From assembly GCF_900110835.1 (NCBI RefSeq), contig NZ_FOJG01000001.1, forward strand, positions 1,561,022 to 1,625,021: DNA of 64,000 nt, given 5' to 3'. This stretch comes from Chitinophaga arvensicola (GTDB taxonomy: Bacteria; Bacteroidota; Bacteroidia; Chitinophagales; Chitinophagaceae). Position 1 is the first letter of the stretch. The number at the start of each line of letters is the position of its first letter. Positions 1-64,000 of this stretch are shown here, in pieces. Both the position numbers and the translations under genes were made by a program. A model generated the notes under the pieces. It was not told the DNA's origin. It made no database searches and saw only the letters and a program-made list of their open reading frames with translations.

Positions 1-29
1 ACTTATTTTTCTGAAATTTGTTAAAAAAA

Positions 30-62
30 TTTGTTTTTATGTGAAACAATTTCCTACATTTG
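30..62 (+). promoter_or_regulatory. Bacteroidota-type promoter of the first tRNA-Pro
   Basis: TTTG at 30-33 and TACATTTG at 55-62 are separated by 21 bases, matching the TTTG / TAnnTTTG form of the Bacteroidota housekeeping sigma promoter. The second tRNA-Pro has the same two elements with the same 21-base spacing, which supports both. Transcription would start near 69, giving a leader of roughly 70 bases before the tRNA. Confidence 0.7.
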
Positions 63-137
63 CACTCCGCAATTGAAGCAAAGGTATCGCCACAAGGGCA
101 GCCGTTAAAGCAACAAACGCGGACTAAGAAGGGATTT

Positions 138-211
138 CGGGGCGTAGCGTAGCCCGGTATCGCGCCTGCTTTGGGAGCAGGAGGTCGCAGGTTCGAATCC
201 TGCCGCCCCGA
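138..211 (+). tRNA. tRNA-Pro, anticodon TGG (first copy)
   Basis: The acceptor stem CGGGGCG (138-144) pairs with CGCCCCG (204-210), with discriminator A211. The anticodon stem CCTGC/GCAGG encloses the loop TTTGGGA, so the anticodon is TGG at 172-174. The T-arm GCAGGTTCGAATCCTGC is canonical. CCA is not encoded. The sequence from 138 to 219 is identical to 18403-18484, the second copy. Confidence 0.97.
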
Positions 212-220
212 CTTAGAAAA

Positions 221-250
221 AAAGGATAGCATTTATGCTATCCTTTTTTT
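221..250 (+). terminator. Terminator of the first tRNA-Pro
   Basis: An 11-bp hairpin (AAAGGATAGCA, 221-231, with TGCTATCCTTT, 236-246) is followed directly by a T run, a typical intrinsic terminator just behind the tRNA. Confidence 0.85.
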
Positions 251-370
251 ATTTGCACCAACAGTGCAGATAATAATTTCCTCAGCAATCTTCTTCTGCC
301 ACCCCATCATAGTAATCTTCAACAATTGAATGTATTTTAGCGGTTAGTTGTTATGTAACCAGATAAAAAA

Positions 371-1183
371 ATGAAAAGAACCCCGGTCTCCATCTTCCTG
401 ATAAGTACTTGTTGCATATTTCTATTGGCGTGTAATCCTTTCCCAAAAAAGGATAGACATCCCGAAGTTCCTTTCCTGGCGGATCTTTTAAAAGACACTA
501 CGAAATTCATAAAGGTATTTGGTACAGAACAGCTCTCCGAAGTAGCTTTCTTAAAGGACGAAAGGATCTTGTTAAAGCCAGACAACAGCAAGCTGCCATT
601 TAAGATTATCGACATTCGCGGAACAGTGATCATGGAGCATACTTTTGACTGGGAACTACCATTTTATATCGACAAGCAGGGAAATTTGTACTTCAACAGG
701 GAGAAATACGATTATCCTGACTATCAAAAGCAGGAAGCTTTTAAAACAGTTGTTTTTAAAGACAGCATCAATAAAAAGTATGCAGCATTGGATGCCGGGC
801 TGGCAGACAGTGTAAAGTTTAAGCTGATAGATGACTATGAAATCAAACTATTAGAGGCTTACGGCCTGAAGCCATGTGAATACCAGACGGTAAACAGGGA
901 AAAATGTGATGTTTTTGAAGTAAAGAATAACGTATTGCTCGTAAGACAGGACGAGCTGTATAAAAATGACTTTGCTAAATTACCGGTAGCGCCGGAAACC
1001 TTCGATGACAAAGTATTGATCCGTTGGCAGAATGGGAAACTTCCTTCTCCGGTTTACCTGGCATATTACCAGGTGACTGGGCATAAGTTTAAGTGTAGTG
1101 ACATGACACTGCCCGTAGTAATCCGGCTAAAAGGTCAAAATTATTTATTCACCTATTCCTTTGGCCTTTTTTTAATTAAATAG
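371..1183 (+). CDS. Predicted lipoprotein of unknown function
   Basis: This 270-residue protein starts with a short lipoprotein signal peptide, a hydrophobic stretch ending in the lipobox LLAC at about residues 18-21, so it should be lipid-anchored outside the inner membrane. The mature part is hydrophilic and alternates short strands with charged loops. I recognise no catalytic motif or known domain. The ATG at 371 places the signal peptide exactly at the N-terminus. It stands alone between the tRNA terminator and the next small gene, 126 bases away. The family is unknown to me; the lipoprotein call is secure and any function would be a guess. Confidence 0.75.
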   Translation: MKRTPVSIFLISTCCIFLLACNPFPKKDRHPEVPFLADLLKDTTKFIKVFGTEQLSEVAFLKDERILLKPDNSKLPFKIIDIRGTVIMEHTFDWELPFYIDKQGNLYFNREKYDYPDYQKQEAFKTVVFKDSINKKYAALDAGLADSVKFKLIDDYEIKLLEAYGLKPCEYQTVNREKCDVFEVKNNVLLVRQDELYKNDFAKLPVAPETFDDKVLIRWQNGKLPSPVYLAYYQVTGHKFKCSDMTLPVVIRLKGQNYLFTYSFGLFLIK

Positions 1184-1309
1184 TAGCCGGGAAACCAGTT
1201 ATTACCACATTCCAAAGTGTCGCTGTGTTAACACTTTGAAGATTTGAAGGAAAGCACCAGACACTTTCCCCTATTTTTAGTACATTCGAATTATTAATAA
1301 TGTATTAGA

Positions 1310-1651
1310 ATGCCTATCGCCTCTACCTCTTTTCTGAAAGCCCGGATTCCCGGCGCTTCCGTTGCACAACTGCTGAAATTATATGAGCGTGAAATCCTTA
1401 CCCAGGGAGCAGGACAAACTGCTATCCGCGACAACATGGTGGCCTTTTCCGGCAGCAGTCAGCCGGTAAACCGTCAGGCAAAAAAGTTTGCTGATTATAC
1501 AGACGGGCGGCTGATTGTGACAGAAACCGACAGCACTTTTGAAGTATGCCTGGAAGCTGAATATCCCGGATGGAAGTTTCTGTTCGATGTATACTTCACG
1601 AAGCTCAGGGATGACCTGGAAAAAGAGTTGCAATTAAAGGTAAGCCAGTAG
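1310..1651 (+). CDS. Small hypothetical protein
   Basis: This 113-residue protein has no signal peptide and no membrane segment, so it is probably cytoplasmic. The N-terminal 40 residues look helical, followed by short polar strands and an amphipathic, Lys/Glu-rich C-terminal helix. I see no catalytic motif and do not recognise the family. The preceding 60 bases are AT-rich and could hold a promoter. The next gene is about 100 bases downstream on the same strand. Overlapping frames on the other strand look like shadows. Confidence 0.6.
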   Translation: MPIASTSFLKARIPGASVAQLLKLYEREILTQGAGQTAIRDNMVAFSGSSQPVNRQAKKFADYTDGRLIVTETDSTFEVCLEAEYPGWKFLFDVYFTKLRDDLEKELQLKVSQ

Positions 1652-1754
1652 CATCTTTCAGAGGATTGCAAGTCAGGAGGGAACAATCTATTCCCACAAG
1701 TGTTATATTGATAAGGAATTACGCTTGATCTCTTTCACTAAAAAAGTACGTAAG

Positions 1755-2501
1755 ATGACAAACCTTATCATCGCTTCTTTCTCAGAAGAAGCGCAGGCAA
1801 TGAATACTGCAAAGAAATTAACGGAACTGGAAGCCATCGGCGACATTACCATTTATGAAAGTGTGATGATCAGGAAAGATGAAAAAGGAGAAGTAACGGT
1901 ATTGGAACAGGATACCGCCGAAGGTTCCCGTACCTTAACAGGTATGGCCATTGGTGGTTTGATAGGCGTACTTGGCGGTCCGGTAGGGATGATGGCTGGT
2001 ATGTTGGTGGGTACGATTACGGGCGCCGCCTGGGAATCTGATCATTACAGCTTCTCACGGGATTTTGCCGGCAAAGTGGCCGATGAATTGCAACCCGGTA
2101 TGGTAGCTATTATTGCAGAAGTAGACGAAGATAATAAAGTGTTCCTGGATACTTACGTGAATGATGCCTGGGGAAAACTGGTCAGAACAGATGTGGAATA
2201 TGAGTATGACAAAATCTCCAATGAGCAGTTAGAGGCCATCGACGAAGAGATTGCAGCAGACAGGAACGCGCTGCGGTTGGCATCTCAGGAAGAAAAAGAA
2301 AAAATACAGCAAACGATAACTACCCTGAAAGAAAAAAGAAAGGAAAAAATTGCCGCCTTTAAAGCCGCAGCAGATACAACGCTGGCCGAAGAAAAAGGAC
2401 TGGTAAAAGAAACAAGGGCCGAATTTATTCACAACCGCATTGCCAGGTATCGGGAAAAACTGGCCGCCCTGGAAGAAGAATTGAAAAATATGACGAAGTA
2501 A
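1755..2501 (+). CDS. DUF1269-like glycine-zipper protein with coiled-coil tail
   Basis: The ATG at 1755 is preferred over an upstream TTG at 1725 because the protein then opens with MTNLIIASF, as DUF1269 proteins do. The first 55 residues form an alpha/beta unit. A Gly-rich hydrophobic segment at about residues 65-95 (GLIGVLGGPVGMMAGMLVG) is the family's glycine zipper, likely inserted in or touching the membrane. From about residue 150 the chain is strongly charged (Glu/Lys-rich) and predicted coiled coil, longer than in minimal family members. DUF1269 proteins have no assigned biochemical role; they are often linked to stress or envelope functions. The gene stands alone and ends at a hairpin before a convergent gene. 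Confidence 0.75.
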   Translation: MTNLIIASFSEEAQAMNTAKKLTELEAIGDITIYESVMIRKDEKGEVTVLEQDTAEGSRTLTGMAIGGLIGVLGGPVGMMAGMLVGTITGAAWESDHYSFSRDFAGKVADELQPGMVAIIAEVDEDNKVFLDTYVNDAWGKLVRTDVEYEYDKISNEQLEAIDEEIAADRNALRLASQEEKEKIQQTITTLKEKRKEKIAAFKAAADTTLAEEKGLVKETRAEFIHNRIARYREKLAALEEELKNMTK

Positions 2502-2508
2502 AAATACG

Positions 2509-2533
2509 GCAGGAACGGAACTCCCGTTCCTGC
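2509..2533. terminator. Hairpin between convergent genes
   Basis: Arms GCAGGAACGG (2509-2518) and CCGTTCCTGC (2524-2533) form a perfect 10-bp stem with a 5-base loop in the 41-base gap between two convergent genes. There is no long T run on either strand, so it is a probable but weak bidirectional terminator. Confidence 0.5.
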
Positions 2534-2542
2534 TGAATAATC

Positions 2543-3679
2543 TTACTCTCCCAGGGAAGCCTTGCCACTGCCCAATCCCCAGTTAATACCAAAGAGAGAA
2601 ACAATGCTGTGTTTATCTCCGAAATTTTTTCCAAACGCACCGTTGATATACAAACCATCCCTGATTTTATAACTGATTACACCTACATTCCTGTATTGTT
2701 CATCTATTTCATCGAGGAAATAATGGCGGTACATAAATTCATACCCGATAGAAAACTGGTTAAACTCAAAAGCCACCTTTCCGCCTACATCTATATTATT
2801 GGATTTTACGAGTCCGCTCTTGGGCGATAGTGCATAACCATCATACATGTAACGGGCATTTACAAGTACATCGAGATAGTTGGTAGTGGGCTTTTTATCA
2901 CTTGGATTCAAGGGAATGTAACTGGCTACAGTAGTCCATACGCCTGCCCTGCCCGTTTTCCAGGTGCTGTCTCCCACGCCGTAGGTAGCATAGGCGCCTG
3001 CAATATCCCAGGAGATGAGGGGTTTTTCTGTCATCAGGTCGGCGATGTTGGCGGCCAGTTGATCAGGGTTTTCCTCCCAGTATTTTGTGATGGCCTGTTT
3101 CAGTTCATCGCCGGTTTTGCCGGCGGTGGCTAACACCAGTTTTGCAGGTGGCGGCTGACTGGCCCAATCATTCACCGCTTTATTAAGGCGATCAAAATGT
3201 TTGGCCCGGTACCAACGGATGATATTCGCTCTCACACCGGCGGAAAACACTTTTTGCGTAGTGCTGGCGGTATCGGGCAGCATATCTTTGGATGTAAAGG
3301 ACGCAGACACGGAAGCGAATTTTAATCCGGAGAAAATATCCTGTCCCGTTACCTTTAATGCGCCGGATGGAAGTTTGGTGGTTTTCAGGCCCAGGTATTT
3401 ATAGGCATTATGATCACCGGATTTTACCCACCAGTACGGGGAGGTTTCCATCGAATAACTTTGCGGCCACCCGGTGCTGCCATCAAATGTTTGCAGGATA
3501 CCGAGTACCAGCGCTTTCGGCGTGGTAGGGGCTTCAATGTTGGTGGGGGAAAGATCGATCAACTGAAAACCTGGTGACCTGGGTGCGGCAAGATCTTTCG
3601 GTTGCACAGGCCCGGCGCTGTTCTGCGCAGCAACTGCCACCGGCAGGGTTAACAATAAAAAAAGAAGCAGGCGTTTCAT
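2543..3679 (-). CDS. Predicted outer-membrane or periplasmic protein in the protease operon
   Basis: This 378-residue protein has a clear Sec signal peptide (hydrophobic residues 4-15, cleavage near AAQ). The central part is rich in Lys, Trp and Pro. The last ~120 residues contain alternating aromatic/polar strands with short turns, resembling the end of an outer-membrane beta barrel. I do not recognise the family. It is the last gene of a four-gene minus-strand cluster and starts 2 bases after the small gene at 3682-4080, so the two are almost surely co-transcribed. It would be the only exported member of the cluster, which makes it a candidate target, receptor or export partner for the proteases. 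That role is inference. Confidence 0.7.
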   Translation of the reverse strand: MKRLLLFLLLTLPVAVAAQNSAGPVQPKDLAAPRSPGFQLIDLSPTNIEAPTTPKALVLGILQTFDGSTGWPQSYSMETSPYWWVKSGDHNAYKYLGLKTTKLPSGALKVTGQDIFSGLKFASVSASFTSKDMLPDTASTTQKVFSAGVRANIIRWYRAKHFDRLNKAVNDWASQPPPAKLVLATAGKTGDELKQAITKYWEENPDQLAANIADLMTEKPLISWDIAGAYATYGVGDSTWKTGRAGVWTTVASYIPLNPSDKKPTTNYLDVLVNARYMYDGYALSPKSGLVKSNNIDVGGKVAFEFNQFSIGYEFMYRHYFLDEIDEQYRNVGVISYKIRDGLYINGAFGKNFGDKHSIVSLFGINWGLGSGKASLGE

Positions 3680-3681
3680 CG

Positions 3682-4080
3682 TCAGGGAATTAAAAGGATT
3701 TGTTTGGTGACAATCACTTTGGTGTAGTCTTCATTTGGGACCACCTGGTCGGGAAAGAATTTTGTAAATCCCAGTGGCCCACCTTCGAGGTAGTAAAGTG
3801 CGGTAAGCCGCTCTGATTCTGTTTTACGTTGGTTCTGATCCGTAAAAATGGCGAGACTTATTTCCGTCAGTACCAGTAATTGCTTACCGGGTAAAGTAGT
3901 GGCATCTGTGATGGGCGCCCTGGTAATATCCCCGGATGCATCTGTAGATACTTCTGTCCAGTAAATAGTGGTTCTGCCTTCATCTGTGACCAGCGCACGG
4001 GAACGGGCCAGTCCGAAGGTGTTCACATCACACGCAAATTTAACGAGGTCTAAACCTGCCCCAACCTGATAGGAGTCCAT
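3682..4080 (-). CDS. Small hypothetical protein of the protease operon
   Basis: This 132-residue protein has no signal peptide or membrane segment. Its pattern of short beta strands and turns, with Thr/Asp-rich loops, suggests a compact beta-sandwich-like fold, but I recognise no family. It lies between an M19-like enzyme (124 bases upstream) and the outer-membrane-like protein (2 bases downstream). The 124-base gap holds a plausible promoter at 4164-4194, so this gene and the next may also be expressed separately from the proteases. Possible roles include inhibitor, immunity protein or adaptor; none can be chosen from sequence. Confidence 0.65.
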   Translation of the reverse strand: MDSYQVGAGLDLVKFACDVNTFGLARSRALVTDEGRTTIYWTEVSTDASGDITRAPITDATTLPGKQLLVLTEISLAIFTDQNQRKTESERLTALYYLEGGPLGFTKFFPDQVVPNEDYTKVIVTKQILLIP

Positions 4081-4163
4081 ATTGATTATAGTTAATGATG
4101 ATCATAAAAAAGCGCGGGATATAGGGTCAGCGCTACTTTCAGCTTCACAGGAACGATGATGCA

Positions 4164-4194
4164 CAAGATAAAACGAGCTGACAATAAAAACAAA
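4164..4194 (-). promoter_or_regulatory. Possible internal promoter of the protease operon
   Basis: On the minus strand TTTG (4194-4191) is followed after 20 bases by TATCTTG (4170-4164), close to the TTTG/TAnnTTTG promoter. It lies in the only sizeable gap of the cluster and would drive the small gene and the outer-membrane-like gene with a leader of about 75 bases. Confidence 0.35.
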
Positions 4195-4204
4195 TTACGT
4201 TGTC

Positions 4205-5875
4205 CTATTCTTCCCAGTTTGTTAAATACCGCGCGGTGAAATTTACGCCATTGGTATACATGAATTTTTCAATCACAGTGTCCAGATATCCCACATCAAG
4301 AGAGCCGTCTGAAGGATTGTAGCGGAGAGAACGGGTATTATTTCCATCTCCTGTATTCAGGTATTTATCAGCAACAGGCAGGTATTTTTTTAACCCGGCT
4401 GCGAGAGAAGATAATTCCACAATATTATCCAGGCGGTTGATCGGATTGATGAGTCCATCGAAATCAGAGCCGATGCTCAGGTGATCCCAGGGAGAAGTAT
4501 CCGGTTGCCAGGCCAGGCCGGTATTACCCACGCGTACCGCATATACGAGATGCAGACACAACAGCATCAGGTGGCGTTCCGCCCTGGAAGGAAGGCTCAG
4601 GAAATCAAACAGTCCTTCTGCACCGGGCAGTTGTCCGTCTCTGAACAATTTCTCCCACTCTTCTTTCGCAATGTATTCCGGATCAAAATATTGCGGCCGG
4701 CTGCTGTCGATCATCTTTTCCGCTCCAAGGATACGTTGGTCGAGGCTAACGCCGATCAATCCTTTGGAGCCCATGATCTCTATAATTTCTTCATCGAATA
4801 GATTGATGGTCCAGGGGTTGCCATAGAGGCCACTGTTGATGGCATCGTTGGTTTTACCGATCTTCCTGTTTTCGGATTCCACTATGCATACAAATGTGCC
4901 GTTTTCCATACCGGTGTTGGACCTGAATTGTTTTTTTGCGAGATAATTACTCAACGAGGTAAACGTAAAACCGGTATGAGAAGTGATGATGGGTAACCTG
5001 CTCACAGTCGGTATTTCATTGATGAGCGATTCACGGTAGCGGTAGTAATGAAAGCGCGTATACACACTCATATGTTTAATGTCGATGAGAACTGGCCGTG
5101 TAGCATGTGTTAAAGCCTGGCGGATTACTTTTTTGCCCAGCTGTGTTAGTCCCAGCCCTGCTTTGGGCATAAAGTCTTCGCTGCTGAAGGCAATCTGTGC
5201 CTGTTTGTTCAGTCCCTGTGCAAATCCTCCCAGTGATTGTTCCGGAATATAACTCAGGTGACAAAGGTTGATGCTGATATAATCCAGTTCGCTATTGTCC
5301 TGGATCTCTTTCAGGTTAAGTTCCGGTGTTCTGGAAAGTGCAGCGCCACGGATGGGCACATCGGATAAATTATGTCCGCCTTCTATCGAAAAAATGAGGT
5401 AACGTGTTTCGTTATCATTTTTCAGGGTATCAATAATTTGCTGGCGGCTTTGATTCAGCCAGTCTTTCCGGCCGGTATACCTGATATGATAGGGTGCGGC
5501 AGCCAGGAAATTTTTATTGTCGAGATATAGTTTTACCTGTTGCTTAAACTCCGCATAGTAGTTGGTCTGGCCATCGCGGGTTTTATTGACAATATCCTGG
5601 TTCAGCGGCAGTATTCCGGAGAAATCGATGCCCAGTACATGCAGGATGCGGCGGGCAAAAGCATGTTCGAGACTGATAATGGAAGTGACGCCGAGAAACA
5701 GCTGACTGTCTTTTACCTGGTTGGGCGATGCCTGGCTGTTAAACGGGCCGCCAAAGAGATCGTTCAGTAAACTGGCCACGCCGCTTGTTTTTATCTGTTC
5801 ATTGATAGGTGTACCATTGCTGAGATAATGTTTGAACAGCAGGTGAAAATGGAAATCGAAGATCTTGTTTGCCAT
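4205..5875 (-). CDS. M19 (membrane dipeptidase-like) zinc peptidase, extended form
   Basis: This 556-residue protein has the layout of the M19/renal dipeptidase branch of the amidohydrolase superfamily. It shows an H-x-H pair near the start (His9, His11), a Glu in an SIEGGH motif (Glu165) in the place of the metal-bridging Glu, His268 in IKHMS, His300 in ITSHTG, and a late Asp471 in GSDFDG, the family signature. Such enzymes hydrolyse dipeptides or related small amides with two zinc ions. The protein is longer than typical members (about 350-420 residues), with inserts at about 20-60 and 380-430. It has no signal peptide, so it is probably cytoplasmic. It starts 8 bases after the dual-protease gene stops, indicating one operon. 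A role in trimming peptides released by the upstream protease is inferred. Confidence 0.8.
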   Translation of the reverse strand: MANKIFDFHFHLLFKHYLSNGTPINEQIKTSGVASLLNDLFGGPFNSQASPNQVKDSQLFLGVTSIISLEHAFARRILHVLGIDFSGILPLNQDIVNKTRDGQTNYYAEFKQQVKLYLDNKNFLAAAPYHIRYTGRKDWLNQSRQQIIDTLKNDNETRYLIFSIEGGHNLSDVPIRGAALSRTPELNLKEIQDNSELDYISINLCHLSYIPEQSLGGFAQGLNKQAQIAFSSEDFMPKAGLGLTQLGKKVIRQALTHATRPVLIDIKHMSVYTRFHYYRYRESLINEIPTVSRLPIITSHTGFTFTSLSNYLAKKQFRSNTGMENGTFVCIVESENRKIGKTNDAINSGLYGNPWTINLFDEEIIEIMGSKGLIGVSLDQRILGAEKMIDSSRPQYFDPEYIAKEEWEKLFRDGQLPGAEGLFDFLSLPSRAERHLMLLCLHLVYAVRVGNTGLAWQPDTSPWDHLSIGSDFDGLINPINRLDNIVELSSLAAGLKKYLPVADKYLNTGDGNNTRSLRYNPSDGSLDVGYLDTVIEKFMYTNGVNFTARYLTNWEE

Positions 5876-5883
5876 GGGGTCAA

Positions 5884-8703
5884 TTATTTTGCAGCATTTT
5901 CGATGATAGACTGGACGGTATTAAATCGTTGGAGCAGATCCGGGTAAGTGGTGGTGGTGGCGCTTTCATAGGCGCTTACACTCGTTCCGAAAGTGGCGCT
6001 TTCCAGTGCGCGTGCGCTGTCCGATAATTGCGTAGCCGGCGCTGCGAGCGATTCCTGGTTGCCTCTTTTGGTGCCGAAGATGGCGTCATGTAATTTGTTC
6101 CAGTATGTTTTTACGATTTCGGCATATCCTTGCAGGGAGTTTAAAAAAGCGCTCTCATTCCACCCGTCGTAGGGGTTCTTTAATTTGTTGGCTGCTTTGG
6201 GCGGGGTATTTAATAATTTTTCTGCATTGAGAATACCGCTGCCAAATCCTTTCCGGGGTAGCTGATCGCTTTTGCGTGCGGAGTCTTTCAGTGCTTGTCT
6301 GAATGCTTCTACTCTTTTCCAGCCGGCATATTCCGGGGCTTTGAGGATGTCCTGGTATTTGGCCAGCCAATAGGCGGCTGCAGCGGCCACGTGTGGGGTG
6401 GCATAGCTGGTACCATCGCCATAGGCAAATCCTTCGGGGTGGTCGCTGGTTTCCTGCCAGATGGGGACCAGTACGTCTTCACCGGGAGCGGTAATATCTA
6501 CGGTATCGCCACGGGAGGAACCGGTCCATTCACGGTCGAGCGGATTAGAGGCTGCTACGGCAATAGTGCCCGGAAATACGGCGGGAGCAACAACGGCCTG
6601 CACGCTGTTGCCGGCGGCGCAACACCAGATCACACCGCTTTCATAGGCTTGTCTGGCGAGTTTGGCGGTAGTTAAGGTGGGCGGAATACCCATGCTCATG
6701 GTAATGATATCAAAGCCCTGGGCAATCGCCGCATCCAGTGCGGCTGCCAATTGTTGCTGGCGGTTGATGATCACCACCGTTTCGGCTATACGAAACGGAA
6801 CCAGTTTATAATTGTCGGGTGTGAGTAGTCCACAATTGCCATTACCGGCTGCCGGGGAATACTGATGGCCAATAAGGAGGCTACCCGTGCGGGTGCCGTG
6901 ACCGGGTTGCTTGCCAAAGGCAACCGTACGGAGGTCGATGGCTACGTCGGTATTGTCGAGGAAGTTGTAGTCATTGTCGGTATCAAAAGAGTCAATGACT
7001 TTGGAGTGATCGGTGAAGCCGGTATCGAACTGCACTACGCGGATTCCTTTTTCATGGGGAGATACGGGGGCTTTTTCCGGCGTCAGTATTTTATCAAAGC
7101 CGGTGGCCAGCCAGTTCCAGCGGCGGTATTCTTCTTCTTTTTTGCCGGATACAAATTTGCTGATGGCGTTTACAGTATAATTTTTCAGGAAGAGATCTTC
7201 ATTCGGAGTACCATATCCATCATCAAACAGGAACCCGGATTCCGTAGGCCCGCCGCCTTTCCTGAGCACATTGGCCGTGTCTGCATTGAGATACAAAGGC
7301 AGGTCGGCTTCTGCATAAAAAATGCCTGGTATTTTGGCCAGTTCCCGTGCTTCTTCGTGGGCATTGCCACTGAAGTTGACGGTAAAGGTAAAGAGCGCTT
7401 CTTTATCGGGTGTTGCGGTGGCCGGCGTGAGTAGCGATAGCTTTACACCCGGTGGATATTTCAGGGACAATACGGCCTCTATCTGCGCTACTGTAGCCGG
7501 TTTATTCATGGCTGCAATAATAAAGGGTGTGAGGCTGCTGATCGCATTTGTAGCAGGAGTATCCATGGTGTTTTCTTTGGGAGATGAAGGAATAATGGGC
7601 AGGTTCACCGCATCATTTTTATTGGCGGCTGTTACTACCTGGTTAATGCCTTGCCGGATCACGGTTTGATCCGCCAGCGCCTGTTGCAGTTGTGGTGCAA
7701 TGATATCTGTATCTCTGAGTAGGGCGCTACGGCCATTTTCCATTTCGGCCGACAGAGAGGCTTCGCGTATGGCGCTCACTATTACACTTACTTTAATGCC
7801 TTCGTTACCGATCCAGTCGATCTGATCATCCGGTGTATCGGGAGTTGCCAGTTGTCCGTCTCTTGTGAGCACACGGTTTTGGTCGTCTGTACGGGAAAGA
7901 CCGCTATGATGCAGGGCGATCACTTCACAGGTGCCGAGACCGAAAACCGGGGAGCCGCTGCTGCCGGGCAGTGTATCCGATTCATACACCAGCCGGGTAC
8001 CAGTTTCAGAGAAGAAATGAATATCTTTCATCACTACTTTTTTGGGTAACCCATTCGGGTGTTGTACAATCACGCAGGCTTCTCCCTTGATGATTTTACC
8101 CAGGTTGCCATCCAGCCGGATCGGGGGAAACTGGGATAGCGCTTCTCCGAAATTGCCGGTGGTATTGACACCTATCAGGGTAAAGTCCAGACCTGTATTC
8201 AGCGCGGTTTTACTGACTTCCAGGCTGGATGTAAGAAAGAACTTACGGGCGTCCAGCTTAAAGGCAGCGCTTCTTTTCAAGGCTTTGGTGTTGGGATCGA
8301 CTTCATAATTGAACTCCGCCATCATATCTTCCGCGTCAGCGGCAGATTCAATAACATGGTGATTGGTGAGCAGGATATCCGGGGTAACGAGGAAGCCGGT
8401 GCCGATTGGCGCCCCTCCTTTCAGGATACGGCATACTGCCCTCGACATCTCCGAGAGCCGGTCGAGTACGTATTTATCCTGGAAATCGGCAGTGCCGGTA
8501 ATGCGCTCCAGCGCAGTGGCTACTACGGGTGTGTTTTCACGTGCTACGCGGTATTGCACGCGGGTGGCGTTATCTTCCAGTTGTACTAAAGGTTGATTGG
8601 CATTCCGTAAGGCATTCAACTTTCTTTCAGCTGCTTCAAAGTCGGACCGGCGGTTACCAAAACGATTAGCTACTTCCTGGATTACTTTCCAATGAGGTAT
8701 CAT
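5884..8703 (-). CDS. Fused trypsin/V8-like protease and subtilisin-like (S8) protease
   Basis: This 939-residue protein carries two complete serine-protease triads of different folds. Residues ~85-310 are a chymotrypsin/V8-like domain: GTGFLV leads to TNHHV (His116), then LDFTLIG (Asp173) and GSSGSPVF (Ser249). Residues ~400-475 resemble a propeptide-like alpha/beta segment. Residues ~550-830 are a subtilase: VVQFDTGF (Asp560), GHGT (His602), AAGN (Asn699, oxyanion hole) and GTSYATPH (Ser766). The N-terminal 85 residues (helical, ending in an LERITG-type stretch) precede the protease as in the adaptor-like N-termini of some bacterial V8-like conflict-system proteases. The C-terminal ~100 residues are Ala/Ser-rich. 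There is no signal peptide. It is the first gene of the cluster. Both active sites look intact. The fusion is confidently read; its substrate is unknown. Confidence 0.88.
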   Translation of the reverse strand: MIPHWKVIQEVANRFGNRRSDFEAAERKLNALRNANQPLVQLEDNATRVQYRVARENTPVVATALERITGTADFQDKYVLDRLSEMSRAVCRILKGGAPIGTGFLVTPDILLTNHHVIESAADAEDMMAEFNYEVDPNTKALKRSAAFKLDARKFFLTSSLEVSKTALNTGLDFTLIGVNTTGNFGEALSQFPPIRLDGNLGKIIKGEACVIVQHPNGLPKKVVMKDIHFFSETGTRLVYESDTLPGSSGSPVFGLGTCEVIALHHSGLSRTDDQNRVLTRDGQLATPDTPDDQIDWIGNEGIKVSVIVSAIREASLSAEMENGRSALLRDTDIIAPQLQQALADQTVIRQGINQVVTAANKNDAVNLPIIPSSPKENTMDTPATNAISSLTPFIIAAMNKPATVAQIEAVLSLKYPPGVKLSLLTPATATPDKEALFTFTVNFSGNAHEEARELAKIPGIFYAEADLPLYLNADTANVLRKGGGPTESGFLFDDGYGTPNEDLFLKNYTVNAISKFVSGKKEEEYRRWNWLATGFDKILTPEKAPVSPHEKGIRVVQFDTGFTDHSKVIDSFDTDNDYNFLDNTDVAIDLRTVAFGKQPGHGTRTGSLLIGHQYSPAAGNGNCGLLTPDNYKLVPFRIAETVVIINRQQQLAAALDAAIAQGFDIITMSMGIPPTLTTAKLARQAYESGVIWCCAAGNSVQAVVAPAVFPGTIAVAASNPLDREWTGSSRGDTVDITAPGEDVLVPIWQETSDHPEGFAYGDGTSYATPHVAAAAAYWLAKYQDILKAPEYAGWKRVEAFRQALKDSARKSDQLPRKGFGSGILNAEKLLNTPPKAANKLKNPYDGWNESAFLNSLQGYAEIVKTYWNKLHDAIFGTKRGNQESLAAPATQLSDSARALESATFGTSVSAYESATTTTYPDLLQRFNTVQSIIENAAK

Positions 8704-8796
8704 TTCGAGGTTAATTATCTGGGGTAATTGGGGTACTATCTTCTGTAAAGAAAATTAGGAAAAAAAAAGGAGATTTGAAATATTTATATTTAGTAC

Positions 8797-9516
8797 ATGT
8801 TTAAGAGTAGTCTTTGGCTTATGCCGCTTTTGTTGCTGATATTATGCTGCAGGGAGCCCTTGCGTACTCCTGTTGCTGAACAATCCCCATCAGCAGACAA
8901 GTTTGCTGTCAGTATTTCCGGAAAGGCAGCCCCCATTGATATAATTCCCCTGATTAAATTGTTGGGTAAATCAGATACAAGCAGTTTCGTAAAAGATTCT
9001 TTTCAGTTGGATAATATCTGTGTTGTCTCCTTAACAGGAAATAATAACCTGAGTTATGTTTTTATACACGAGCAGAGATGGCAACTATTGGATAGTGTGG
9101 ATGACTGGCTGGATTTCCGGCTGGAAGATGCCAATGGAGATCATATACCGGATGTCATGGCGAGTGGACATCCTGACATACACGGCATGGGGAGTAGTTA
9201 TATCTATCTGCATCATGCAGATAGTTTTGTGCGTGTATCTATGCCAGGGCGTGTTTGTGCGGCTAAGTATGATAGCGCCAGTCAGGTATTACGCAGCTAT
9301 TATGTATCCGGTGCGCGTGGTGTTCACAATAAGGAAGAATATCGCTGGAAAGATGATCATTTATTTTTGTTCAGAGGTGTTGAAATGGATATGACGAGAG
9401 AAACGGAGATTATTACTACATGGTATCATGCCGTAGGGAATACCATTGTAAATGACAGGAGGCGAAGAGATGGTGAATCATACGATACTGCTTTCTGGCC
9501 ACTATACAATCCTTAG
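8797..9516 (+). CDS. Predicted lipoprotein with a calcium-loop-like segment
   Basis: The 239-residue product has a lipoprotein signal peptide with a Cys at about residue 17 (LLILC). A segment at about residues 105-120 (LEDANGDHIPDVMASG) resembles the Asp-rich loop of FG-GAP/VCBS-type repeats, suggesting a beta-propeller fragment or calcium binding, but only one clear copy is visible. It is divergent from the dual-protease gene with 93 bases between the starts, so the two could share a control region. Function unknown. Confidence 0.7.
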   Translation: MFKSSLWLMPLLLLILCCREPLRTPVAEQSPSADKFAVSISGKAAPIDIIPLIKLLGKSDTSSFVKDSFQLDNICVVSLTGNNNLSYVFIHEQRWQLLDSVDDWLDFRLEDANGDHIPDVMASGHPDIHGMGSSYIYLHHADSFVRVSMPGRVCAAKYDSASQVLRSYYVSGARGVHNKEEYRWKDDHLFLFRGVEMDMTRETEIITTWYHAVGNTIVNDRRRRDGESYDTAFWPLYNP

Positions 9517-9613
9517 TCAGCCCCCTCTCACTGTAATTTTTCCCATGCCCCTGATGCACCAGCATCAGCGTCACGCAATTGACGTAATTCATGGTGAAAA
9601 AATAATAAATGAA

Positions 9614-10123
9614 TTACAGTTGTATTTCAAATAAACTGGAAGTGCCTCCTTTGTAGTGAGCGGGCAGATCTTCGCTATCAACGGTAGCTACCACACCCAG
9701 GTAATTAAAGCCGCAACTGATGTAGTAATTATTCAGTTTATCATTACCACTGCCGGTATCCATCCTGATATATGCTTTACCGTTAGCGGCTGCATATTCC
9801 TTTGCCCAGCGCACTATATCATTTACGTAACCTTTACCGCGAAAGTTAGGGTGCGTTGAAATCCGGTGGATGTAAATGGCAGGATCATTGTCTTTTTCTT
9901 TCCAGATAAAAGGGTCCTGGAAAGTGATAGAAAATACACAGGCCATCTGGTCATCTTCCATTATTTTCCAGCATCTTTTTTCCCGGATGTCGGTAGCAAT
10001 CAGTTCCCGGTCAAAGCCCTGCCAGTGCTTTTTAGCTACTATCTTTTGAAGTTCGGTGCCTGCGTCATACAGGCTGAAAATAACATCGATATCTTCCGGG
10101 TTGCTATGAATAATGTACCTCAT
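9614..10123 (-). CDS. GNAT family N-acetyltransferase
   Basis: This 169-residue cytoplasmic protein has the GNAT fold. The acetyl-CoA pyrophosphate loop is seen as HPNFRGKGY (Arg95-Gly98 in the R-x-x-G-x-G/A position), following a strand ending IHRIST. A later YYISCGF-type helix/strand matches motif B. GNAT enzymes transfer an acetyl group from acetyl-CoA to an amine; the substrate here cannot be told. It is a single gene, divergent from the MBL hydrolase and convergent with the lipoprotein gene. A small hairpin at 9551-9568 lies in the convergent gap. Confidence 0.85.
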   Translation of the reverse strand: MRYIIHSNPEDIDVIFSLYDAGTELQKIVAKKHWQGFDRELIATDIREKRCWKIMEDDQMACVFSITFQDPFIWKEKDNDPAIYIHRISTHPNFRGKGYVNDIVRWAKEYAAANGKAYIRMDTGSGNDKLNNYYISCGFNYLGVVATVDSEDLPAHYKGGTSSLFEIQL

Positions 10124-10262
10124 AGCTACAAAATTGAAACATAAAGCGCAAATAAAACAGATTCAGTTTTGTTTATTTTTACCATATCAGATGGCTTATT
10201 GTGCTTATCAGTGAGGTGTATGCTAATTATATCTATCTTTATAAAGTAACTAAGATTCTCAG

Positions 10263-11141
10263 ATGAAACTAACGATATCCGGTTATTCTACAGCATTGTT
10301 TTCCACCTGGTACTTCCTGGAAGAACTGGGTATTTTAATGGATGCCGGCGATGGACTAACCGCAGCGCTTTTACAGAAAAGCAGGAAGATCAGTCATGTA
10401 TTTATTTCACATGCCGACAGGGATCATCTCACGGGGTTATTGCAACTGAATCAGCTGAATGCCCGCGAAGGATTGCCGGTCATTTGTTATCCGAGAGACA
10501 GCAAATCTTTTCCGGCCATGGAGGAATTTTCAAAAAGATTTGATCCGCATATTCGCGGTACGCAGTGGCAGGCCGTAGGACCGGAAGAGGAGATATGGGT
10601 GAAAGATGATGTGGTAGTGGTGCCGGTGCGGAATGAGCATGTTACTACGGAGCCGCACATTATCCGGAGCCTGAGTTATAAAGTGATGCAGGTAAAACAG
10701 AAGGTGAAGCCGGAAATTGCAGCGCTTCCGCCAGAAGAAATCCGACAGATCATCCTCGAAAGAGGAAAAGAAAGTACCACTATGGAAGTAAGAACCAACC
10801 TGGTGGGGTATTCCGGTGATACGCCGGTGCAAGACCTGGCGCGTTGGGATCAGTCGGGAGTGCTGATCCATGAGGCTACTTTTTTAGCCAGCGAGGGAGA
10901 TGTGAAACTTGTTGCGCACAAGAATAAACACAGTAAGCTGGAAGAAGTGATGGATATGGTAAGCCATATCCGTGTGGAGCAGCTGGTGCTGGGGCATTTC
11001 TCTTCCCGCTATAGTGCGGAGCAGATTGACCGGAGCATTAAAGATCTCTGTGAAAAATATGCGATCAATATCCCGGTGTTCCGGTTATTACCCGGACTAA
11101 CGGTAAGGGATATACTTTCTACTACACCTGTTAATCAGTAA
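10263..11141 (+). CDS. MBL-fold (RNase Z-like) metallo-hydrolase
   Basis: This 292-residue protein has a metallo-beta-lactamase core: an N-terminal strand pair ending in MDAGDG, the metal motif HADRDH at residues 50-55, GYSGDTP at ~187-193 (a third-motif Asp), HEATF and a C-terminal LGHFSSRY. The order and the HEATF/HFSSR motifs are those of RNase Z-like and related phosphodiesterases. The usual second His of HxHxDH is replaced by Asp52, a variant seen in some MBL subfamilies, so metal binding may differ. No signal peptide. It stands alone and ends at a strong terminator. True tRNase activity is uncertain because the substrate-binding arm is not recognisable. Confidence 0.8.
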   Translation: MKLTISGYSTALFSTWYFLEELGILMDAGDGLTAALLQKSRKISHVFISHADRDHLTGLLQLNQLNAREGLPVICYPRDSKSFPAMEEFSKRFDPHIRGTQWQAVGPEEEIWVKDDVVVVPVRNEHVTTEPHIIRSLSYKVMQVKQKVKPEIAALPPEEIRQIILERGKESTTMEVRTNLVGYSGDTPVQDLARWDQSGVLIHEATFLASEGDVKLVAHKNKHSKLEEVMDMVSHIRVEQLVLGHFSSRYSAEQIDRSIKDLCEKYAINIPVFRLLPGLTVRDILSTTPVNQ

Positions 11142-11172
11142 AAAGGACCGGCAAATATGCCGGTCCTTTTTT
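11141..11172. terminator. Bidirectional terminator between MBL hydrolase and SusD
   Basis: Arms AAAAGGACCGGCA (11141-11153) and TGCCGGTCCTTTT (11158-11170) form a perfect 13-bp stem with a 4-base loop. A/T runs flank both sides, fitting termination of both convergent genes. Confidence 0.9.
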
Positions 11173-11182
11173 ATTTGTACTA

Positions 11183-12898
11183 TTACCAACCTTCGTTCTG
11201 TTTCATCTTCGGGTTTCTCAGTGTTTCATCCGTGTTGATGGGGATGAGGTACATCGCGTTTCGCCAGAGGCGGTCTTCCACTTTAAATTTCTCGTAACGG
11301 TAACCACCGGGAGCGCTTTCATCTGCAATGGGGCGCATACCATAAATTACCTTTTCTGTATTTTCTGCTATTTTCCACCGGCGTACATCCCAGAAGCGAT
11401 GGTTTTCAAAAGCGAGTTCAATTCTTCTTTCGTTGTGGATGCGCTGGCGCATTTCGGCCTGACCTAATCCAGTAGGGAGTTCCGGCTGTCCGGCGCGGGA
11501 GCGTATCAGGTTAATATACCTGGCAATATCTGCATTACCGGGATCGTATTCATTCAGGGCTTCTGCATAGTTGAGGTAGCATTCTGCCAGGCGGAAGAGG
11601 ATGCCATGTACATCTCTGCCCGGAGCCTGGTTGATGGTAATACTTTCGTCTGCCAGTTTGCGGCAGCTGTAGCCGGTTCTGCTATGATCGGTCTGTGTGC
11701 TTTGTTCGTCTTTGCCTCTTTCGAAGGTTTCGATCTTACGGCCTTTCCAGGCAGCGCCATTGTAGGAGATATCGGTATAGAAACGTTTGTCGCGGTTTTC
11801 ATAAGGTTTAGCCGCATTGTAACCCGAGGCAGGATCTGTGATAGCTTTGCCATTGGCCATTTCATAATCATCGACCAGGTTCTGGGTGGGCGAGCAGCCG
11901 GACCAGCCGTTGCTGCCGTATGGAAAGAGGTAGCGGTCGTAGGAATCGTTGGTTTCCTTCATTCTCACCCAGATCACTTCTTTACTGAGGAGGGTGTTAT
12001 TGGTAAACATATTGAGTCGGTCGGCCAGTGTATTTTCAAGTTTATACTCGGCGCCCTGTGTACCCTGGAGATCGATCACCTCTTTGGCAGCAGCGGCGGC
12101 TTTACGCCATTTTTCCGGATCAGTAGCACTGGTGCCGGTGCTGATATCACCCTGGTAGCTGGTTTTGCCGGCGATGGCCCAGAGCGGGCTGGCGCTGAAC
12201 AGGAGCATCCTGGATTTTAAAGCCATACACGTGCCTTTGGTAACCCTGCCCACCTGTGTAGTAGGGTAGATAACGGGGAGACGTTTGATGGCTTCATCAC
12301 AATCAGCAACGATCTGTGCCACACATTCATCGTAGGTGTTACGTGGCTGATTCAGTGCTACTTCATCTGATTGATCAATAGTTTTGGTGACGATGATAGC
12401 GCCGCCGTATTGACGGATCAGTTCTGCGAGATAATAAGCCCGCAGGAAATATACTTCGCCGATGCGGTTTTGTAAGGCACCGGGATTGTTGGCGTCGTCC
12501 GGCGTATTGTATTTTGCCACTCCCTCCAGGATGGCATTTGCCTGGCGGATGGCTACGTAGTTATCTCTCCAGGTGTTGCCGATAGGGTTGTTGGCGCCAG
12601 ACCAGGAGCCGTTGTTAAAGCTCATGGAGCCCATCCAGGAAGAAGCATCTTTAGCTTCATCGGTGCCGGAAGACATAGAGTAGCCACCGAGATAGGTGTA
12701 AGCACCGCGCAGGCGGGAGTACAGGTTGCTGACCACCTGGTCGGTCATGGCGAAACTGGTAAAGATATCTTTGTCCTGTTGTTGTGTGGTGGCGGCTCTG
12801 TCGAGAAAGCCTTTTTTACAGGAAGCGATGGAACCCAGTAATACGATACCTAACAGCAGTTTCCACCAACCAGACATTTTTCTATAACGAGCGTACAT
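11183..12898 (-). CDS. SusD/RagB family nutrient-binding lipoprotein (locus 1)
   Basis: This 571-residue outer-membrane lipoprotein has a signal peptide with lipobox SIASC at about residues 23-27 followed by KKGFLD, the usual SusD start. The N-terminal TPR-like helices (residues ~45-220) and the C-terminal conserved block (FRLAECYLNYAEALNE at about 430-445, then RIHNERRIELAFENHRFWD) are the RagB/SusD signatures. SusD proteins form the lid over the SusC channel and bind oligosaccharides or peptides at the cell surface. It lies 34 bases downstream of SusC and ends at a terminator. No glycoside hydrolase is next to it, so the substrate cannot be predicted. Confidence 0.95.
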   Translation of the reverse strand: MYARYRKMSGWWKLLLGIVLLGSIASCKKGFLDRAATTQQQDKDIFTSFAMTDQVVSNLYSRLRGAYTYLGGYSMSSGTDEAKDASSWMGSMSFNNGSWSGANNPIGNTWRDNYVAIRQANAILEGVAKYNTPDDANNPGALQNRIGEVYFLRAYYLAELIRQYGGAIIVTKTIDQSDEVALNQPRNTYDECVAQIVADCDEAIKRLPVIYPTTQVGRVTKGTCMALKSRMLLFSASPLWAIAGKTSYQGDISTGTSATDPEKWRKAAAAAKEVIDLQGTQGAEYKLENTLADRLNMFTNNTLLSKEVIWVRMKETNDSYDRYLFPYGSNGWSGCSPTQNLVDDYEMANGKAITDPASGYNAAKPYENRDKRFYTDISYNGAAWKGRKIETFERGKDEQSTQTDHSRTGYSCRKLADESITINQAPGRDVHGILFRLAECYLNYAEALNEYDPGNADIARYINLIRSRAGQPELPTGLGQAEMRQRIHNERRIELAFENHRFWDVRRWKIAENTEKVIYGMRPIADESAPGGYRYEKFKVEDRLWRNAMYLIPINTDETLRNPKMKQNEGW

Positions 12899-12932
12899 AA
12901 TTTTGAATTTAAAAAAGTTAACAGCTGTTTAC

Positions 12933-15900
12933 TTAAAACCTAACATCAATTCCGAAGTTCCAGATCCGTTGGATAGGATACATGGCGCCGTTGCCATCGC
13001 CTATTTCCGGGTCTACCTGGTAGTCCTTCAGCTTATCCCAGGTAAGCAGGTTCATACCGTTGGCGTATATACGGAAATAGGAAAGTCCTACCGGTTTGAT
13101 CCATTTTTTGGGTAATTGATAACCTATCTCCGCATTTTTAAGGCGCAGGTAACTGGCGTCTTTCACCCAGAAGGAAGAGGCCCGGTGATTATTGCCGTTG
13201 GTGCTGCTGTGCAGGCGTGGATAAGTGGCAGTAGCCGCTGTTTCAGGTGTCCAGCGGCCAAGGTGGAATGGTTTCACTTTTCCGCCCTGGAAGAATTCGT
13301 ACACGGCTTCATTTTCCAGGCGCAGATCGGTATGTGTAGCGCCCTGGAATAGCAGGGAGATGTCGAAGCCTTTGTAAGCGGCGCCTAAAGTAGCTCCGAA
13401 CATGATTTCCGGCGTACGTGCGTAACCGATAGCTGTTTCGTCGAAATTAGACTGTATATAATCGTAGGTATCTCCGGTGAGTTTTTTGTATTTGATATCG
13501 CCGGGACCATATTGGGAGAAGTTCTGGAACGGGCTGTTTTTTACATCGTTTTCATCTTTAAAGAATCCGTCGGCTACCAGTCCGAATTTGGTGTTAATCG
13601 GGTGACCGGTGCGTTTCATCCAGGGATATGCCTGTGGCACTTCATCCTGGAATACAATATTGTTGCGTGCGAAAGTAACATTGGGTTTGATGAAATAGGT
13701 TACGTTGCCGATGCGGTTTTCGTGGCTCAGTTCCAGTTCAAAGCCTTTATTGTCTACGATACCGATATTTTGTGCTTTGATATCCTGGCCAAATACATCA
13801 GAGAGAGTGCTACGTCTGATGAGGATCTGACTTCTTCTTTGTTTAAAAACATCCAGCGTGATGCCCAGCAAATTTTTCCAGAGGCGGGCTTCCAGTCCGA
13901 TATTTGCCTGGCGGCCGCGTTCCCAGGTAACGCCGGGGTTGCCAATGGCGCCTTGTTTCCAGCCGTTTGCCTGGCCGGCGTTGGTACCAAAATAGTAGGG
14001 ATCGCCACCACCCCAGGAGGTAAACCACAGGAAGCGGTCATCTCCTGCCTGGTCATTACCTACTTCACCATAGGAACCTCGTATTTTCAGGAAGCTGAGG
14101 AAGGATACATTGTCTTTGATGAAATTTTCTTCCGAGAGTACCCAGCCGGCAGATACCGATGGGAAGAAGCCATAGCGGCTTTCTTTGGGGAAGTTTTCAG
14201 ATCCCTGGTAAGAGGCGCTCACTTCCAGCAGGTACTTTTGCATATAGTTGTAAGTACCACGGAACAGGAGCGACTGATACGCTTTAGGAATAGAGGCGCC
14301 ACTTTCGGTAAGGCGGCGGTTCCAGAGCAACATACCGGTAGCTTCGTGTTTTCCGAATTGCCGGTTCCAGTTCATCACTGCTTCGAGATAAGTGCTGCGG
14401 TTAGCACCTCCACCGTTGAAGGAGCCGTTTGGATCTATTTTGGTATCCTGGCCGGATTGTTTGTAGCTGGTAATATTTCCCTGTGCATCGTAGAGCGGCT
14501 CAAATACGGCGTAATTGCGGCCATAGGTAGCGCTGGGGGTATTGGTGTTGTCGTAGGAGAAAGACGCTTTTGCAGTCAGATTTTTGGTGATGACATCCAG
14601 TTTACGGGTGAGTGCAAATGTTCCCTGAACGGTGTTGTTATAAAAGCGGCGGTATCCTTTCTGTGATAATTCCCCGAAGATATTGGACTGAAAGGTACCA
14701 TTGCCCCACATAGAACCATTGGGGTTAAAGATGGGATAAATAGGCGCCATGCGGTTGGCGAGGTTCATGATATCGCCGGCGCTGTTGTTACCATCGCGGC
14801 GATCGGTCATGATACCGGCAATATCTACGCGGGCAGCCAGGGTAGGGGTAATATCCACGTCTACGTTAGCACGGAGGTTATAACGTTTGATGTTGTTATT
14901 GCCGTTATAGCCATCTGCATTTTCTTTGGAGTGCGCGTAAATACCATCCTGTACGTTGTATCCGGCAGAAATGAAGTAGCGGGCGATGTTGTTACCGCCG
15001 CTGACGTTCAGGTTGCCCTGGGCTACAGAAGAGGGTTTCATCATGAATTTGTAGTAATCGGTATTGGGGAGGGAGCCGTTTTTGTATCCTTCCAGTTGTT
15101 TTTGGTTAAATGCGGGTTCTGCTCCGTCGTTTACGAGTGCTTCATTGTAGAGAGTGGCGTAGTCGTAGGAACCCAGGTATTTCGGTAAGCGGGTGGCTTC
15201 GGTGATACCGGTAGAGGCGCGGAAGCTCACAGCAGGAGGGCCGGCTTTACCGCGTTTGGTAGTGATGAGGATAGCCCCGTTGGCGCCACGCATCCCGAGT
15301 ACGGCGGTAGCCGCTGCATCTTTCAGGATGGTGAGGGTTTCGATGTCGTTGGGATCTACATAGTCCATAGGGCGTTCTATACCATCTACCATGATGATCG
15401 GAGAAGCGCCGTTGAGGGTGGCAACGCCCCGGATATAAAGGGAGCTGCCATCTACACCTGGTTCACCACTGCGCTGAGTGGTGATGAGGCCGGGAAGGCG
15501 GCCTGCCAGCGCGTTGGTGAGGTTAGATACCGGGCTTTGCACCAGTTCTTTGGTATTGATGGAAGCGATGGCGCCGGTAACGGTTGCTTTTTTCTGTTGG
15601 CCGTAAGCCACTACTACCACGTCTTTAAGACCGAAGCTGGCAGGTAGCAGGGTTACGTCTGTTTGATTGGATGCCGTTATTTCCACTTCCTTTGTTTCAT
15701 ATCCGATGAAAGAAAAGACAAGGACTTTCTGATTGGCGGGCACCTGCAGGCTGTAGGTACCATCGCTTTGTGTTTGTGTACCTCTGCTGGTGCCTTTTAC
15801 CTGCACGGAAACGCCTGGTAGTACGGTGTTGGTTTTATTTTCCACCACAGAACCGATGATGGTGCGCATGGGGGCTGAATTGGTGGCGGCGGGCAGCGGA

Positions 15901-16376
15901 TGAATGGTGGTATCGACGTTGGCGCTGAGTTGTTCTGCCGGACGAAAGATGACGATGATGTTATCGGATTGTTTAAAGTTGAGCTGCGTATCCGCCAGCA
16001 ATAGTTCCAGTGTTTCTTTCACGCTGCGGGTAGCTTTGGAGAGATTCACATTTTTCCATTTATTGATTTGTTCCGGAGGGTAGGCCATCCGGAATCCGGA
16101 GAGGGCTTCTACTTTTCCCAGCGCATTTTTCAGCGTTTCATTTTTCAGTGTGAGTGTGATTTTTTTGGTAGACATGTCCTGTGCTTTCCCGGGAGAAGCC
16201 CATAGAACGGATGTCAGCATCAGCATACTCAGCGTCATTAAGGTAATGGTTTTCATCATGAGCCGCACATATTGGCTGATAGCGGGCAATAGACGGGTGC
16301 TCAGCTGTATTTGTACAGCTAATGAATTTTGCATAACGGGCAAGGATTTAAAAATTTGGAAATAGGTGGCCTTCAC
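12933..16376 (-). CDS. SusC/RagA TonB-dependent receptor with STN signalling domain (locus 1)
   Basis: This 1147-residue outer-membrane transporter has a long N-terminus, then a signal segment at about residues 40-66. It continues with an STN (secretin/TonB short N-terminal) domain at ~70-145, a carboxypeptidase-regulatory-like domain at ~172-245 (GVSVQVKGTSRGTQT), a plug from ~250 (VVVVAYGQQKKATVTGAI) and a beta barrel to the end. The STN domain is what lets such receptors signal to a FecR-type anti-sigma factor, and a FecR gene lies just upstream. Transport is powered by TonB-ExbBD. The true start may be Met40/Met41 rather than 16376. It pairs with the SusD lipoprotein downstream. Confidence 0.95.
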   Translation of the reverse strand: MKATYFQIFKSLPVMQNSLAVQIQLSTRLLPAISQYVRLMMKTITLMTLSMLMLTSVLWASPGKAQDMSTKKITLTLKNETLKNALGKVEALSGFRMAYPPEQINKWKNVNLSKATRSVKETLELLLADTQLNFKQSDNIIVIFRPAEQLSANVDTTIHPLPAATNSAPMRTIIGSVVENKTNTVLPGVSVQVKGTSRGTQTQSDGTYSLQVPANQKVLVFSFIGYETKEVEITASNQTDVTLLPASFGLKDVVVVAYGQQKKATVTGAIASINTKELVQSPVSNLTNALAGRLPGLITTQRSGEPGVDGSSLYIRGVATLNGASPIIMVDGIERPMDYVDPNDIETLTILKDAAATAVLGMRGANGAILITTKRGKAGPPAVSFRASTGITEATRLPKYLGSYDYATLYNEALVNDGAEPAFNQKQLEGYKNGSLPNTDYYKFMMKPSSVAQGNLNVSGGNNIARYFISAGYNVQDGIYAHSKENADGYNGNNNIKRYNLRANVDVDITPTLAARVDIAGIMTDRRDGNNSAGDIMNLANRMAPIYPIFNPNGSMWGNGTFQSNIFGELSQKGYRRFYNNTVQGTFALTRKLDVITKNLTAKASFSYDNTNTPSATYGRNYAVFEPLYDAQGNITSYKQSGQDTKIDPNGSFNGGGANRSTYLEAVMNWNRQFGKHEATGMLLWNRRLTESGASIPKAYQSLLFRGTYNYMQKYLLEVSASYQGSENFPKESRYGFFPSVSAGWVLSEENFIKDNVSFLSFLKIRGSYGEVGNDQAGDDRFLWFTSWGGGDPYYFGTNAGQANGWKQGAIGNPGVTWERGRQANIGLEARLWKNLLGITLDVFKQRRSQILIRRSTLSDVFGQDIKAQNIGIVDNKGFELELSHENRIGNVTYFIKPNVTFARNNIVFQDEVPQAYPWMKRTGHPINTKFGLVADGFFKDENDVKNSPFQNFSQYGPGDIKYKKLTGDTYDYIQSNFDETAIGYARTPEIMFGATLGAAYKGFDISLLFQGATHTDLRLENEAVYEFFQGGKVKPFHLGRWTPETAATATYPRLHSSTNGNNHRASSFWVKDASYLRLKNAEIGYQLPKKWIKPVGLSYFRIYANGMNLLTWDKLKDYQVDPEIGDGNGAMYPIQRIWNFGIDVRF

Positions 16377-16506
16377 CGCAGTTGTGACGGCTATTTGTCA
16401 ATGTTTTTTAGTGAATTAAATAGTGACTATTACAAGTTTTTAAGCAATTAATTTTGGTTTCATCGGCTTCCTTTTTTTCTATATTGTTTAACGATCTGGT
16501 ATACTG

Positions 16507-16533
16507 TTTTTCGCTAAATTGATTTAGCAAAAA
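16507..16533. promoter_or_regulatory. Inverted repeat between FecR and SusC
   Basis: GCTAAAT (16513-16519) and ATTTAGC (16522-16528) form a 7-bp dyad flanked by T and A runs, in the 223-base gap between FecR and SusC. It could be an operator or an RNA hairpin in the SusC leader. The evidence is only the symmetry and the location. Confidence 0.3.
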
Positions 16534-16599
16534 GGGCATGAAAAATCCTTCAAGTGAATAATGGTATTCACTTTTATCTCCTGGATGCAATACCGTTTT

Positions 16600-17580
16600 T
16601 TACTGGTTACATCCTTTTCCTCTGATCAGCACATCATGGCCGTTGTCTATTGTGTATGTTGCATTTCTTACCTGGCAAATGACATCCAATACTTCTTTCA
16701 GGGACTCTGTTCCTGTGAAAGAGACGCGTATGGGACATTGCTTCAGGGCTTCATTACTAAACTGTATGTTTACCTGGTAACGTCTGTTCAGGTTGGCAGC
16801 AATTGTTTCAAAAGTGGCATTTTCAAATGTCATATCAGTGGTGGTCCAGTTTATTTTTGCGCTGGCATTCACTGTTTGCTGAGCGGCGGTCGCATTTGTT
16901 GTATTATAAATAATTTGTTGATCAGGCGTTAATACGGCCAGTACTTTCCGGTCGTCTTCCACTTTTACCTTTCCACGTGTAACCGATACCGTTATTTCGT
17001 GTACACCCGGATAGGCCTGTATATTAAAAGCGGTACCCAATACGGTGGTCTTCAGCCTGCCCGTGTTAATGATAAAGGGTTTGAGGCTATCGCGCCGGAT
17101 ATCAAAGTAGGCTTCTCCGGAAAGTGTTACCTCCCTGTTGGTACCCGTAAAGGCCTCCGGGAACTGCAGCTGGCTGCCTGCATGGAGGATAACCGTACTG
17201 CCATCGGGCAGGGTGATATAGCGGTTAAAACGGGATGCTTCCATCGCGTAGCCGTTGGTTTGCCTGTTGTCGTGTAACAGGTAATAGCCTGCACCGATAG
17301 TGGCGACTACACCGATCCAGATGGCAGCATAGCGGAGCACCTTTTTCCACAGCGGTGTTTTTACCACCTGCATGGCAGCCGGCTGTCCCATACGCGATTT
17401 TAGTTCCTGCAGTTTTTGCCGGGTGAGCAATTGTGCCGCATCACTTTCCGGATCGATCACCTGATCCGGGAGTTGCCGGCCAAGCGCCGCATACCAGGCT
17501 TCCAGCGCTGCCAGTTCTGTTGCAGTACAGGTGCCCTGACTATATTTTTTTAATAAGTGATACAAGTTTTGATCATCCAT
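16600..17580 (-). CDS. FecR-family anti-sigma factor (locus 1)
   Basis: The start at 17580 (MDDQNLYHLL) is chosen over an upstream frame extension because FecR proteins open with such a helical N-terminus. Residues 1-85 form the cytoplasmic sigma-binding part, one membrane segment lies at ~92-112 (YAAIWIGVVATIGAGYYLL), and the periplasmic FecR domain follows (YITLPDGSTVILHAGSQLQFP, VTLSGEAYFDI, TVLGTAFNI). A C-terminal STN-like domain (TFETIAANLNRRYQVNIQF) ends the protein. It should hold the sigma factor inactive until the SusC STN domain signals ligand binding. Its sigma partner is divergent, 114 bases away, which is not the commonest arrangement. Confidence 0.93.
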   Translation of the reverse strand: MDDQNLYHLLKKYSQGTCTATELAALEAWYAALGRQLPDQVIDPESDAAQLLTRQKLQELKSRMGQPAAMQVVKTPLWKKVLRYAAIWIGVVATIGAGYYLLHDNRQTNGYAMEASRFNRYITLPDGSTVILHAGSQLQFPEAFTGTNREVTLSGEAYFDIRRDSLKPFIINTGRLKTTVLGTAFNIQAYPGVHEITVSVTRGKVKVEDDRKVLAVLTPDQQIIYNTTNATAAQQTVNASAKINWTTTDMTFENATFETIAANLNRRYQVNIQFSNEALKQCPIRVSFTGTESLKEVLDVICQVRNATYTIDNGHDVLIRGKGCNQ

Positions 17581-17694
17581 AACTGCGATAACGTGGCTAG
17601 CTATTATTAAAAACACCAAATTAATCCGTTACCGTTATCTCCCCGGAAATTTTTTTTACAAGAGAACAGGGTTATACAAACCGCTAAAGAAAAA

Positions 17695-18327
17695 GTGAAT
17701 TATTATTTAGATTTGATAAAATTTATTCCAATCGGACCAAACACGGAAAATACGGATTCGGCGCTGCTCAGTTTATGGCGGAATGGAGATGAAAGGGCAT
17801 TTGAGATGATCTACTCCCGTCATTTTATCCGCCTGCTTAACCTGGCCTATAAAAAAACGGGTCATATGGAAGCATCGCAGGAACTGGTGCAGGATGTTTT
17901 TTTATCCCTTCACCGGCAGCTGCCCACGTTGCAGGAACACACCGTTCTGGAAAATTACCTCTTCATTGCCACCCGTAACCGCATTTTTAATTATCACCGG
18001 CAATTATTATTGCAATTGAAAAAGGAAGCGATGCTCCGGAATCATTTGCCTGTTGAATCCGGCGACAGCCAGGAAACGCTGGAACTAAAGGAACTGGAAA
18101 CCAGGCTCCGTGCAAAGATCCAGGAACTTCCCCAGCAATGCCGTACAGTGTTCCTCCTGAGCCGCGATGAACAACTCTCCAATAAGGAAGTAGCAGAGCG
18201 GTTGCATATTTCCGTGAATACGGTAGAGCAACATATGCGCAAGGCACTCCGCATTCTCAGGGCTTCTTTCAATGATGAATTGTCCCTGATGTTATTACTC
18301 CTGCTACTGAAACACGCCACTCTCTGA
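17695..18327 (+). CDS. FecI-like ECF sigma factor (locus 1)
   Basis: The 210-residue protein has sigma region 2 (DERAFEMIYSRHFIRLLNLA, then ASQELVQDVFLSL at ~64-76) and region 4 (LPQQCRTVFLLSRDEQLSNK followed by EVAERLHISVNTVEQHMRKAL, ~145-190). There is no extension domain. It should direct RNA polymerase to the SusC/SusD promoter when released by FecR. The start used is a GTG at 17695; no ATG fits upstream of region 2. It is transcribed away from FecR and ends 18 bases before the promoter of the second tRNA-Pro. Confidence 0.92.
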   Translation: MNYYLDLIKFIPIGPNTENTDSALLSLWRNGDERAFEMIYSRHFIRLLNLAYKKTGHMEASQELVQDVFLSLHRQLPTLQEHTVLENYLFIATRNRIFNYHRQLLLQLKKEAMLRNHLPVESGDSQETLELKELETRLRAKIQELPQQCRTVFLLSRDEQLSNKEVAERLHISVNTVEQHMRKALRILRASFNDELSLMLLLLLLKHATL

Positions 18328-18344
18328 AATTTTTTTTTGAAGTA

Positions 18345-18377
18345 TTTGTTTTTGTGAATATTTATTTCCTACATTTG
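18345..18377 (+). promoter_or_regulatory. Bacteroidota-type promoter of the second tRNA-Pro
   Basis: TTTG at 18345-18348 and TACATTTG at 18370-18377 are 21 bases apart, the same architecture as the first copy. The sequence between them is similar but not identical to copy one, so the two promoters are related by an older duplication. Confidence 0.7.
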
Positions 18378-18402
18378 CATCCCGCTACACAGAAGTCGGA
18401 GA

Positions 18403-18476
18403 CGGGGCGTAGCGTAGCCCGGTATCGCGCCTGCTTTGGGAGCAGGAGGTCGCAGGTTCGAATCCTGCCGCCCCGA
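18403..18476 (+). tRNA. tRNA-Pro, anticodon TGG (second copy)
   Basis: It is base-for-base identical to the tRNA at 138-211 (same acceptor, anticodon TGG, T-arm, discriminator A). Identity continues 8 bases past the gene. Its 3' end is the left boundary of a mini-island whose other end is a 17-bp repeat at 19704-19720. Confidence 0.97.
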
Positions 18477-18487
18477 CTTAGAAAGAA

Positions 18488-18518
18488 GCCTTGCAGTTTT
18501 ACTGCGAGGTTTTTTTTT
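18488..18518 (+). terminator. Terminator of the second tRNA-Pro
   Basis: GCCTTGCAG (18488-18496) pairs with CTGCGAGGT (18502-18510) with one G-T wobble and one end mismatch, followed by eight Ts. It differs in sequence from the terminator of copy one, as expected if it came in with the island. Confidence 0.7.
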
Positions 18519-18585
18519 GACCTTTTGTTACTTAGCAAGAATTCAATTGTTTATATACACGTGCCGCCTTAAACGAGCAGCATTT

Positions 18586-18747
18586 ATGTTGACGCTTACA
18601 GAAGTACTGCTGGAAGGTGAACAGAAAGAGAAGGGAGCTGATTATACTAAAAGAGCCGTAGCATACATACCATTTGTAAACGGTCAATCTGAACAAATTC
18701 GCTTAAAAAACGCTTTCGAAAAACTAATCACCGAAAATTTCGTATAG
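18586..18747 (+). CDS. Doubtful 53-residue ORF in the mini-island
   Basis: ATG at 18586 opens a 53-residue frame with a plausible soluble composition (Glu/Lys-rich, one hydrophobic patch AYIPFV). I recognise no family. It starts 68 bases after the tRNA terminator and points away from the cassette on the other strand. A longer version of the frame runs back through the tRNA and is certainly not coding. It may be a remnant. Confidence 0.25.
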   Translation: MLTLTEVLLEGEQKEKGADYTKRAVAYIPFVNGQSEQIRLKNAFEKLITENFV

Positions 18748-18866
18748 TCGCCTGACTTGTTGAATTTATCAGAGAAATCAGTGAATTAGAATTATTGGTA
18801 AAACTGTTTGAGTCTACCGAGTAACATTTTCGCAAGCGCAGAAAAAGCCATCCAGGCAGGAGAAAG

Positions 18867-19037
18867 CTATTTGAATTTAGTTAGAGTAAGCGTCTTTTTC
18901 CTTTGTTCTTTAGCTACGGTCCAAAACGTATTTAAAGCTGTATTATCCTCCATCATTCGTTTGAGCCTTTCCATTGGAGGCTTGGAAAGCCAGATTTTAA
19001 GCTGTAATTGTTTTATATGAGCCGGTGTGTCTGTCAT
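18867..19037 (-). CDS. 56-residue partner of the nucleotidyltransferase
   Basis: ATG at 19037 overlaps the stop of the nucleotidyltransferase gene by ATGA (19037-19034), the signature of translational coupling. The frame runs to TAG at 18867-18869. The product is small and basic, starting MTDTPAHIKQLQLKIWLSKP, with a middle ERLKRMMEDN segment and a C-terminal AKEQRKK tail. It is predicted to be helical and soluble. The coupling, the coding-like composition and the lack of stops make it a real gene despite its size. Small proteins beside MNT-type nucleotidyltransferases are often toxin or antitoxin partners; which role applies here is inferred, not shown. Confidence 0.75.
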   Translation of the reverse strand: MTDTPAHIKQLQLKIWLSKPPMERLKRMMEDNTALNTFWTVAKEQRKKTLTLTKFK

Positions 19038-19564
19038 ATTTCAAGAAGGTTGAAAGTGTTTATTTTTAGCTTGTCAATCCATGTTTTAATGTAGTCCCAA
19101 TCTAAATTATCGAGCGAAGCCAGATTTTTGATATCCTCCATTTGTATCGGAGATTGAGAAGTCTGAATCCATATAAGTTTAGAAATAAGCAGATCTTCAA
19201 CTGAAACTACATAGACAACTTGACCATAAAAATCTATTTGTACTCTTCTGCTGAATTCCATTTGCCTGAATGGATCAGACTTCAAAACAACAAAGTCTGC
19301 TTTAAAACCTGATGCATGATCAATAATGTTAAACATGCTTCGGCGATTTATGGCGTCTTGTATGGCATCTTTGTCACAATAATACCCATCTTCAAAATTT
19401 GCAATAAATCGATCAATATCTTTTGACTCAAGATGTATGATAAAATCAAAATCTCGTGTTGCTCTAGGTACAATATATAAACTCATTGCCACGCTGCCTG
19501 AAAGCATATATGGAATATTGAGTTTATGTAGTATTGCTATTATTTTTTCGAAAAAAGAGACCAT
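19034..19564 (-). CDS. MNT/AbiEii-like nucleotidyltransferase (DUF6036-type)
   Basis: This 176-residue protein has the minimal nucleotidyltransferase core: a helix, then SGSVAMSLY (residues ~22-30), then RATRDFDFII (~34-43), giving the G-S motif followed by the Asp-x-Asp metal pair. A third acidic strand (FKADFVVL, ~88-95) and a SVEDLLISKL segment (~121-130) follow as in DUF6036/AbiEii-type proteins. Related enzymes act in type IV-like toxin-antitoxin systems by adding nucleotides to tRNA or proteins. It is AT-rich, sits in the tRNA-bounded mini-island and overlaps the 56-residue gene downstream. Toxin activity is inferred from the family. Confidence 0.82.
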   Translation of the reverse strand: MVSFFEKIIAILHKLNIPYMLSGSVAMSLYIVPRATRDFDFIIHLESKDIDRFIANFEDGYYCDKDAIQDAINRRSMFNIIDHASGFKADFVVLKSDPFRQMEFSRRVQIDFYGQVVYVVSVEDLLISKLIWIQTSQSPIQMEDIKNLASLDNLDWDYIKTWIDKLKINTFNLLEI

Positions 19565-19573
19565 ATATAATTA

Positions 19574-19604
19574 CAAGTTAGGGATACTCTGTGTGCGAAG
19601 CAAA
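19574..19604 (-). promoter_or_regulatory. Possible promoter of the nucleotidyltransferase cassette
   Basis: On the minus strand TTTG (19604-19601) and TAACTTG (19580-19574) are 20 bases apart. Transcription would begin only a few bases before the ATG at 19564, so the mRNA would be nearly leaderless. Confidence 0.3.
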
Positions 19605-19652
19605 TTTTAAAACTAAATAAATGATTTTTATTAATTTATGATATGGTAATTT

Positions 19653-19672
19653 TCGAAATATCTATATTTCGA
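19653..19672. repeat. Perfect inverted repeat upstream of the cassette
   Basis: TCGAAATAT (19653-19661) and ATATTTCGA (19664-19672) form a perfect 9-bp dyad with a 2-base centre, about 90 bases upstream of the nucleotidyltransferase start and 31 bases from the att-like repeat. It could be an operator for autoregulation or an integrase arm site. Confidence 0.4.
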
Positions 19673-19703
19673 TTAGGTCGGCAATAAAGAAGTTCGAAAT
19701 GTG

Positions 19704-19720
19704 TCCTGCCGCCCCGACTT
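19704..19720 (+). repeat. Displaced 3' end of tRNA-Pro (att-like direct repeat)
   Basis: The 17 bases match the 3' end of both tRNA-Pro genes exactly. Just upstream, GTTCGAA (19692-19698) also matches the T-loop, separated by 5 extra bases. A tRNA-type terminator follows, so this looks like the original end of the tRNA locus. Confidence 0.7.
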
Positions 19721-19721
19721 G

Positions 19722-19760
19722 ACAGGACAAATGAGATTTATGCTCGTTTATCCTGTTTTT
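19722..19760 (+). terminator. Relic tRNA terminator behind the att-like repeat
   Basis: ACAGGACAAATGAG (19722-19735) pairs with CTCGTTTATCCTGT (19743-19756), with wobbles only, and a T run follows. The loop ATTTATG resembles that of the terminator behind the first tRNA-Pro. Confidence 0.6.
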
Positions 19761-19811
19761 ATTTAAGGGAAAATCCGGATCAAGTTGAAAAGTTGGGGGA
19801 TGGTGTAATTT

Positions 19812-19953
19812 TTAAGCATAAAGTTTAGTTAATCTGTAGAGAAAAAATTCTATATCACGTACACCTCTTAGAGCATTCCTGAAGGATTTTATTTTTAGCA
19901 TTAAAAGATTCTGCAGCAACATTTGTCACCCTGTTATTGAAGAAGTGGAGAAT
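19812..19953 (-). pseudogene. C-terminal remnant of an ISAon1/ISL3-like transposase, frameshifted
   Basis: The minus strand reads ILHFFNNRVTNVAAESFNAK, then after one extra A in an A5 run (T run at 19892-19896) continues in a second frame as IKSFRNALRGVRDIEFFLYR and LTKLYA up to a TAA at 19812-19814. This is the conserved end of DDE transposases of the ISL3/ISAon1 type common in Bacteroidota. An in-frame stop precedes it, and the rest of the gene and the IS ends are missing. Confidence 0.7.
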
Positions 19954-20011
19954 TTATTCTTGTAAAGGTGTTATCAATTCTTTTCTTTGTAAAAATACCA
20001 GGAAGTACTTT

Positions 20012-20270
20012 ATGAAAAAGGCCGTGTCAACCCGATTAATGATTTTGCAAAAAAGCATTTGAACTCATTTATGTCAAAGGTTATCTGACAACGAGTATAG
20101 ACGACATTATTGCCATAACTCAAGTAACAAAAGGCGCATTTTACTATCATTTTAAAATAAAAGATGAAATGGGCCTTGCTATCATCAACGAAATCCTGAA
20201 ACCCACACTCACCAGCAGTTTTATTAAACCGTTACAAAGCGTTACAAAATTCATTAAGCGCAATTTATAA
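20012..20270 (+). pseudogene. Truncated, frameshifted TetR-family regulator
   Basis: ATG at 20012 starts MKKAVSTRLMILQK, then an A6 run (20049-20054) shifts the frame. The second frame continues AFELIYVKGYLTTSIDDIIA and VTKGAFYYHFKIKDEMG, the classic TetR N-terminal helix-turn-helix, and ends at TAA 20268-20270 after about 85 residues in all. The ligand-binding part (another ~100 residues) is absent. It lies in the debris zone next to the tRNA-bounded island. Confidence 0.75.
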
Positions 20271-20574
20271 TCTGATATTTTAAAGTTGAATTGTCCATTT
20301 CCACTATTTTTTAGCCCTCTGCTTTTGCTTCATAAAATTCACAAAAAATGAAATTTTCATTAGCATTAAAGGGATATATCCCCTTTAATGATTCGAAAAG
20401 GAAAAGGCACAGTAACATGACAGGAGTTGTTGAAAATTAAGGAAAGTCTTACTGTTAAGACGGCAGGTTTTTTTACGCGGCGGGTAATTTTGTAAAGACC
20501 TGATTTATAAGAATAACCAGCCACGCTATTGCTGGGCTAATCTTTTTCCTGATTTATCTGTACACGCTGGTGAA
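20271..20574. other. Stretch without a recognisable gene
   Basis: This AT-rich spacer lies between the TetR remnant and the terminator of the nucleoside-phosphorylase-like gene. I see no open frame with coding character on either strand. Confidence 0.5.
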
Positions 20575-20605
20575 AAGAACCGGCAGGGTTGCGCTGCCGG
20601 TTCTT
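20575..20605 (-). terminator. Terminator of the nucleoside-phosphorylase-like gene
   Basis: AAGAACCGGCAG (20575-20586) and CTGCCGGTTCTT (20594-20605) form a perfect 12-bp stem with a 7-base loop, 7 bases past the stop codon of the minus-strand gene. The following T run on that strand is short (TTTTC). Confidence 0.75.
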
Positions 20606-20612
20606 CAGTATA

Positions 20613-21560
20613 CTAGAGCGCCGCAGGTACCTTGTCAGCTTTCGAATGACTGGCAGCTACATAGGTAGCCATTTTAGGTATCATATGGCTTAGGCATACA
20701 CCTATGTTAAATGCTGCAGTAAAGTTCTGTGCAGTTGTTTTTACATTACCCTTTCCATCTTTTCCATTTACATCATCAGCAAAATGCCCTTCCCTATCCG
20801 TAATACCGGACATGAAAATAAAAGGTGCTTCACATAGCAGCCGTATTACGCCATGCGTGGTTTCCACCGAGCCTACAGGCTTCTTGTTACCGGTGTTAGC
20901 CAATACCTGCAGGCCGGCCTGATCAGAGGTGGCATAATCCGCATAGTTTGTGATATTCACGACGCTTACGCCAATATAGTCTTTGTCATTCATCACCTCA
21001 ATATTAGGAGATGGATTCAGGTAAGGCTTTAATAAACCAGACTCTATTGCGCCGACTGTTGCTGCATCGAGGAGTTTGAAAAAGTCAGCCGAAATAGCAG
21101 ATGGCAGCACTTTCTCAAAATGAGCCGGATCATCCCATTTACTTTGCGCGTTTTCGCCGTTAGGATGGAAATTATGGATAAAGATGTTGCTGCCCAGGGT
21201 GACACAGCCATTGTTATTGCTGTTATTCAATCCCAGTGCCGCAGTTCCCATAGCCACCACCAGGTCAGGCTGTTCCTTGCGATAGGCCAGCACCTTCGGA
21301 AGGCAGGCATGTTTGCCTTCTGAGCTGGATGGGTTCCACTGCGGATCCATAATGTCCTGTATACACCATAGTTCTACCGTAACGTGGGAAAAATTATCCC
21401 ACACTGCCCTTGGTTTTGCAGTTCCCTGAGGAAAGGTCCAGGGATAGTTTAATTGGCCTGGATTAGGCAACGTTTGCGGACGAATGGTGTTATTCAACAG
21501 CGCATTCAATATGGGTTCTACTTCCCATGATTTGTTACCGATTAATACAATACGTTTCAT
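20613..21560 (-). CDS. Nucleoside-phosphorylase-superfamily-like protein
   Basis: The start at 21560 (MKRIVLIGNKSWEVEPIL) gives 315 residues; an upstream extension would add an implausible hydrophobic leader. The protein has the alternating alpha/beta pattern of the PNP/UDP phosphorylase (MTAN) superfamily: VVAMGTAALG (~108-117), GVSVVNITNYADY (~196-208), VETTHGVIRLL (~229-239) where the family has its substrate Glu/Met strand, and FIFMSGITDREG (~245-256) with the conserved Ser/Asp loop. It has no signal peptide. Relatives cleave N-glycosidic bonds of nucleosides, and stand-alone versions occur in bacterial conflict systems. It is divergent from a lipase gene across a 566-base region. The family call is moderate because the sequence is diverged. 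Confidence 0.62.
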   Translation of the reverse strand: MKRIVLIGNKSWEVEPILNALLNNTIRPQTLPNPGQLNYPWTFPQGTAKPRAVWDNFSHVTVELWCIQDIMDPQWNPSSSEGKHACLPKVLAYRKEQPDLVVAMGTAALGLNNSNNNGCVTLGSNIFIHNFHPNGENAQSKWDDPAHFEKVLPSAISADFFKLLDAATVGAIESGLLKPYLNPSPNIEVMNDKDYIGVSVVNITNYADYATSDQAGLQVLANTGNKKPVGSVETTHGVIRLLCEAPFIFMSGITDREGHFADDVNGKDGKGNVKTTAQNFTAAFNIGVCLSHMIPKMATYVAASHSKADKVPAAL

Positions 21561-22126
21561 AATGTGAGACTTGAGGGGGATGAATAATGGTTTTTTGAGT
21601 AATAGGATTATTGATAACGGCAATTTGCAGGTTAATAACGCAGGGCAGCAACAAAAGGTTTAAAACGGGAGAAATATGAGCATTGCCAAATATATAAGGA
21701 TTCCTTATCAAATTAGTGCTGAATAAAATATTGAGATGATGAGGGGCCTTAAATATTTTTGAATATAAATATTCAGCTTTTTTTCCAAACGATCCTCTTT
21801 TTTCTTCTTGCCGGAATCCCTTTCAGATCTGCAATCCCGGAAAAAGCTTCCTTTGTTTTTGTGAATTGAAATGCCTGATTTTTTCAGCGCATAAATAACC
21901 TGTATAACGATGATATGCTGTTCACCGGATGTTACCCCGTCGCTATGATAAAATAATCACCTCCCGGTATCGGTTAATCCGGTTTGCTATGTTTATTTGG
22001 AATAATGAAAAAAAATACTAACTTCCTATTCCATATATCTAAATATAGCTGTTGTAACGCTTTATATACCTCAAAATAGATTTTATACCTCAATAACCAT
22101 TTTCACTTTTAAAAATTAATACACTT
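21561..22126. other. Long divergent intergenic region
   Basis: These 566 AT-rich bases separate the starts of the phosphorylase-like and lipase genes. No coding frame is convincing on either strand. Such length leaves room for two promoters and operators, but I cannot point to a consensus promoter. Confidence 0.5.
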
Positions 22127-23086
22127 ATGGAACCTCAAGTAAAATCAGCAGCAATTTCCATTTCTGAAGCCATCTCTATATGCGGATGCGTCGCTATAGC
22201 AGTTGGTATTAACAAAAAAGCATCAAAGAACGGAGTAGACCCCGATCCCAATCCTTCCCTGGATGCGTATAAGGATATATGCGCAGACCCTACCTATGCC
22301 CTGTTATTAAATCCGGCATTTCTCAAGAGATTCAGGATACTATATAATATACAGATGCCAGAGAAAAGCAACTTTGTAAATGTCTGGTCTTATTTTGGTT
22401 TTATCGCACAGAATAAGATGACTAAAGATTATGTGATAGCCATCAGAGGTACGCAAAATCTTTTTGAAACCTTCGCAGATGAAGATATTATTCCAACGCT
22501 ATTCAGGGAGTATAATAACGAGGCCCGTGTACCACAAGGCTTTTATAAACTTTTTGAAGCAGGCCGGATTGTATCCTTACCTGAAGATACAGACCCCATC
22601 ACTCCTGTTTCGTTAAGCAAACTTGCCACCGATCCGGGTAAATATATGAACGGAGCGGGCCATCAACGGATAACAGTAACCGGGCATAGTCTGGGTGCTG
22701 CCGTGGCTACTTTCTTTGCTGCAGCTGCTACTGTTAAACTAGGGACGAAGTTTAATCTTAGCCTCTGTACTTTTGCGTCGCCTAAGACAGGCAACGAAGC
22801 ATTTACCTCTCTCGCCAGCAGTACGATCGCCGAATGTCTGCGCATCTATAATGCAGAAGATACAGTTCCTGATCTTCCGGTATGGAAGGAAGCTAACAGC
22901 AACCTCTATACACATGTCACCGGAGGTTTCAAAATTGATTCAACAGGTGATCCAAATGTAAACCATGAAGGAGCAGGATGTGCACATCAACTTCCCGTTT
23001 ACCTGTATCTGCTGGAGAAACTGGATGGCAACGATAACCCCGATATCATCAGCTCCGGAGATGACGCAAGATGCAGAGTCTCGTAA
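22127..23086 (+). CDS. Class-3 lipase (alpha/beta hydrolase)
   Basis: This 319-residue protein belongs to the lipase class 3 family. YVIAIRGTQN (~102-111) is the typical strand with the oxyanion region, GHSLGAA (186-192) contains the nucleophile Ser188, IYNAEDTVPDLP (~240-251) supplies Asp245, and CAHQLP (~285-290) supplies His287. The family hydrolyses acylglycerols or phospholipids. The N-terminus has a mildly hydrophobic stretch (ISICGCVAIAVGI, ~13-28) but no standard signal peptide, so its site of action is unclear. It is divergent from the nucleoside-phosphorylase-like gene and convergent with a membrane regulator. Export as an effector is possible but not shown. Confidence 0.85.
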   Translation: MEPQVKSAAISISEAISICGCVAIAVGINKKASKNGVDPDPNPSLDAYKDICADPTYALLLNPAFLKRFRILYNIQMPEKSNFVNVWSYFGFIAQNKMTKDYVIAIRGTQNLFETFADEDIIPTLFREYNNEARVPQGFYKLFEAGRIVSLPEDTDPITPVSLSKLATDPGKYMNGAGHQRITVTGHSLGAAVATFFAAAATVKLGTKFNLSLCTFASPKTGNEAFTSLASSTIAECLRIYNAEDTVPDLPVWKEANSNLYTHVTGGFKIDSTGDPNVNHEGAGCAHQLPVYLYLLEKLDGNDNPDIISSGDDARCRVS

Positions 23087-23092
23087 TAAAAA

Positions 23093-23130
23093 AATAAGAC
23101 CGGTGGCTAAATTTAGCCACCGGTCTTATT
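23093..23130. terminator. Bidirectional terminator, perfect 38-bp palindrome
   Basis: Two 19-base arms (23093-23111 and 23112-23130, starting AATAAGACCGGTGG) are perfectly complementary with no spacer. It lies between the convergent lipase and regulator genes. Confidence 0.85.
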
Positions 23131-23162
23131 GCCTGGTTTATTCAGGTTAAATCAGATGCTTA

Positions 23163-24056
23163 TTACGCGTTAATTTCAAGCTTATAGCCTTTACCCCTTA
23201 CCACAACAATTTTGCTATCCGGATCGGGTTCAAGTTTTTTCCTGAGTTTTGATATAAACACATCCAGGCTACGACCCACAATAACCCCTTCATCTTCCCA
23301 TATCTCTTTTTGCAGGCGACGTCTCTCTATGATCTCGTTGGGAGACGATGCGAAAATGAGCAGTAAACGTGTTTCCGTTCCGGTTAGGTCTATGGACTCT
23401 TTATTTATGACCAGCTGCCGCTTCTCTACATCAAATAAGACTGCGCCAAAAGTGAGTGTCCCGGTGCGCTGCGCCACTGGTAGAACTTTCGCTGGCTTAA
23501 CAGATCTCAGAAAAATAAAACACACAAATGCCAGTAACGGTATACTACCCAGCAGATACCTGTTCTTTGCAGTATTTAAACCTGTTGGTTTGAATTTAAC
23601 ATCGATCATATAACATGCCCTGGGTTGCACTCTTCCTTTGCATGCAATAATGTCATCTTTTATGTTTTTGGATATGGCGTAACCGTAAGCTACACTGGCG
23701 TTACTACAGTTCAGAACATTCACAACATAATCACGCGCGAGCGGGTCCCGGGCCAACAAGCGCCGGGTAGTATTCACCAGGGAATCCGGTTGAAAAGTAA
23801 AATCATTCTCAAACCTGATCTGGTATTCATTTTCGGCGATCTTTTTTACCGGAAGTACCCTTGAGGTGCTGTCGCCCGACTGCAAAAGGACTTCATGTCC
23901 TATCCTGCGGAGCAAAACTTCCCTCCTGGCAATATCAAAGTCGTCGTTGCTGGTCATACTGTAAGCCACGCATATGACCGGGATAAACGCGAATAGTATA
24001 AATCCGTACAGGTAACTGCGTTTTCCGAAGAGGCGGTTTCGTACGTCAGGCATCAT
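23163..24056 (-). CDS. Membrane-tethered winged-helix regulator (OmpR/ToxR-type DNA-binding domain)
   Basis: The start at 24056 (MMPDVRNRLFG) gives 297 residues; an upstream extension is unlikely. A first membrane segment (YLYGFILFAFIPVICVAYSM, ~15-34) is followed by a ~145-residue extracytoplasmic region with three Cys (NCSN, ACKG, ACYM). A second membrane segment (YLLGSIPLLAFVCFIFL, ~168-184) leads to a C-terminal OmpR-type winged helix (LTGTETRLLLIFASSPNEII, SLDVFISKLRKKL, VRGKGYKLEI). This is ToxR-like control with the DNA-binding domain at the C-terminus, so an outside signal could act directly on transcription. It faces the lipase gene; whether it controls it is unknown. Confidence 0.8.
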   Translation of the reverse strand: MMPDVRNRLFGKRSYLYGFILFAFIPVICVAYSMTSNDDFDIARREVLLRRIGHEVLLQSGDSTSRVLPVKKIAENEYQIRFENDFTFQPDSLVNTTRRLLARDPLARDYVVNVLNCSNASVAYGYAISKNIKDDIIACKGRVQPRACYMIDVKFKPTGLNTAKNRYLLGSIPLLAFVCFIFLRSVKPAKVLPVAQRTGTLTFGAVLFDVEKRQLVINKESIDLTGTETRLLLIFASSPNEIIERRRLQKEIWEDEGVIVGRSLDVFISKLRKKLEPDPDSKIVVVRGKGYKLEINA

Positions 24057-24380
24057 TTTGAGATTTATTACAAAGGTTACATTTTTATTTACAATCCTGA
24101 TTACCAAGGCCGAAAGATATCAAAGTAATTTCATTGAATCAGCTTTGATATGATATGGAAAAAAAACGCGCTGTACAACCTGATGATCCTGCCGGCGGAA
24201 AGAGTACTTTATTTCCCTGCACAAGCTAAGCAAAAACATAACGCGAAGGCAGCTGCAAGGCCCATTGTCACAGAGATAATGTCAGCAGAAGGAATGTTTT
24301 TTGGGATTTTAGAAGCGAAGGATGAATGGCAGCCTTTCTTGTTACAACTTTTATAAATGGGGATGAAAGACTGCCTAAGA
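24057..24380. other. Stretch without a supported gene
   Basis: A 68-residue frame on the plus strand (24150-24356) has no coding signature. On the minus strand one frame reads GLAAAFALCFCLACAGK before a stop but lacks a convincing start. I call no gene here. Confidence 0.4.
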
Positions 24381-25280
24381 TTACTTCAACCAGTTATAAA
24401 CCGTCAGTACTGCATCGGCAAATACCTGTGGCGCTTCCTGTGGTACATTGTGACCCGTATCAGCAACGATATGGGTATGCTGACCGATAAACATGCCAGC
24501 GTGATCAGCTGTTCCACCTGGCTTAAGCGGGTCATTTGCGCCATCGATCGTTACTGTCGGCACTGTTATCTTCGGCTTTTGCGCCAGCCTGTCTTCAAGG
24601 CGCTGTAATGTAGGATCATTCACGGTATGGCCATGCATCCAGCGGTAGGTATGCACTACTACATCTACGAAATCAGGATTGTCAAATGATTTTGCCGTTC
24701 GGGCAAAAGTGGCTTCATCGAATTGCCAGTCGGGCGACCATTCGCGCCAGAGCATCCGTGGCAGTTCGTAACGGTTTTCAGCAAGGCATTCACGCCCGCG
24801 TTCCGATTGAAAAAGATGCTGATACCAGCAGACACGCTCCAGTGAAGGCGTTGCTGCATGCCGCTGCTGATTCACATCTACAATATCATAGCCGGCATAT
24901 GATACAAGGCCGCCAATCTGTTCCGGCCACAGTGCCGCCGCTGTGCAGCAAGCATTGCCACCCCAATCAAAACCTGCAACAATTGGTTGTTTCAATTCCA
25001 ATGCCTGGCAAAGCTGAATAACATCTCTGCCACGGGCACCCTGTTGTCCGCTACGCATCACATCGGCTGAAATGAAACGGGTTTCCCCGAAGCCCCGGGT
25101 AAAGGGCGCAATAACTCTTGCTCCTGCCTGTGTCAGAATGGAGGCCACCTCATTGAAAGAATGTGCATCGTAGGGGAATCCATGAGATAGCAGCACCGGC
25201 CAACCGTCGCTAGCACCATGTTCCAGGTAGGCGATTTGTAAACTATCGGTCGATATGATCTTAACTGGTTGCGCTGTCAT
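24381..25280 (-). CDS. Alpha/beta hydrolase, epoxide-hydrolase/haloalkane-dehalogenase type
   Basis: In this 299-residue protein the oxyanion motif HGFP (33-36), the nucleophile elbow GFDWGG (103-108) with Asp105 instead of Ser, and the late His277 in DTGHNVPQE point to the Asp-nucleophile branch of alpha/beta hydrolases. These enzymes open epoxides or remove halides through an alkyl-enzyme intermediate. A helical cap lies between about 130 and 230. There is no signal peptide. The acid residue is probably Asp in the TIDGANDPL segment (~245). It is a single gene between two unrelated transcription units. Substrate unknown. Confidence 0.85.
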   Translation of the reverse strand: MTAQPVKIISTDSLQIAYLEHGASDGWPVLLSHGFPYDAHSFNEVASILTQAGARVIAPFTRGFGETRFISADVMRSGQQGARGRDVIQLCQALELKQPIVAGFDWGGNACCTAAALWPEQIGGLVSYAGYDIVDVNQQRHAATPSLERVCWYQHLFQSERGRECLAENRYELPRMLWREWSPDWQFDEATFARTAKSFDNPDFVDVVVHTYRWMHGHTVNDPTLQRLEDRLAQKPKITVPTVTIDGANDPLKPGGTADHAGMFIGQHTHIVADTGHNVPQEAPQVFADAVLTVYNWLK

Positions 25281-25401
25281 AATCTGATTTTTTGATCGCT
25301 GAATGAATGGATGGGTTAATGCTTACCTGATGAACGAAGTTTTCACCATAGTCCGTGATACTTTCAAAATAGTGCCAATTGTTGATTTCCCCGGATAACG
25401 A

Positions 25402-25470
25402 TTATATCCACAGTAAAAAAGGAAGTCCGCAGACACCATCTGCGGACTTCCTTTTTTACTGTGGATATAA
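25402..25470 (-). terminator. Perfect 32-bp hairpin next to the DUF1254 gene
   Basis: Arms 25402-25433 and 25439-25470 are perfectly complementary over 32 bp with a 5-base loop (CACCA). Each arm contains an A or T run of six, so it can serve as a terminator. It lies 6 bases past the stop of the DUF1254 gene. The stem is far longer than other terminators in this window. Confidence 0.8.
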
Positions 25471-25476
25471 ATCAGC

Positions 25477-26964
25477 TTACTTTACTTCTTCAAAATCGCC
25501 AGGCTTCCAGCCTCCGTTAAAAGCAGCTTCTTCAGGACCATATATCCGGAAGTAGGTAAACCAGCCTTTTCCGGGAATAGTCTTGATCCATTGCTTTTCT
25601 TTTCCTGCCGGTGCTGTTGGCCCAAAGTATAAATCGATCGGAGAGGTGGTATTCAGGTCTTTGAGTTCGAATAAGGAACGGAGCGCAGCATATCCCTGAT
25701 CGGTATTAATCTGGCTACGGGTTTCTGCATCGTATATAGTGACCGACCAGAATAATTTGGCAGGGACTGGTTGCGGAATGGTGAGTTTATATGTTTTGCT
25801 TCCATCAACATAATTACCCGATTGGTCATACAATCCAAGCCAGTATAATGAGCCATAGCCTGCCTTTCTTCTGAACATGGCGGGAGAAGCGCCGATAGCC
25901 TGATAAAACCATACTTCTCTTGCATCAATATCCACATAGGAAGGCGCATCAAAATCCCCGTTTTCAGGTCTTAATCCTGCCCACTCCCATCGGCGGTCTT
26001 TCCACACTACCCTGTCTTCTCTGCGGTCGGCAAAGGATTGTACCCGCATTTGTGCGTTGCCTGTTTTTGCTGCCCGTTCCAGTATTTGTTGCATCCGGGC
26101 ATCGGGTGTAAATGGTTTTCCTTTTACGATGCCCAGTATGGCGAGTTCTCCATAGTAGGTGCGGTAACCTTCATACACCGGTTCCCGGTCGATTACTTTA
26201 CTTAATACCTGCCAGTATTTAATATTGGTTTCCCATTCCAATGGGGTTGTATTCTGAGGTTTTCCTGTTAAATCCAGCCATTGAATGGGGGACGCAGCAG
26301 CAGATGAATTCAGCGGATAGAATTTTACGGTTTTGACTCTTTCCATGGCTGCTGATACATCACCTCCAATAGGTAAGGATCGTATGCCCACAGTGAGATT
26401 GTTGGAAGAAGACTTCCATACATGGTATCCTGCGGGAATATTGCCTTTGTATCCCGGAGGTAAAATCAGGTGTTTGCCACCCTTTCCTTCATCGGGACCG
26501 GGAATACCCATGTCGGCCACCCAGCGCTGGTTCACGTCCATTGCTACCACAATCAGCGGGCCGGGTGGCACTTCTATTACCATTGGCCCGCCAACCAGGT
26601 CAATCAGGATAGGTCCGTAAGGCGTATCAGAATTTAATGTAAAGCCGATCTGCATCGGCTTGGTATCTAAAGTTCCGGATACCGTATTCGGCTTGATGCC
26701 AATAGCAAGATTACCTTGCAGAATAGCCTCTCCGGAAACTGTTGGATAGAAAAATTTATAGGCCTGAACGGCACGATAAAAATCTGCATCATCATAAGCT
26801 TTCTGAACAGTTGCTTTTGTAGGATATCCACCGACGAACTCGTATTCAGATGGCAACGCATTTTTTGCAGCAGTAGTGTCATTACCGATATTTTTTTGCG
26901 AGGGCGACTGATTACAAGCCGCAAGTAATAATGCAGAAAGAGAAATGATGGAGATGTTCGTCAT
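25477..26964 (-). CDS. DUF1254/DUF1214 lipoprotein
   Basis: This 495-residue protein begins with a lipoprotein signal ending in LLAAC (Cys at about residue 17). The N-terminal DUF1254 part shows GGYPTKATVQKAYDDADFYR (~45-64) and AYKFFYP. The C-terminal DUF1214 part has the late blocks WSVTIYDAETRSQI and DLYFGPTAPAGKEKQWIKT, then GWFTYFRIYGPEEAAFNGGW near the end. Two-domain DUF1254/1214 proteins are widespread exported proteins without an established reaction. It forms its own unit, with a 32-bp hairpin after the stop and 146 upstream bases to the neighbouring weak ORF. Confidence 0.88.
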   Translation of the reverse strand: MTNISIISLSALLLAACNQSPSQKNIGNDTTAAKNALPSEYEFVGGYPTKATVQKAYDDADFYRAVQAYKFFYPTVSGEAILQGNLAIGIKPNTVSGTLDTKPMQIGFTLNSDTPYGPILIDLVGGPMVIEVPPGPLIVVAMDVNQRWVADMGIPGPDEGKGGKHLILPPGYKGNIPAGYHVWKSSSNNLTVGIRSLPIGGDVSAAMERVKTVKFYPLNSSAAASPIQWLDLTGKPQNTTPLEWETNIKYWQVLSKVIDREPVYEGYRTYYGELAILGIVKGKPFTPDARMQQILERAAKTGNAQMRVQSFADRREDRVVWKDRRWEWAGLRPENGDFDAPSYVDIDAREVWFYQAIGASPAMFRRKAGYGSLYWLGLYDQSGNYVDGSKTYKLTIPQPVPAKLFWSVTIYDAETRSQINTDQGYAALRSLFELKDLNTTSPIDLYFGPTAPAGKEKQWIKTIPGKGWFTYFRIYGPEEAAFNGGWKPGDFEEVK

Positions 26965-27710
26965 AACAAGGGTTTTAATAAATTAAAAATCGCCAGGTAT
27001 GATGATTCATCGGAAATCTCAGGCATAAGACCCGAAGGCTAATTGATGGTTATGCAATAGGAATCGGGGTAACCGGTATCATGATAAGGGCCGGATAAAG
27101 GCACTTTTTATACAATGGGAAGTTTGTGTACGTTAAGAAACAAGCTAACCGGAAAAATTGTTCTGTTATTTGCAAATGTAGAACGCGCGGTATTTGTGCT
27201 GGGTGATGGTTGGTGTTTTCGGCAATACCCTGATGGCAGGCCGGATTTTAGCGGGTATTCAGTGGAATACAGTTCTGCCTGTTATGACCAACTTGATAAG
27301 CCGGAGTTTTTTTATTTTTATACGGTATTGTCCGACCAGGGGTTTAATGCTAGTGGAGTGCTAGTGTCAAGCTAGGTTCACCTGCATATAACTTACCCAT
27401 AACTTATACTTAAGCCCTCGATATCCCGTACCTGTTAAATACAGGTTATGTAGAGGTAAAAGGCTTGTGCGTGACATTGTATTTAAAGATAAGCTATAGA
27501 ATTGGTGAACAAATGCCACTGCCGGAAGCCGTGTATACTGAATAGGCATCGTTGAGACATCCTTTTGAGGCGCAAAGTATTTCGTCAGGAAGACTGGTGC
27601 AATTCAGGGAACTTGCACCAGTCTGTAAATCATTTCAAAGTTCAGATTTTTTTTTGTCGTTCGCCAGAATAACAGGTATGCTAAGAGCATCCTTTATACC
27701 AGCAACCTTA
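26965..27710. other. Intergenic stretch with one weak ORF
   Basis: Between the DUF1254 gene and the VOC gene there are about 750 bases. The only frame worth noting is the 86-residue one at 27115-27375. Other frames on both strands lack coding character. Confidence 0.4.
27115..27375 (+). CDS. Weak orphan ORF of 86 residues
   Basis: ATG at 27115 opens an 86-residue frame rich in Tyr, Phe and Gly, with no signal peptide and no known motif. It could be a fragment of a larger gene or chance. An AT-rich stretch just before the ATG (TTTTTATACAATG) is compatible with a promoter or leaderless start. Confidence 0.3.
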   Translation: MGSLCTLRNKLTGKIVLLFANVERAVFVLGDGWCFRQYPDGRPDFSGYSVEYSSACYDQLDKPEFFYFYTVLSDQGFNASGVLVSS

Positions 27711-28121
27711 TCACGCTTCTGTTCTTTTCTTTGCTTCCTGCGTCAGCGGTGTAAAGAAGTTCACCAGGTTACCATCGGTATCCCTGAATAACAGCGAACG
27801 GTTTCCCCAGGGCATGGTAGTGGGTTTTTGCACAATTCCTTCCTCAATATGGCCGGCTATCTGCTGGTAGCTGTTGTCCACATCGGGTACCTGGAATTCA
27901 ATGATCACAGATCTGTTGCTGGCGGCGCTGGCCACCGCATCACCGCCAAAAAGGGCTAAGGTGCGTGTACTGCCTATTGCAAGGGCGGCAAGTGGTGTCC
28001 GTAGTTCGGCGAAATCATCCGTATACCAGGTAAAAGACATACCGGTAGCGGTTTCATAAAAGGCCACGAGGCGTTTAATATCGGCTGTAATAATCCGGAC
28101 TGAAGAGAGATTCATATACAT
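27711..28121 (-). CDS. VOC-family (glyoxalase/bleomycin-resistance fold) protein
   Basis: This 136-residue protein has two beta-alpha-beta-beta-beta halves typical of the vicinal oxygen chelate fold: SVRIITADIKRLVAFYETAT at the start and VPDVDNSYQQIAGHI in the second half, ending with SLLFRDTDGNLVNFF, the usual C-terminal strand with a metal Glu position here filled by Asn. Members include dioxygenases, glyoxalase I and antibiotic-binding proteins. The lack of an obvious full metal-ligand set suggests a binding protein or an atypical enzyme. Single gene. Confidence 0.85.
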   Translation of the reverse strand: MYMNLSSVRIITADIKRLVAFYETATGMSFTWYTDDFAELRTPLAALAIGSTRTLALFGGDAVASAASNRSVIIEFQVPDVDNSYQQIAGHIEEGIVQKPTTMPWGNRSLLFRDTDGNLVNFFTPLTQEAKKRTEA

Positions 28122-28213
28122 GTTATTTGTTTACAATAACACAAAGCTATTTCAGCCAAGTGACAGCCCTATGTCAGCAGCGAAAACGGAATATTTTTAT
28201 TTCTTTCCCGGAT

Positions 28214-30691
28214 TTACTGCGCCACATTCCCCGCCTCTATTCGCTGCTCTATCCGCGTCAATTTCCCATTTCTTGTAATCCCCTCTACCACGATCCTGTA
28301 AGCCTTACTATAATCGTTGTTGTAGAAACGTATTTTAACGGGCGCCCCTGCTGAATCTGCCCGTAGCATCGGGTTCCAGTACAAGGTCGTTCTGGCGTCG
28401 GGATGCGGATCACTGGCTGGATTACTATGATCAGGGGAATAGAATTCCCGGATAGCAGCATACCCGATGATCATTTCCTGTTTTAAGTTGGAAGGTCTTG
28501 GGTTAGTATAATTTTTCCGGCCTTTGGTATAAATGGCAATGGCGCCGCCTTCATCAAGCCCGAAAGGAGGGGTAAATGCCTTTACATAGGCTACCTCTGT
28601 AACCGGCAACGACATGAGGCTTTCGGCGTTTGAAATAGCTTCATTGTAATAAATAGCGGGTGGCATATAGCCTTTACCGGGCGCCATGGATCGGTATCCG
28701 GTCCATGTTATCTTAGGCGTGTCTGAAGCCGTAAGGGCGGCTTCAATTTTTAAACCGGGAACTTTCATCATCAGGTAAGTGAATATGTTCATGGCCAGAT
28801 TAGCCTTTGGGTCGTCCTCTACATTTACGCTGTAGCCGAACATATTCCGGAACATCGAGTTTTTACCGGTATATTTTTCTTCCAGTAATTCTGTGCGCGA
28901 TTTTCCTTTAATGTCTACTGTTTTTAATTGTATGGTTTTATCATCTATTTGCCAGACAACGGGTTGATACATCATATCACCGGGACGACCGGCGATTTTC
29001 GGCGCTGTGTTTAAAAGTGCCGGTTTGTAGGCCGGAATGGCTTTATCGAGTCTTTCCGGAATAAAATCTATATCAAATTCACTGAAATTGATGCGTTTGT
29101 CGGAAAACTGATAACTCACCTGGAGGTTATCAAAAACCAGTAGATTAGGCATGCTGAAATGTCCATCGCTGGATATGGGCAGGGTGAGCAGCTGCATGAG
29201 CGTATCGTATGCCGGTCGTAAGGAGAAGATGATCAGGTGTTTTCTGCTGGAGTCTTTCAATACCTTTTGCAGTGCTTGCAGCCTGTTTTCGGACAGCTGG
29301 CCGGAGAAAGAGAGATAGGTAGAATCCATGCCGTATTTTAATACGGGTTGTTCTTCCCGTAATATCTTTTCCCAGTTGTACCTGCGCCAGCCATGTGTAA
29401 GCATCAGGAGGTCCAGGTTTTCCTGTGTGTGGCTGGAATTATCTTTGAAATAACAGGACGGGCAGCGGATTGTCCCTTTCAGTTCGCTGCTCAGCAGCAG
29501 GTAAGAGATGATATGGTCGCTGTTATCTTTGGTGGTATCTGTACCATCGGTAACGGAAACGGCTAAATCAACCAGTAAGGAATCGGGTATGTTGACAGTG
29601 AATACATTGAGTCCTCTTTTATCGTGCGCAAGGGTGTCGGCTTTAAGTGTGGAGGTAAATTGGTATTCACCGTTGTTGATAAAGCCAATGCGTTCGACAA
29701 GGGGTTTCCAGCCGGCGTCAAAAATGGTGTAGCGTATGATGCCGCTTGGGAGCGTGGTAACCGGAACTTCTACCTGTGCGGTTGTTTCGTCGTTGAGTGA
29801 TATGTTTGCTTCGTACACCAGTTCCTGGTTTTGAGTAGCCACCAGGTGTAGTTGCCGGTACGGGAGGGTAGTATCATCTGTTCGCTGGAGTTGCAGTAAA
29901 TGCTTGCCGGCGCCTATATGCAGATTCATCACTACGCCTGTTTCTCTGGTTGCTGGTAAAGCCGTGTGGTGCTGCTTCCCGTCGGGGGCGGTCCAGTGCG
30001 CGCTGTAAGTATCGCCAGGCGTAGGTTGCAGATAAAAGTAGCCCATGCCATCGTGTTTCGACTGGAAGGAATCAATTGTTTCTCCGGAGGATGCGGTAAT
30101 AATCCCCGACACCTGTACCGGTTGCTGGTAGCGGTCTACGGCCATAAAGGCAATTCTGTTAAACAGGCCCGTGACCATATCTCCACCTTCCGGGAAGAAA
30201 AACAGGGTGTCCCGTGGATCTGGCGCGGATGGTATCACCGTATCCTTTTCCTGGAAAATGGGCAGGGTTTTTCTGTAAAGAAATGCGGTATCAAAATTAA
30301 GCATCCATTTGGTGTATGCTTGTACATGCAGTGTTTTTCCGGTGTAGGAGGCTGGGACATCGAATTGACCATGGGTAGATGCATTCGCAACAGGGTAAGC
30401 ATCGTGGGCAACGATGTGGCCACTGTCATCTGACCAGTCTACGTACATGGTTTTGGTAGATGCCGTCGGCATAGTACCCATTAAGCACCAGGCTTTGAAC
30501 CAGACAGTTTCTCCTGGCTGGTAATAAGGTTTGTCGTATTGCAGGTATATATGCTCAACGGTTTCCTTAAGGGCAAATTTGTTAAGCGCCTGATTTACGG
30601 GAGATAGTTGTGAATAAGCGTGTAGCATGGCGGTTGTCAGTAATGACAGCAACAGCACACACTTCCTGAATGACGTGGAATGAGTGACCAT
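28214..30691 (-). CDS. Large exported protein with MG2-like domain and a TonB-receptor-like plug segment
   Basis: The 825-residue protein has a signal peptide (residues ~9-27, ending AYSQ). The first domain contains IYLQYDKPYYQPGETVWFKA (~48-67), the hallmark of macroglobulin MG2-like domains found in many large Bacteroidota surface proteins. The middle holds several beta-sandwich stretches and a QENLDLLMLTHGWRRYNWE motif. Residues ~640-740 resemble the plug of a TonB-dependent receptor (EVAYVKAFTPPFGLDEGGAI, then AIYTKG), but no barrel follows. Its function is not known; a surface or periplasmic scaffold is likely. It is monocistronic. Confidence 0.8.
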   Translation of the reverse strand: MVTHSTSFRKCVLLLSLLTTAMLHAYSQLSPVNQALNKFALKETVEHIYLQYDKPYYQPGETVWFKAWCLMGTMPTASTKTMYVDWSDDSGHIVAHDAYPVANASTHGQFDVPASYTGKTLHVQAYTKWMLNFDTAFLYRKTLPIFQEKDTVIPSAPDPRDTLFFFPEGGDMVTGLFNRIAFMAVDRYQQPVQVSGIITASSGETIDSFQSKHDGMGYFYLQPTPGDTYSAHWTAPDGKQHHTALPATRETGVVMNLHIGAGKHLLQLQRTDDTTLPYRQLHLVATQNQELVYEANISLNDETTAQVEVPVTTLPSGIIRYTIFDAGWKPLVERIGFINNGEYQFTSTLKADTLAHDKRGLNVFTVNIPDSLLVDLAVSVTDGTDTTKDNSDHIISYLLLSSELKGTIRCPSCYFKDNSSHTQENLDLLMLTHGWRRYNWEKILREEQPVLKYGMDSTYLSFSGQLSENRLQALQKVLKDSSRKHLIIFSLRPAYDTLMQLLTLPISSDGHFSMPNLLVFDNLQVSYQFSDKRINFSEFDIDFIPERLDKAIPAYKPALLNTAPKIAGRPGDMMYQPVVWQIDDKTIQLKTVDIKGKSRTELLEEKYTGKNSMFRNMFGYSVNVEDDPKANLAMNIFTYLMMKVPGLKIEAALTASDTPKITWTGYRSMAPGKGYMPPAIYYNEAISNAESLMSLPVTEVAYVKAFTPPFGLDEGGAIAIYTKGRKNYTNPRPSNLKQEMIIGYAAIREFYSPDHSNPASDPHPDARTTLYWNPMLRADSAGAPVKIRFYNNDYSKAYRIVVEGITRNGKLTRIEQRIEAGNVAQ

Positions 30692-30926
30692 AAGTGGGGA
30701 CGTGGAATATCATAAATAAAGCGCGACCAACATGTACCTTCAGCCGTACACAGCTGACAGACATTATGCGGCCGCTTGCCAATCTATTAAATTATTTTGA
30801 ATAATTAAATACTGTAACATTGAATACCACTCCCCCACAGCGATTGGCTGGAAATGACATCCATGTAAAGTGATCAAGTAGTGCCGGAATGTTGCTAAGG
30901 AGTTACTTTTAAGGAGAGCGCCGGAT

Positions 30927-31583
30927 TTAATATAACTGGTTCCGCAGAATCCGTTTGATCATCTGTATAGTGGTGCGGCTCACATGCCCTTTGTATTTCT
31001 GGAGAATATTACTTTCGCTTTCTCCTTCGCTGAGTTCATTCACCACCCGCAGCCATTTGCCCAGGAATTCTGAATTAGGGGTACGGTATCTGAGGAGCCG
31101 TCGTACTGTTTCAATGATAGCTTTATGCACGGTGCCCTCGTGCAGTTCAAATACTTCGTCGTTGTTAAGTCCCAGTTTGATATCGTCGGCAATGCGGGAA
31201 TAATCCTGCAGGTATTTTTCGTTGGCTTCCATTACCTGCAACATGGGATTATCGCTGAAGGTGATATCGGCGTATTTGCGATGCTGCTTCTGTAGGGCAT
31301 GCAGGGCATAGTTCCGCGCAATGTTGTCGCAGATGATGAGATCGTCTTTACTCAGTTCAAACCATTCCCCTTTAACGCGTTTATGCTGGAAAACAATGTG
31401 CAGACTTTCTTCCAGGTCGGTCATGTTCTGGGCCGCGTATTGCCTGATGATGCGGAACATAACGGGCAGGTGTGTATGATAAGCGGCCAGCCGCTTATGC
31501 AGATCCTGGGTTTTGCCGATCTTATACAGGTTCTTACCTGTATTCAGGATATACACACATTTACCAACTTGTACTTGCTCCAT
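30927..31583 (-). CDS. T5orf172-type GIY-YIG protein with C-terminal helix-turn-helix-like tail
   Basis: In this 218-residue protein residues ~8-90 form a T5orf172/GIY-YIG domain: CVYILNTGKNLYKIGKTQDL followed by HKRLAAYH gives the two-strand GIY-YIG equivalent (YIL...YKIGKT) and the Arg helix, and ESLHIVFQHKRVKGEWFELS supplies the conserved Glu and the family's EWF block. This suggests a DNA-nicking or DNA-binding enzyme. The C-terminal ~60 residues (ESESNILQKYKGHVSRTTIQ) look like a helix-turn-helix. Such proteins are frequent in phages and as stand-alone genes. It is a single gene with no phage neighbours here. Confidence 0.8.
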   Translation of the reverse strand: MEQVQVGKCVYILNTGKNLYKIGKTQDLHKRLAAYHTHLPVMFRIIRQYAAQNMTDLEESLHIVFQHKRVKGEWFELSKDDLIICDNIARNYALHALQKQHRKYADITFSDNPMLQVMEANEKYLQDYSRIADDIKLGLNNDEVFELHEGTVHKAIIETVRRLLRYRTPNSEFLGKWLRVVNELSEGESESNILQKYKGHVSRTTIQMIKRILRNQLY

Positions 31584-31666
31584 GAGGTGACTTCGCGCTT
31601 GTGAAATTGAGAATTATATTATCAATTTACGACTATGATCGCTATGTACAAAATCAGTGGAGTTTG

Positions 31667-32203
31667 TCAGCCCTGATGGGGTGGTGTAAAAAGGGCGTCG
31701 TCAATTCTTTTTTTCTGCCGGAGATGGTGTCGCATATGCATTTCAGCGAATTGGAGCCATTCGCCGGCGTTGAAGAAGCCGAGTCCGGGGTGCCGGGTTT
31801 TTCCGTGTGCATGGGTGAAATCGGCGGTAGAGCCGAGATGATTTATTTCTTCCTTGATCAGCAGCAGCTGTTGTTTTAGCTGGTCTTTGCTGGCAGGTTG
31901 CGGGGAGTCGGGATCATTGGCCGGATTAGGCAGACGGGCATCCGGGAAGCGCTGTTGCGCAAAAATAGTGTTGGCATCTGGGTGCATTTGTTGCTCACGG
32001 TTGATGTTGCCTGACTGTAAAGCGGTTTTTATCTCCCCGATAAAATACCAGGTATCTGCAATGATATGTTCGTATACCTGACCAAGCGACCAGGTACCAG
32101 GGTGAGGTTGCTGGCAGAGCATTGTCAGCGTGTAGTCGTCCAGGTGAGTGATCCATTTGTCGATGGTGTCGTTGAATTGACGAAGTGTATCGGGTGTATT
32201 CAT
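31667..32203 (-). CDS. DinB-family protein
   Basis: The 178-residue four-helix-bundle protein has the DinB_2 layout: a first helix, then PGTWSLGQVYEHIIADTWYF (~35-54) containing the first metal His, and AEMHMRHHLRQKKRID near the C-terminus (~151-166) with the other His residues. Several DinB-like enzymes use a metal and bacillithiol or mycothiol as thiol cofactor. It is not secreted. It sits 63 bases downstream of the CHAP hydrolase gene on the same strand, perhaps in one unit. Confidence 0.85.
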   Translation of the reverse strand: MNTPDTLRQFNDTIDKWITHLDDYTLTMLCQQPHPGTWSLGQVYEHIIADTWYFIGEIKTALQSGNINREQQMHPDANTIFAQQRFPDARLPNPANDPDSPQPASKDQLKQQLLLIKEEINHLGSTADFTHAHGKTRHPGLGFFNAGEWLQFAEMHMRHHLRQKKRIDDALFTPPHQG

Positions 32204-32266
32204 AACAGTGACGGATGTGGGTGGAATAACCTGGCAGGAAGATACGATCCGGCCAGGTTATTTTTA

Positions 32267-33019
32267 TTATCCGTAAATGATAAATCCTTTTTCGATAGAA
32301 TTTATTTTCCGGAATTTCAGGCGGAATACGCCGATGCCGTTGCTGCTGCCATTGGGATTGCTGTTCCCCTCAATGGTTTCGATGAATCCACCACTTACAG
32401 CGGTAACAATGCCGGTATGGCCGAAGCCGCCACCGTGATTTTTGATGAAGATGCTGCCGGGTACGATCAGGGAGGGATTATTGATGGCTTTGGCAGTCGT
32501 GATTTTTTGGCCCTGGGTATGGTTCCAGTGATCGAGGCAGCCGGCTGTTTTATAAACGGGATTGGGAATGCCCAGGTCGGCAGCAGCTTTCTTGAAGCAC
32601 CAGTATACGAAAGCGGCGCACCAGTAATTACCGGGGGGTGTGTTGGTGCTGGCAAGATAGGCGTTTACCTGTGTGCCACGATTACTGCCCGGGGGCTCTT
32701 CCATCACGCCGATCTGTGTTTCCGCTACCGCAATGGCTTTTGCCAGCAGGGCATTGGGGGCATCGGTGTGCGGTTCAGCCGGCACATCGAAGAGGGCTTC
32801 CCAGGTAATGGCGCCTACTTCGCCGTCAACGATCAAAGGGTTGCCGAATTTGTCGCGGTGCAGGGCCTGAAATTGCTTTACGGCGGCTACTGTTTTTGGG
32901 CCATAGGTACCTGTACCTTGCAGTGCGCCGATGCCCAGTGCGATGAGTCTTTGTTGAATGGCTTTGACCACCTGGCTATTGGTTTCGCCGGTTTTGATCA
33001 CTTTGTTGGGGTAATTCAT
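32267..33019 (-). CDS. Peptidoglycan-binding plus CHAP-type cysteine hydrolase
   Basis: Residues ~8-78 form a PG_binding_1 domain (VVKAIQQRLIALGIGALQGT, TYGPKTVAAVKQFQ, EVGAITWEALF). Residues ~90-240 form a CHAP/NlpC-P60-like domain with the nucleophile Cys134 in NYWCAAFVYWC, His201 in GFGHTGIV and an acidic or amide position in IEGNSN (~216-221). Such enzymes cut peptidoglycan stem peptides or the amide link. There is no signal peptide or visible export signal, as in phage endolysins or effectors that rely on another route. The 250-residue length is complete. No holin or phage gene is next to it. Confidence 0.87.
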   Translation of the reverse strand: MNYPNKVIKTGETNSQVVKAIQQRLIALGIGALQGTGTYGPKTVAAVKQFQALHRDKFGNPLIVDGEVGAITWEALFDVPAEPHTDAPNALLAKAIAVAETQIGVMEEPPGSNRGTQVNAYLASTNTPPGNYWCAAFVYWCFKKAAADLGIPNPVYKTAGCLDHWNHTQGQKITTAKAINNPSLIVPGSIFIKNHGGGFGHTGIVTAVSGGFIETIEGNSNPNGSSNGIGVFRLKFRKINSIEKGFIIYG

Positions 33020-33207
33020 TTGTTTTGTTTTTGAGGTTATATTACTATTTGCGAATGGGGTATGTTTTTGGGGCTACATCAGAGATAACAATCACTCCTA
33101 AAAAGTTACGAAAAAGTCTGGGCATTATGCAAAAAAAAGCCACCCCTGTTGGAGGGATGGCCTGTCACCTTCATTAGCTATTCAGCCGGGAAAAACTGTT
33201 TGCCCGG

Positions 33208-33229
33208 AAAAACCGTATCTCCGGTTTTT
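33208..33229 (-). terminator. Terminator overlapping the stop of the PI-PLC gene
   Basis: AAAAACCG (33208-33215) and CGGTTTTT (33222-33229) form an 8-bp stem. One arm includes the first part of the stop codon of the minus-strand gene (33228-33230), and T-rich sequence follows in the reading direction. Confidence 0.6.
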
Positions 33230-34193
33230 AGAAGTTGGTGTTGATGATTAAAGTATTGCGGTCGGCCGCGGCAAAGTCCATCGGGATAATACCGTATCTG
33301 CCATGTGTATTACTGGTAAAATAGGTATTGATCCGTGGGTTGATGTTGTTGGAAACGGTGGTGATACTGGGAATGCCGAAGATGAGGGATTTGTAGCCGC
33401 TGGTGAAATTGATATATAGCACGGACTGGCTACCACTCTGTGCTTCCGTGAACAGGTTGGTGATACCGGTCCATTTGTTGTTATTGTCGGGTACTACATA
33501 CTGGTCCTGCACTCTCAGGGAGGAGTTGGTATTGTTGATGGAAAAAGTGGTGTTATCTGACCAGTTGGTGGCTTCGATGCCTTTGGGCGTAGCGGAGGCA
33601 CCGAATCTTCTCAGCAGTACAATTTTACCTCTTACCGATCCGAGATTGGGCACTGCATCTCCGAGGTACCATTTTGAAGGTTGCAGTTGGGTGTAGCTGT
33701 CGAACGTTTGTTCAAAGCTGCGGGTGTTGTTGGTGGCGTCATATTCCTCTTTCACGCACATGATGATGGTTTCGGTAGGGTTGGCGGCGAGGAAATTGTA
33801 GCAGGCGGTTAATACGTCCGTAAAATTCAGGTTCTGGTAAATAGATCCGTGGTGAATGGCGAAGGCGTCGCCGATGTGACGGCAGCGGATGTCCAGGAAG
33901 CGGGTACCGGCATTGAGTTGTTCGCCGATAGTGAGGTTCTGGCATTTGGCCGTGCCGCTCACCGGTTCTACGCGGGCGCCGCTGTCGTGTGTGCCGGGAA
34001 TAGAGAGGCTGGTGAGGGCGGTGTTGTCTGCTAAGGAGCCCATCCATCCGGTAAGGCTAACACTTAACGTGTTTACAATAGCGGCGTTGTTCACTGTTTC
34101 AATGCCTGCGGTGGCATTGGGATTTGTAAGGTCTTTTTTACAGCCAAAGAATGTACAGGTGGCCAGGGCCAGTGAGAGGATTTTCATGTTCAT
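33228..34193 (-). CDS. Phosphatidylinositol-specific phospholipase C-like lipoprotein
   Basis: This 321-residue protein has a lipoprotein signal with lipobox FFGC (Cys18). The PI-PLC X domain shows SIPGTHDSGAR (His69/Asp70, the general base pair), LDIRCR (Arg103) and IHHGS (His114/His115), matching the catalytic His-Asp-Arg-His set of bacterial PI-PLC. Later IIMCVKEEYD and VLLRRFG fit the barrel. Such enzymes cleave phosphatidylinositol or GPI-like lipids without metal. Being a surface or periplasmic lipoprotein, it may act on foreign or host lipids. It forms its own unit, divergent from the sigma factor of locus 2. Confidence 0.9.
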   Translation of the reverse strand: MNMKILSLALATCTFFGCKKDLTNPNATAGIETVNNAAIVNTLSVSLTGWMGSLADNTALTSLSIPGTHDSGARVEPVSGTAKCQNLTIGEQLNAGTRFLDIRCRHIGDAFAIHHGSIYQNLNFTDVLTACYNFLAANPTETIIMCVKEEYDATNNTRSFEQTFDSYTQLQPSKWYLGDAVPNLGSVRGKIVLLRRFGASATPKGIEATNWSDNTTFSINNTNSSLRVQDQYVVPDNNNKWTGITNLFTEAQSGSQSVLYINFTSGYKSLIFGIPSITTVSNNINPRINTYFTSNTHGRYGIIPMDFAAADRNTLIINTNF

Positions 34194-34414
34194 AGTGTGA
34201 GAATTTATATTTTATACTAAAAATACATGGGAGCAGTGTTTGGTTCATCGCAGTGAAAATTAATTGTGGGTTAACAAATTGTGGTGGTAAGTGAATGTTT
34301 TTGAAAGATGTAAAAGGTGTGATTTTTTATCAGCAAGGGAATACATATCTTTATGCCATCACATCAACCAGATTTTGCTTTTCGGGGAAACGTTTTAAAT
34401 ATATTTTGAATACC

Positions 34415-35002
34415 GTGCAATTAAATAGTGAACCAGATTTACTATTCAGGGTGTCGCAAGGCGATGAGGCTGCATTCGCGCAGTTGTTTCATACCTATCA
34501 GCATCGCCTGGGTGCTTTTGTGATGCAGTTGACCGGCTCCCGGGCACTGGCAGAGGAAATTGTACAGGAGATCTTTATCCGTATCTGGGAGAAGCGGGAG
34601 AAGCTGAGCCAGGTGGAGCATTTTCATTCGTACCTGTATGCAGTGGCCCGGAACTACAGTATATCCTTCCTTAAGAAGCTGGGCCGGGAACTGGCGCAGA
34701 AGCAGGCCTGGGAAATAAGTGTAGCAGATACGCAGGACCAGGAAGAAGATGCGGTTCTTAAAAACTACCGCCGTATTATAGACCAGGCTATTTCGGAGTT
34801 ACCTGCGCAACGGCAGAAAGTGTATCTGTTAAGCCGGGACGAAGGTTTGCGGCAGGCGGAAATAGCTGAGCGGATGGCCATCTCCCTGGAAACCGTAAAA
34901 AAGCATATGGTACTGGCACTTCGTTCTATCCGGAGCTACGCCATGGCGCACCCGGAAATCAATGTATTATTGCTGATTTTAAGTCATCCTTTCCGGGGCT
35001 AA
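34415..35002 (+). CDS. FecI-like ECF sigma factor (locus 2)
   Basis: I prefer the GTG at 34415 (VQLNSEPDLLFRVSQGDEAA) because sigma factors of this class begin about there and a promoter-like TATCTTTA lies at 34346-34353. An ATG at 34295 in the same frame would add 40 atypical residues. Region 2 (FAQLFHTYQHRLGAFVMQLT, ALAEEIVQEIFIRIWEKRE) and region 4 (LPAQRQKVYLLSRDEGLRQA, EIAERMAISLETVKKHMVLA) are clear. It heads a colinear sigma-FecR-SusC-SusD set and should drive the SusC/SusD genes after relief from FecR. Confidence 0.92.
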   Translation: MQLNSEPDLLFRVSQGDEAAFAQLFHTYQHRLGAFVMQLTGSRALAEEIVQEIFIRIWEKREKLSQVEHFHSYLYAVARNYSISFLKKLGRELAQKQAWEISVADTQDQEEDAVLKNYRRIIDQAISELPAQRQKVYLLSRDEGLRQAEIAERMAISLETVKKHMVLALRSIRSYAMAHPEINVLLLILSHPFRG

Positions 35003-35074
35003 AAAAAATTTTTCTTCCCCATTACCTCTTTTTTTACTTCCTGCTGTCTTAATAGGTAGAATCAATCTATACCG

Positions 35075-36220
35075 ATGGATAATACCAGGTTGCGTTACTT
35101 ATTAAGCCAATATGCCAACAAGATGCTCACAGCTCCGGAACAGTCCGAGTTAAGTGACTTTTTGAATGCGGCAGATAACCAGACGCAACTGGAGTTATTG
35201 ATAGAAGAAGCCTGGATACAATCCGGAGAGGAGGCGGATCCCACCTTTCCCTTACCCGAACTGAAGCCCGAACCGGTGGTGATGAAGCCGGTATATCGTC
35301 AGCGTTGGGCAGCAGCGGTGTTATTGCTGATTGTTGCCGGGGGCGCCTGGCTGTTAGCTACCAGGGAGCGCAAAACGAGCAAGGTAGCGGGTCCGGTGAC
35401 CGAAAATAAAAAAGAAGATGTAGCGCCGGGTGGCAACAAAGCGATGCTTACCCTGGCCGATGGGAATACTATTGCACTGGACAGTAATCTAAATGGAGCG
35501 CTGACCCCACAAGGGAATGCGAGTCTGCATGCGAGTCCGGGTTTGCTGAAATATGATCCGGGGCATCCTTCTGTGAACAGTGGCGTAGCTTATAATGTAC
35601 TGAGAACACCCAAAGGGGGGCAATACCGGCTGGAATTGCCGGATGGGTCCCGGGTGTGGCTGAATGCCGCTTCTTCTCTGAAATTTCCCACGGCTTTTGT
35701 AGGCAAGGAACGCCGGGTGGAGTTGAATGGCGAAGCTTATTTTGAAGTAGCTAAGAATGCCGGTCAACCTTTTTTTGTATCTGTAAACAAAGCAAATATA
35801 GCTGTACTCGGCACCAGTTTTAATGTAATGGCCTATGCCGATGAAGCGGGCATCAGGACCACTTTACTGGAAGGTGCTGTTAAAGTAACCGGAGGAACAG
35901 CCTCCAGTTTATTAAAACCCGGAGAGCAATCCCTGCTTGAGCCGGACGGTAAAATACAGGTGATAGAGAAGGCAGATATTGATCTGGCTGTTGCCTGGAA
36001 GAATGGGCTGACCTCTTTTAAGAGCGCCGACATCAAAACAATCATGCGACAAGTGGAAAGGTGGTACGATGTAGAGGTAGTATATAACGGAACTATACCG
36101 GCACGCAGTTTTACGGGAGATATTCCCCGGGACGCCAATCTGTCTGAATTATTACGATTACTGGAAATCAGCAAGATCCATTTTAAAATGGAGAATCATA
36201 GGCTGATCGTAATGCCGTAG
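35075..36220 (+). CDS. FecR-family anti-sigma factor (locus 2)
   Basis: This 381-residue protein has a cytoplasmic N-terminus (residues 1-75), one membrane segment at ~77-95 (RWAAAVLLLIVAGGAWLLA) and a periplasmic FecR domain. That domain includes the signature blocks RTPKGGQYRLELPDGSRVWL, NAASSLKFPTAF, VELNGEAYFEV and IAVLGTSFNVMAY. A C-terminal STN-like unit (IKTIMRQVERWYDVEVVYNG) probably meets the receptor. It starts 72 bases after the sigma gene and is the likely inhibitor of that sigma factor. Confidence 0.94.
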   Translation: MDNTRLRYLLSQYANKMLTAPEQSELSDFLNAADNQTQLELLIEEAWIQSGEEADPTFPLPELKPEPVVMKPVYRQRWAAAVLLLIVAGGAWLLATRERKTSKVAGPVTENKKEDVAPGGNKAMLTLADGNTIALDSNLNGALTPQGNASLHASPGLLKYDPGHPSVNSGVAYNVLRTPKGGQYRLELPDGSRVWLNAASSLKFPTAFVGKERRVELNGEAYFEVAKNAGQPFFVSVNKANIAVLGTSFNVMAYADEAGIRTTLLEGAVKVTGGTASSLLKPGEQSLLEPDGKIQVIEKADIDLAVAWKNGLTSFKSADIKTIMRQVERWYDVEVVYNGTIPARSFTGDIPRDANLSELLRLLEISKIHFKMENHRLIVMP

Positions 36221-36305
36221 CGTCTTTTAAGTTTATATCAACCAAATAATAATGCCTAACAATGAACAAGAGTCCCTAATGGAAGTGTAGGAACCGGCAT
36301 AAAAA

Positions 36306-36333
36306 ACCAGGAGCGATCTCACCCGCCCCTGGT
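36306..36333 (+). promoter_or_regulatory. Hairpin in the SusC leader (locus 2)
   Basis: ACCAGGAGCG (36306-36315) and CGCCCCTGGT (36324-36333) pair with one A-C mismatch, in the 187-base gap between FecR and SusC. There is no T run, so it is more likely an RNA-structure or processing element than a terminator. Confidence 0.4.
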
Positions 36334-36407
36334 CATAAACGCCTGGGTCAAAGCTGACATCAATGTTACCAGAAATCAGATTATCTAAACCCAAACACTA
36401 CAAATGT

Positions 36408-39400
36408 ATGCAATCTAATTGTCATGCAAAGCCCGTCTATGTACCTGGGCTATTATCAACCATCAAAGATCGTGTCCTGGCTGTCCGTCAAGCAGGCGTC
36501 CATCTGAAGCTAAAAAAACAACTGATTATGCAAATAAAATTAACAGCTATCCTCCTTACGGTAGTTTGTTTGCAGATCAGCGCCAAAACTCTGTCGCAAC
36601 AGATAACCTTATCGCAGAAAAATGCGCCGATTCAGAAGGTGTTTGAAGAAATTAAAAAGCAATCAGGTTATAAATTCTGGTATGAAGATGCCATGCTGAA
36701 AAAAAGTAAGCCGGTAGATATCTCCATTCAGAATGCTTCTCTGGAAGACGTATTGGCGCTGCTTTTCAAGAATCAGCCTTTCAGCTACGAAGTGATCGGT
36801 AAGATCATTGCTGTAAAAGAGAAAGATATAAAACTGGAGAAAGCCATGCCCTTTATCGAGATCCCGGAAGTGGTGATCAGGAAGATAAGCGGGGTGGTAA
36901 AAGATAGCACCGGCGCACCTATACCAGGTGTAACCGTACTCGTGAAAGGTACCAAAACCGGTGCTTCTACCGATGTGCAGGGTCGTTTCAGCCTCGATGC
37001 TCCGGATGAAAATGTAGTACTGATATTCACTTCCGTAGGATTTGATGCGAAAACAGTAAACGTAGGTACCTCTTCTTTCGTGAATGTAACACTCTCAGCT
37101 GCATCCAGCGGATTGAATGAAATGGTGGTAACGGCATTGGGTATCAAACGTCCGAAAGGAACCGTAGGATATGCGATCAGCACCATTAAAGGAGATGAAC
37201 TGACCAAAGCAGGTACTACGATGAACCCTTTCCTGGCGTTATATGGTAAAGCTGCCGGTGTGGGTGTAAATACAGGTGCTGCTGGTCCTCAGGGTGGTAT
37301 CAGGATCAATATCCGTGGTGCTGCCAGTATGAACAACGACCAGAATGTGCGGCCTTTGTTTGTGGTAGATGGTGTGATCTTAAGTGACCGTAAAACAAAG
37401 ATAGGTGGCGACATTGGTCAGGGATTTGATTATGGCGCCGGTATCAACGACATTAACCCGGATGATATCGAGTCAATCGACATCCTCAAAGGTGCAAAAG
37501 CAACCGTATTATACGGTAGTGATGCGGCAAACGGTGTAATGCTCATTACCACCAAGAGTGGCCGTAATGCCAAAGGATTTGGTATGACAGGTAACCTGCA
37601 GTACAGCGTGGAACAACCGGTATCTTACCTGAAGCTCCAGACAAAATATGGCCTTGGTGATAACCTGTATGATACTACCTATGCTACCATCAACGGTGTA
37701 AAAACCAGGCTGCTTCCAAACAAGCGTTTTAGCTTCGGTCCTGCTTTTGACGGTGCAGATGTGATGTTCTACGATAGCTCTATAGTAAAGAATTCCCCGC
37801 ACGCCGGCAACTTCCTGTCGCTGTTCCGTAATGGTCATTCCAGTACTGCGAACGTAGCTATCGCAGGTAGCAACGAAAAAGGTAGCATGCGTGCTTCTTA
37901 TACCAACTACAACTACCAGGATATTGCTGCAGAAAATGGTTGGCAGAAGAGAAACTCCTTTAGTTTCAACGGAACTTACAAGGCATCTGAACTGGCTTCC
38001 TTTGAAGTAATTTCCAATATCTACAATATCACCACGCAGAATCGCCGTTCCCAGAACGATGGTCCTGTAGCTTGGGGATACCCGGTAGATTACGACTACG
38101 ATAAAATTTATCCTTACTATACAGATGCTACGGGCTACCAGCGGGATCTTTCCAATGCAAGGGTATCCGATGCATTTACCAGACTGGGTAGTTATATCTG
38201 GAACCAGAAGAATAACCGTTACAAGGATGATAAAGTGCATATGATCACTTCTGCCAAAGTAACGCTGAACTTTACCAAGAATCTCTTCCTCGTAGGACAG
38301 GCAGGTCTGGATTACGATAATACCAATTATACGACAGAACAAAGCGTAACGAGGATTATTCCTACGGTACAGGGTGGATCTTTCGGCGTAGCCAAAGAAA
38401 ATTCTACTACCCAGACTTACCAGGCGTTGCTGAACTATAGCAAAAACTTCATGAACAACGATTTGCGGTTGTTTGCATTTGGAGGTGGTGTATATCGTCT
38501 GCGTACAGTTGATTACCTGGGAACCAATACTGTTGGCGGTCTTACTTTCCCTGACTGGTACTCTTTCGCTAACCAGCTGGGTACACCCAATGCAGATAAT
38601 GCTTATCTGCTGAGAAACTATACCCGTGGATCCGATGTATTGTACAGTATGCTGGCATCTGTGGCCTTGTCATGGAAGAACGAAGTGACCCTGGAAGTGC
38701 AGGGAAGACAGGACTGGAACTCTACCCTCCCTCCGGAAAATAACAAGTACTTCTATCCTGGTGCGGCTGTTACCTGGAACTATACCGAGCGTTTTGCTAT
38801 TCCTGCTGTTAACAGCGGACAGCTGAGAGTATCCTGGGCAGATGTGGGTAACGGTACTTCCCGTTATTTCTCCAACAGTCTTTACGGATATAACCGTATT
38901 CCGGGTACCGGCGCTAACTCCGTTTCCCCTCCGGGAAACCTGTTGCCAGGTGCATTGAAACCAGAGCGTAAAAGAGAATTTGAAGTAGGTGTGAATAACA
39001 CTTTCCTGCCACAGGACAGAATCACCCTGGACTTCTCCTTCTATACCAATCACCGTTACAATCAGATTATCAGCCTGCCGATCTCCTCTGCTTCCAGCTC
39101 CACTGGTCTGACCGTGAATGCCGGCGATGTGAAAGCGTGGGGCTTTGAACTGGCTTTAACCGGTGCTCCGCTGGTAGGTAAAAACTATCGCTGGAACCTG
39201 ACGCTGAATGCTGCAAAACAGGCTTCCAAAGTAATTTCCCTCTATCCGGGAGTTATCTACAATCCTTTCCAGAACCTGATCAATGGTTCAGCTGTGGCGA
39301 TCCATGCTGACCAGGGACAGCCTTACGGAGAAATCATCACCTACGATTACAAACGCGACGAAGCGGGTAACAAAGTGGTTAACAACAATGGTATCTATGT

Positions 39401-40082
39401 GCTGGACGATCAGAAAACGATATCAGCAGGTAATGTAATGCCTAAATTATATGGTGGTTTCATTTCCGATTTCCAGTATAAGAACTTCAACTTCCGTATC
39501 GGTCTGGATTATAAATATGGTGGTACCATCTTCTCTTACACCAACAACCGTTTAACAGGTGTGGGTCAGCTGGAAAATACCATGAAGTACCGTGATGAAG
39601 AAAATGGCGGCTTGGCTTATTATATCAATGCAAACAACCAGAACGTTCCATGGCAGCATGGACAGGCTGCACCAGCCGGATCTAAAGATGGTAAAGTATA
39701 CCATGATGGTCTGATCCTTCCTGGCGTTAAACTGGATGACAATGGTAAATATGTACCAAACGACATCATGACCAGCGCTTCTTCTTACTACAGCAGTTAT
39801 GCAAATGACCTGGCTACCTCTTTCCCGCCAGACCGTTTGTTTGAAAATAACTACATCAAAGTAAGGGAAGTTGCTCTTTCCTATACATTACCAGCATCTA
39901 TGGCTAAAAAAATCAAGATGCAACGGTTAACCGTTACAGCGGCTGCCCGTAACCTTTTCTACCTGTACAAATCCATCCCCAATATTGATCCGGAAGGAGC
40001 ACTGGGCGCCGATGTATTCGTAGAGAATACCATCTATCCAACACAGCGGACTTATTCCCTGGGATTAAACGTGGCTTTCTAA
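36408..40082 (+). CDS. SusC/RagA TonB-dependent receptor with STN domain (locus 2)
   Basis: The start at 36408 (MQSNCHAKPVYVPG) is typical of Chitinophaga SusC proteins; an ATG at 36363 in the same frame is possible. A signal-peptide-like segment lies at ~41-63 (MQIKLTAILLTVVCLQISAK). The STN domain follows at ~64-137 (APIQKVFEEIKKQSGYKFWY), then a carboxypeptidase-regulatory-like domain at ~155-230 (GVTVLVKGTKTGASTDVQGR). The plug begins LNEMVVTALGIKRPKGTVGY, and the barrel ends YSLGLNVAF. It imports a large substrate with its SusD partner and can signal through FecR. Confidence 0.95.
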   Translation: MQSNCHAKPVYVPGLLSTIKDRVLAVRQAGVHLKLKKQLIMQIKLTAILLTVVCLQISAKTLSQQITLSQKNAPIQKVFEEIKKQSGYKFWYEDAMLKKSKPVDISIQNASLEDVLALLFKNQPFSYEVIGKIIAVKEKDIKLEKAMPFIEIPEVVIRKISGVVKDSTGAPIPGVTVLVKGTKTGASTDVQGRFSLDAPDENVVLIFTSVGFDAKTVNVGTSSFVNVTLSAASSGLNEMVVTALGIKRPKGTVGYAISTIKGDELTKAGTTMNPFLALYGKAAGVGVNTGAAGPQGGIRINIRGAASMNNDQNVRPLFVVDGVILSDRKTKIGGDIGQGFDYGAGINDINPDDIESIDILKGAKATVLYGSDAANGVMLITTKSGRNAKGFGMTGNLQYSVEQPVSYLKLQTKYGLGDNLYDTTYATINGVKTRLLPNKRFSFGPAFDGADVMFYDSSIVKNSPHAGNFLSLFRNGHSSTANVAIAGSNEKGSMRASYTNYNYQDIAAENGWQKRNSFSFNGTYKASELASFEVISNIYNITTQNRRSQNDGPVAWGYPVDYDYDKIYPYYTDATGYQRDLSNARVSDAFTRLGSYIWNQKNNRYKDDKVHMITSAKVTLNFTKNLFLVGQAGLDYDNTNYTTEQSVTRIIPTVQGGSFGVAKENSTTQTYQALLNYSKNFMNNDLRLFAFGGGVYRLRTVDYLGTNTVGGLTFPDWYSFANQLGTPNADNAYLLRNYTRGSDVLYSMLASVALSWKNEVTLEVQGRQDWNSTLPPENNKYFYPGAAVTWNYTERFAIPAVNSGQLRVSWADVGNGTSRYFSNSLYGYNRIPGTGANSVSPPGNLLPGALKPERKREFEVGVNNTFLPQDRITLDFSFYTNHRYNQIISLPISSASSSTGLTVNAGDVKAWGFELALTGAPLVGKNYRWNLTLNAAKQASKVISLYPGVIYNPFQNLINGSAVAIHADQGQPYGEIITYDYKRDEAGNKVVNNNGIYVLDDQKTISAGNVMPKLYGGFISDFQYKNFNFRIGLDYKYGGTIFSYTNNRLTGVGQLENTMKYRDEENGGLAYYINANNQNVPWQHGQAAPAGSKDGKVYHDGLILPGVKLDDNGKYVPNDIMTSASSYYSSYANDLATSFPPDRLFENNYIKVREVALSYTLPASMAKKIKMQRLTVTAAARNLFYLYKSIPNIDPEGALGADVFVENTIYPTQRTYSLGLNVAF

Positions 40083-41854
40083 TGTATAAACTGAAAAAAA
40101 TGAAAAAAGCTTATTTATATACATTGCTGCTGTCAGCGTCATTGTTCGGCGGCTGTAAAAAGGACTTGTCTGACCGTTACTATGACAAAGACAAGCTTAC
40201 CAGCGGTGGCGGTACAGATGTGGTACCGGGTTTATTCACACAGCTGGTTACCAATAACAAAATTTTCGCGCAGGATTATGGCGAATGGTATTACCTGCTC
40301 AACGGCGGTACCAGTATCACCGGCTATGCGCAAATAGCACAGCGTTATGTATCTTATCGCTATGCCTGGTTCTCCGATTATAATGATCTGACCACTGGTA
40401 ACGGCTTTGATGATTTTCCTATTACCGGACAATCATTTTTCCAAAGCAGCTATACCCGCCTGAAAAACTACGAAGAGCTCACCAATACAGTAGCTGCGCG
40501 TACCGGGCAGGATAAACTGGATGCTGATGTTTACCTGAAACTGGCCAGTTTTGTAAAATGCTATCAAAGCGCCAAACTGGTGGATTTCTTTAACAGCATT
40601 CCTTACTCCGACGCATTTCAGGGTGCCAAAGGTGGCGCACAATACCTGTTTCCTAAATACGACGATCCTAAAACCGTTTACCAGTCTGTAATCGCAGAAA
40701 TTGGTACACTGATCGACGCATTACCAGGCGCTTATTCACAGATGTCGGCCTCCGGTCAGGGTATTTTCAAACAACAGGACCTCATTTTTAACGGAGACGT
40801 TAATAAATGGGTGGCCTTCATGAACTTTACCCGTCTGAAATTGCTGGTAAGAATTGCCGGTGTGGAAGAAGCATATGCCAAGCCGCTCATTCAGGCTGCA
40901 TTAGCCAAGCCATTACCACAAACTGATCAGTACTGGTTCTACTGGTACGACATCGTTCCAACCGGTGGTGGTACCTGGATCCGTGGTGTGTATGAAAATA
41001 CTTTCGCCTCTTTTATTCCTAACATCATCATGAAAAGGCTGAACTACGGTACACCTGCCTATGAAGAAGGAATCGATGATCCACGGCTGCCTGTACTGGC
41101 TATGCCTACCAAATACCTCGATTACCGCGGTGTATCTGCCAATATCGAAGCACAGGAAGCCCTGTACAATAGCGGCGAGAAATATTATCCTTATGCGGAT
41201 AATGTAGTATCTTCTTTTGCACAGAATGCCAAATCAACCTATAACCACGCTACCTTCCACCAGAATGCGAAGATGCCGGTATATATGAGTTCATTGGCCG
41301 AACTGGATCTGCTCCTGGCAGAAATTGCCCTCAAAGGATTAGGTAATACAGGTAAATCTGCCGAAGAGCATATTAAAGATGAAGTAACACACTCCATCGC
41401 TTTCTGGTATAATATTAATCAGCTGAGCAGCTACGCTAAAACCCAGCTGACACCTGCTCAAATGGCGCTGGTATATCCTGCCAGACCATCTGCTGCCGTA
41501 GTAAGCGCATGGGGCGATGTGGTGAAAACCAAATTTACCCTTGCTGCCAGCCAGGATGATAAAATGGAAATTCTGATGCAACAGAAATACCTGCATCTGA
41601 ACCTCTATCAGCCTTACGAACTGTGGACAGAGCTGAGAAGAACCCGTCACCCTAAGCTGGAACCCTTTACCTGGCATACTTCCGTATGGAAACCAATGCC
41701 GGAAAGAGTACGCTACCCAACTATTGAGTTGACCAACAACCCGGACAACTTCAAGAAAGTAGCTCCGGAAAATAATAATACCTCTCCCATTTTCTGGGTA
41801 CCAGCCGCCGCAAAAGGTAAGGTGCCTTACTGGGATAATTATAATTATCAATAG
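40082..41854 (+). CDS. SusD-like nutrient-binding lipoprotein, SusD-like_2 type (locus 2)
   Basis: The ATG at 40082 overlaps the SusC stop by one base (TAATG), which favours translational coupling; the Met at 40100 is an alternative. The lipobox is SLFGGC with the Cys at about residue 25, followed by KKDLSD. The 590-residue product has the SusD-like_2 layout, including VVPGLFTQLVTNNKIFAQDY near the N-terminus, KLVDFFNSIPYSDAFQG and the late AELDLLLAEIALKG block. It is the surface-binding lid of the locus 2 transporter. Substrate unknown, and no carbohydrate enzyme is linked. Confidence 0.94.
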   Translation: MYKLKKMKKAYLYTLLLSASLFGGCKKDLSDRYYDKDKLTSGGGTDVVPGLFTQLVTNNKIFAQDYGEWYYLLNGGTSITGYAQIAQRYVSYRYAWFSDYNDLTTGNGFDDFPITGQSFFQSSYTRLKNYEELTNTVAARTGQDKLDADVYLKLASFVKCYQSAKLVDFFNSIPYSDAFQGAKGGAQYLFPKYDDPKTVYQSVIAEIGTLIDALPGAYSQMSASGQGIFKQQDLIFNGDVNKWVAFMNFTRLKLLVRIAGVEEAYAKPLIQAALAKPLPQTDQYWFYWYDIVPTGGGTWIRGVYENTFASFIPNIIMKRLNYGTPAYEEGIDDPRLPVLAMPTKYLDYRGVSANIEAQEALYNSGEKYYPYADNVVSSFAQNAKSTYNHATFHQNAKMPVYMSSLAELDLLLAEIALKGLGNTGKSAEEHIKDEVTHSIAFWYNINQLSSYAKTQLTPAQMALVYPARPSAAVVSAWGDVVKTKFTLAASQDDKMEILMQQKYLHLNLYQPYELWTELRRTRHPKLEPFTWHTSVWKPMPERVRYPTIELTNNPDNFKKVAPENNNTSPIFWVPAAAKGKVPYWDNYNYQ

Positions 41855-41877
41855 CAGCGAACAGTGGAATATTGCAG

Positions 41878-41908
41878 GAAGCCGTCTCTTATAAAGAGAC
41901 GGCTTCTT
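41878..41908 (+). terminator. Terminator of SusD locus 2
   Basis: GAAGCCGTCTCTT (41878-41890) and AAGAGACGGCTTC (41894-41906) form a perfect 13-bp stem with a 3-base loop, 23 bases after the SusD stop. Confidence 0.85.
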
Positions 41909-41925
41909 CATTTATAGGCATGAAA

Positions 41926-41952
41926 AAAGGATGTCCTTGTGAGACATCCTTT
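41926..41952 (-). terminator. Terminator of the siderophore-type receptor
   Basis: AAAGGATGTC (41926-41935) and GACATCCTTT (41943-41952) form a 10-bp stem, followed on the minus strand by a T run. It lies 22 bases past the stop of the receptor. Confidence 0.75.
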
Positions 41953-41974
41953 CGTTATTTATCTTCCCGTAGTA

Positions 41975-44395
41975 TTAAAATTTAAACGCTACGCTTCCCA
42001 CAAAATTTCTCGGTTTCTGTGGATTTACAGACCAGTAACCGGTATAATACACTTCGTTGGTGATGTTATTCACATTGAAGGATACCCTGAAATGTTTTGC
42101 ATTGTAAAATACACCGGCATTCAGCAGGGCATAACTGGGCAGGTAAAAGACACCTGTTACACTGTTGTCGATCACTTTATACCTGCTGGCATAGTTACCA
42201 CCTGCGCCGATACCGCAGTTTTTCAGCGCGCCGTTTACAAATTTATAGGTAGCCCAGAGATTGGCCAGGTTCTGTGGTCCTTGCCCGCCTGGAGCCCTGC
42301 CTGGCTGACTGTAAAAGTCATCGCCGTTACCTTCCAGTACTTTTGTATGGTTATAGCTGTAACCGGCAATGATGTTCAGTTCCTGTGTAGGATGAGCATT
42401 CAGGTCTATTTCAAATCCACGGCTGCCGAATTTACCACCCTGGGTAGAGTTCATCGGGTTTTTGCTGTCGGGGATTACTTTGTTGCCTACTTTAATATCG
42501 TATATAGATAAGGTTCCGTATAATTTATCTGCAAGGATATCTGTTTTGATACCAAATTCTACCTGGTTGGCGTGTTCCGGTTTGAACGACTGGGTACGTT
42601 CATAAGTTCCTTCTGTGTTATAAACAGAAGAAGGCGCTACATTCAGAAAGGCATTCATATAACTGGCAAAAACGGATACTTTATCAGGTACGATCTGGTA
42701 TACCGCGCCAAATTTAGGCGACAGGGCAAACTGTTGGTAACCCTTGTCATCTTTGGCGTTTTTATCTCCTTTTGAATCGAAGTAATCGGCTCTGAGACTC
42801 AGCATTACAGACAATGCAGGCGTGATATTCAACACATCGGATACATAGGAGCTGTAGATACTGTTGGTAACGTTGGAGTTGTTACCGTCCGTGCCCGCGA
42901 GCAGGCCATATACCGCATCCTTTGTGAGCGGAACGGCCGGGAGTACTTCCTTGGTTTCCGGATTGGTATAATCGGTTACATCACCCTGTGGACTTACGTT
43001 TCTGCCGGTTGCCCAGCCGGAGCCCTGATCCACTACGTTGCGGTGGAAGTAGTCCAGCCCGATCAGCAGGCGGTTACGCAAACCACCGATTTTGAAATCG
43101 CCGTTGAAGTTTTGTTGTATGTCGAAGGTTTTGGTAGTCTGATTTTCGATGTGGAAATCCTGGCCAAACCATTTATCACCCGGGTCCTGGTCCCAGATAT
43201 AAGTATAAACACCGTCGGATTTAGTTCTGCTACCGGAGAAAACGGTCTGGGAAGACCAGTTGCCGGAGAGCTTATACAGCATCTGTGCCTGTACGTTGAT
43301 CCGTGGATTTTTGATGGTGAGTTCGTTGCTGGTGAATGATTCTTTCACATTAAGGTTCAGCTCCTGGATGTTTTTAAAATCGAGCGGAGCTGCGCGGTTG
43401 GTGTGAAAGAACACCGGTGGTACCGCTCTTTTTTCCTGGAGTATTTCTGCCATCACATGAAAGGAGAGACGGTCATTTACTTCATATACAAAAGAAGGTG
43501 CGATGAAAAGATCTTTCCGGAAACCCGCGTTCTGGAAGGAGTTTTCAGAAGTATAGGCTGCGTTCAGCCTCATCGCAATTTTTTTCTTTTTGCTGAGGAG
43601 GGTATTTACATCGGCGGTAACGCGGTTGAGGCCGAAGCTACCGATGCTGTATCCTACTTCTCCACCAAAGCCATAGTAAGGCTTTTTGGTGATGGTGTTG
43701 ATAATACCGCCGTAGCTCACAAAGCTGGCGCCGAAGAGCGTACCGGAAGGGCCTTTCATGACTTGTACTTCTTCCACATCGGCGGGGTCAAGGTTGCCAC
43801 TGGTGATGCCGGGCAGGCCGTTAATGAGAGACGGCTGTGCATCGAATCCACGGAGTGCGAAGTAGGAGGCGCCGTCTCCGGATCTGCCGGTAGACTGCCA
43901 CGTTTGTACAATACCCGGTACATTACGCATTACATCATCGTAGGTGGTAATACCCTGCTGCTTCATGATTTCAGTGGAAACACTGTTATACACCTGCGGA
44001 TTCTCCAGGTTTTTGAGCGGCATTTTAGCGACTACCTTGCTTTCCCGGTTCATGTTGCGGGAAGAAATAGTGATTTCGTTCAACTGGGCAGCGCTTTCGT
44101 TGAGGGTGAAATTTAGTTGCTGCGTTTGTCCGGCAGCCACTGCTACTTCTTTCAGCTGAGTGGCAGAGCCAACGGATGTAATGCGCAGGGTCCAGTTACC
44201 TGGTTTGATATTCCTGATGAGATATTCCCCTTTTTCATTGCTGATGCTACCAAGCCTGGTACGTTCTACCGTTATAGTAACATTAATAGCCGGCTGGCCA
44301 TCACTGGTGGTGACAGTACCACCGATGGTACCGTTCTGGGCGTATACTGCTGCCGAACCGAAGAGGGCGCACAGTATTAATAAGAGTCTGGTCAT
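41975..44395 (-). CDS. TonB-dependent siderophore-type receptor
   Basis: The 806-residue protein has a signal peptide (MTRLLLILCALFGSAAVYAQ), a carboxypeptidase-regulatory-like domain at ~22-105, and a plug at ~115-235 with GITTYDDVMRNVPGIVQTWQ, YFALRGFD and VEEVQVMKGPSGTLFGASFV, the layout of FhuA/FcuA-like siderophore receptors. The 22-strand barrel ends in FVGSVAFKF with the terminal Phe typical of outer-membrane proteins. It should import ferric siderophores or a similar small ligand using TonB. It is a single gene with its own terminator and no linked iron genes. There is no STN domain, so it does not signal through FecR. Confidence 0.92.
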   Translation of the reverse strand: MTRLLLILCALFGSAAVYAQNGTIGGTVTTSDGQPAINVTITVERTRLGSISNEKGEYLIRNIKPGNWTLRITSVGSATQLKEVAVAAGQTQQLNFTLNESAAQLNEITISSRNMNRESKVVAKMPLKNLENPQVYNSVSTEIMKQQGITTYDDVMRNVPGIVQTWQSTGRSGDGASYFALRGFDAQPSLINGLPGITSGNLDPADVEEVQVMKGPSGTLFGASFVSYGGIINTITKKPYYGFGGEVGYSIGSFGLNRVTADVNTLLSKKKKIAMRLNAAYTSENSFQNAGFRKDLFIAPSFVYEVNDRLSFHVMAEILQEKRAVPPVFFHTNRAAPLDFKNIQELNLNVKESFTSNELTIKNPRINVQAQMLYKLSGNWSSQTVFSGSRTKSDGVYTYIWDQDPGDKWFGQDFHIENQTTKTFDIQQNFNGDFKIGGLRNRLLIGLDYFHRNVVDQGSGWATGRNVSPQGDVTDYTNPETKEVLPAVPLTKDAVYGLLAGTDGNNSNVTNSIYSSYVSDVLNITPALSVMLSLRADYFDSKGDKNAKDDKGYQQFALSPKFGAVYQIVPDKVSVFASYMNAFLNVAPSSVYNTEGTYERTQSFKPEHANQVEFGIKTDILADKLYGTLSIYDIKVGNKVIPDSKNPMNSTQGGKFGSRGFEIDLNAHPTQELNIIAGYSYNHTKVLEGNGDDFYSQPGRAPGGQGPQNLANLWATYKFVNGALKNCGIGAGGNYASRYKVIDNSVTGVFYLPSYALLNAGVFYNAKHFRVSFNVNNITNEVYYTGYWSVNPQKPRNFVGSVAFKF

Positions 44396-44591
44396 TTAGA
44401 TTCACTGGTTGATTGAAAACTTCCGCAAAGGTCCGACGACGAAAAGGGAAAAGTTTACGCAATCGGGAAAATTTTTTGCTGGAAGAGCTGTGCCAGCGCA
44501 GGTCTTGCCTGTTTCGGATGACTGTTGAGCCTGCCGTAAAATGTTGATAATGAGTACAACACTTTCCTGGAAGCGGTGTTGGCAGCATTTT

Positions 44592-44921
44592 TCAGTGCCA
44601 TACTGCAATAGCCGCCGCTGCTACGGTAACGCCGAGTAAAGTATAGTAGGCGGTCTTCGTAAACGGTTTATTGCTGAACACGCCATTGATCACGGTCACC
44701 ACGGCAAACAGCCCTGTTTTAGGTATTACTTTGTAATAATTCACATGCGGATACTTTAACGCCACCAGTATTACGCCGGTAACCAGCAGGATAATGCCCA
44801 GTATCAGTCCTTTATGATCCCGGAGCTGGGTGTGATAGCTGGACCAGAGCCTGGCCAGTGTAAACAGATAAGCGAGGAAGCATCCGAAATGCAGGAGTAA
44901 AACGAGATTAAAGAGCAGCAT
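44592..44921 (-). CDS. Small integral membrane protein
   Basis: The start at 44921 (MLLFNLVLLLHFGCFL) is preferred; it overlaps the upstream DUF4267 gene by 14 bases, suggesting coupling. The ~109-residue protein has three to four membrane helices (FNLVLLLHFGCFLAYLFTLA, LILGIILLVTGVILVAL, TGLFAVVTVINGVF, TAYYTLLGVTVAAAAIAVW). I do not recognise the family. It probably works with its DUF4267 neighbour, but the role is unknown. Confidence 0.7.
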   Translation of the reverse strand: MLLFNLVLLLHFGCFLAYLFTLARLWSSYHTQLRDHKGLILGIILLVTGVILVALKYPHVNYYKVIPKTGLFAVVTVINGVFSNKPFTKTAYYTLLGVTVAAAAIAVWH

Positions 44922-45306
44922 GAGGTTGTTTTTTAGCAGTGGAAGAAAGGTAATAGATACCCAGTAATAGGGCCAGTACAATGGCTACCAGGTGGGGAAT
45001 AAGACTGGCGGTTAAATGTGCCGGGTAGTTAAGCACCAGGCTGAAATCCACCACAGGAACCATGGCGCCGGCCAGCATTACTACACCGAGGGCACGGCGT
45101 TCGCCGGTCCATAACACGCCCAGTATGACGATACCGGTAAACAGGTCGCGGATGCCTTTGATATAGTGGAAAGAGAAGTTACCATTTACCGGAACGCTAA
45201 TACCAAAGCCAGTTTCAGCTCCCAATGGGTCCAGGAGGAAGCGGCCGCCGATAAATACCAGGATAAGACCCATAAACAGGGTGCCGTAGAAAGCAATCTT
45301 TTTCAT
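44908..45306 (-). CDS. DUF4267 membrane protein
   Basis: This 132-residue protein has about four membrane helices. Features include FIGGRFLLDP (~18-27), YIKGIRDLFTGIVILGVLWT (~48-67) and a conserved VVDFSLVL stretch, matching DUF4267 proteins. It is an inner-membrane protein of unknown function. It lies 77 bases after the Crp-like gene and overlaps the next small membrane protein gene. Confidence 0.85.
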   Translation of the reverse strand: MKKIAFYGTLFMGLILVFIGGRFLLDPLGAETGFGISVPVNGNFSFHYIKGIRDLFTGIVILGVLWTGERRALGVVMLAGAMVPVVDFSLVLNYPAHLTASLIPHLVAIVLALLLGIYYLSSTAKKQPHAAL

Positions 45307-45383
45307 TTGTGCATTGTTTAATGATGATGCAACAAAAGTAGACAGCGCTTTCCCGGCGTTCGTTCACCCAGGTTAATAAAAAG

Positions 45384-45965
45384 CTAAAGCGATAATCTTT
45401 TTCTGATCCGGCTTAGAGAAGGAGGTTTTACACCTACAAAAGAAGAAATATAATATTGGGGAACACGTTGTTGCAGATCGGGATAGTCATTTACAAAATG
45501 AAGGTATCGTTGCTCCGGCAGATCGGTATAAAGGGAGTTGAGTTTTTTGATGGCCTGCAGGTATAAAAACTCACAGATCAGGCGGCCAAACTTCTGCCCT
45601 TCTTTAACTTCGTTATAAATCCGTTGCAGGTTTTCGTACGAGAGCGTTAATATCTCTGTTGGTTCCAGGCATTCTATGTTACGCAGGGAAGGAGAGTGAT
45701 CGAGGAAGCTTTCATAATTACAGGTCCAGTCGTTTTCTTTTCCGAAATCGAGGGTCACTTCTTCCCCGGAATCTTTGATGTTATAGTAGCGGATCAATCC
45801 TTTTTCAATAAACCCTGCTTCCCGGCATACCTGCCCTTCCCGCAGGAAGTGATCATTTTTTTGATATTGTTTGCTGACGAAGAGAGAAGAGATGAATTCT
45901 TTTTCTGCTTCATCGAGATGGATCAGGTATCCGAAACTACGGATCAGGTTAGTGTGTATGCTCAT
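45384..45965 (-). CDS. Crp/Fnr-type transcriptional regulator
   Basis: In this 193-residue protein the N-terminal cyclic-nucleotide-binding-like beta barrel (FLREGQVCREAGFIEKGLIR at ~39-58) is followed by a helical dimer interface and a C-terminal winged helix (RVPQYYISSFVGVKPPSLSR). The effector-binding residues for cAMP are not conserved, as in many Bacteroidota Crp-like regulators. The start overlaps the sigma gene stop by 17 bases, so it is co-transcribed with that ECF sigma. Confidence 0.9.
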   Translation of the reverse strand: MSIHTNLIRSFGYLIHLDEAEKEFISSLFVSKQYQKNDHFLREGQVCREAGFIEKGLIRYYNIKDSGEEVTLDFGKENDWTCNYESFLDHSPSLRNIECLEPTEILTLSYENLQRIYNEVKEGQKFGRLICEFLYLQAIKKLNSLYTDLPEQRYLHFVNDYPDLQQRVPQYYISSFVGVKPPSLSRIRKRLSL

Positions 45966-47199
45966 CGGGAATGCTATCGATTTGCGCCTGTATGCCCTGT
46001 TTTTCAGTGTCTGTTTTGGCCAGTTGCCAGGCCTTCTGAAAATTCAGTCTGGCTTTTTTGTTATCAATATTTTTATACAATTCTCCCAGTAAGATAAAGT
46101 AGAAATGATTATTCTCCAGCTTCAATTTTTCAGCTTCTATCAGCGCCGCTGCCTGTCCGTTTGCCTTATATAATGCAAAGGTGCGGTTCAGGGCTACGCT
46201 GGGGGAGTAATTGATCATGAGTAATGAATTATACAGCTGCAGGATCTCTTCCCATTTTTCCGGGGTATCTTCTTTCCGGCAGTGCCAGTAGGCAATCCTC
46301 GCTTCGAGATGGTAGGAGGTCACTTCGTTGCCGGCAGCAGATAATTGCAGGAAATGAATGCCCTGGTGTATGAGAGACTGATCCCAGAGGGTTTCATCCT
46401 GTGCTTCGTAGAGCACCGGTATGCCTTCGGGCGATTGACGGGCATTGAAGCGGGACGCATGAAAACACATCAGTGCGATCAATGCATTTGTTTTAGGCAG
46501 ATTGGTTTTGTCGTATTCCGTCAGCATCAGCCCCAGGCGCAGGGCTTCTACGCAAAGGTCTTGCCGGAGGATCTCGTTTTGTGTCTGGGAGTAATATCCT
46601 TCGCTGAAAAGTAAGTAAATAATATGCAGCACATTATCGAGGCGTTGTGTAATTTCCTGTGCCGGCGGCAATTCCATCTTTATGTTTTCCGTGCGCAGTT
46701 TTTCTTTGGCGCGGAACAATCTTTTATTGATGGTTTCCTTATTGGATAGAAAGGCTTCTGCAATTTCATCGATACCAAATCCGCAGAGGATACGCAGTGC
46801 CAGTCCGATCTGCGCTTCGCTGGCAATAGCCGGATTGCAGACGGCAAACAGCATCTGTAGCTGACTGTCTTTGATATTTTCCTGTGAGAAGTTCAAGGCA
46901 TCGGCATCTTCCACGAGTTCGTGCCGGGCGGTTACTTCCGGTCGTACTTTTTCGTCGAAAATTTTATTTCTTCTGAAATGATGGATCGTTTTCTGTTTGG
47001 CGACGGTATACAGCCAGGCAGCCGGATTTGGTGGCAGCCCTTTTGTATCCCAGGTTTCAGCGGCTACCAGGAAGGTTTCACTGACTATATCTTCCGCGAT
47101 TTCAATGTGCTGTAATCCGTACAGCTTACTGATCACCGCCACCATCTTGGAGAATTCCTGTTTGAATAACTGCTTCAGCGATACTGGTTCCTTTTCCAT
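45949..47199 (-). CDS. ECF42-type sigma factor with C-terminal TPR-like extension (DUF6596)
   Basis: The start at 47199 (MEKEPVSLKQ) is preferred over a GTG 18 bases upstream. Region 2 (MVAVISKLYGLQHIEIAEDI, SETFLVAAETWDTKGLPPNP, AWLYTVAKQKTIHHFRRNK) and region 4 (GFGIDEIAEAFLSNKETINK, RLFRAKEKLR) are followed by a ~230-residue helical extension, about 416 residues in total. ECF42 sigma factors use this extension instead of an anti-sigma factor and lie beside DGPF/YCII proteins, as here. The gene overlaps a downstream Crp-like regulator gene. The signal is not known. Confidence 0.9.
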   Translation of the reverse strand: MEKEPVSLKQLFKQEFSKMVAVISKLYGLQHIEIAEDIVSETFLVAAETWDTKGLPPNPAAWLYTVAKQKTIHHFRRNKIFDEKVRPEVTARHELVEDADALNFSQENIKDSQLQMLFAVCNPAIASEAQIGLALRILCGFGIDEIAEAFLSNKETINKRLFRAKEKLRTENIKMELPPAQEITQRLDNVLHIIYLLFSEGYYSQTQNEILRQDLCVEALRLGLMLTEYDKTNLPKTNALIALMCFHASRFNARQSPEGIPVLYEAQDETLWDQSLIHQGIHFLQLSAAGNEVTSYHLEARIAYWHCRKEDTPEKWEEILQLYNSLLMINYSPSVALNRTFALYKANGQAAALIEAEKLKLENNHFYFILLGELYKNIDNKKARLNFQKAWQLAKTDTEKQGIQAQIDSIPDEHTH

Positions 47200-47210
47200 A
47201 TAACATAGTG

Positions 47211-47274
47211 AAACCACGCTGGCGCCAGCGTGGTTTTTTTTCGTTGTACCGTGAAGCCCGTATCACGGTACAAC
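47211..47274 (-). promoter_or_regulatory. Double hairpin between the DGPF and sigma genes
   Basis: Two perfect stems lie in the 77-base gap: 47211-47236 (13-bp arms, AAACCACGCTGGC and its complement, no loop) and 47243-47274 (12-bp arms, GTTGTACCGTGA and its complement). A run of eight A on the minus strand separates them. They could set expression ratios of the two genes through RNA stability or processing. Confidence 0.5.
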
Positions 47275-47276
47275 GG

Positions 47277-47615
47277 TTATTGCATGAGTTCTCTTACTTC
47301 CACACTGCCGCTGTAGTTTAATGCCGGACAGCCGTGTGCCAGGGTGGTGGCCTCTTCCAGGCTATCGGCCATTACTACGATAAAGCCACCGAGCCGCTCC
47401 CGGATCTCCACAAAAGGACCATCCGTGACTACACCACCGGCTTTGAGTACTTTCCCTTCCAATGCCAGGCGGGATCCTTTATTGACGAATTTTCCCTGTG
47501 CAGCGATACCGCCTATCCAGTCCTGCCAGTTCTTGTGCAGGTGCTGGTATTCTTCAGCGGAGAGTTTATCGTAGGCGTATTCTGACTGCCGGAATAATAA
47601 TGCGAATTCTTTCAT
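47277..47615 (-). CDS. YCII/DGPF-family protein (ECF42 partner)
   Basis: In this 112-residue protein the YCII-like fold is marked by MKEFALLFRQSEYAYDKLS at the start and by GGVVTDGPFVEIRERLGGF at ~60-78, which contains the DGPF signature. The final VMADSLEEATTLAHGCP block is also typical. DGPF proteins are the standard neighbours of ECF42 sigma factors and likely their targets or modulators. No catalytic activity is established. It lies 38 bases downstream of the CMD gene and 77 upstream of the sigma start. Confidence 0.92.
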   Translation of the reverse strand: MKEFALLFRQSEYAYDKLSAEEYQHLHKNWQDWIGGIAAQGKFVNKGSRLALEGKVLKAGGVVTDGPFVEIRERLGGFIVVMADSLEEATTLAHGCPALNYSGSVEVRELMQ

Positions 47616-47653
47616 CTCGGTGTTATTTAAATCGTGCCTGAATATAGGAATTA

Positions 47654-48127
47654 TTAGTTGGCTTTTGCAGCGAACATTCCGGGTTGATAATGGCCACCTG
47701 GTGTACGGAAGGCAATGTTGATCCGGTTGTAACTGTTAATGGTAGTTACCGCGATGGTCAGGTCTACAATTTCTTCTTCAGAAAAATGGTTACGCAATTC
47801 TTCATACACGGCATCCGGTACTTCATGCTGATGGATGGTGGTCAAGGCTTCTGCCCAGGCAAATGCAGCACGTTCGCGGTCGGTGTACACGATGGCTTCT
47901 CTCCAGCCTGCTATCATGTGGAGGCGTTGTTCTGTTTCTCCTTCTGCCCGTGCATCTTTGGCGTGCATATCCAGGCAGAAAGCGCAACCATTGATCTGTG
48001 ATACACGGAAGTAGATCAGATGCAGCAAAGAGGCTTCTACGGATGCTTTGGCCAGGTAGGCGCCTACAGAAGATAATGCTTTGACTGCTTTTCCACCGGT
48101 GGTCATTAAGTTAATTCTTGGTTCCAT
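47654..48127 (-). CDS. Carboxymuconolactone decarboxylase (AhpD-like) family protein
   Basis: This 157-residue helical protein has the AhpD-like redox motif CAFCLDMHAKDA (Cys48, Cys51, His55). Relatives act as peroxidase-linked thiol enzymes or gamma-carboxymuconolactone decarboxylases; the CxxCxxxH form favours a thiol redox role. It is the first gene of the CMD-DGPF-ECF42-Crp operon, suggesting an oxidative or chemical stress response. CMD proteins are also known partners of other ECF groups. Confidence 0.9.
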   Translation of the reverse strand: MEPRINLMTTGGKAVKALSSVGAYLAKASVEASLLHLIYFRVSQINGCAFCLDMHAKDARAEGETEQRLHMIAGWREAIVYTDRERAAFAWAEALTTIHQHEVPDAVYEELRNHFSEEEIVDLTIAVTTINSYNRINIAFRTPGGHYQPGMFAAKAN

Positions 48128-48392
48128 TTTATTAAGTTTTGTATGTGATGAATTTGTTTGTTTATACCTGAATAAGGATCGGGAAAATCCGGATTGGACA
48201 TCTGCCGGGAAATATTTTTAAATTTTTTTTCGGGAGAGATGTAAGCTTGATAATCTGGCGCTAATATATCAATTTTATCGACCATGTTTCTGGCCCGCCA
48301 TTGGAATAAAAGACCGGATCCTTTAAAAGGGATTGATTATTTTAGGGATCTGATGATATTATCAACCCTGTTTGTCGCTTTAAAACTTACAC

Positions 48393-50225
48393 ATGAAATT
48401 TCTGATCAAAAGGATGTTGTTCCTGCTGTTGCTGGCGCCAGAACTCCTGCTGGCCCAACCGGTGAAAGTACTCACCAATCATATTGGCTACGAATTTAAC
48501 CTGCCGAAGAAAGCAGTGGTAGTAGCAGACACGAAAGAGAATATTACCGGGTTTGAATTGATAGAAACCGCTACCGGCAAAAAGGTATATACCGGGAAAG
48601 TGAATTTCAGCGGACCGGTAGATAAATGGAAACACTGGCTTTTCTGGACCATCGATTTCAGCGGCTATACTACCAAAGGAAATTATTTTCTGCGGGTGAA
48701 TGTAGCAGGCAAACCCGTGCAGTCCTATCCTTTTTCTATCGATAAAAATGTACTGGAACAGGCTACTATTTCTGATGTGGTATATTATTTCAAAGGGCAG
48801 CGCAGCTCCGGATTGCTGGACCAGGCAGATCATCACCTGTTGCTGGCCGGCAAAACAAAGGATACCATAGATGCGCATGGTGGCTGGTATGATGCCACCG
48901 GTGACTACGGAAAACACCTGTCTCATTTATCTTTTTCCTCCTATTTCAATCCTCAGCAGGTATCCCTCACGGTATGGAGCCTGCTGAAAACATATGACCT
49001 GCTGCAGCAGAAGCCAGGAACCGATTACCGGCAGTACCTGCGCCGGATCCAGGATGAAGCCATGTATGGGGCTGATTACCTGGTGCGGTTGAAGGCGCCC
49101 AATGGCTCCTTTTACCGGTCGGTGTCCGCCCCTGGTCCCGGTAAAATGGCGAAAGACCGCGTGATCCGCGCAGAAGATAAAGGCTACCGGATCAAACAGA
49201 ATAAGGATCAGTCGTACAGCAGCAATTCTTCCGGGGAAGATAACGACTGGCGCAGTTACCAGTCGAGCTACCGTTCCGGGGCAGGACTGTCGATAGCGGC
49301 CCTGGCCATTGCTTCCACCTACGATACTTCCGGTGAATTTACCAACAGGGATTACCTGAAAGCTGCAGAGGAAGCCTTTGCTTTCCTGGAAAAAGAAAAT
49401 GCCCGGATGACCAATGACGGGAAAGAGAATATTGTAGATGATTATTGCGCATTGAGTGCCGCAACCGAGTTATATAAAGCCACGAAGAAGCCGGTATACC
49501 TGGCAGCTGCCGGTAAGCGGGCCGCTCAGTTGGCGGACCGGCTGATCAGCAAAGGAAAATATACCAATTACTTCCGGGCAGATGATAAGGATCGTCCTTT
49601 CTTTCACCCGTCTGATGCGGGGCTGCCGGTGGTGGCGTTGCTGAACTACTATCCGTTGGCAACGGCGGCTGAGCAGGACAGATTGAAAACAACTATCCGC
49701 AAATCGGTACAGTATGAGCTGGCGGTAACAGCAGAAGTAAATAACCCGTTCGGCTATAGCCGGCAATACACAGAAGACACGGCAGGTGTGCGTAAAACGG
49801 CTTTCTTCTTCCCGCAGGGCAGTGAGGCATCGCCATGGTGGCAGGGAGAGAATGCCCGGTTGGGTTCCATTGCCACCGCTGCCCGGATGGCGGCTAAATT
49901 CTTCAAAACGGAACCTGCACTGAGCGACAGCCTGGAGAACCTGGCGTTGCAGCAGCTCAACTGGATCCTGGGGCTTAATCCTTTTGATGCCTGTATGTTG
50001 CAGGGCAGCGGGCATAATAACCCCGCTTATGGCTTCTTTGGCACCTTTGAATATACCAATGCCCCGGGTGGGATCGTGAACGGCATTACCGGCGGACTGA
50101 CAAGTGAAAATGATATTGATTTCAACGTGTCTTATGCTACTACGGGTAAAGATTACGACTGGCGCTGGGCGGAGCAATGGTTACCCCATGCCGCCTGGTT
50201 CCTGCTGGCCGTAGCGGAGAAATAG
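48393..50225 (+). CDS. GH9 glycoside hydrolase with N-terminal Ig-like domain
   Basis: The 610-residue protein has a signal peptide ending near LLLAQ (residue 21). Residues ~22-118 form the Ig-like CelD_N domain (VKVLTNHIGYEFNLPKKAVV). The (alpha/alpha)6 GH9 domain has HGGWYDATGDYGKH (162-175) with Asp167 and Asp171 in the position of the nucleophilic-water activators. It ends with WILGLNPFDACMLQGSG and AEQWLPHAAWFL, where Glu594 may be the acid. GH9 enzymes cleave beta-1,4-glucans or related chains; some are exo-enzymes. It is 75 bases upstream of an esterase on the same strand, suggesting a plant-polymer or chitin-related operon. Confidence 0.92.
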   Translation: MKFLIKRMLFLLLLAPELLLAQPVKVLTNHIGYEFNLPKKAVVVADTKENITGFELIETATGKKVYTGKVNFSGPVDKWKHWLFWTIDFSGYTTKGNYFLRVNVAGKPVQSYPFSIDKNVLEQATISDVVYYFKGQRSSGLLDQADHHLLLAGKTKDTIDAHGGWYDATGDYGKHLSHLSFSSYFNPQQVSLTVWSLLKTYDLLQQKPGTDYRQYLRRIQDEAMYGADYLVRLKAPNGSFYRSVSAPGPGKMAKDRVIRAEDKGYRIKQNKDQSYSSNSSGEDNDWRSYQSSYRSGAGLSIAALAIASTYDTSGEFTNRDYLKAAEEAFAFLEKENARMTNDGKENIVDDYCALSAATELYKATKKPVYLAAAGKRAAQLADRLISKGKYTNYFRADDKDRPFFHPSDAGLPVVALLNYYPLATAAEQDRLKTTIRKSVQYELAVTAEVNNPFGYSRQYTEDTAGVRKTAFFFPQGSEASPWWQGENARLGSIATAARMAAKFFKTEPALSDSLENLALQQLNWILGLNPFDACMLQGSGHNNPAYGFFGTFEYTNAPGGIVNGITGGLTSENDIDFNVSYATTGKDYDWRWAEQWLPHAAWFLLAVAEK

Positions 50226-50299
50226 GCAACTATTTGTAATCACATAATATTTAAGATTTCGTAAACACTTGGAAGGGCTGCAATTTTTTCTTTTGAGGG

Positions 50300-51196
50300 A
50301 TGATTCAACTCAATTATCCGCGCAGGAAGAAAATGCTGGCCCTTCTTGTTTTTGCGTTACCTATCCTTACAGTATCCGTAAAAGCCCAGGAAATAAAGCC
50401 TTTATACAAGGATTCAATTCCTAACAGCATTGGCAAAATTGCACCTGCCGACGCACCTACCCTCACCATTTATAAGCCTGAAAAGCCCAACGGAGCGGCA
50501 GTTATCATCTTTCCCGGCGGTGCCTACGCTTTCCTGGCCTTTGCCGAAGAAGGCACGAAGATAGCAGAAGCGTTTATTACCAAAGGGGTAACAGCATTTG
50601 TAGTGAAGTACCGGTTGCCTTCAGATGCCACCATGCGGGATAAAAGTATGGGGCCCCTGCAGGATGCCCAGCAGGCGATCAAAACGGTGCGGATGAATGC
50701 CGCTACATGGGGAATTGATCCGCACAAGATAGGAATTGCCGGCTACTCTGCCGGAGGCCACGTAGCTTCTACGCTGGGCACGCACAGCGCCCGCAGCTAC
50801 ATACCCAACAAGGAAAATACAGATCTCCGCCCGGACTTTATGATCCTGGTATACCCGGTGATCAGCATGAATAAGGAACTGACACACCAGGGCTCCAGTA
50901 TAAACCTGCTTGGTAACGATCCTTCCAAAGAGAAGATCGCTTTCTTTTCCAACGAAGAATGGGTAAATAATAATACACCTCCTGCTTATATCACGCATAC
51001 CAACGATGATGCCGTGGTGAATGTAAATAACAGCGTCGCTTTTTACCAGGCTATGCAACGGGGAGGTATTCCGGCAGAACTACATCTTTTCCCTACCGGC
51101 AATCACGGCTTTACACAACGGTTACCCGTATACGAATGGCTGGATCCTATGCTGTGGTGGATGAAAAGAGGGGGCTGGATTCCCAATACCCCCTGA
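50300..51196 (+). CDS. Exported alpha/beta-hydrolase esterase (acetylxylan-esterase/BD-FAE-like)
   Basis: This 298-residue protein has a signal peptide ending near VKAQ (residue 30). The oxyanion segment IIFPGGAYAFL (~69-79), nucleophile elbow GYSAGGH (148-154, Ser150), acid in THTNDDAVV (Asp236 or Asp237) and TGNHGF (His269) match the BD-FAE/acetyl-esterase group that removes acetyl or feruloyl groups from hemicellulose. The partner GH9 gene upstream supports a polysaccharide role. A Met12 start is possible but would leave no charged N-region. Confidence 0.88.
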   Translation: MIQLNYPRRKKMLALLVFALPILTVSVKAQEIKPLYKDSIPNSIGKIAPADAPTLTIYKPEKPNGAAVIIFPGGAYAFLAFAEEGTKIAEAFITKGVTAFVVKYRLPSDATMRDKSMGPLQDAQQAIKTVRMNAATWGIDPHKIGIAGYSAGGHVASTLGTHSARSYIPNKENTDLRPDFMILVYPVISMNKELTHQGSSINLLGNDPSKEKIAFFSNEEWVNNNTPPAYITHTNDDAVVNVNNSVAFYQAMQRGGIPAELHLFPTGNHGFTQRLPVYEWLDPMLWWMKRGGWIPNTP

Positions 51197-51203
51197 TACT
51201 AAA

Positions 51204-52313
51204 TCATGGCATAGCTGTATGAACGGGTGGTGGGGTTGGTGTGGCTGGTTTTGGTGCATGCAGCATCTTGATCAGCGGTCGCTCCACCTTGTAGTAAAAG
51301 AAGATACCCACGGCAATAGCCAGCACCATATGCACGATGATAGATACATCTGCATTCATGAAATAACCGGTGCGGGCATAAATCTGCGCAAGCAGGTAAA
51401 AGAAGGTATAGTGAGTCAGGTAAATAGAATAAGAGGCATCTCCGATCAGCAGGCCCGGTCGGTTGTTCCATAGCCGGTTCCATACGTCTTTCTTTTCCAG
51501 GAAGATACAGCCGGCCAGGATACACGCACTGGGCAAGCCCCATAACCATACCCTTTTCATGCTACCGGTGCCACTGGTCACGCTACCCAGTTCAGAAATA
51601 TTTCCGAAGCCATGCCAGATGTTATAAATGTAACCACCTACACCCACTGCCAGCAACAGCCACGCAATACCCACCGGCACTTTTGCATGACGGTATAACC
51701 AGAAAATAATCACACCGAAAAGGAATTCCAGCATAATAGGATTGGTATAGAATATCAGCCTGAAATCCGTAGGTTTTAATAATACGCCGGCAAGTACCAG
51801 CGCAGGAATAACAAGTAACAGCAATAACGTTTTATATTTTGTGCGGAATAAAATCAATACAAAAAACAACATATAAAACCACCACTCATAACTCAGCGAC
51901 CAGCCCACTACCAGGATAGGCGCCAGCCATTTCTGTGAGTTTAATACGGGCAACATAAAGATGGTATCTCTCCATCCATATAAAATAGCGGTGAGCGGGT
52001 AAAACTGATCGTATAAGCAAAACAGTACCATGTAGCATACACTGGCTACATAGTAAATCGGGTTGATCCTCAGAAAACGTTTCTTCAGGAAGTCGGCACC
52101 GTCGCGGGCGCCAAAGTAATTACTGGCTACATAGCTGATAATAAAACCAGAGATACCAAAGAACAGGTCTACGCCGATAGCACCGAAGTTTTCCAGGAAA
52201 AAAAACTTCTGTTGATGGGAAACAGCGAAGGCTTCCTGCAGATCAATGGCATGAACATGTACCACCAGGATAACTGCTACTGCTCTTAATAACTGTATGC
52301 TGTTAATCTTCAT
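51204..52313 (-). CDS. Acyltransferase 3 family membrane protein
   Basis: The start at 52313 (MKINSIQLLRAVAVILVVHV) is the usual start of this family; an upstream extension is unlikely. The 369-residue protein has about ten membrane helices. The first contains LLRAVAVILVVHVHA with the conserved His, and FFGISGFIISY with the Arg/Lys-rich FLKKRFLRINPIYY loop follows, matching acyltransferase 3 (OafA-like) enzymes that O-acetylate surface glycans. The C-terminus is Pro-rich and cytoplasmic. It is convergent with the esterase gene, only 7 bases from its stop. Confidence 0.92.
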   Translation of the reverse strand: MKINSIQLLRAVAVILVVHVHAIDLQEAFAVSHQQKFFFLENFGAIGVDLFFGISGFIISYVASNYFGARDGADFLKKRFLRINPIYYVASVCYMVLFCLYDQFYPLTAILYGWRDTIFMLPVLNSQKWLAPILVVGWSLSYEWWFYMLFFVLILFRTKYKTLLLLLVIPALVLAGVLLKPTDFRLIFYTNPIMLEFLFGVIIFWLYRHAKVPVGIAWLLLAVGVGGYIYNIWHGFGNISELGSVTSGTGSMKRVWLWGLPSACILAGCIFLEKKDVWNRLWNNRPGLLIGDASYSIYLTHYTFFYLLAQIYARTGYFMNADVSIIVHMVLAIAVGIFFYYKVERPLIKMLHAPKPATPTPPPVHTAMP

Positions 52314-52419
52314 AATACGGGATACTGATTGAGGGTAAAGGATGGCAACACCGGTCACTTTTTGTGTATAGCAAGTTATAAAGCCCCGCTGTAATTACAC
52401 CTCAGTCAGTATCCCTCTT

Positions 52420-52962
52420 TCAGCTGTGTGATAACAGCCACTTATCCTTACTGATTTCAAACCAGTTATGTAATATCCCGTCTTCGTAAAAAGTGCCGTT
52501 CTGCATGAAGCCAACCTTTTCCAGTACGCGCCGGGAGGCGGCGTTGCCGGCATCTGTCATGGCGAAGAGCTGATCCGCTTTCAGTTCGTTAAATCCATAC
52601 GCCAGTGATGCAATGGCGCATTCCGTGGCATAGCCTTTTCCCCAGTATCTTTTAATAAACCGGTACCCTACATCGTAATAATTAACATGACCATTGACCG
52701 GTTCCTTGATGAGTTTCAATCCTGCCCATCCCACAAAATGATTGGTCTCTTTTTCTATAACCGCCCATCTGCCAATGCCATTGTCTTTATACTGCTGCCG
52801 GATCATCTCTATCACCGCACTTGATTCAGCGATCGTTTTTACGGGGTTATTGCCCAGGTAAAGATGTACCGCTTCGTCTGAGTCCAGTTCAAACATCCCG
52901 GCAGCATCCGCCGGTATAAGCTCCCGCAGTATGAGCTGCGGAGTGGATGTAAAAATCTTCAT
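52420..52962 (-). CDS. GNAT acetyltransferase, RimJ/RimL type
   Basis: The start at 52962 (MKIFTSTPQLILRELIPADA) fits the family opening. The 180-residue protein shows NHFVGWAGLKLI, DVGYRFIKRYWGKGYATECA with the acetyl-CoA loop Trp-Gly-Lys-Gly-Tyr, and the later NAASRRVLEKVGF block, as in RimJ/RimL-like acetyltransferases for protein N-termini or amines. It follows the NAD(P)-binding gene on the same strand by 29 bases and may be co-transcribed with it. Confidence 0.92.
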   Translation of the reverse strand: MKIFTSTPQLILRELIPADAAGMFELDSDEAVHLYLGNNPVKTIAESSAVIEMIRQQYKDNGIGRWAVIEKETNHFVGWAGLKLIKEPVNGHVNYYDVGYRFIKRYWGKGYATECAIASLAYGFNELKADQLFAMTDAGNAASRRVLEKVGFMQNGTFYEDGILHNWFEISKDKWLLSHS

Positions 52963-52991
52963 ACAGGTGTGTCTTTGCACCCAATTTAGAA

Positions 52992-53636
52992 TTATTTCCA
53001 GTAAGAAATGCCCGGTGTTTGATGAATAAACCTGGAATCGTTCAGTTGTTTCAGCATAAAATCAGCTACATCTGCCCGGGAAACTTTTACAGTGATATTC
53101 GGATCTGTGGGCGCAAAACCATACCGGTAGCGGCCTGTCAGTTCTCCATCTGTCAGGTTGCCCGGCCGTACAATCACCCAGTCGAGCGAACTGCCTTTGA
53201 TATACTGTTCCTGTAACGCATGATCTGCAAATCCTTTCTTTAATATAAAAGGCACGATAATGTATTTGAAAATAAAGGGTGTTCTGTTCAGTACTTCCCG
53301 GCTATCGCCATAGCCCAGTGAAGTTTGACAGATAAACCGTTTCAATCCTTTCTTTTCCATGGCACGGATAATATTGCGGGTACCTTCCGAGCGCAATACG
53401 CCGGTTTTATTGGCGGGCATGCCGATGGCGGATAACACAGCGTCGTGGCCGGCTATAGCTGGTTCAATGGTATTGTAATCCAGTACGTCGCCTTTTACAA
53501 TAGTGAGTTGTGGATGTTGCTGTTGCACCAGGGATGGGTTGCGTACAAATGCGGTAACAGTATGTCCCTGCCGGAGTGCCTGGGTAACCAATTCGCGTCC
53601 TGTGCCGCCGGTGGCGCCGAAAATAAGTAACTTCAT
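52992..53636 (-). CDS. NAD(P)-binding (atypical SDR) protein
   Basis: In this 214-residue protein the N-terminal Rossmann motif LIFGATGGTGRELVTQAL (Gly-x-x-Gly-x-x-Gly type) is followed by GHTVTAFVRNPS, which suggests NADPH preference, and GHDAVLSAIG. It belongs to the NmrA-like/SDR_a5 group of NAD(P)H-binding reductases or sensors. The catalytic Tyr-x-x-x-Lys of classical SDRs is not visible, so it may be a redox sensor. It is upstream of the GNAT gene. Confidence 0.9.
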   Translation of the reverse strand: MKLLIFGATGGTGRELVTQALRQGHTVTAFVRNPSLVQQQHPQLTIVKGDVLDYNTIEPAIAGHDAVLSAIGMPANKTGVLRSEGTRNIIRAMEKKGLKRFICQTSLGYGDSREVLNRTPFIFKYIIVPFILKKGFADHALQEQYIKGSSLDWVIVRPGNLTDGELTGRYRYGFAPTDPNITVKVSRADVADFMLKQLNDSRFIHQTPGISYWK

Positions 53637-53705
53637 CGTCTTTAATTTTATGATCCAAAATTAGGACGATGCTTACCCCGGAAATAGAACAAAACCGACA
53701 GGTGC

Positions 53706-54521
53706 TCAGGAATTTCTCAGCATGAAGTTGGTGCCGATCTCACTCGATTTTTTCTGGTACTGATAAGGGGAGAAGCCGGTGAATTCTTTGAAAGCCCGGA
53801 TATAGTGCGACTGATCCGCATAGTCGTTTTCAAAAGCAATATCGGAAAGCTTGGTATAGTTATTACTTTTTAACTGCGCCAATGAGTGCTGAAAGCGGCA
53901 TATACGCGAAAATAATTTGGGGGAGATGCCAACGCCCTGTTTGAACCGGCGCTCAAAACTTCTTTCCGTTAACTGCAACTCCTGCTGTAAGTCTTTCAAC
54001 GCAATGCTGCCCCTGGAGGCAATGATCTGCGACAATGCATACTGTGTAACAGTGTCGGTAGTTGTACTGCTTTTATTGATCTGTTGGAACAGGAAGGCGG
54101 CAATGATATCGATTTTCCCGGCTAACGACAAGGTATTCCCCAGCTTTTCTGCCAGGTGAAAATCTTTCGTTCTATCCAGTAAGCCGAGGTCTAAGCAGCT
54201 ATTGGTCAGTTCATCCGCATTTAAGCCAAAAACAGATTTCAGCGCATTGGGATAGCAACATACCCCGATGGCATACACGCCGCCGGTTAATTCAAGTGTA
54301 GTGGCTTTAGTGGTTTGCCCATACAGCAACAGATCCGGCAAAGGCTTCTTTTCCTGGTAAAAAATGCCGTCGGCCGATTGCTGGAAAATCAATCCCGGGC
54401 ATCCATCTGCTACCGGTCCGAAGATATGTGGTGTGGCAGATACACCGCCGCTCTCCAGCGTCCAGAAATAACGGACGTGGTGCTTAAGATAGGATGGCGG
54501 TGGTATTTCCTGGTATTTCAT
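53706..54521 (-). CDS. AraC-family transcriptional regulator
   Basis: This 271-residue protein has a ligand-like N-terminal region (residues 1-150, opening YLKHHVRYFWTLE, a DUF6597-type start). The C-terminal double helix-turn-helix (~155-255) includes ELQLTERSFERRFKQGVGIS and SDIAFENDYADQSHYIRAFK, the second AraC signature. It likely controls a nearby gene; the divergent SAM-hydrolase gene is 84 bases away with a dyad in its promoter, making it the best candidate. Confidence 0.9.
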   Translation of the reverse strand: MKYQEIPPPSYLKHHVRYFWTLESGGVSATPHIFGPVADGCPGLIFQQSADGIFYQEKKPLPDLLLYGQTTKATTLELTGGVYAIGVCCYPNALKSVFGLNADELTNSCLDLGLLDRTKDFHLAEKLGNTLSLAGKIDIIAAFLFQQINKSSTTTDTVTQYALSQIIASRGSIALKDLQQELQLTERSFERRFKQGVGISPKLFSRICRFQHSLAQLKSNNYTKLSDIAFENDYADQSHYIRAFKEFTGFSPYQYQKKSSEIGTNFMLRNS

Positions 54522-54555
54522 TTACTACAGATGAATTAACTTCAAGTTAAGAATT

Positions 54556-54587
54556 TTTACTGATTTCATAATAATCTACTAAATTTG
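54556..54587 (+). promoter_or_regulatory. Promoter with overlapping dyad before the SAM-hydrolase gene
   Basis: TTTA (54556-54559) and TAAATTTG (54580-54587) are 20 bases apart, close to the TTTG/TAnnTTTG consensus. The dyad TCTAC/GTAGA (54575-54579 and 54587-54591) brackets the second element, as an operator might. Confidence 0.45.
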
Positions 54588-54605
54588 TAGACTAATCGAC
54601 TCCCC

Positions 54606-55520
54606 ATGAGAATTGCATTACATCATTTTATCAGCTGCATCGCATTATTGGTTCTTACCAGCACCGGATTTGCTCAAAACAAGATTGTTGTGTTTCAATC
54701 GGATTTCGGCCTGAAAGATGGCGCCGTATCCGCCATGAAAGGCGTGGCCTCCGGCGTTTCTTTTGATCTGAAATTATATGATCTGACGCATGAAATACCT
54801 GCTTATAATATCTGGGAAGCGGCTTACCGGCTGCAACAAACCGTTCCCTACTGGCCTGCAGGCACCGTGTTTGTATCGGTAGTAGATCCCGGCGTTGGTA
54901 CCAGCCGTAAATCGGTGGTGCTCAAAACCAACAGCGGCCACTTTATTGTGACGCCCGATAATGGCACCCTTACCCTGATTGCCGCCTCTGAAGGCATCGC
55001 GGAAATACGGGAGATCAACGAAGCCGTGAACCGGCGGAAAGACTCCCAGAAATCCTATACGTTCCATGGCCGGGATGTGTATGCCTATACCGGCGCGCGA
55101 CTGGCAGCCGGTGCTATCACCTTTGACCAGGTAGGACCCGTGCTACCTGCCCAGGTAGTAAAAATTCCTTACCAGGCCCCCGCATTGGAAGGAGGAAAGC
55201 TGAAAGGCAACATTTCTATTTTAGATGTGCAGTATGGCAACGTATGGACCAACATCACGGGCGATTTACTGAACCAGCTGCATCCGCAATACGGCGATAT
55301 CCTGCATGTCACTTTCTTCCATAACGGCAAAAAGGTACACGAAACAGATGCGCCTTACAGCCAAACTTTTGGCGCCGTGGCCGAAGGAAAACCGCTCAGT
55401 TACCTCAACAGCCTGCTGCAATTATCGTTTGCACTGAACCAGGGCAACTTTGCCGCCACTTATCATATAGGCAGCGGTAGTGAGTGGAGCGTGGAAGTCA
55501 CCTTGTCTCCCAAAAAATAA
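54606..55520 (+). CDS. Exported SAM hydrolase/adenosyltransferase-fold protein (DUF62)
   Basis: The 304-residue protein is a full-length member of the SAM hydroxide adenosyltransferase/SAM-dependent halogenase family: QSDFGLKDGAVSAMKG (residues 31-46, Asp33 at the SAM-binding site), DLTHEIP (His62), SVVDPGVGTSRKS (~91-103) and VTPDNGTLTL (~115-124). The known reaction of hydrolase members is S-adenosylmethionine plus water to adenosine plus methionine. Unusually, it begins with a Sec signal peptide (residues 6-24, ending GFAQ), so it should act in the periplasm or outside. It is 10 bases upstream of a TonB-dependent receptor and must be co-transcribed with it. Confidence 0.9.
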   Translation: MRIALHHFISCIALLVLTSTGFAQNKIVVFQSDFGLKDGAVSAMKGVASGVSFDLKLYDLTHEIPAYNIWEAAYRLQQTVPYWPAGTVFVSVVDPGVGTSRKSVVLKTNSGHFIVTPDNGTLTLIAASEGIAEIREINEAVNRRKDSQKSYTFHGRDVYAYTGARLAAGAITFDQVGPVLPAQVVKIPYQAPALEGGKLKGNISILDVQYGNVWTNITGDLLNQLHPQYGDILHVTFFHNGKKVHETDAPYSQTFGAVAEGKPLSYLNSLLQLSFALNQGNFAATYHIGSGSEWSVEVTLSPKK

Positions 55521-55530
55521 ATCCCTACCG

Positions 55531-58047
55531 ATGATAAAATATCTATACCCTGCTTTTATACTTTTCCCCATCAGCATGGCCGCTACGGCGCAAGGCACCG
55601 CAGATACCATCCCGGCGCCGGCTGTACGTACCCTGAATGAAGTGGTGACCGTAGGTACCCGCAGCAGCGGGCGCACCAGGTTGAACACAGTAGCACCCGT
55701 AGATGTATTCCATCTCTCAAAAATACAGGTACTCACCCCGCAGAACGACCTGAATCAGATCCTGCAATATATTTCCCCGTCGTTCAACTCCAACCGGCAG
55801 TCATCTTCCGACGGCAGCGAACATATAGATCCGGCCAGTATCCGGGGCCTCGGACCTGATCAGCTATTGGTGCTGATCAACGGAAAACGCCGTCATACTA
55901 CATCGCTGGTAAATAACCAGGGAACGGTAGGCAACGGTTCCGTAGGCACCGACCTGAATGCGATTCCCGCAGCAGCGATCGAGCGCATTGAAGTGCTGCG
56001 CGACGGCGCCTCTGCACAATACGGCTCCGACGCCATTGCAGGGGTGATCAACATTGTACTGAAACAAAACACGCATCAGCTTTTTGCAGCGTTAACAGGT
56101 GGGGTGACTTCCCGTGGCGATGGTGGCCTCGGACAATTGAGTCTTAATTATGGCGCCGGTCTGGGTAAACAGGGCGGTTATATCAATATCACCGGAGAGG
56201 CTTACCAACGAGGAAAAACCACCCGTGCGCAAAACAATAACCTGATCATTTTTGACCAGTCGGCCCTCAATAACTTCTTCGCCTACGACTTCACCGATGA
56301 TCCGGCGGCTTCCCGGAAGTACGACGACGATATGCTGAAACAGAAAGGATTGAAAAGAGATGATTTCAACTTTCAGATAGGTGATGCACAGATAAAAAAC
56401 GGCGGCGTCTTTTATAATTTATCACTTCCCTTCGGCAATGGGAAAAGCGAATTCTATTCATTTGGCGGTTACAGCTACCGGCAAGGCGAAGGCTTTGGCT
56501 TCCGCCGGTTACCCAGCGACCCTACCGTAAATGTATATACGATTTATCCGGATGGTTTTCAGCCAACCACGGATTCCCGGATCCATGACCGCTCCATTGC
56601 AGTAGGTGTGAAACATAAACTGGGCGAATGGCAGGCAGATCTGAGTAATACCCTGGGGGATAACCGCTTCGATTATAAAGTAGATCATACGGTGAATGCT
56701 TCCCTGGAAAGCGCCTCCCCTACCAGCTTTAAAGCCGGTGGGCATGAATTTTTGCAAAACACCACCAACCTGGATTTCAGCCGTCGTTTTGCAAATGTGG
56801 CTGCAGGTCTGAACCTGGCCTTTGGTGCGGAATTTCGGGTCGATGATTATCGCATCCGTAGCGGCGAAGAGGCTTCCTGGAAAAATTATGCATTGGTAGT
56901 GGGAAATGATGGCACCGTGACAAATCCATCCGGACTGGCTGGTGGATCGCAGTCTTTTACCGGCTTCTCTCCTGATAATGCCATCCATAAAAACAGGAAT
57001 AACACGGGTATTTATGTAGATGGGGAACTGGATATTACTTCCCGGTGGTTGATCAGCGCGGCATCGCGACTGGAACACTACAGTGATTTTGGTACCGCAT
57101 TAAGTGGCAAGTTTGCTACCCGGTATAAAATTTCAGAGGTGTTCAATGTACGCGGCGCTATCAGTAATGGCTTCCGTGCGCCCTCATTGCATCAGCAATA
57201 CTTTAGTTACGTGAGTACCGATATCCTGCCGGATAACACCCTCGGACAGTCAGGATTTTTTACCAACCAGAGTGCGGTGGCAAAGGCATTGGGCATTCCT
57301 AAACTGAAACAGGAAACCTCTGTGAACTATAGCCTTGGCTTTACTGCGCAGGCGGCCCGTAATTTCAGTATTTCGGTAGATGGTTATCTTACGCAGATCA
57401 AAAACAGGATCGTATTAACCGGCAGCTTCGGCTTTGATGCCAACGGCAATCCGGTGGAAGCGATACAGAAGATCATCAACCCGCTGGGCGCCAGCTCCGC
57501 AAGGTTCTTCAGTAACGGCATCGATACCCGTACAGCGGGTATTGATGTGGTAGCGGATTACAACCTGCGTTCCGGTCCGCATGGCTTTAATGCGTCGCTG
57601 GGCTTTAATTACAACAAGAATACCATCACGGGTGATTTACATATCCCGGCCGGTTTAAAAGGACAGGAACAGATCTTCTTTTCGCCAAACGACAGCATCC
57701 TGATTACAGAAGGTACACCACGGGTGAAAGCGAATCTGTCGCTTACCTATAGCTATAAGAAATTTAGTGTGCTGTTGCGGAATGTGTATTTCGGAGAAGT
57801 ATCCCGCAATAGTTTCCCTTTTGGAGAAGTGCAGGTGCATAAGGGGAAAGTGGTAACGGATCTGTCTTTCAGCTACAATTTGCAGCCCTTTACATTTACC
57901 GTGGGTGCTAACAATATCCTGGATGTATTCCCGGATGAACAGGTTTATGGTAACAGTTATTTTGGTGTGTTTAAGTATGCATCTGTGCAGATGGGCACAT
58001 TGGGCTCATTTTATTTTGCACGGGTAGCCGTGAATATCAATCATTAG
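55531..58047 (+). CDS. TonB-dependent receptor linked to the SAM hydrolase
   Basis: The start at 55531 (MIKYLYPAFILFPISMAATA) gives a proper signal peptide and 838 residues. The plug contains LNEVVTVGTRSSGRTRLNTV, VLTPQNDLNQILQYISPSFN, IRGLGPDQLLVLINGKRRHT and IEVLRDGASAQYGSDAIAGV. The barrel runs to YFARVAVNINH. There is no carboxypeptidase-like or STN domain. It resembles receptors for small organic ligands rather than glycans. The link with an exported SAM hydrolase suggests uptake of SAM-derived or nucleoside-like compounds, which is inferred. Confidence 0.92.
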   Translation: MIKYLYPAFILFPISMAATAQGTADTIPAPAVRTLNEVVTVGTRSSGRTRLNTVAPVDVFHLSKIQVLTPQNDLNQILQYISPSFNSNRQSSSDGSEHIDPASIRGLGPDQLLVLINGKRRHTTSLVNNQGTVGNGSVGTDLNAIPAAAIERIEVLRDGASAQYGSDAIAGVINIVLKQNTHQLFAALTGGVTSRGDGGLGQLSLNYGAGLGKQGGYINITGEAYQRGKTTRAQNNNLIIFDQSALNNFFAYDFTDDPAASRKYDDDMLKQKGLKRDDFNFQIGDAQIKNGGVFYNLSLPFGNGKSEFYSFGGYSYRQGEGFGFRRLPSDPTVNVYTIYPDGFQPTTDSRIHDRSIAVGVKHKLGEWQADLSNTLGDNRFDYKVDHTVNASLESASPTSFKAGGHEFLQNTTNLDFSRRFANVAAGLNLAFGAEFRVDDYRIRSGEEASWKNYALVVGNDGTVTNPSGLAGGSQSFTGFSPDNAIHKNRNNTGIYVDGELDITSRWLISAASRLEHYSDFGTALSGKFATRYKISEVFNVRGAISNGFRAPSLHQQYFSYVSTDILPDNTLGQSGFFTNQSAVAKALGIPKLKQETSVNYSLGFTAQAARNFSISVDGYLTQIKNRIVLTGSFGFDANGNPVEAIQKIINPLGASSARFFSNGIDTRTAGIDVVADYNLRSGPHGFNASLGFNYNKNTITGDLHIPAGLKGQEQIFFSPNDSILITEGTPRVKANLSLTYSYKKFSVLLRNVYFGEVSRNSFPFGEVQVHKGKVVTDLSFSYNLQPFTFTVGANNILDVFPDEQVYGNSYFGVFKYASVQMGTLGSFYFARVAVNINH

Positions 58048-58702
58048 ATTTTCCGGTATAAAAAAGATACAATAAAGTAATGCCATAAATGTCAGCGCGG
58101 CGCCGGGTGAAGCTCTTCATGTAAGAACCCTTCAACTCTATGGCGCCGTTCTTCTTTTTGCCCAACCCGATCCTGATACCCGCATTCGCCATGGGTCCTA
58201 CTGAGTGTTGCATGGTAGAATCTATAAAGGTATTATTTCGTGGGTCCTTATGCGTTACATTCACCGGTCCGTAGTGATAACCAAGTCCTCCACCGGCAAA
58301 GAACCCCATACTGTTTTTAGCCGCCCCGGTAGAAAAGGCGCCGAAGTTGAATTGTATCACCAACGGAATATCCACCATGGCGCGCGCCTTTGTAAAAGGG
58401 CCTTCTTCATCTTCATCCGTGGCGTAATAGATCATATTGCCATCCAGATCATAATACCAATCTGTTTTTTTGCCCGGACTGTGCCCTGATCCGCCAAAGG
58501 AAAATGGAATGCCCAGTGAAAGTGACATGTTTTCCCTCTCCACCACATTGTAGCGGATGGAATACGTAAGCCCTACGCTGGTTACACTTTTGGAAGAAGT
58601 ACGGTCTATAAAAACAGGGAATCCCAGCGAATGGAAGAAGCGTTGTGGAAATGCATGGAGTCCAACCATACAGGCAATTGCTAACAGAACAATTTTTTTC
58701 AT
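58037..58702 (-). CDS. Predicted outer-membrane beta-barrel protein
   Basis: The 221-residue protein has a signal peptide ending at AFPQ (residue ~19) and a pattern of alternating strands (SVTSVGLTYSIRYNVVEREN, FFAGGGLGYHYGPVNVT, NAGIRIGLGKKKNGAIELKG) ending in an aromatic strand. This suits an 8- to 10-stranded OmpA/OmpW-like barrel. It is convergent with the receptor and overlaps its end by 11 bases. Function unknown. Confidence 0.75.
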   Translation of the reverse strand: MKKIVLLAIACMVGLHAFPQRFFHSLGFPVFIDRTSSKSVTSVGLTYSIRYNVVERENMSLSLGIPFSFGGSGHSPGKKTDWYYDLDGNMIYYATDEDEEGPFTKARAMVDIPLVIQFNFGAFSTGAAKNSMGFFAGGGLGYHYGPVNVTHKDPRNNTFIDSTMQHSVGPMANAGIRIGLGKKKNGAIELKGSYMKSFTRRRADIYGITLLYLFYTGKSND

Positions 58703-58882
58703 ACAGCGGTGGCGGGATTAAAGGTGGTGACATAAAGGTAAAGTAAAAAGCTATTGAAACAGCGCAGTGCTTTGATCGCTTTTTGCCTTCTTATCTTGTG
58801 CTGTCGTAATAGGGTGGTTTACTCCCTGCAACTGGTTGGCAGCGGGTTTTATCAGCTACAATAACGTTACTTCCTCTCAGCA

Positions 58883-59551
58883 TTACACCCCTAATATTTT
58901 GAACAGGGAATCCTTGTAATGATTCCCGATAGGGATATCCTGCTGGCCGATGTAGATGCAATTACCTTGTATGTGTGAAATCTTGTTTTTGTGGATCATA
59001 AACGACCGGTGTACGCGGAGAAAGAGCGCCGGTGGCAGCGTGGCTTCCAGTTGGGAAAAGGAGATGTTGGAAACAATCACCTGTTGGGAAGTAACTACCC
59101 TGGTATAGTTGCCCCGGGCTTCCGCATACAGGATATCATCGTATTGCACCTGGTATATTTTCCCGGCAGCTTTCAGGAAGATATGTTGTCCGGCGGATTG
59201 TATTTTCTGCCTGGCTTTATCTACCGCTACTATAAACCGTTCCAGTGAAAATGGTTTTACCAGGTAGTCGCAGGCGGCCAGGTCAAAGGCATCCGTGGCG
59301 TATTCCTTATACGCAGTGGTGAATATGACGGCGGGTACTTCTTTCAATGTTCTCAAAAAACTGATGCCATTCAGCACCGGCATATTGATATCTAAGAACA
59401 ACAGTTGTACGGGAATGGTTTCCAATATACTTTTCGCTTCCAGTGCGTCGCCGCAGCTTCCTGCTATATGTAAAAAAGGAAGATGACTGCAATAGGCTGC
59501 TACTATTTCCCGCGCAATGGGTGCATCATCGATGATCAGGCAGTTTATCAT
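58883..59551 (-). CDS. LytTR-family response regulator
   Basis: This 222-residue protein has a receiver domain (residues 1-120) with the acidic pair Asp8/Asp9, phospho-acceptor Asp54 in LFLDINMP and Lys99 in DYLVKPF. A LytTR DNA-binding domain follows (~125-220): DDILYAEARGNYTRVVTS, then LRVHRSFMIHKNKISHIQGN. It is co-transcribed with the histidine kinase, whose stop shares one base with this start (TAATG). The LytS/LytR arrangement is complete. Target genes are unknown. Confidence 0.95.
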   Translation of the reverse strand: MINCLIIDDAPIAREIVAAYCSHLPFLHIAGSCGDALEAKSILETIPVQLLFLDINMPVLNGISFLRTLKEVPAVIFTTAYKEYATDAFDLAACDYLVKPFSLERFIVAVDKARQKIQSAGQHIFLKAAGKIYQVQYDDILYAEARGNYTRVVTSQQVIVSNISFSQLEATLPPALFLRVHRSFMIHKNKISHIQGNCIYIGQQDIPIGNHYKDSLFKILGV

Positions 59552-60618
59552 TACTGTGGCGTATTAAGTGTTAAGGTGGCAGTATAATTACCATCAGTGA
59601 TGGTCGTGTGATATTCATAGCCGTTGTTATACAGCAACTCCATGCGTTTGAGTGTGTTGGCCAGTCCTACGCCGCCATTTTTACCAGGCATGGACGCTTC
59701 TTTTTCCCCGAAGGAATTTTTAACAGTAAAGCATATACGTTTATTGGTGATGCTTAAACGGATATCTATGTATATGTTTTTGGCTGTGGTATTAACGGCA
59801 TGCTTAAAGGCGTTTTCCACGAATACAATTAACAGCATAGGGGCTATTTTGATGTGGGTATCTGTAACGGGCGCTATGCTGGTATGCAGCACTAATCTGC
59901 TGCCAATATTGGTTCTGGCCAGTTCAATATAGTTATCGATATAGGCGAGTTCGGCTGTAAGCGGTACAAAGGTTTGTTTGGCGTCATATACGGAATAACG
60001 TAACAGGTCCGATAATTTGAGGATCATTTCGGGCATGCGTTCGTGCTTTGTCAGCGACAGTCCGTAGAGATTATTTAATGTGTTAAAAAGGAAATGGGGA
60101 CTTAGCTGTGATAGCAACAGATCAAGTTCACTTTTTTGTTGTGTAGCAGTGGCATATTGTTCCCGGAGGGTATGCCGGAGTAGTTTCAGGAATACGCCCA
60201 TGCAAAAGCCGATGAAGATTACCGGGGCAATAGCTATCATCGTCAGTACCCTGGATCCCTGGTAGCGGATATGATATACAAGATCGAAAACGGTACCATG
60301 AGCAATCGTAATAATGCTCCAGCAGAGTAAAAAAGAAAGGGTAAAGAATATCGGCTTTCCTGTCAGCAGATATTTTCCACACAAATACCTGCCGAAGTAA
60401 ATAAAGAACAGAAAATGAAGTACAGTGAAGTACCAGAACTGCGCGTCTCCTCCACGTGGGTTGCCGGTATAAAAAACGATGGCGATAAAGCCACAGATCC
60501 AGAAGCCGGCGAGGAAGAGCAGATGCAGTGCTTTGTTTTGACTGGTAAGCGCTGCCAGCAGGCGGTTGCCAGGAATAATGTCTCCTGTTGCGATGAAGGT
60601 GGCGGATGTATTTTTCAT
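59551..60618 (-). CDS. LytS-like sensor histidine kinase (His_kinase family)
   Basis: The start at 60618 (MKNTSATFIATGDIIPG) gives 355 residues. Four membrane helices lie in the first ~150 residues (LHLLFLAGFWICGFIAIVFY and others), forming a sensor without a large external loop. The kinase part begins LLLSQLSPHFLFNTLNNLYG, with His in the PF06580-type phosphorylation box. VFVENAFKHAVNTTAKN is the N box and NGGVGLANTLKRME the G box. It should phosphorylate the LytTR regulator encoded just downstream. The stimulus is unknown. Confidence 0.93.
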   Translation of the reverse strand: MKNTSATFIATGDIIPGNRLLAALTSQNKALHLLFLAGFWICGFIAIVFYTGNPRGGDAQFWYFTVLHFLFFIYFGRYLCGKYLLTGKPIFFTLSFLLCWSIITIAHGTVFDLVYHIRYQGSRVLTMIAIAPVIFIGFCMGVFLKLLRHTLREQYATATQQKSELDLLLSQLSPHFLFNTLNNLYGLSLTKHERMPEMILKLSDLLRYSVYDAKQTFVPLTAELAYIDNYIELARTNIGSRLVLHTSIAPVTDTHIKIAPMLLIVFVENAFKHAVNTTAKNIYIDIRLSITNKRICFTVKNSFGEKEASMPGKNGGVGLANTLKRMELLYNNGYEYHTTITDGNYTATLTLNTPQ

Positions 60619-60713
60619 GTTTCGAATGTCACAAACTATCCGCAACAAGGTAAATCAATAGGATGTATATTCCATTTATCTGGATGGAAAGGTGTTTTGA
60701 AGGGACAAAATAA

Positions 60714-61253
60714 TCAGCGACTCAGCTCCTCTACTGTTTGGCGGATATGTTTTATCCGGCCACGCCAGATCTTCCAGTTGGCATATACCTGCATTGCCAT
60801 AATGAGTGCCAGTGCGAACAGCGTAGCATATTTAGACCCGTTCCATTGAATGCCGGCCAGCAGGAAAGTCATGACGCCTGCAAATCCCAGTACTTTTGTG
60901 CAGATGGCCCATGCTGCGTATATCCTGATTGCCCGCAGTTTTTGCCGCATATGATCCAGTAAATTATTTTCCTCTCCGGGATGGGTGGCCATTCTATAGC
61001 CGATAACGTTATTGGCCAGCATGCAGGCTACGGAAAATACCAGCAGGGCATTGAGATAGAAAGGCTTTTTGTCGCCGTCGAAAAAGTCATAGTATACCAA
61101 CAGAAAGGCTACATAACCGATGGCTTCAATGATCATTTGCGTCCGGATTCTTTTTAGTACCGGTGAAGTGTGTTTTCGGATGATGCCCTGCAGGTCGGTA
61201 ATGGTCCGGTGGGGGGCGGGAGTAGCGTCCCAGGCTGCTTTTAAAGGATCCAT
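60714..61253 (-). CDS. Membrane protein paired with an ECF sigma factor
   Basis: The 179-residue protein has a ~40-residue cytoplasmic N-terminus, then four membrane helices (IIEAIGYVAFLLVYYDFF, ALLVFSVACMLANNVIGYRM, IYAAWAICTKVLGFAGVMTF, YATLFALALIMAMQVYANWK). It begins 4 bases after the stop of the ECF sigma gene, which suggests that it regulates that sigma factor like a membrane anti-sigma. No known anti-sigma motif is recognised, so this is inference from position. Confidence 0.72.
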   Translation of the reverse strand: MDPLKAAWDATPAPHRTITDLQGIIRKHTSPVLKRIRTQMIIEAIGYVAFLLVYYDFFDGDKKPFYLNALLVFSVACMLANNVIGYRMATHPGEENNLLDHMRQKLRAIRIYAAWAICTKVLGFAGVMTFLLAGIQWNGSKYATLFALALIMAMQVYANWKIWRGRIKHIRQTVEELSR

Positions 61254-61257
61254 GTGG

Positions 61258-61731
61258 TTATAATTTTAGCATGTTTTTGATCTTGCTTTTAATCCGGTTG
61301 AGTTTAACGCCTACATAGTTTTCATCGATACCGGTGATCTCTGCAATTTCCTGGTAGCTCATATCTTCGAGGTACAGGGCGATGATGGCCTTTTCTGCAT
61401 CGTTGAGCCGTTTCAGTGCGGCAAACAGTTGATCCTGTTGCGGACTGGTGCCGCCGTGGCTACCTGTGGGTAGTTCCGGTAACTGGTCGGTATAGGTAAT
61501 GTGTGGCTTCTTCCGGCGGAAGTCTGCCAGTGCGGTATTCAGTGCAATCCGGTATATCCAGGTGCTGATCCTGGCATGGCCCTGAAAGGAGGAATAGGAC
61601 TTCCATAACTGGTAGATCATTTCCTGGAAAAGGTCTTCCCTGTCTTCCCGGGTATCGCGGTACAGGCGGCACAACTTATGCAGGATGCCCTGGTGCTGCT
61701 GTATTGTATCGAGAAATGCGGGTTGGTCCAT
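61258..61731 (-). CDS. ECF sigma factor
   Basis: The start at 61731 (MDQPAFLDTIQQHQGILHKL) gives 157 residues. Region 2 (DTREDREDLFQEMIYQLWKS, ARISTWIYRIALNTALADFR) and region 4 (LNDAEKAIIALYLEDMSYQE, IAEITGIDENYVGVKLNRIK) are present. It is the first gene of a two-gene unit with the membrane protein. It is not FecI-like in neighbourhood, as no SusC/FecR is adjacent. It is divergent from the SUKH gene. Confidence 0.93.
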   Translation of the reverse strand: MDQPAFLDTIQQHQGILHKLCRLYRDTREDREDLFQEMIYQLWKSYSSFQGHARISTWIYRIALNTALADFRRKKPHITYTDQLPELPTGSHGGTSPQQDQLFAALKRLNDAEKAIIALYLEDMSYQEIAEITGIDENYVGVKLNRIKSKIKNMLKL

Positions 61732-61861
61732 GAAAGGGTATTTATCAGGGTTAGTTGTAATCGGAGGCAAAAACTTACAGGCAGGCAGAAATATTTTTGT
61801 GCCGGTAGCGGAAGATAGTGATCATCCGGATATCAACTTTCCTTTGTATGTTTGTTTTATC

Positions 61862-62536
61862 ATGCACTATCTACAAATCATCCACAAATTATACAACTTA
61901 CCGGAAGATGTCAATCACGGTTATGACGAAGCTGAAATTGCCCTGTTGGAGCGCCGTTTACAGGTACAATTACCTGCGTCGCTGCGCCAGTATTATCTTT
62001 CAGTAGGTAAGAATAAAATGGTGAACGACAGTTTTAACCGGTTAACCTCTCTGGGGGAAATTGGTTTTTCGGAAGATGATCACCTGGTTTTTTATGAGGA
62101 GAATCAGGCAGTGGTGTTATGGGGTATTGCGAAAGCAGACCTGCCGGCTCCCAATCCGCCGGTGTATGGCACTTACGATAGTGCACGCCAGGAATGGTTT
62201 ATGGATGCTGATACCACGGAACATTTTTTATTGTCGATGGCCTGGTGGAACGGCGCCCTGGGCGGACTTACCCATACCGCTTTTACGGACCTGGAAGAAG
62301 ACCTGACCCCGGAGCGCATCGCTGCTGTTACCGCCAACTGGCAGGAGCAACCGGGTGTATCCAACCAATTGTTGCGATTCTTTACCAACGATTTTGAAGA
62401 TATCCTGGTGTTTTCCACGGAGCAAAACGGGCAGGTAAATGGCGTATATGCAGGCACCAACCGCCAGGAAAAATATAAAGCTATGCTGCATACACTGCAG
62501 ATGGAATGGTGCTATCGTTCAGACCGGGACGAATAA
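61862..62536 (+). CDS. SMI1/KNR4 (SUKH-1) family protein
   Basis: The start at 61862 (MHYLQIIHKLYNLPEDVNHG) is favoured because a TATGTTTG element lies at 61847-61854. The 224-residue protein has the SUKH core (EAEIALLERRLQVQLPASLR, QYYLSVGKNK, LGEIGFSEDDHLVFYEENQA). SUKH proteins are frequent immunity proteins against polymorphic toxins, but stand-alone members of other function exist. No toxin gene is next to it. Divergent from the sigma factor and convergent with the DUF4184 gene (25-base overlap). Confidence 0.82.
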   Translation: MHYLQIIHKLYNLPEDVNHGYDEAEIALLERRLQVQLPASLRQYYLSVGKNKMVNDSFNRLTSLGEIGFSEDDHLVFYEENQAVVLWGIAKADLPAPNPPVYGTYDSARQEWFMDADTTEHFLLSMAWWNGALGGLTHTAFTDLEEDLTPERIAAVTANWQEQPGVSNQLLRFFTNDFEDILVFSTEQNGQVNGVYAGTNRQEKYKAMLHTLQMEWCYRSDRDE

Positions 62537-63261
62537 TAGCGGTACCAGCCTACCGTGAATAGCAGTCCGTAGAAAACGCCGCCCAGCGCTACGGCGAGAT
62601 AATCCATTCCTTTGCAGGGAATGTGATGGACGTATTCATTAACAATCAATACCACTCCGCTTATAACAGTTACCATCGTCCAGAAAAAGGCCTGCTGAGC
62701 AGTACTTTTTTTCGGGAGACTGTTTACCCGTGGGATCTTCAGAAAAAAGTACAGCAGGATCAGTAATCCGGCAACGGAGCTGAGGTACTGCATGAGATAC
62801 CACATTTTCATCGGATGCTGTACCACTATGATATCCTTTTGGAGGAACGCAAGGTGGGTAACAAATCCGCCTTCTCCATGTGTAAACGCATCCAGAAAGA
62901 AATGGGTGAGTACGCCAAGTATAATAGAAGATAGCACTACCCAGTAATGCTGACGGAAATAACTGTTCCAGTTGAATGTGCGGAACAGCTGTAGCCTCGT
63001 ACCTGCCCATGCCGGCAGGTAAGGCAGCAGCATAGGTTTTACCACCTGGTGGTATAGCCAGGCCAGTAGCAGTGCTAACGGTATATCATATACGAAAATT
63101 CCCCACCACTGATGGCCGCTGTTAAAATAGGGATTCAGTAAAATAAAATAGTAGAAGTCCGGTACCATGCTGCCGATAATCAGACCGGTGGCAGAAAGGT
63201 ATTGCCGGGAGGTATTGGTAAAGGGAACAACTATCGCTGCGTGTGATATTGTGAATGGCAT
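62512..63261 (-). CDS. DUF4184 integral membrane protein
   Basis: This 249-residue protein has six to seven membrane helices. The opening MPFTISHAAIVVPFTNTSRQ, GSMVPDFYYFIL, LTHFFLDAFTHGEGGF and the late FWTMVTVISGVVLI helix are family features, with His/Asp residues in the first and third blocks that resemble metal ligands of membrane hydrolases. The function of DUF4184 is not established. It ends within the convergent SUKH gene by 25 bases. Confidence 0.87.
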   Translation of the reverse strand: MPFTISHAAIVVPFTNTSRQYLSATGLIIGSMVPDFYYFILLNPYFNSGHQWWGIFVYDIPLALLLAWLYHQVVKPMLLPYLPAWAGTRLQLFRTFNWNSYFRQHYWVVLSSIILGVLTHFFLDAFTHGEGGFVTHLAFLQKDIIVVQHPMKMWYLMQYLSSVAGLLILLYFFLKIPRVNSLPKKSTAQQAFFWTMVTVISGVVLIVNEYVHHIPCKGMDYLAVALGGVFYGLLFTVGWYRYYSSRSER

Positions 63262-63433
63262 CTTCTAATGGTAATTGTACATAAATTTAAATTAATTATA
63301 ATAATTTATGTGGGTATTATAAAGAAATGTTAATGTTACAATCGTCCATCATTTCCGGTAAAATGTCCAACGCAAGTGAACGGGTTTACACTTACTTTTA
63401 TAAGGTCTTTGAAAACATAAAAAACAATGTGCT

Positions 63434-63958
63434 ATGGCAAACTGGAAAATTGATGAATCACACAGTGAAATAGGATTCAAAGTTAAACATCTCATGATTA
63501 CAAACGTGAGTGGATATTTTACCCGTTTCACCGGGACGATCCAGACGGACAGCGACGACTTTCATGACGCTACTATTTCTTTTGAAGCAGCGGCAGATAG
63601 TATCGATACGCAGAACAGGCAGCGCGATGAACATCTGCGCAATGGCGAATTTTTTGACGCAGCGAATCACCCCAAGATCAGCTTTGTCTCCAAAAGAGTA
63701 AAAAAGATCGATGACGAACAGTATAAATTACTGGGTGATCTGACGATTAAAGGAGAAACACATCCTATTGAACTGGAAGTGACACATGGCGGTGTTACCG
63801 TGGATCCCTACGGACAAACGAAAGCAGGTTTTGCCCTCAAAGGCCGCCTCCATCGCGCCGATTATGGCCTGCGCTGGAATGCCACCACCGAAGCAGGTGG
63901 TATTGTACTCAGCGATGAGGTGAAGCTGAATATGGAAATACAACTGGTGAAAGAATAG
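63434..63958 (+). CDS. YceI-family lipid-binding protein
   Basis: In this 174-residue protein the YceI lipocalin-like beta barrel is shown by MANWKIDESHSEIGFKVKHL, VSGYFTRFTGTIQ, SFEAAADSIDTQNRQRDEHL, FFDAANHPKISF, LTIKGETHPIELEV and a final LSDEVKLNMEIQLVKE. YceI proteins bind isoprenoid or other amphiphilic lipids. There is no signal peptide in this copy, so it is probably cytoplasmic, whereas many relatives are periplasmic. It stands alone; the window ends 42 bases later. Confidence 0.93.
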   Translation: MANWKIDESHSEIGFKVKHLMITNVSGYFTRFTGTIQTDSDDFHDATISFEAAADSIDTQNRQRDEHLRNGEFFDAANHPKISFVSKRVKKIDDEQYKLLGDLTIKGETHPIELEVTHGGVTVDPYGQTKAGFALKGRLHRADYGLRWNATTEAGGIVLSDEVKLNMEIQLVKE

Positions 63959-64000
63959 CTTTCCCACAGATAAAGTATAAATGCGGCGGAGCAGAAAGGA

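Follow-up and report, generated by a model that had tools for sequence, protein, structure and literature searches.

The four minus-strand genes at positions 2543-8703 of the Chitinophaga arvensicola DNA analyzed here, a stretch of 64,000 nucleotides referred to as the window, are read by us, at about even confidence, as two independent two-gene cassettes: a conflict-type proteolytic-cascade effector pair (P1-P2) and a second pair (P3-P4) that came to adjoin it. P1 (5884-8703; 939 aa) joins a V8-type protease (Trypsin_2) and a pro-subtilisin (S8) in one chain, and P2 (4205-5875; 556 aa) is an M19-like metallohydrolase. The second cassette consists of the small protein P3 (3682-4080; 132 aa) and the exported, outer-membrane-like protein P4 (2543-3679; 378 aa), a putative barrel. 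A sequence-only reading had described a row of four genes with gaps of 8, 124 and 2 bases, and the open reading frames were found exactly so. When the region was shuffled 100 times by mononucleotide, the longest stop-free run was 234 aa, which P1, P2 and P4 exceed; P3 is below this maximum, yet it is kept as a gene in other species. In a hydropathy scan, a signal-peptide-like start was seen for P4 only among the four proteins and was absent from P1 and P3. By eye, SusC/D-type genes are located next to the four genes in the window.

A terminator-like hairpin of 11 pairs lies 3' of P4 (2509-2533, minus strand), and no terminator-like site was reported for the P2-P3 gap (4081-4204; 124 bases). 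The region holds six terminator-like hits as compared to a shuffle mean of 7.6, i.e. no excess. Weak promoter-like (sigma-70-like) hits number 12, of which two fall inside this gap on the strand of the genes. Thus, a single transcript for all four genes is possible. Inspection of the gap by eye revealed TTTG-N20-TATCTTGT, which resembles a Bacteroidota promoter with two mismatches to the consensus; the exact consensus is absent from the gap.

The association of P1 with P2 is strict. The two genes are adjacent in 17/17 full-length P1 loci found, which belong to Chitinophaga, Larkinella, Spirosoma, Sabulibacter, Hymenobacter and metagenome-assembled genomes. In all 15 aligned loci they are on the same strand with a gap of -29 to +37 bases (in one of these, L127, the contig ends within P2); two further adjacencies are present in G465 and G487. 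Three loci in a set of 12 duplicate the genomes G002, G004 and G027 and were counted once. The divergence of P1 is correlated with that of P2 (Mantel r 0.967, reached by 0/5000 permutations). In the trees of both proteins, Larkinella members form two groups and the P1-P2 of G001 stands apart from the remaining Chitinophaga; the deep branches of the two trees disagree, which counts against our preferred explanation. Within the genus P1 is patchy (7/79 genomes), and the distribution of the pair suggests that it was exchanged between lineages. Furthermore, P2 was found in two Hymenobacter plasmids. The P1-P2 loci, as read by ORF starts, do not look like defence islands, and this as well weighs against the explanation favored here. 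An MBL-fold gene is present at 10263-11141 of the window on the strand opposite to P1 with two genes in between; in G004 its homologue likewise lies at some distance from P1-P2 (about 7 kb), whereas the fetched stretches of G002 and G027 yielded no homologue that passed the filter.

P1 had been proposed to be a protease with two catalytic triads, and this holds. A Trypsin_2 domain (aa 101-263, 7915-8403, minus strand; Pfam, 3.4e-14) carries H116, D173 and S249, and a Peptidase_S8 domain (aa 552-823, 6235-7050, minus strand; Pfam, 6.6e-26) carries D560, H602 and S766 together with N699; all of these residues are intact in 15/15 aligned homologues. Between the two domains, the AF2 model places an I9-type propeptide at about aa 390-470 (7294-7536, minus strand), with a block-mean pLDDT of 74-91 for aa 391-470, and the best PDB structural matches of P1 are pro-subtilisins aligned from aa 388-390 onward. 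No I9 match was obtained at the sequence level in 4/4 fragments, and the model of the whole protein is low in confidence (mean pLDDT 50.1), a further point against the preferred explanation. Because the model places an I9-type propeptide ahead of the subtilisin, P1 resembles a zymogen to which a V8 protease is coupled. No sensor domain was recognised in P1.

The subtilisin part could also be taken to indicate that P1 and P2 are proteases for the maturation of a RiPP, a peptide natural product that P2 would trim. Its S8 domain weakly matches the PatA/PatG model (36.4 bits) and the QhpE model (33.2 bits), both scores being far below the NCBIfam cut-off of 421.05 and the cut-off of 165, respectively; PagA and PatA appear at ranks 30 and 38 among the structural matches, and a lantibiotic dehydratase gene is located downstream of the pair on a Hymenobacter plasmid, past transposase genes. 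Against this, no precursor or modifying enzyme was recognised by reading near the genes in the window or at the other P1-P2 loci. PatA-type proteases are not known to have a V8 partner. We consider a role in RiPP maturation improbable.

The V8 domain of P1 is homologous to trypsins fused to Endonuclease_NS, Endonuclease_1 or EAD1, in agreement with the resemblance to conflict-system proteases that had been noted from the sequence. Endonuclease_NS is found in the relatives L101, L119 and L185; P1-P4 themselves gave no match to this domain (NucA) at E values up to 1. With PADLOC, matches to Avs1b (aa 85-141) and LmuA (aa 85-130) were obtained inside or just before the trypsin domain, and none to HamA. 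Fusions of S8 and Trypsin_2 domains recur with the order reversed in Ruegeria and Sinorhizobium; in Streptomyces the two are encoded by near-neighbour genes. Among viral contigs, P1 gave only nine distant V8 matches (23-25% identity). We infer that P1-P2 may function in defence, more generally in conflict, or in toxin activation.

P2 scores 29.7 bits against Peptidase_M19 (Pfam PF01244; cut-off 26), so that the M19 partner of the sequence-only reading was recovered. D7/H9/H11, E165, H268, H300 and D471 are conserved across homologues, the presumed metal ligands among them. By its profile match and these ligands, P2 belongs to the M19-like metallohydrolases, with a putative dipeptidase role. 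P2-like proteins of about 25% identity occur without P1 in G006, G025 and G028, which again counts against our explanation. A protease and a dipeptidase-like enzyme could jointly digest protein, and the adjoining SusC/D-type genes would also fit ordinary intracellular protein turnover or peptide catabolism. Such a housekeeping role appears unlikely to us in view of the patchy occurrence of the pair within the genus, its suggested exchange between lineages and the grouping of the V8 domain with nuclease-fused trypsins.

Another conceivable role is that of cargo of an extracellular contractile injection system (eCIS). In the C. ginsengisegetis-type locus P2 is followed by a protein with a motif resembling one of DUF4157 proteins; Pfam gave no match for this protein. 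On a Streptomyces plasmid, a DUF4157 gene and a V8-endonuclease gene lie close together, and the P1 carriers G001, G002 and G004 have sheath matches, those of G002 and G004 below the cut-off. Sheath matches are common anyway (22/36 genomes), and the C. arvensicola genome has none to PF04984, the sole sheath family tried, which weakens the cargo reading for this genome. We regard it as very improbable.

P3 and P4 are a separate, uncharacterised Bacteroidota gene pair that mostly stands alone. A small ORF is located directly upstream of P4 in 37 of the 40 P4 loci read; an incomplete match in G485 is not part of this set. The P4 alignment excludes L116, whose frame contains stops, and L020, which has a weak P3 match with in-frame stops and no P4 alongside, was not counted. 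In G474 and G479 the pair has caspase-GDSL and CHAT genes as neighbours, and in G337 and G479 an nSTAND1 gene; no caspase, CHAT, V8, S8 or STAND neighbour was recognised in 17/22 closer loci. Neither protein has a family match in Pfam, no credible solved relative was found for either, and the single-sequence structure prediction of P3 (pLDDT 39.7) is too low for use. P4 was absent from the viral contigs and plasmids searched, and P3 from the phage records searched.

The four genes had been viewed as one coherent proteolytic module, and this stands for P1-P2 and falls for the whole row. When P1, P2, P3 and P4 were each searched in 59 genomes, no second genome with all four adjacent was found; P1-P2 and P3-P4 are each neighbours elsewhere as pairs. 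P1 and the close P4 family lie side by side in this genome only among 79 genomes of the genus. A single functional module, in which P1-P2 either process the exported P3-P4 pair or receive their trigger by way of it, would be consistent with the shared strand, the gaps of 8, 124 and 2 bases and the hairpin after P4 only. In G487 one contig carries both pairs at a distance of about 41.5 kb, and a Hymenobacter plasmid shows a comparable layout, with genes for an amidase, a protein of 116 aa and an exported-looking protein of 382 aa behind P1-P2. The latter two were rejected as P3-P4 homologues (profile comparison probabilities <1%), the pairs are joined in no other genome, their co-occurrence in the genus (two genomes versus about 1.5 expected by multiplication) is approximately at the level of chance, and the weak promoter-like hits lie within the 124-base gap. 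In favor of a module, a TM-amidase gene pair that precedes P1-P2 on the Hymenobacter plasmid recurs in G487, where two genes separate it from P3-P4 downstream. It was rejected as a fixed partner and dropped as a core component because it is common (TM family in 41/79 genus genomes) and stands without P1-P4 in 7/7 further 19-kb stretches read, arguing against the four-gene module too. Overall, we consider such a module rather unlikely.

In the two-cassette reading, P1-P2 would act as a cytoplasmic proteolytic effector pair with the V8-type domain of P1 as the regulated initiator. Activation of this domain, or a cut in both the V8-S8 linker and the I9-type propeptide, would release the active subtilisin, which might then damage proteins of the cell or of an invader. 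P2 would belong to this pathway too, its probable substrates being short peptides or amides generated by the cascade. P3-P4 would represent a small protein and its exported, probably outer-membrane partner, mostly alone and at times near peptidase/NTPase conflict genes, here behind P1-P2. Any contact between the two cassettes would be a further assumption. A more far-reaching version, to which we assign a low likelihood, is a so far undescribed two-stage proteolytic suicide or killing switch, where the cytoplasmic V8 protease gates an in-chain pro-subtilisin, the M19-like protein is an obligatory second effector and P3-P4 are coupled to it here as an envelope sensor pair that serves caspase-CHAT-nSTAND systems elsewhere. 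P3-P4 have occasional caspase, CHAT and nSTAND neighbours and would therefore provide a way to study the contact of such systems with the envelope.

Tk-subtilisin and subtilisin E are secreted proteins. Like these pro-subtilisins (PDB 3wiv, 3whi), P1 has an I9-type propeptide, an S8 domain and the catalytic residues; unlike them, it has a V8 domain ahead of these parts and does not begin with a signal-peptide-like stretch. P2 shares ligand-like E/H/H/D positions and a GSDFDG motif with the M19 membrane/renal dipeptidases (PF01244; PDB 3neh), and differs from this family by its length (556 aa versus 311-318 aa in two PDB relatives), an N-terminal DxHxH motif, a weak score and the protease gene alongside. 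No description of the trypsin-S8-M19 combination was found in a literature search, and one may yet be in print.

One of the closest described arrangements is System 3 (NucA-trypsin) in Kaur et al. 2020, for which the paper reports that NucA can be flanked by S8 and trypsin domains within a single polypeptide, that some operons contain lysozyme- or papain-type effectors and STAND genes, and that activation by a proteolytic cascade is proposed (PMC7159879). As in this system, P1 couples a trypsin-like domain, homologous to the NucA-fused trypsins, to an effector and carries the optional S8 domain in the same polypeptide; in contrast to it, P1-P4 are without NucA, the subtilisin of P1 takes the place of NucA, and an M19-like partner stands next to every full-length P1 found. 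The words 'M19' and 'dipeptidase' are absent from the main text of the paper (PMC7159879). In Hachiman, AVAST and other systems, a trypsin-like protease fused to a defence enzyme switches on a pro-enzyme effector, an MBL-fold nuclease encoded by a separate and typically upstream gene (PMC12799240). P1 likewise combines a trypsin-like protease with a pro-enzyme effector; unlike in those pairs, the protease and its pro-enzyme, a subtilisin, share one chain, which has no recognised sensor domain, no MBL-fold nuclease gene adjoins P1, and the protease is without a fused HamA, Avs1 or LmuA part. The trypsin-led conflict effectors of these two papers end in nucleases (PMC7159879, PMC12799240), and P1-P2 would add a protease-on-protease version, making an all-proteolytic cascade for bacterial death or killing a testable idea.

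Four open reading frames were found where the sequence-only reading had placed them; all point the same way and are spaced by 8, 124 and 2 bases. These are P1 (5884-8703, minus strand, 939 aa), a V8-type protease fused to an S8 pro-subtilisin; P2 (4205-5875, minus strand, 556 aa), an M19-like metallohydrolase; P3 (3682-4080, minus strand, 132 aa), a small protein; and P4 (2543-3679, minus strand, 378 aa), an exported, outer-membrane-like protein. The genome containing them measures 8.3 Mb. Pfam matches were obtained for P1 (Trypsin_2 and Peptidase_S8) and P2 (Peptidase_M19), and none for P3 or P4. The closest named relatives of P1 are from Chitinophaga (C. ginsengisegetis, 85% identity). PADLOC gave only weak matches on P1: a subtilase model (1.5e-5, aa 579-790), Avs1b (5.4e-5, aa 85-141), RT-Protease_XI (0.01, aa 81-270), LmuA (0.033, aa 85-130) and two further short ones. 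The best NCBIfam match, of the P1 S8 domain to mycosin, reached 76 bits (cut-off 278.75). Elsewhere in the window, two tRNA-Pro(TGG) genes (138-212 and 18403-18477) lie 18 kb apart, each preceded by one of two similar promoter-like stretches (30-62 and 18345-18377); the window as a whole holds no more of these hits than chance predicts.

The four genes had been read as one operon forming a coherent proteolytic module, and a true four-gene module is a rival to the arrangement described here. When each protein was searched in 59 genomes, the own genome included, matches were found in 33 for P1, 18 for P2, 15 for P4 and nine for P3. The P1 matches were mostly to single domains; P1 was full-length in five genomes, always with P2 adjoining and, outside the window, never with P3 or P4 beside it. 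Likewise, P4 adjoins at all nine good P3 sites, none of which outside the window has P1 or P2 beside it; a tenth P3 match is weak, contains in-frame stops and lacks a neighbouring P4. Among 79 genomes of the genus, P1 occurs in seven (E 1e-80 or better) and P4 in 17 (1e-30). Both are present in two, the own genome and G487, where they lie on one contig about 41.5 kb apart; simple multiplication gives an expectation of about 1.5. Thus the co-occurrence in other genomes was borne out for P1-P2 and for P3-P4, each conserved as a pair, but not for the four together, which were found nowhere outside the window among the 59 genomes, the genus genomes agreeing. P1 to P4 are two pairs and not a four-gene unit.

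When genome contigs were scanned with the P1 alignment, 12 loci emerged (Chitinophaga three, Larkinella four, MAGs three, Spirosoma and Sabulibacter one each). In every one a P2 homologue comes immediately after P1, in one case truncated at a contig end. Together with the window, genome G001 and a Hymenobacter canadensis plasmid these make 15 distinct pairs, and with G465 and G487 the pairing holds in 17/17. Over the 15 pairs the gaps range from -29 to +37, all residues of both P1 triads are invariant, and so are the presumed P2 metal ligands (D471 in 14/14, the truncated member excluded). P1 and P2 distances correlate (r 0.967; 0/5000 permutations), and the deep branches of the two trees disagree. 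Larkinella terrae and L. humicola cluster with most Chitinophaga and L. soli and L. arboricola with Spirosoma, while G001 stands apart from other Chitinophaga; the two genes therefore seem to travel together. The bond is from the side of P1, since G006, G025 and G028 have P2-like proteins (about 25% identity) that are not accompanied by P1. In genome G004 the pair is flanked by homologues of two window genes, 33228-34193 (PI-PLC-like by eye) and 30927-31583 (GIY-YIG-like by eye). In the window itself these genes stand about 22-25 kb away from P1-P2; therefore the pair has moved locally too.

Peptidoglycan hydrolases recur near P1-P2 in a minority of loci: CHAP in G004, with a counterpart of like length in G002, M15 in G487 and amidases in Hymenobacter. 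A C. ginsengisegetis-type locus (L093) has a CHAP/PG-binding gene (7283-8035) ahead of P1 and, after P2, a 370-aa protein (12706-13818) without a Pfam match, whose motif we take to be DUF4157-like. A Hymenobacter volaticus plasmid (L134:2716-9059) carries, in one direction and without P1, an N-acetylmuramidase, two ORFs of patatin-like appearance and a "membrane dipeptidase" that resembles P2.

The close family of the second pair is 19-37% (P3) and 28-42% (P4) identical to the proteins of the window. Profile comparison of close with more distant pairs gave a probability of 94.7 (E 6e-8) for P3 and 100 (E 1.6e-39) for P4, and a further distant set gave E values of 1.7e-6 and 7.7e-48, all being single-comparison values. 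In 37/40 loci read, P4 is immediately preceded by a small ORF (genus 17/17, class 5/5, more distant genus 6/6, distant class 9/12); the small ORFs of L172, L173, L179, L216, L217 and L222 were counted by position. Class-wide, P3 was found in six and P4 in 17 of 395 genomes, own genome included. Neither resembled a solved structure credibly; P4 might, at a guess, be an outer-membrane barrel. In G401 a second P4-type gene (L174:8253-9532) is split into two overlapping ORFs and so may be a damaged gene or an artefact of sequencing.

The neighbours of P3-P4 were tallied by reading ORF lists, Pfam being applied to selected genes. In G474 (L216:3065-11321) and G479 (L222:2534-10820) the next genes on the strand of the pair encode a caspase-GDSL lipase fusion and a CHAT protein; nSTAND1 comes after CHAT in G479, and a DUF4062 gene stands upstream of P3-P4 in G474. 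These blocks are candidate conflict operons that combine several peptidases with an exported component. In G337 a GH108 lysozyme and nSTAND1 are encoded upstream of P3-P4, and a caspase gene converges on P4 in G487. With the window these are five of 22 closer loci; in the other 17 no caspase, CHAT, V8, S8 or STAND gene was recognised beside the pair.

On the Hymenobacter canadensis plasmid P1-P2 is flanked upstream by a TM protein and an amidase, and downstream by an amidase, a small protein and one that looks exported. The upstream two are 52% and 63% identical to a TM-amidase pair that stands upstream of P3 in G487 with two genes between, and another member of the TM family adjoins a P3-P4-type pair in G391. 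This link between the two pairs is suggestive only, because the TM family is common (41/79 genus genomes), the TM-amidase pair occurs without P1-P4 in 7/7 further stretches (L236-L242), and the small and exported Hymenobacter proteins have no detectable relation to P3-P4. The TM protein and the amidase/PG-binding gene overlap or abut in 9/9 loci (L133:2967-4971, L220:2373-4344, L236-L242).

Most likely, P1-P2 is a trypsin-gated pro-subtilisin effector of conflict type with an M19-like partner, and P3-P4 an independent envelope pair that has come to lie behind it. The V8/trypsin domain would gate the in-chain pro-subtilisin, this order, the substrates and the biological trigger being presumptive. 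RiPP maturation and housekeeping proteolysis are rival roles; a further one, eCIS cargo, has lost weight because no sheath match was obtained in the own genome.

A search of P1 against a plasmid collection (E 1e-15) returned 52 records. Among the 20 listed, one, the Hymenobacter plasmid, covers most of P1, 15 match the V8 part only (five annotated as endonuclease) and four the S8 part only. Pfam, run on chosen relatives, found Trypsin_2 with Endonuclease_NS in Rhizobium (L185), G029 (L101) and G320 (L119), with EAD1 in G418 (L120), and fused to Endonuclease_1, i.e. Endonuclease I rather than NucA, on a Streptomyces plasmid (L188:4749-6950) and in G380 (L118:8990-10924). The Endonuclease I fusion is a further case of an exchanged effector on this V8 domain. 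Scored with a profile built from nine V8-S8 proteins, these six relatives reach 128-230 bits and the V8 protein of a G013 operon 100 bits. A motif ahead of the protease domain, reading ER-x-x-G-x-x-D/N in most, is shared. The G013 operon (L102:4639-9834) comprises the V8 protease gene, a 374-aa protein and a large ATPase-like protein (nSTAND by eye). In Ruegeria (L186:5527-12833) and Sinorhizobium (L187:4563-9440) the S8 and Trypsin_2 domains are fused the other way round. Each fusion is accompanied by another trypsin gene, and in Ruegeria also by an AAA/NACHT-type ATPase with matches below Pfam cut-offs; the two trypsins scored from these loci show only remote likeness (20-25 bits). On a Streptomyces plasmid, one small gene separates an S8 gene from a trypsin gene.

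Kaur et al. 2020 (PMC7159879) describe systems that couple a trypsin to NucA, in some cases with S8 on the same polypeptide, and a 2025 paper (PMC12799240) shows that a trypsin-like protease activates a pro-nuclease in Hachiman and AVAST. System 3 of the former account is defined by a NucA domain, which P1 lacks, and P1 is therefore not filed there; given its V8 kinship and these systems, it looks like a device of this kind in which a pro-subtilisin is the effector.
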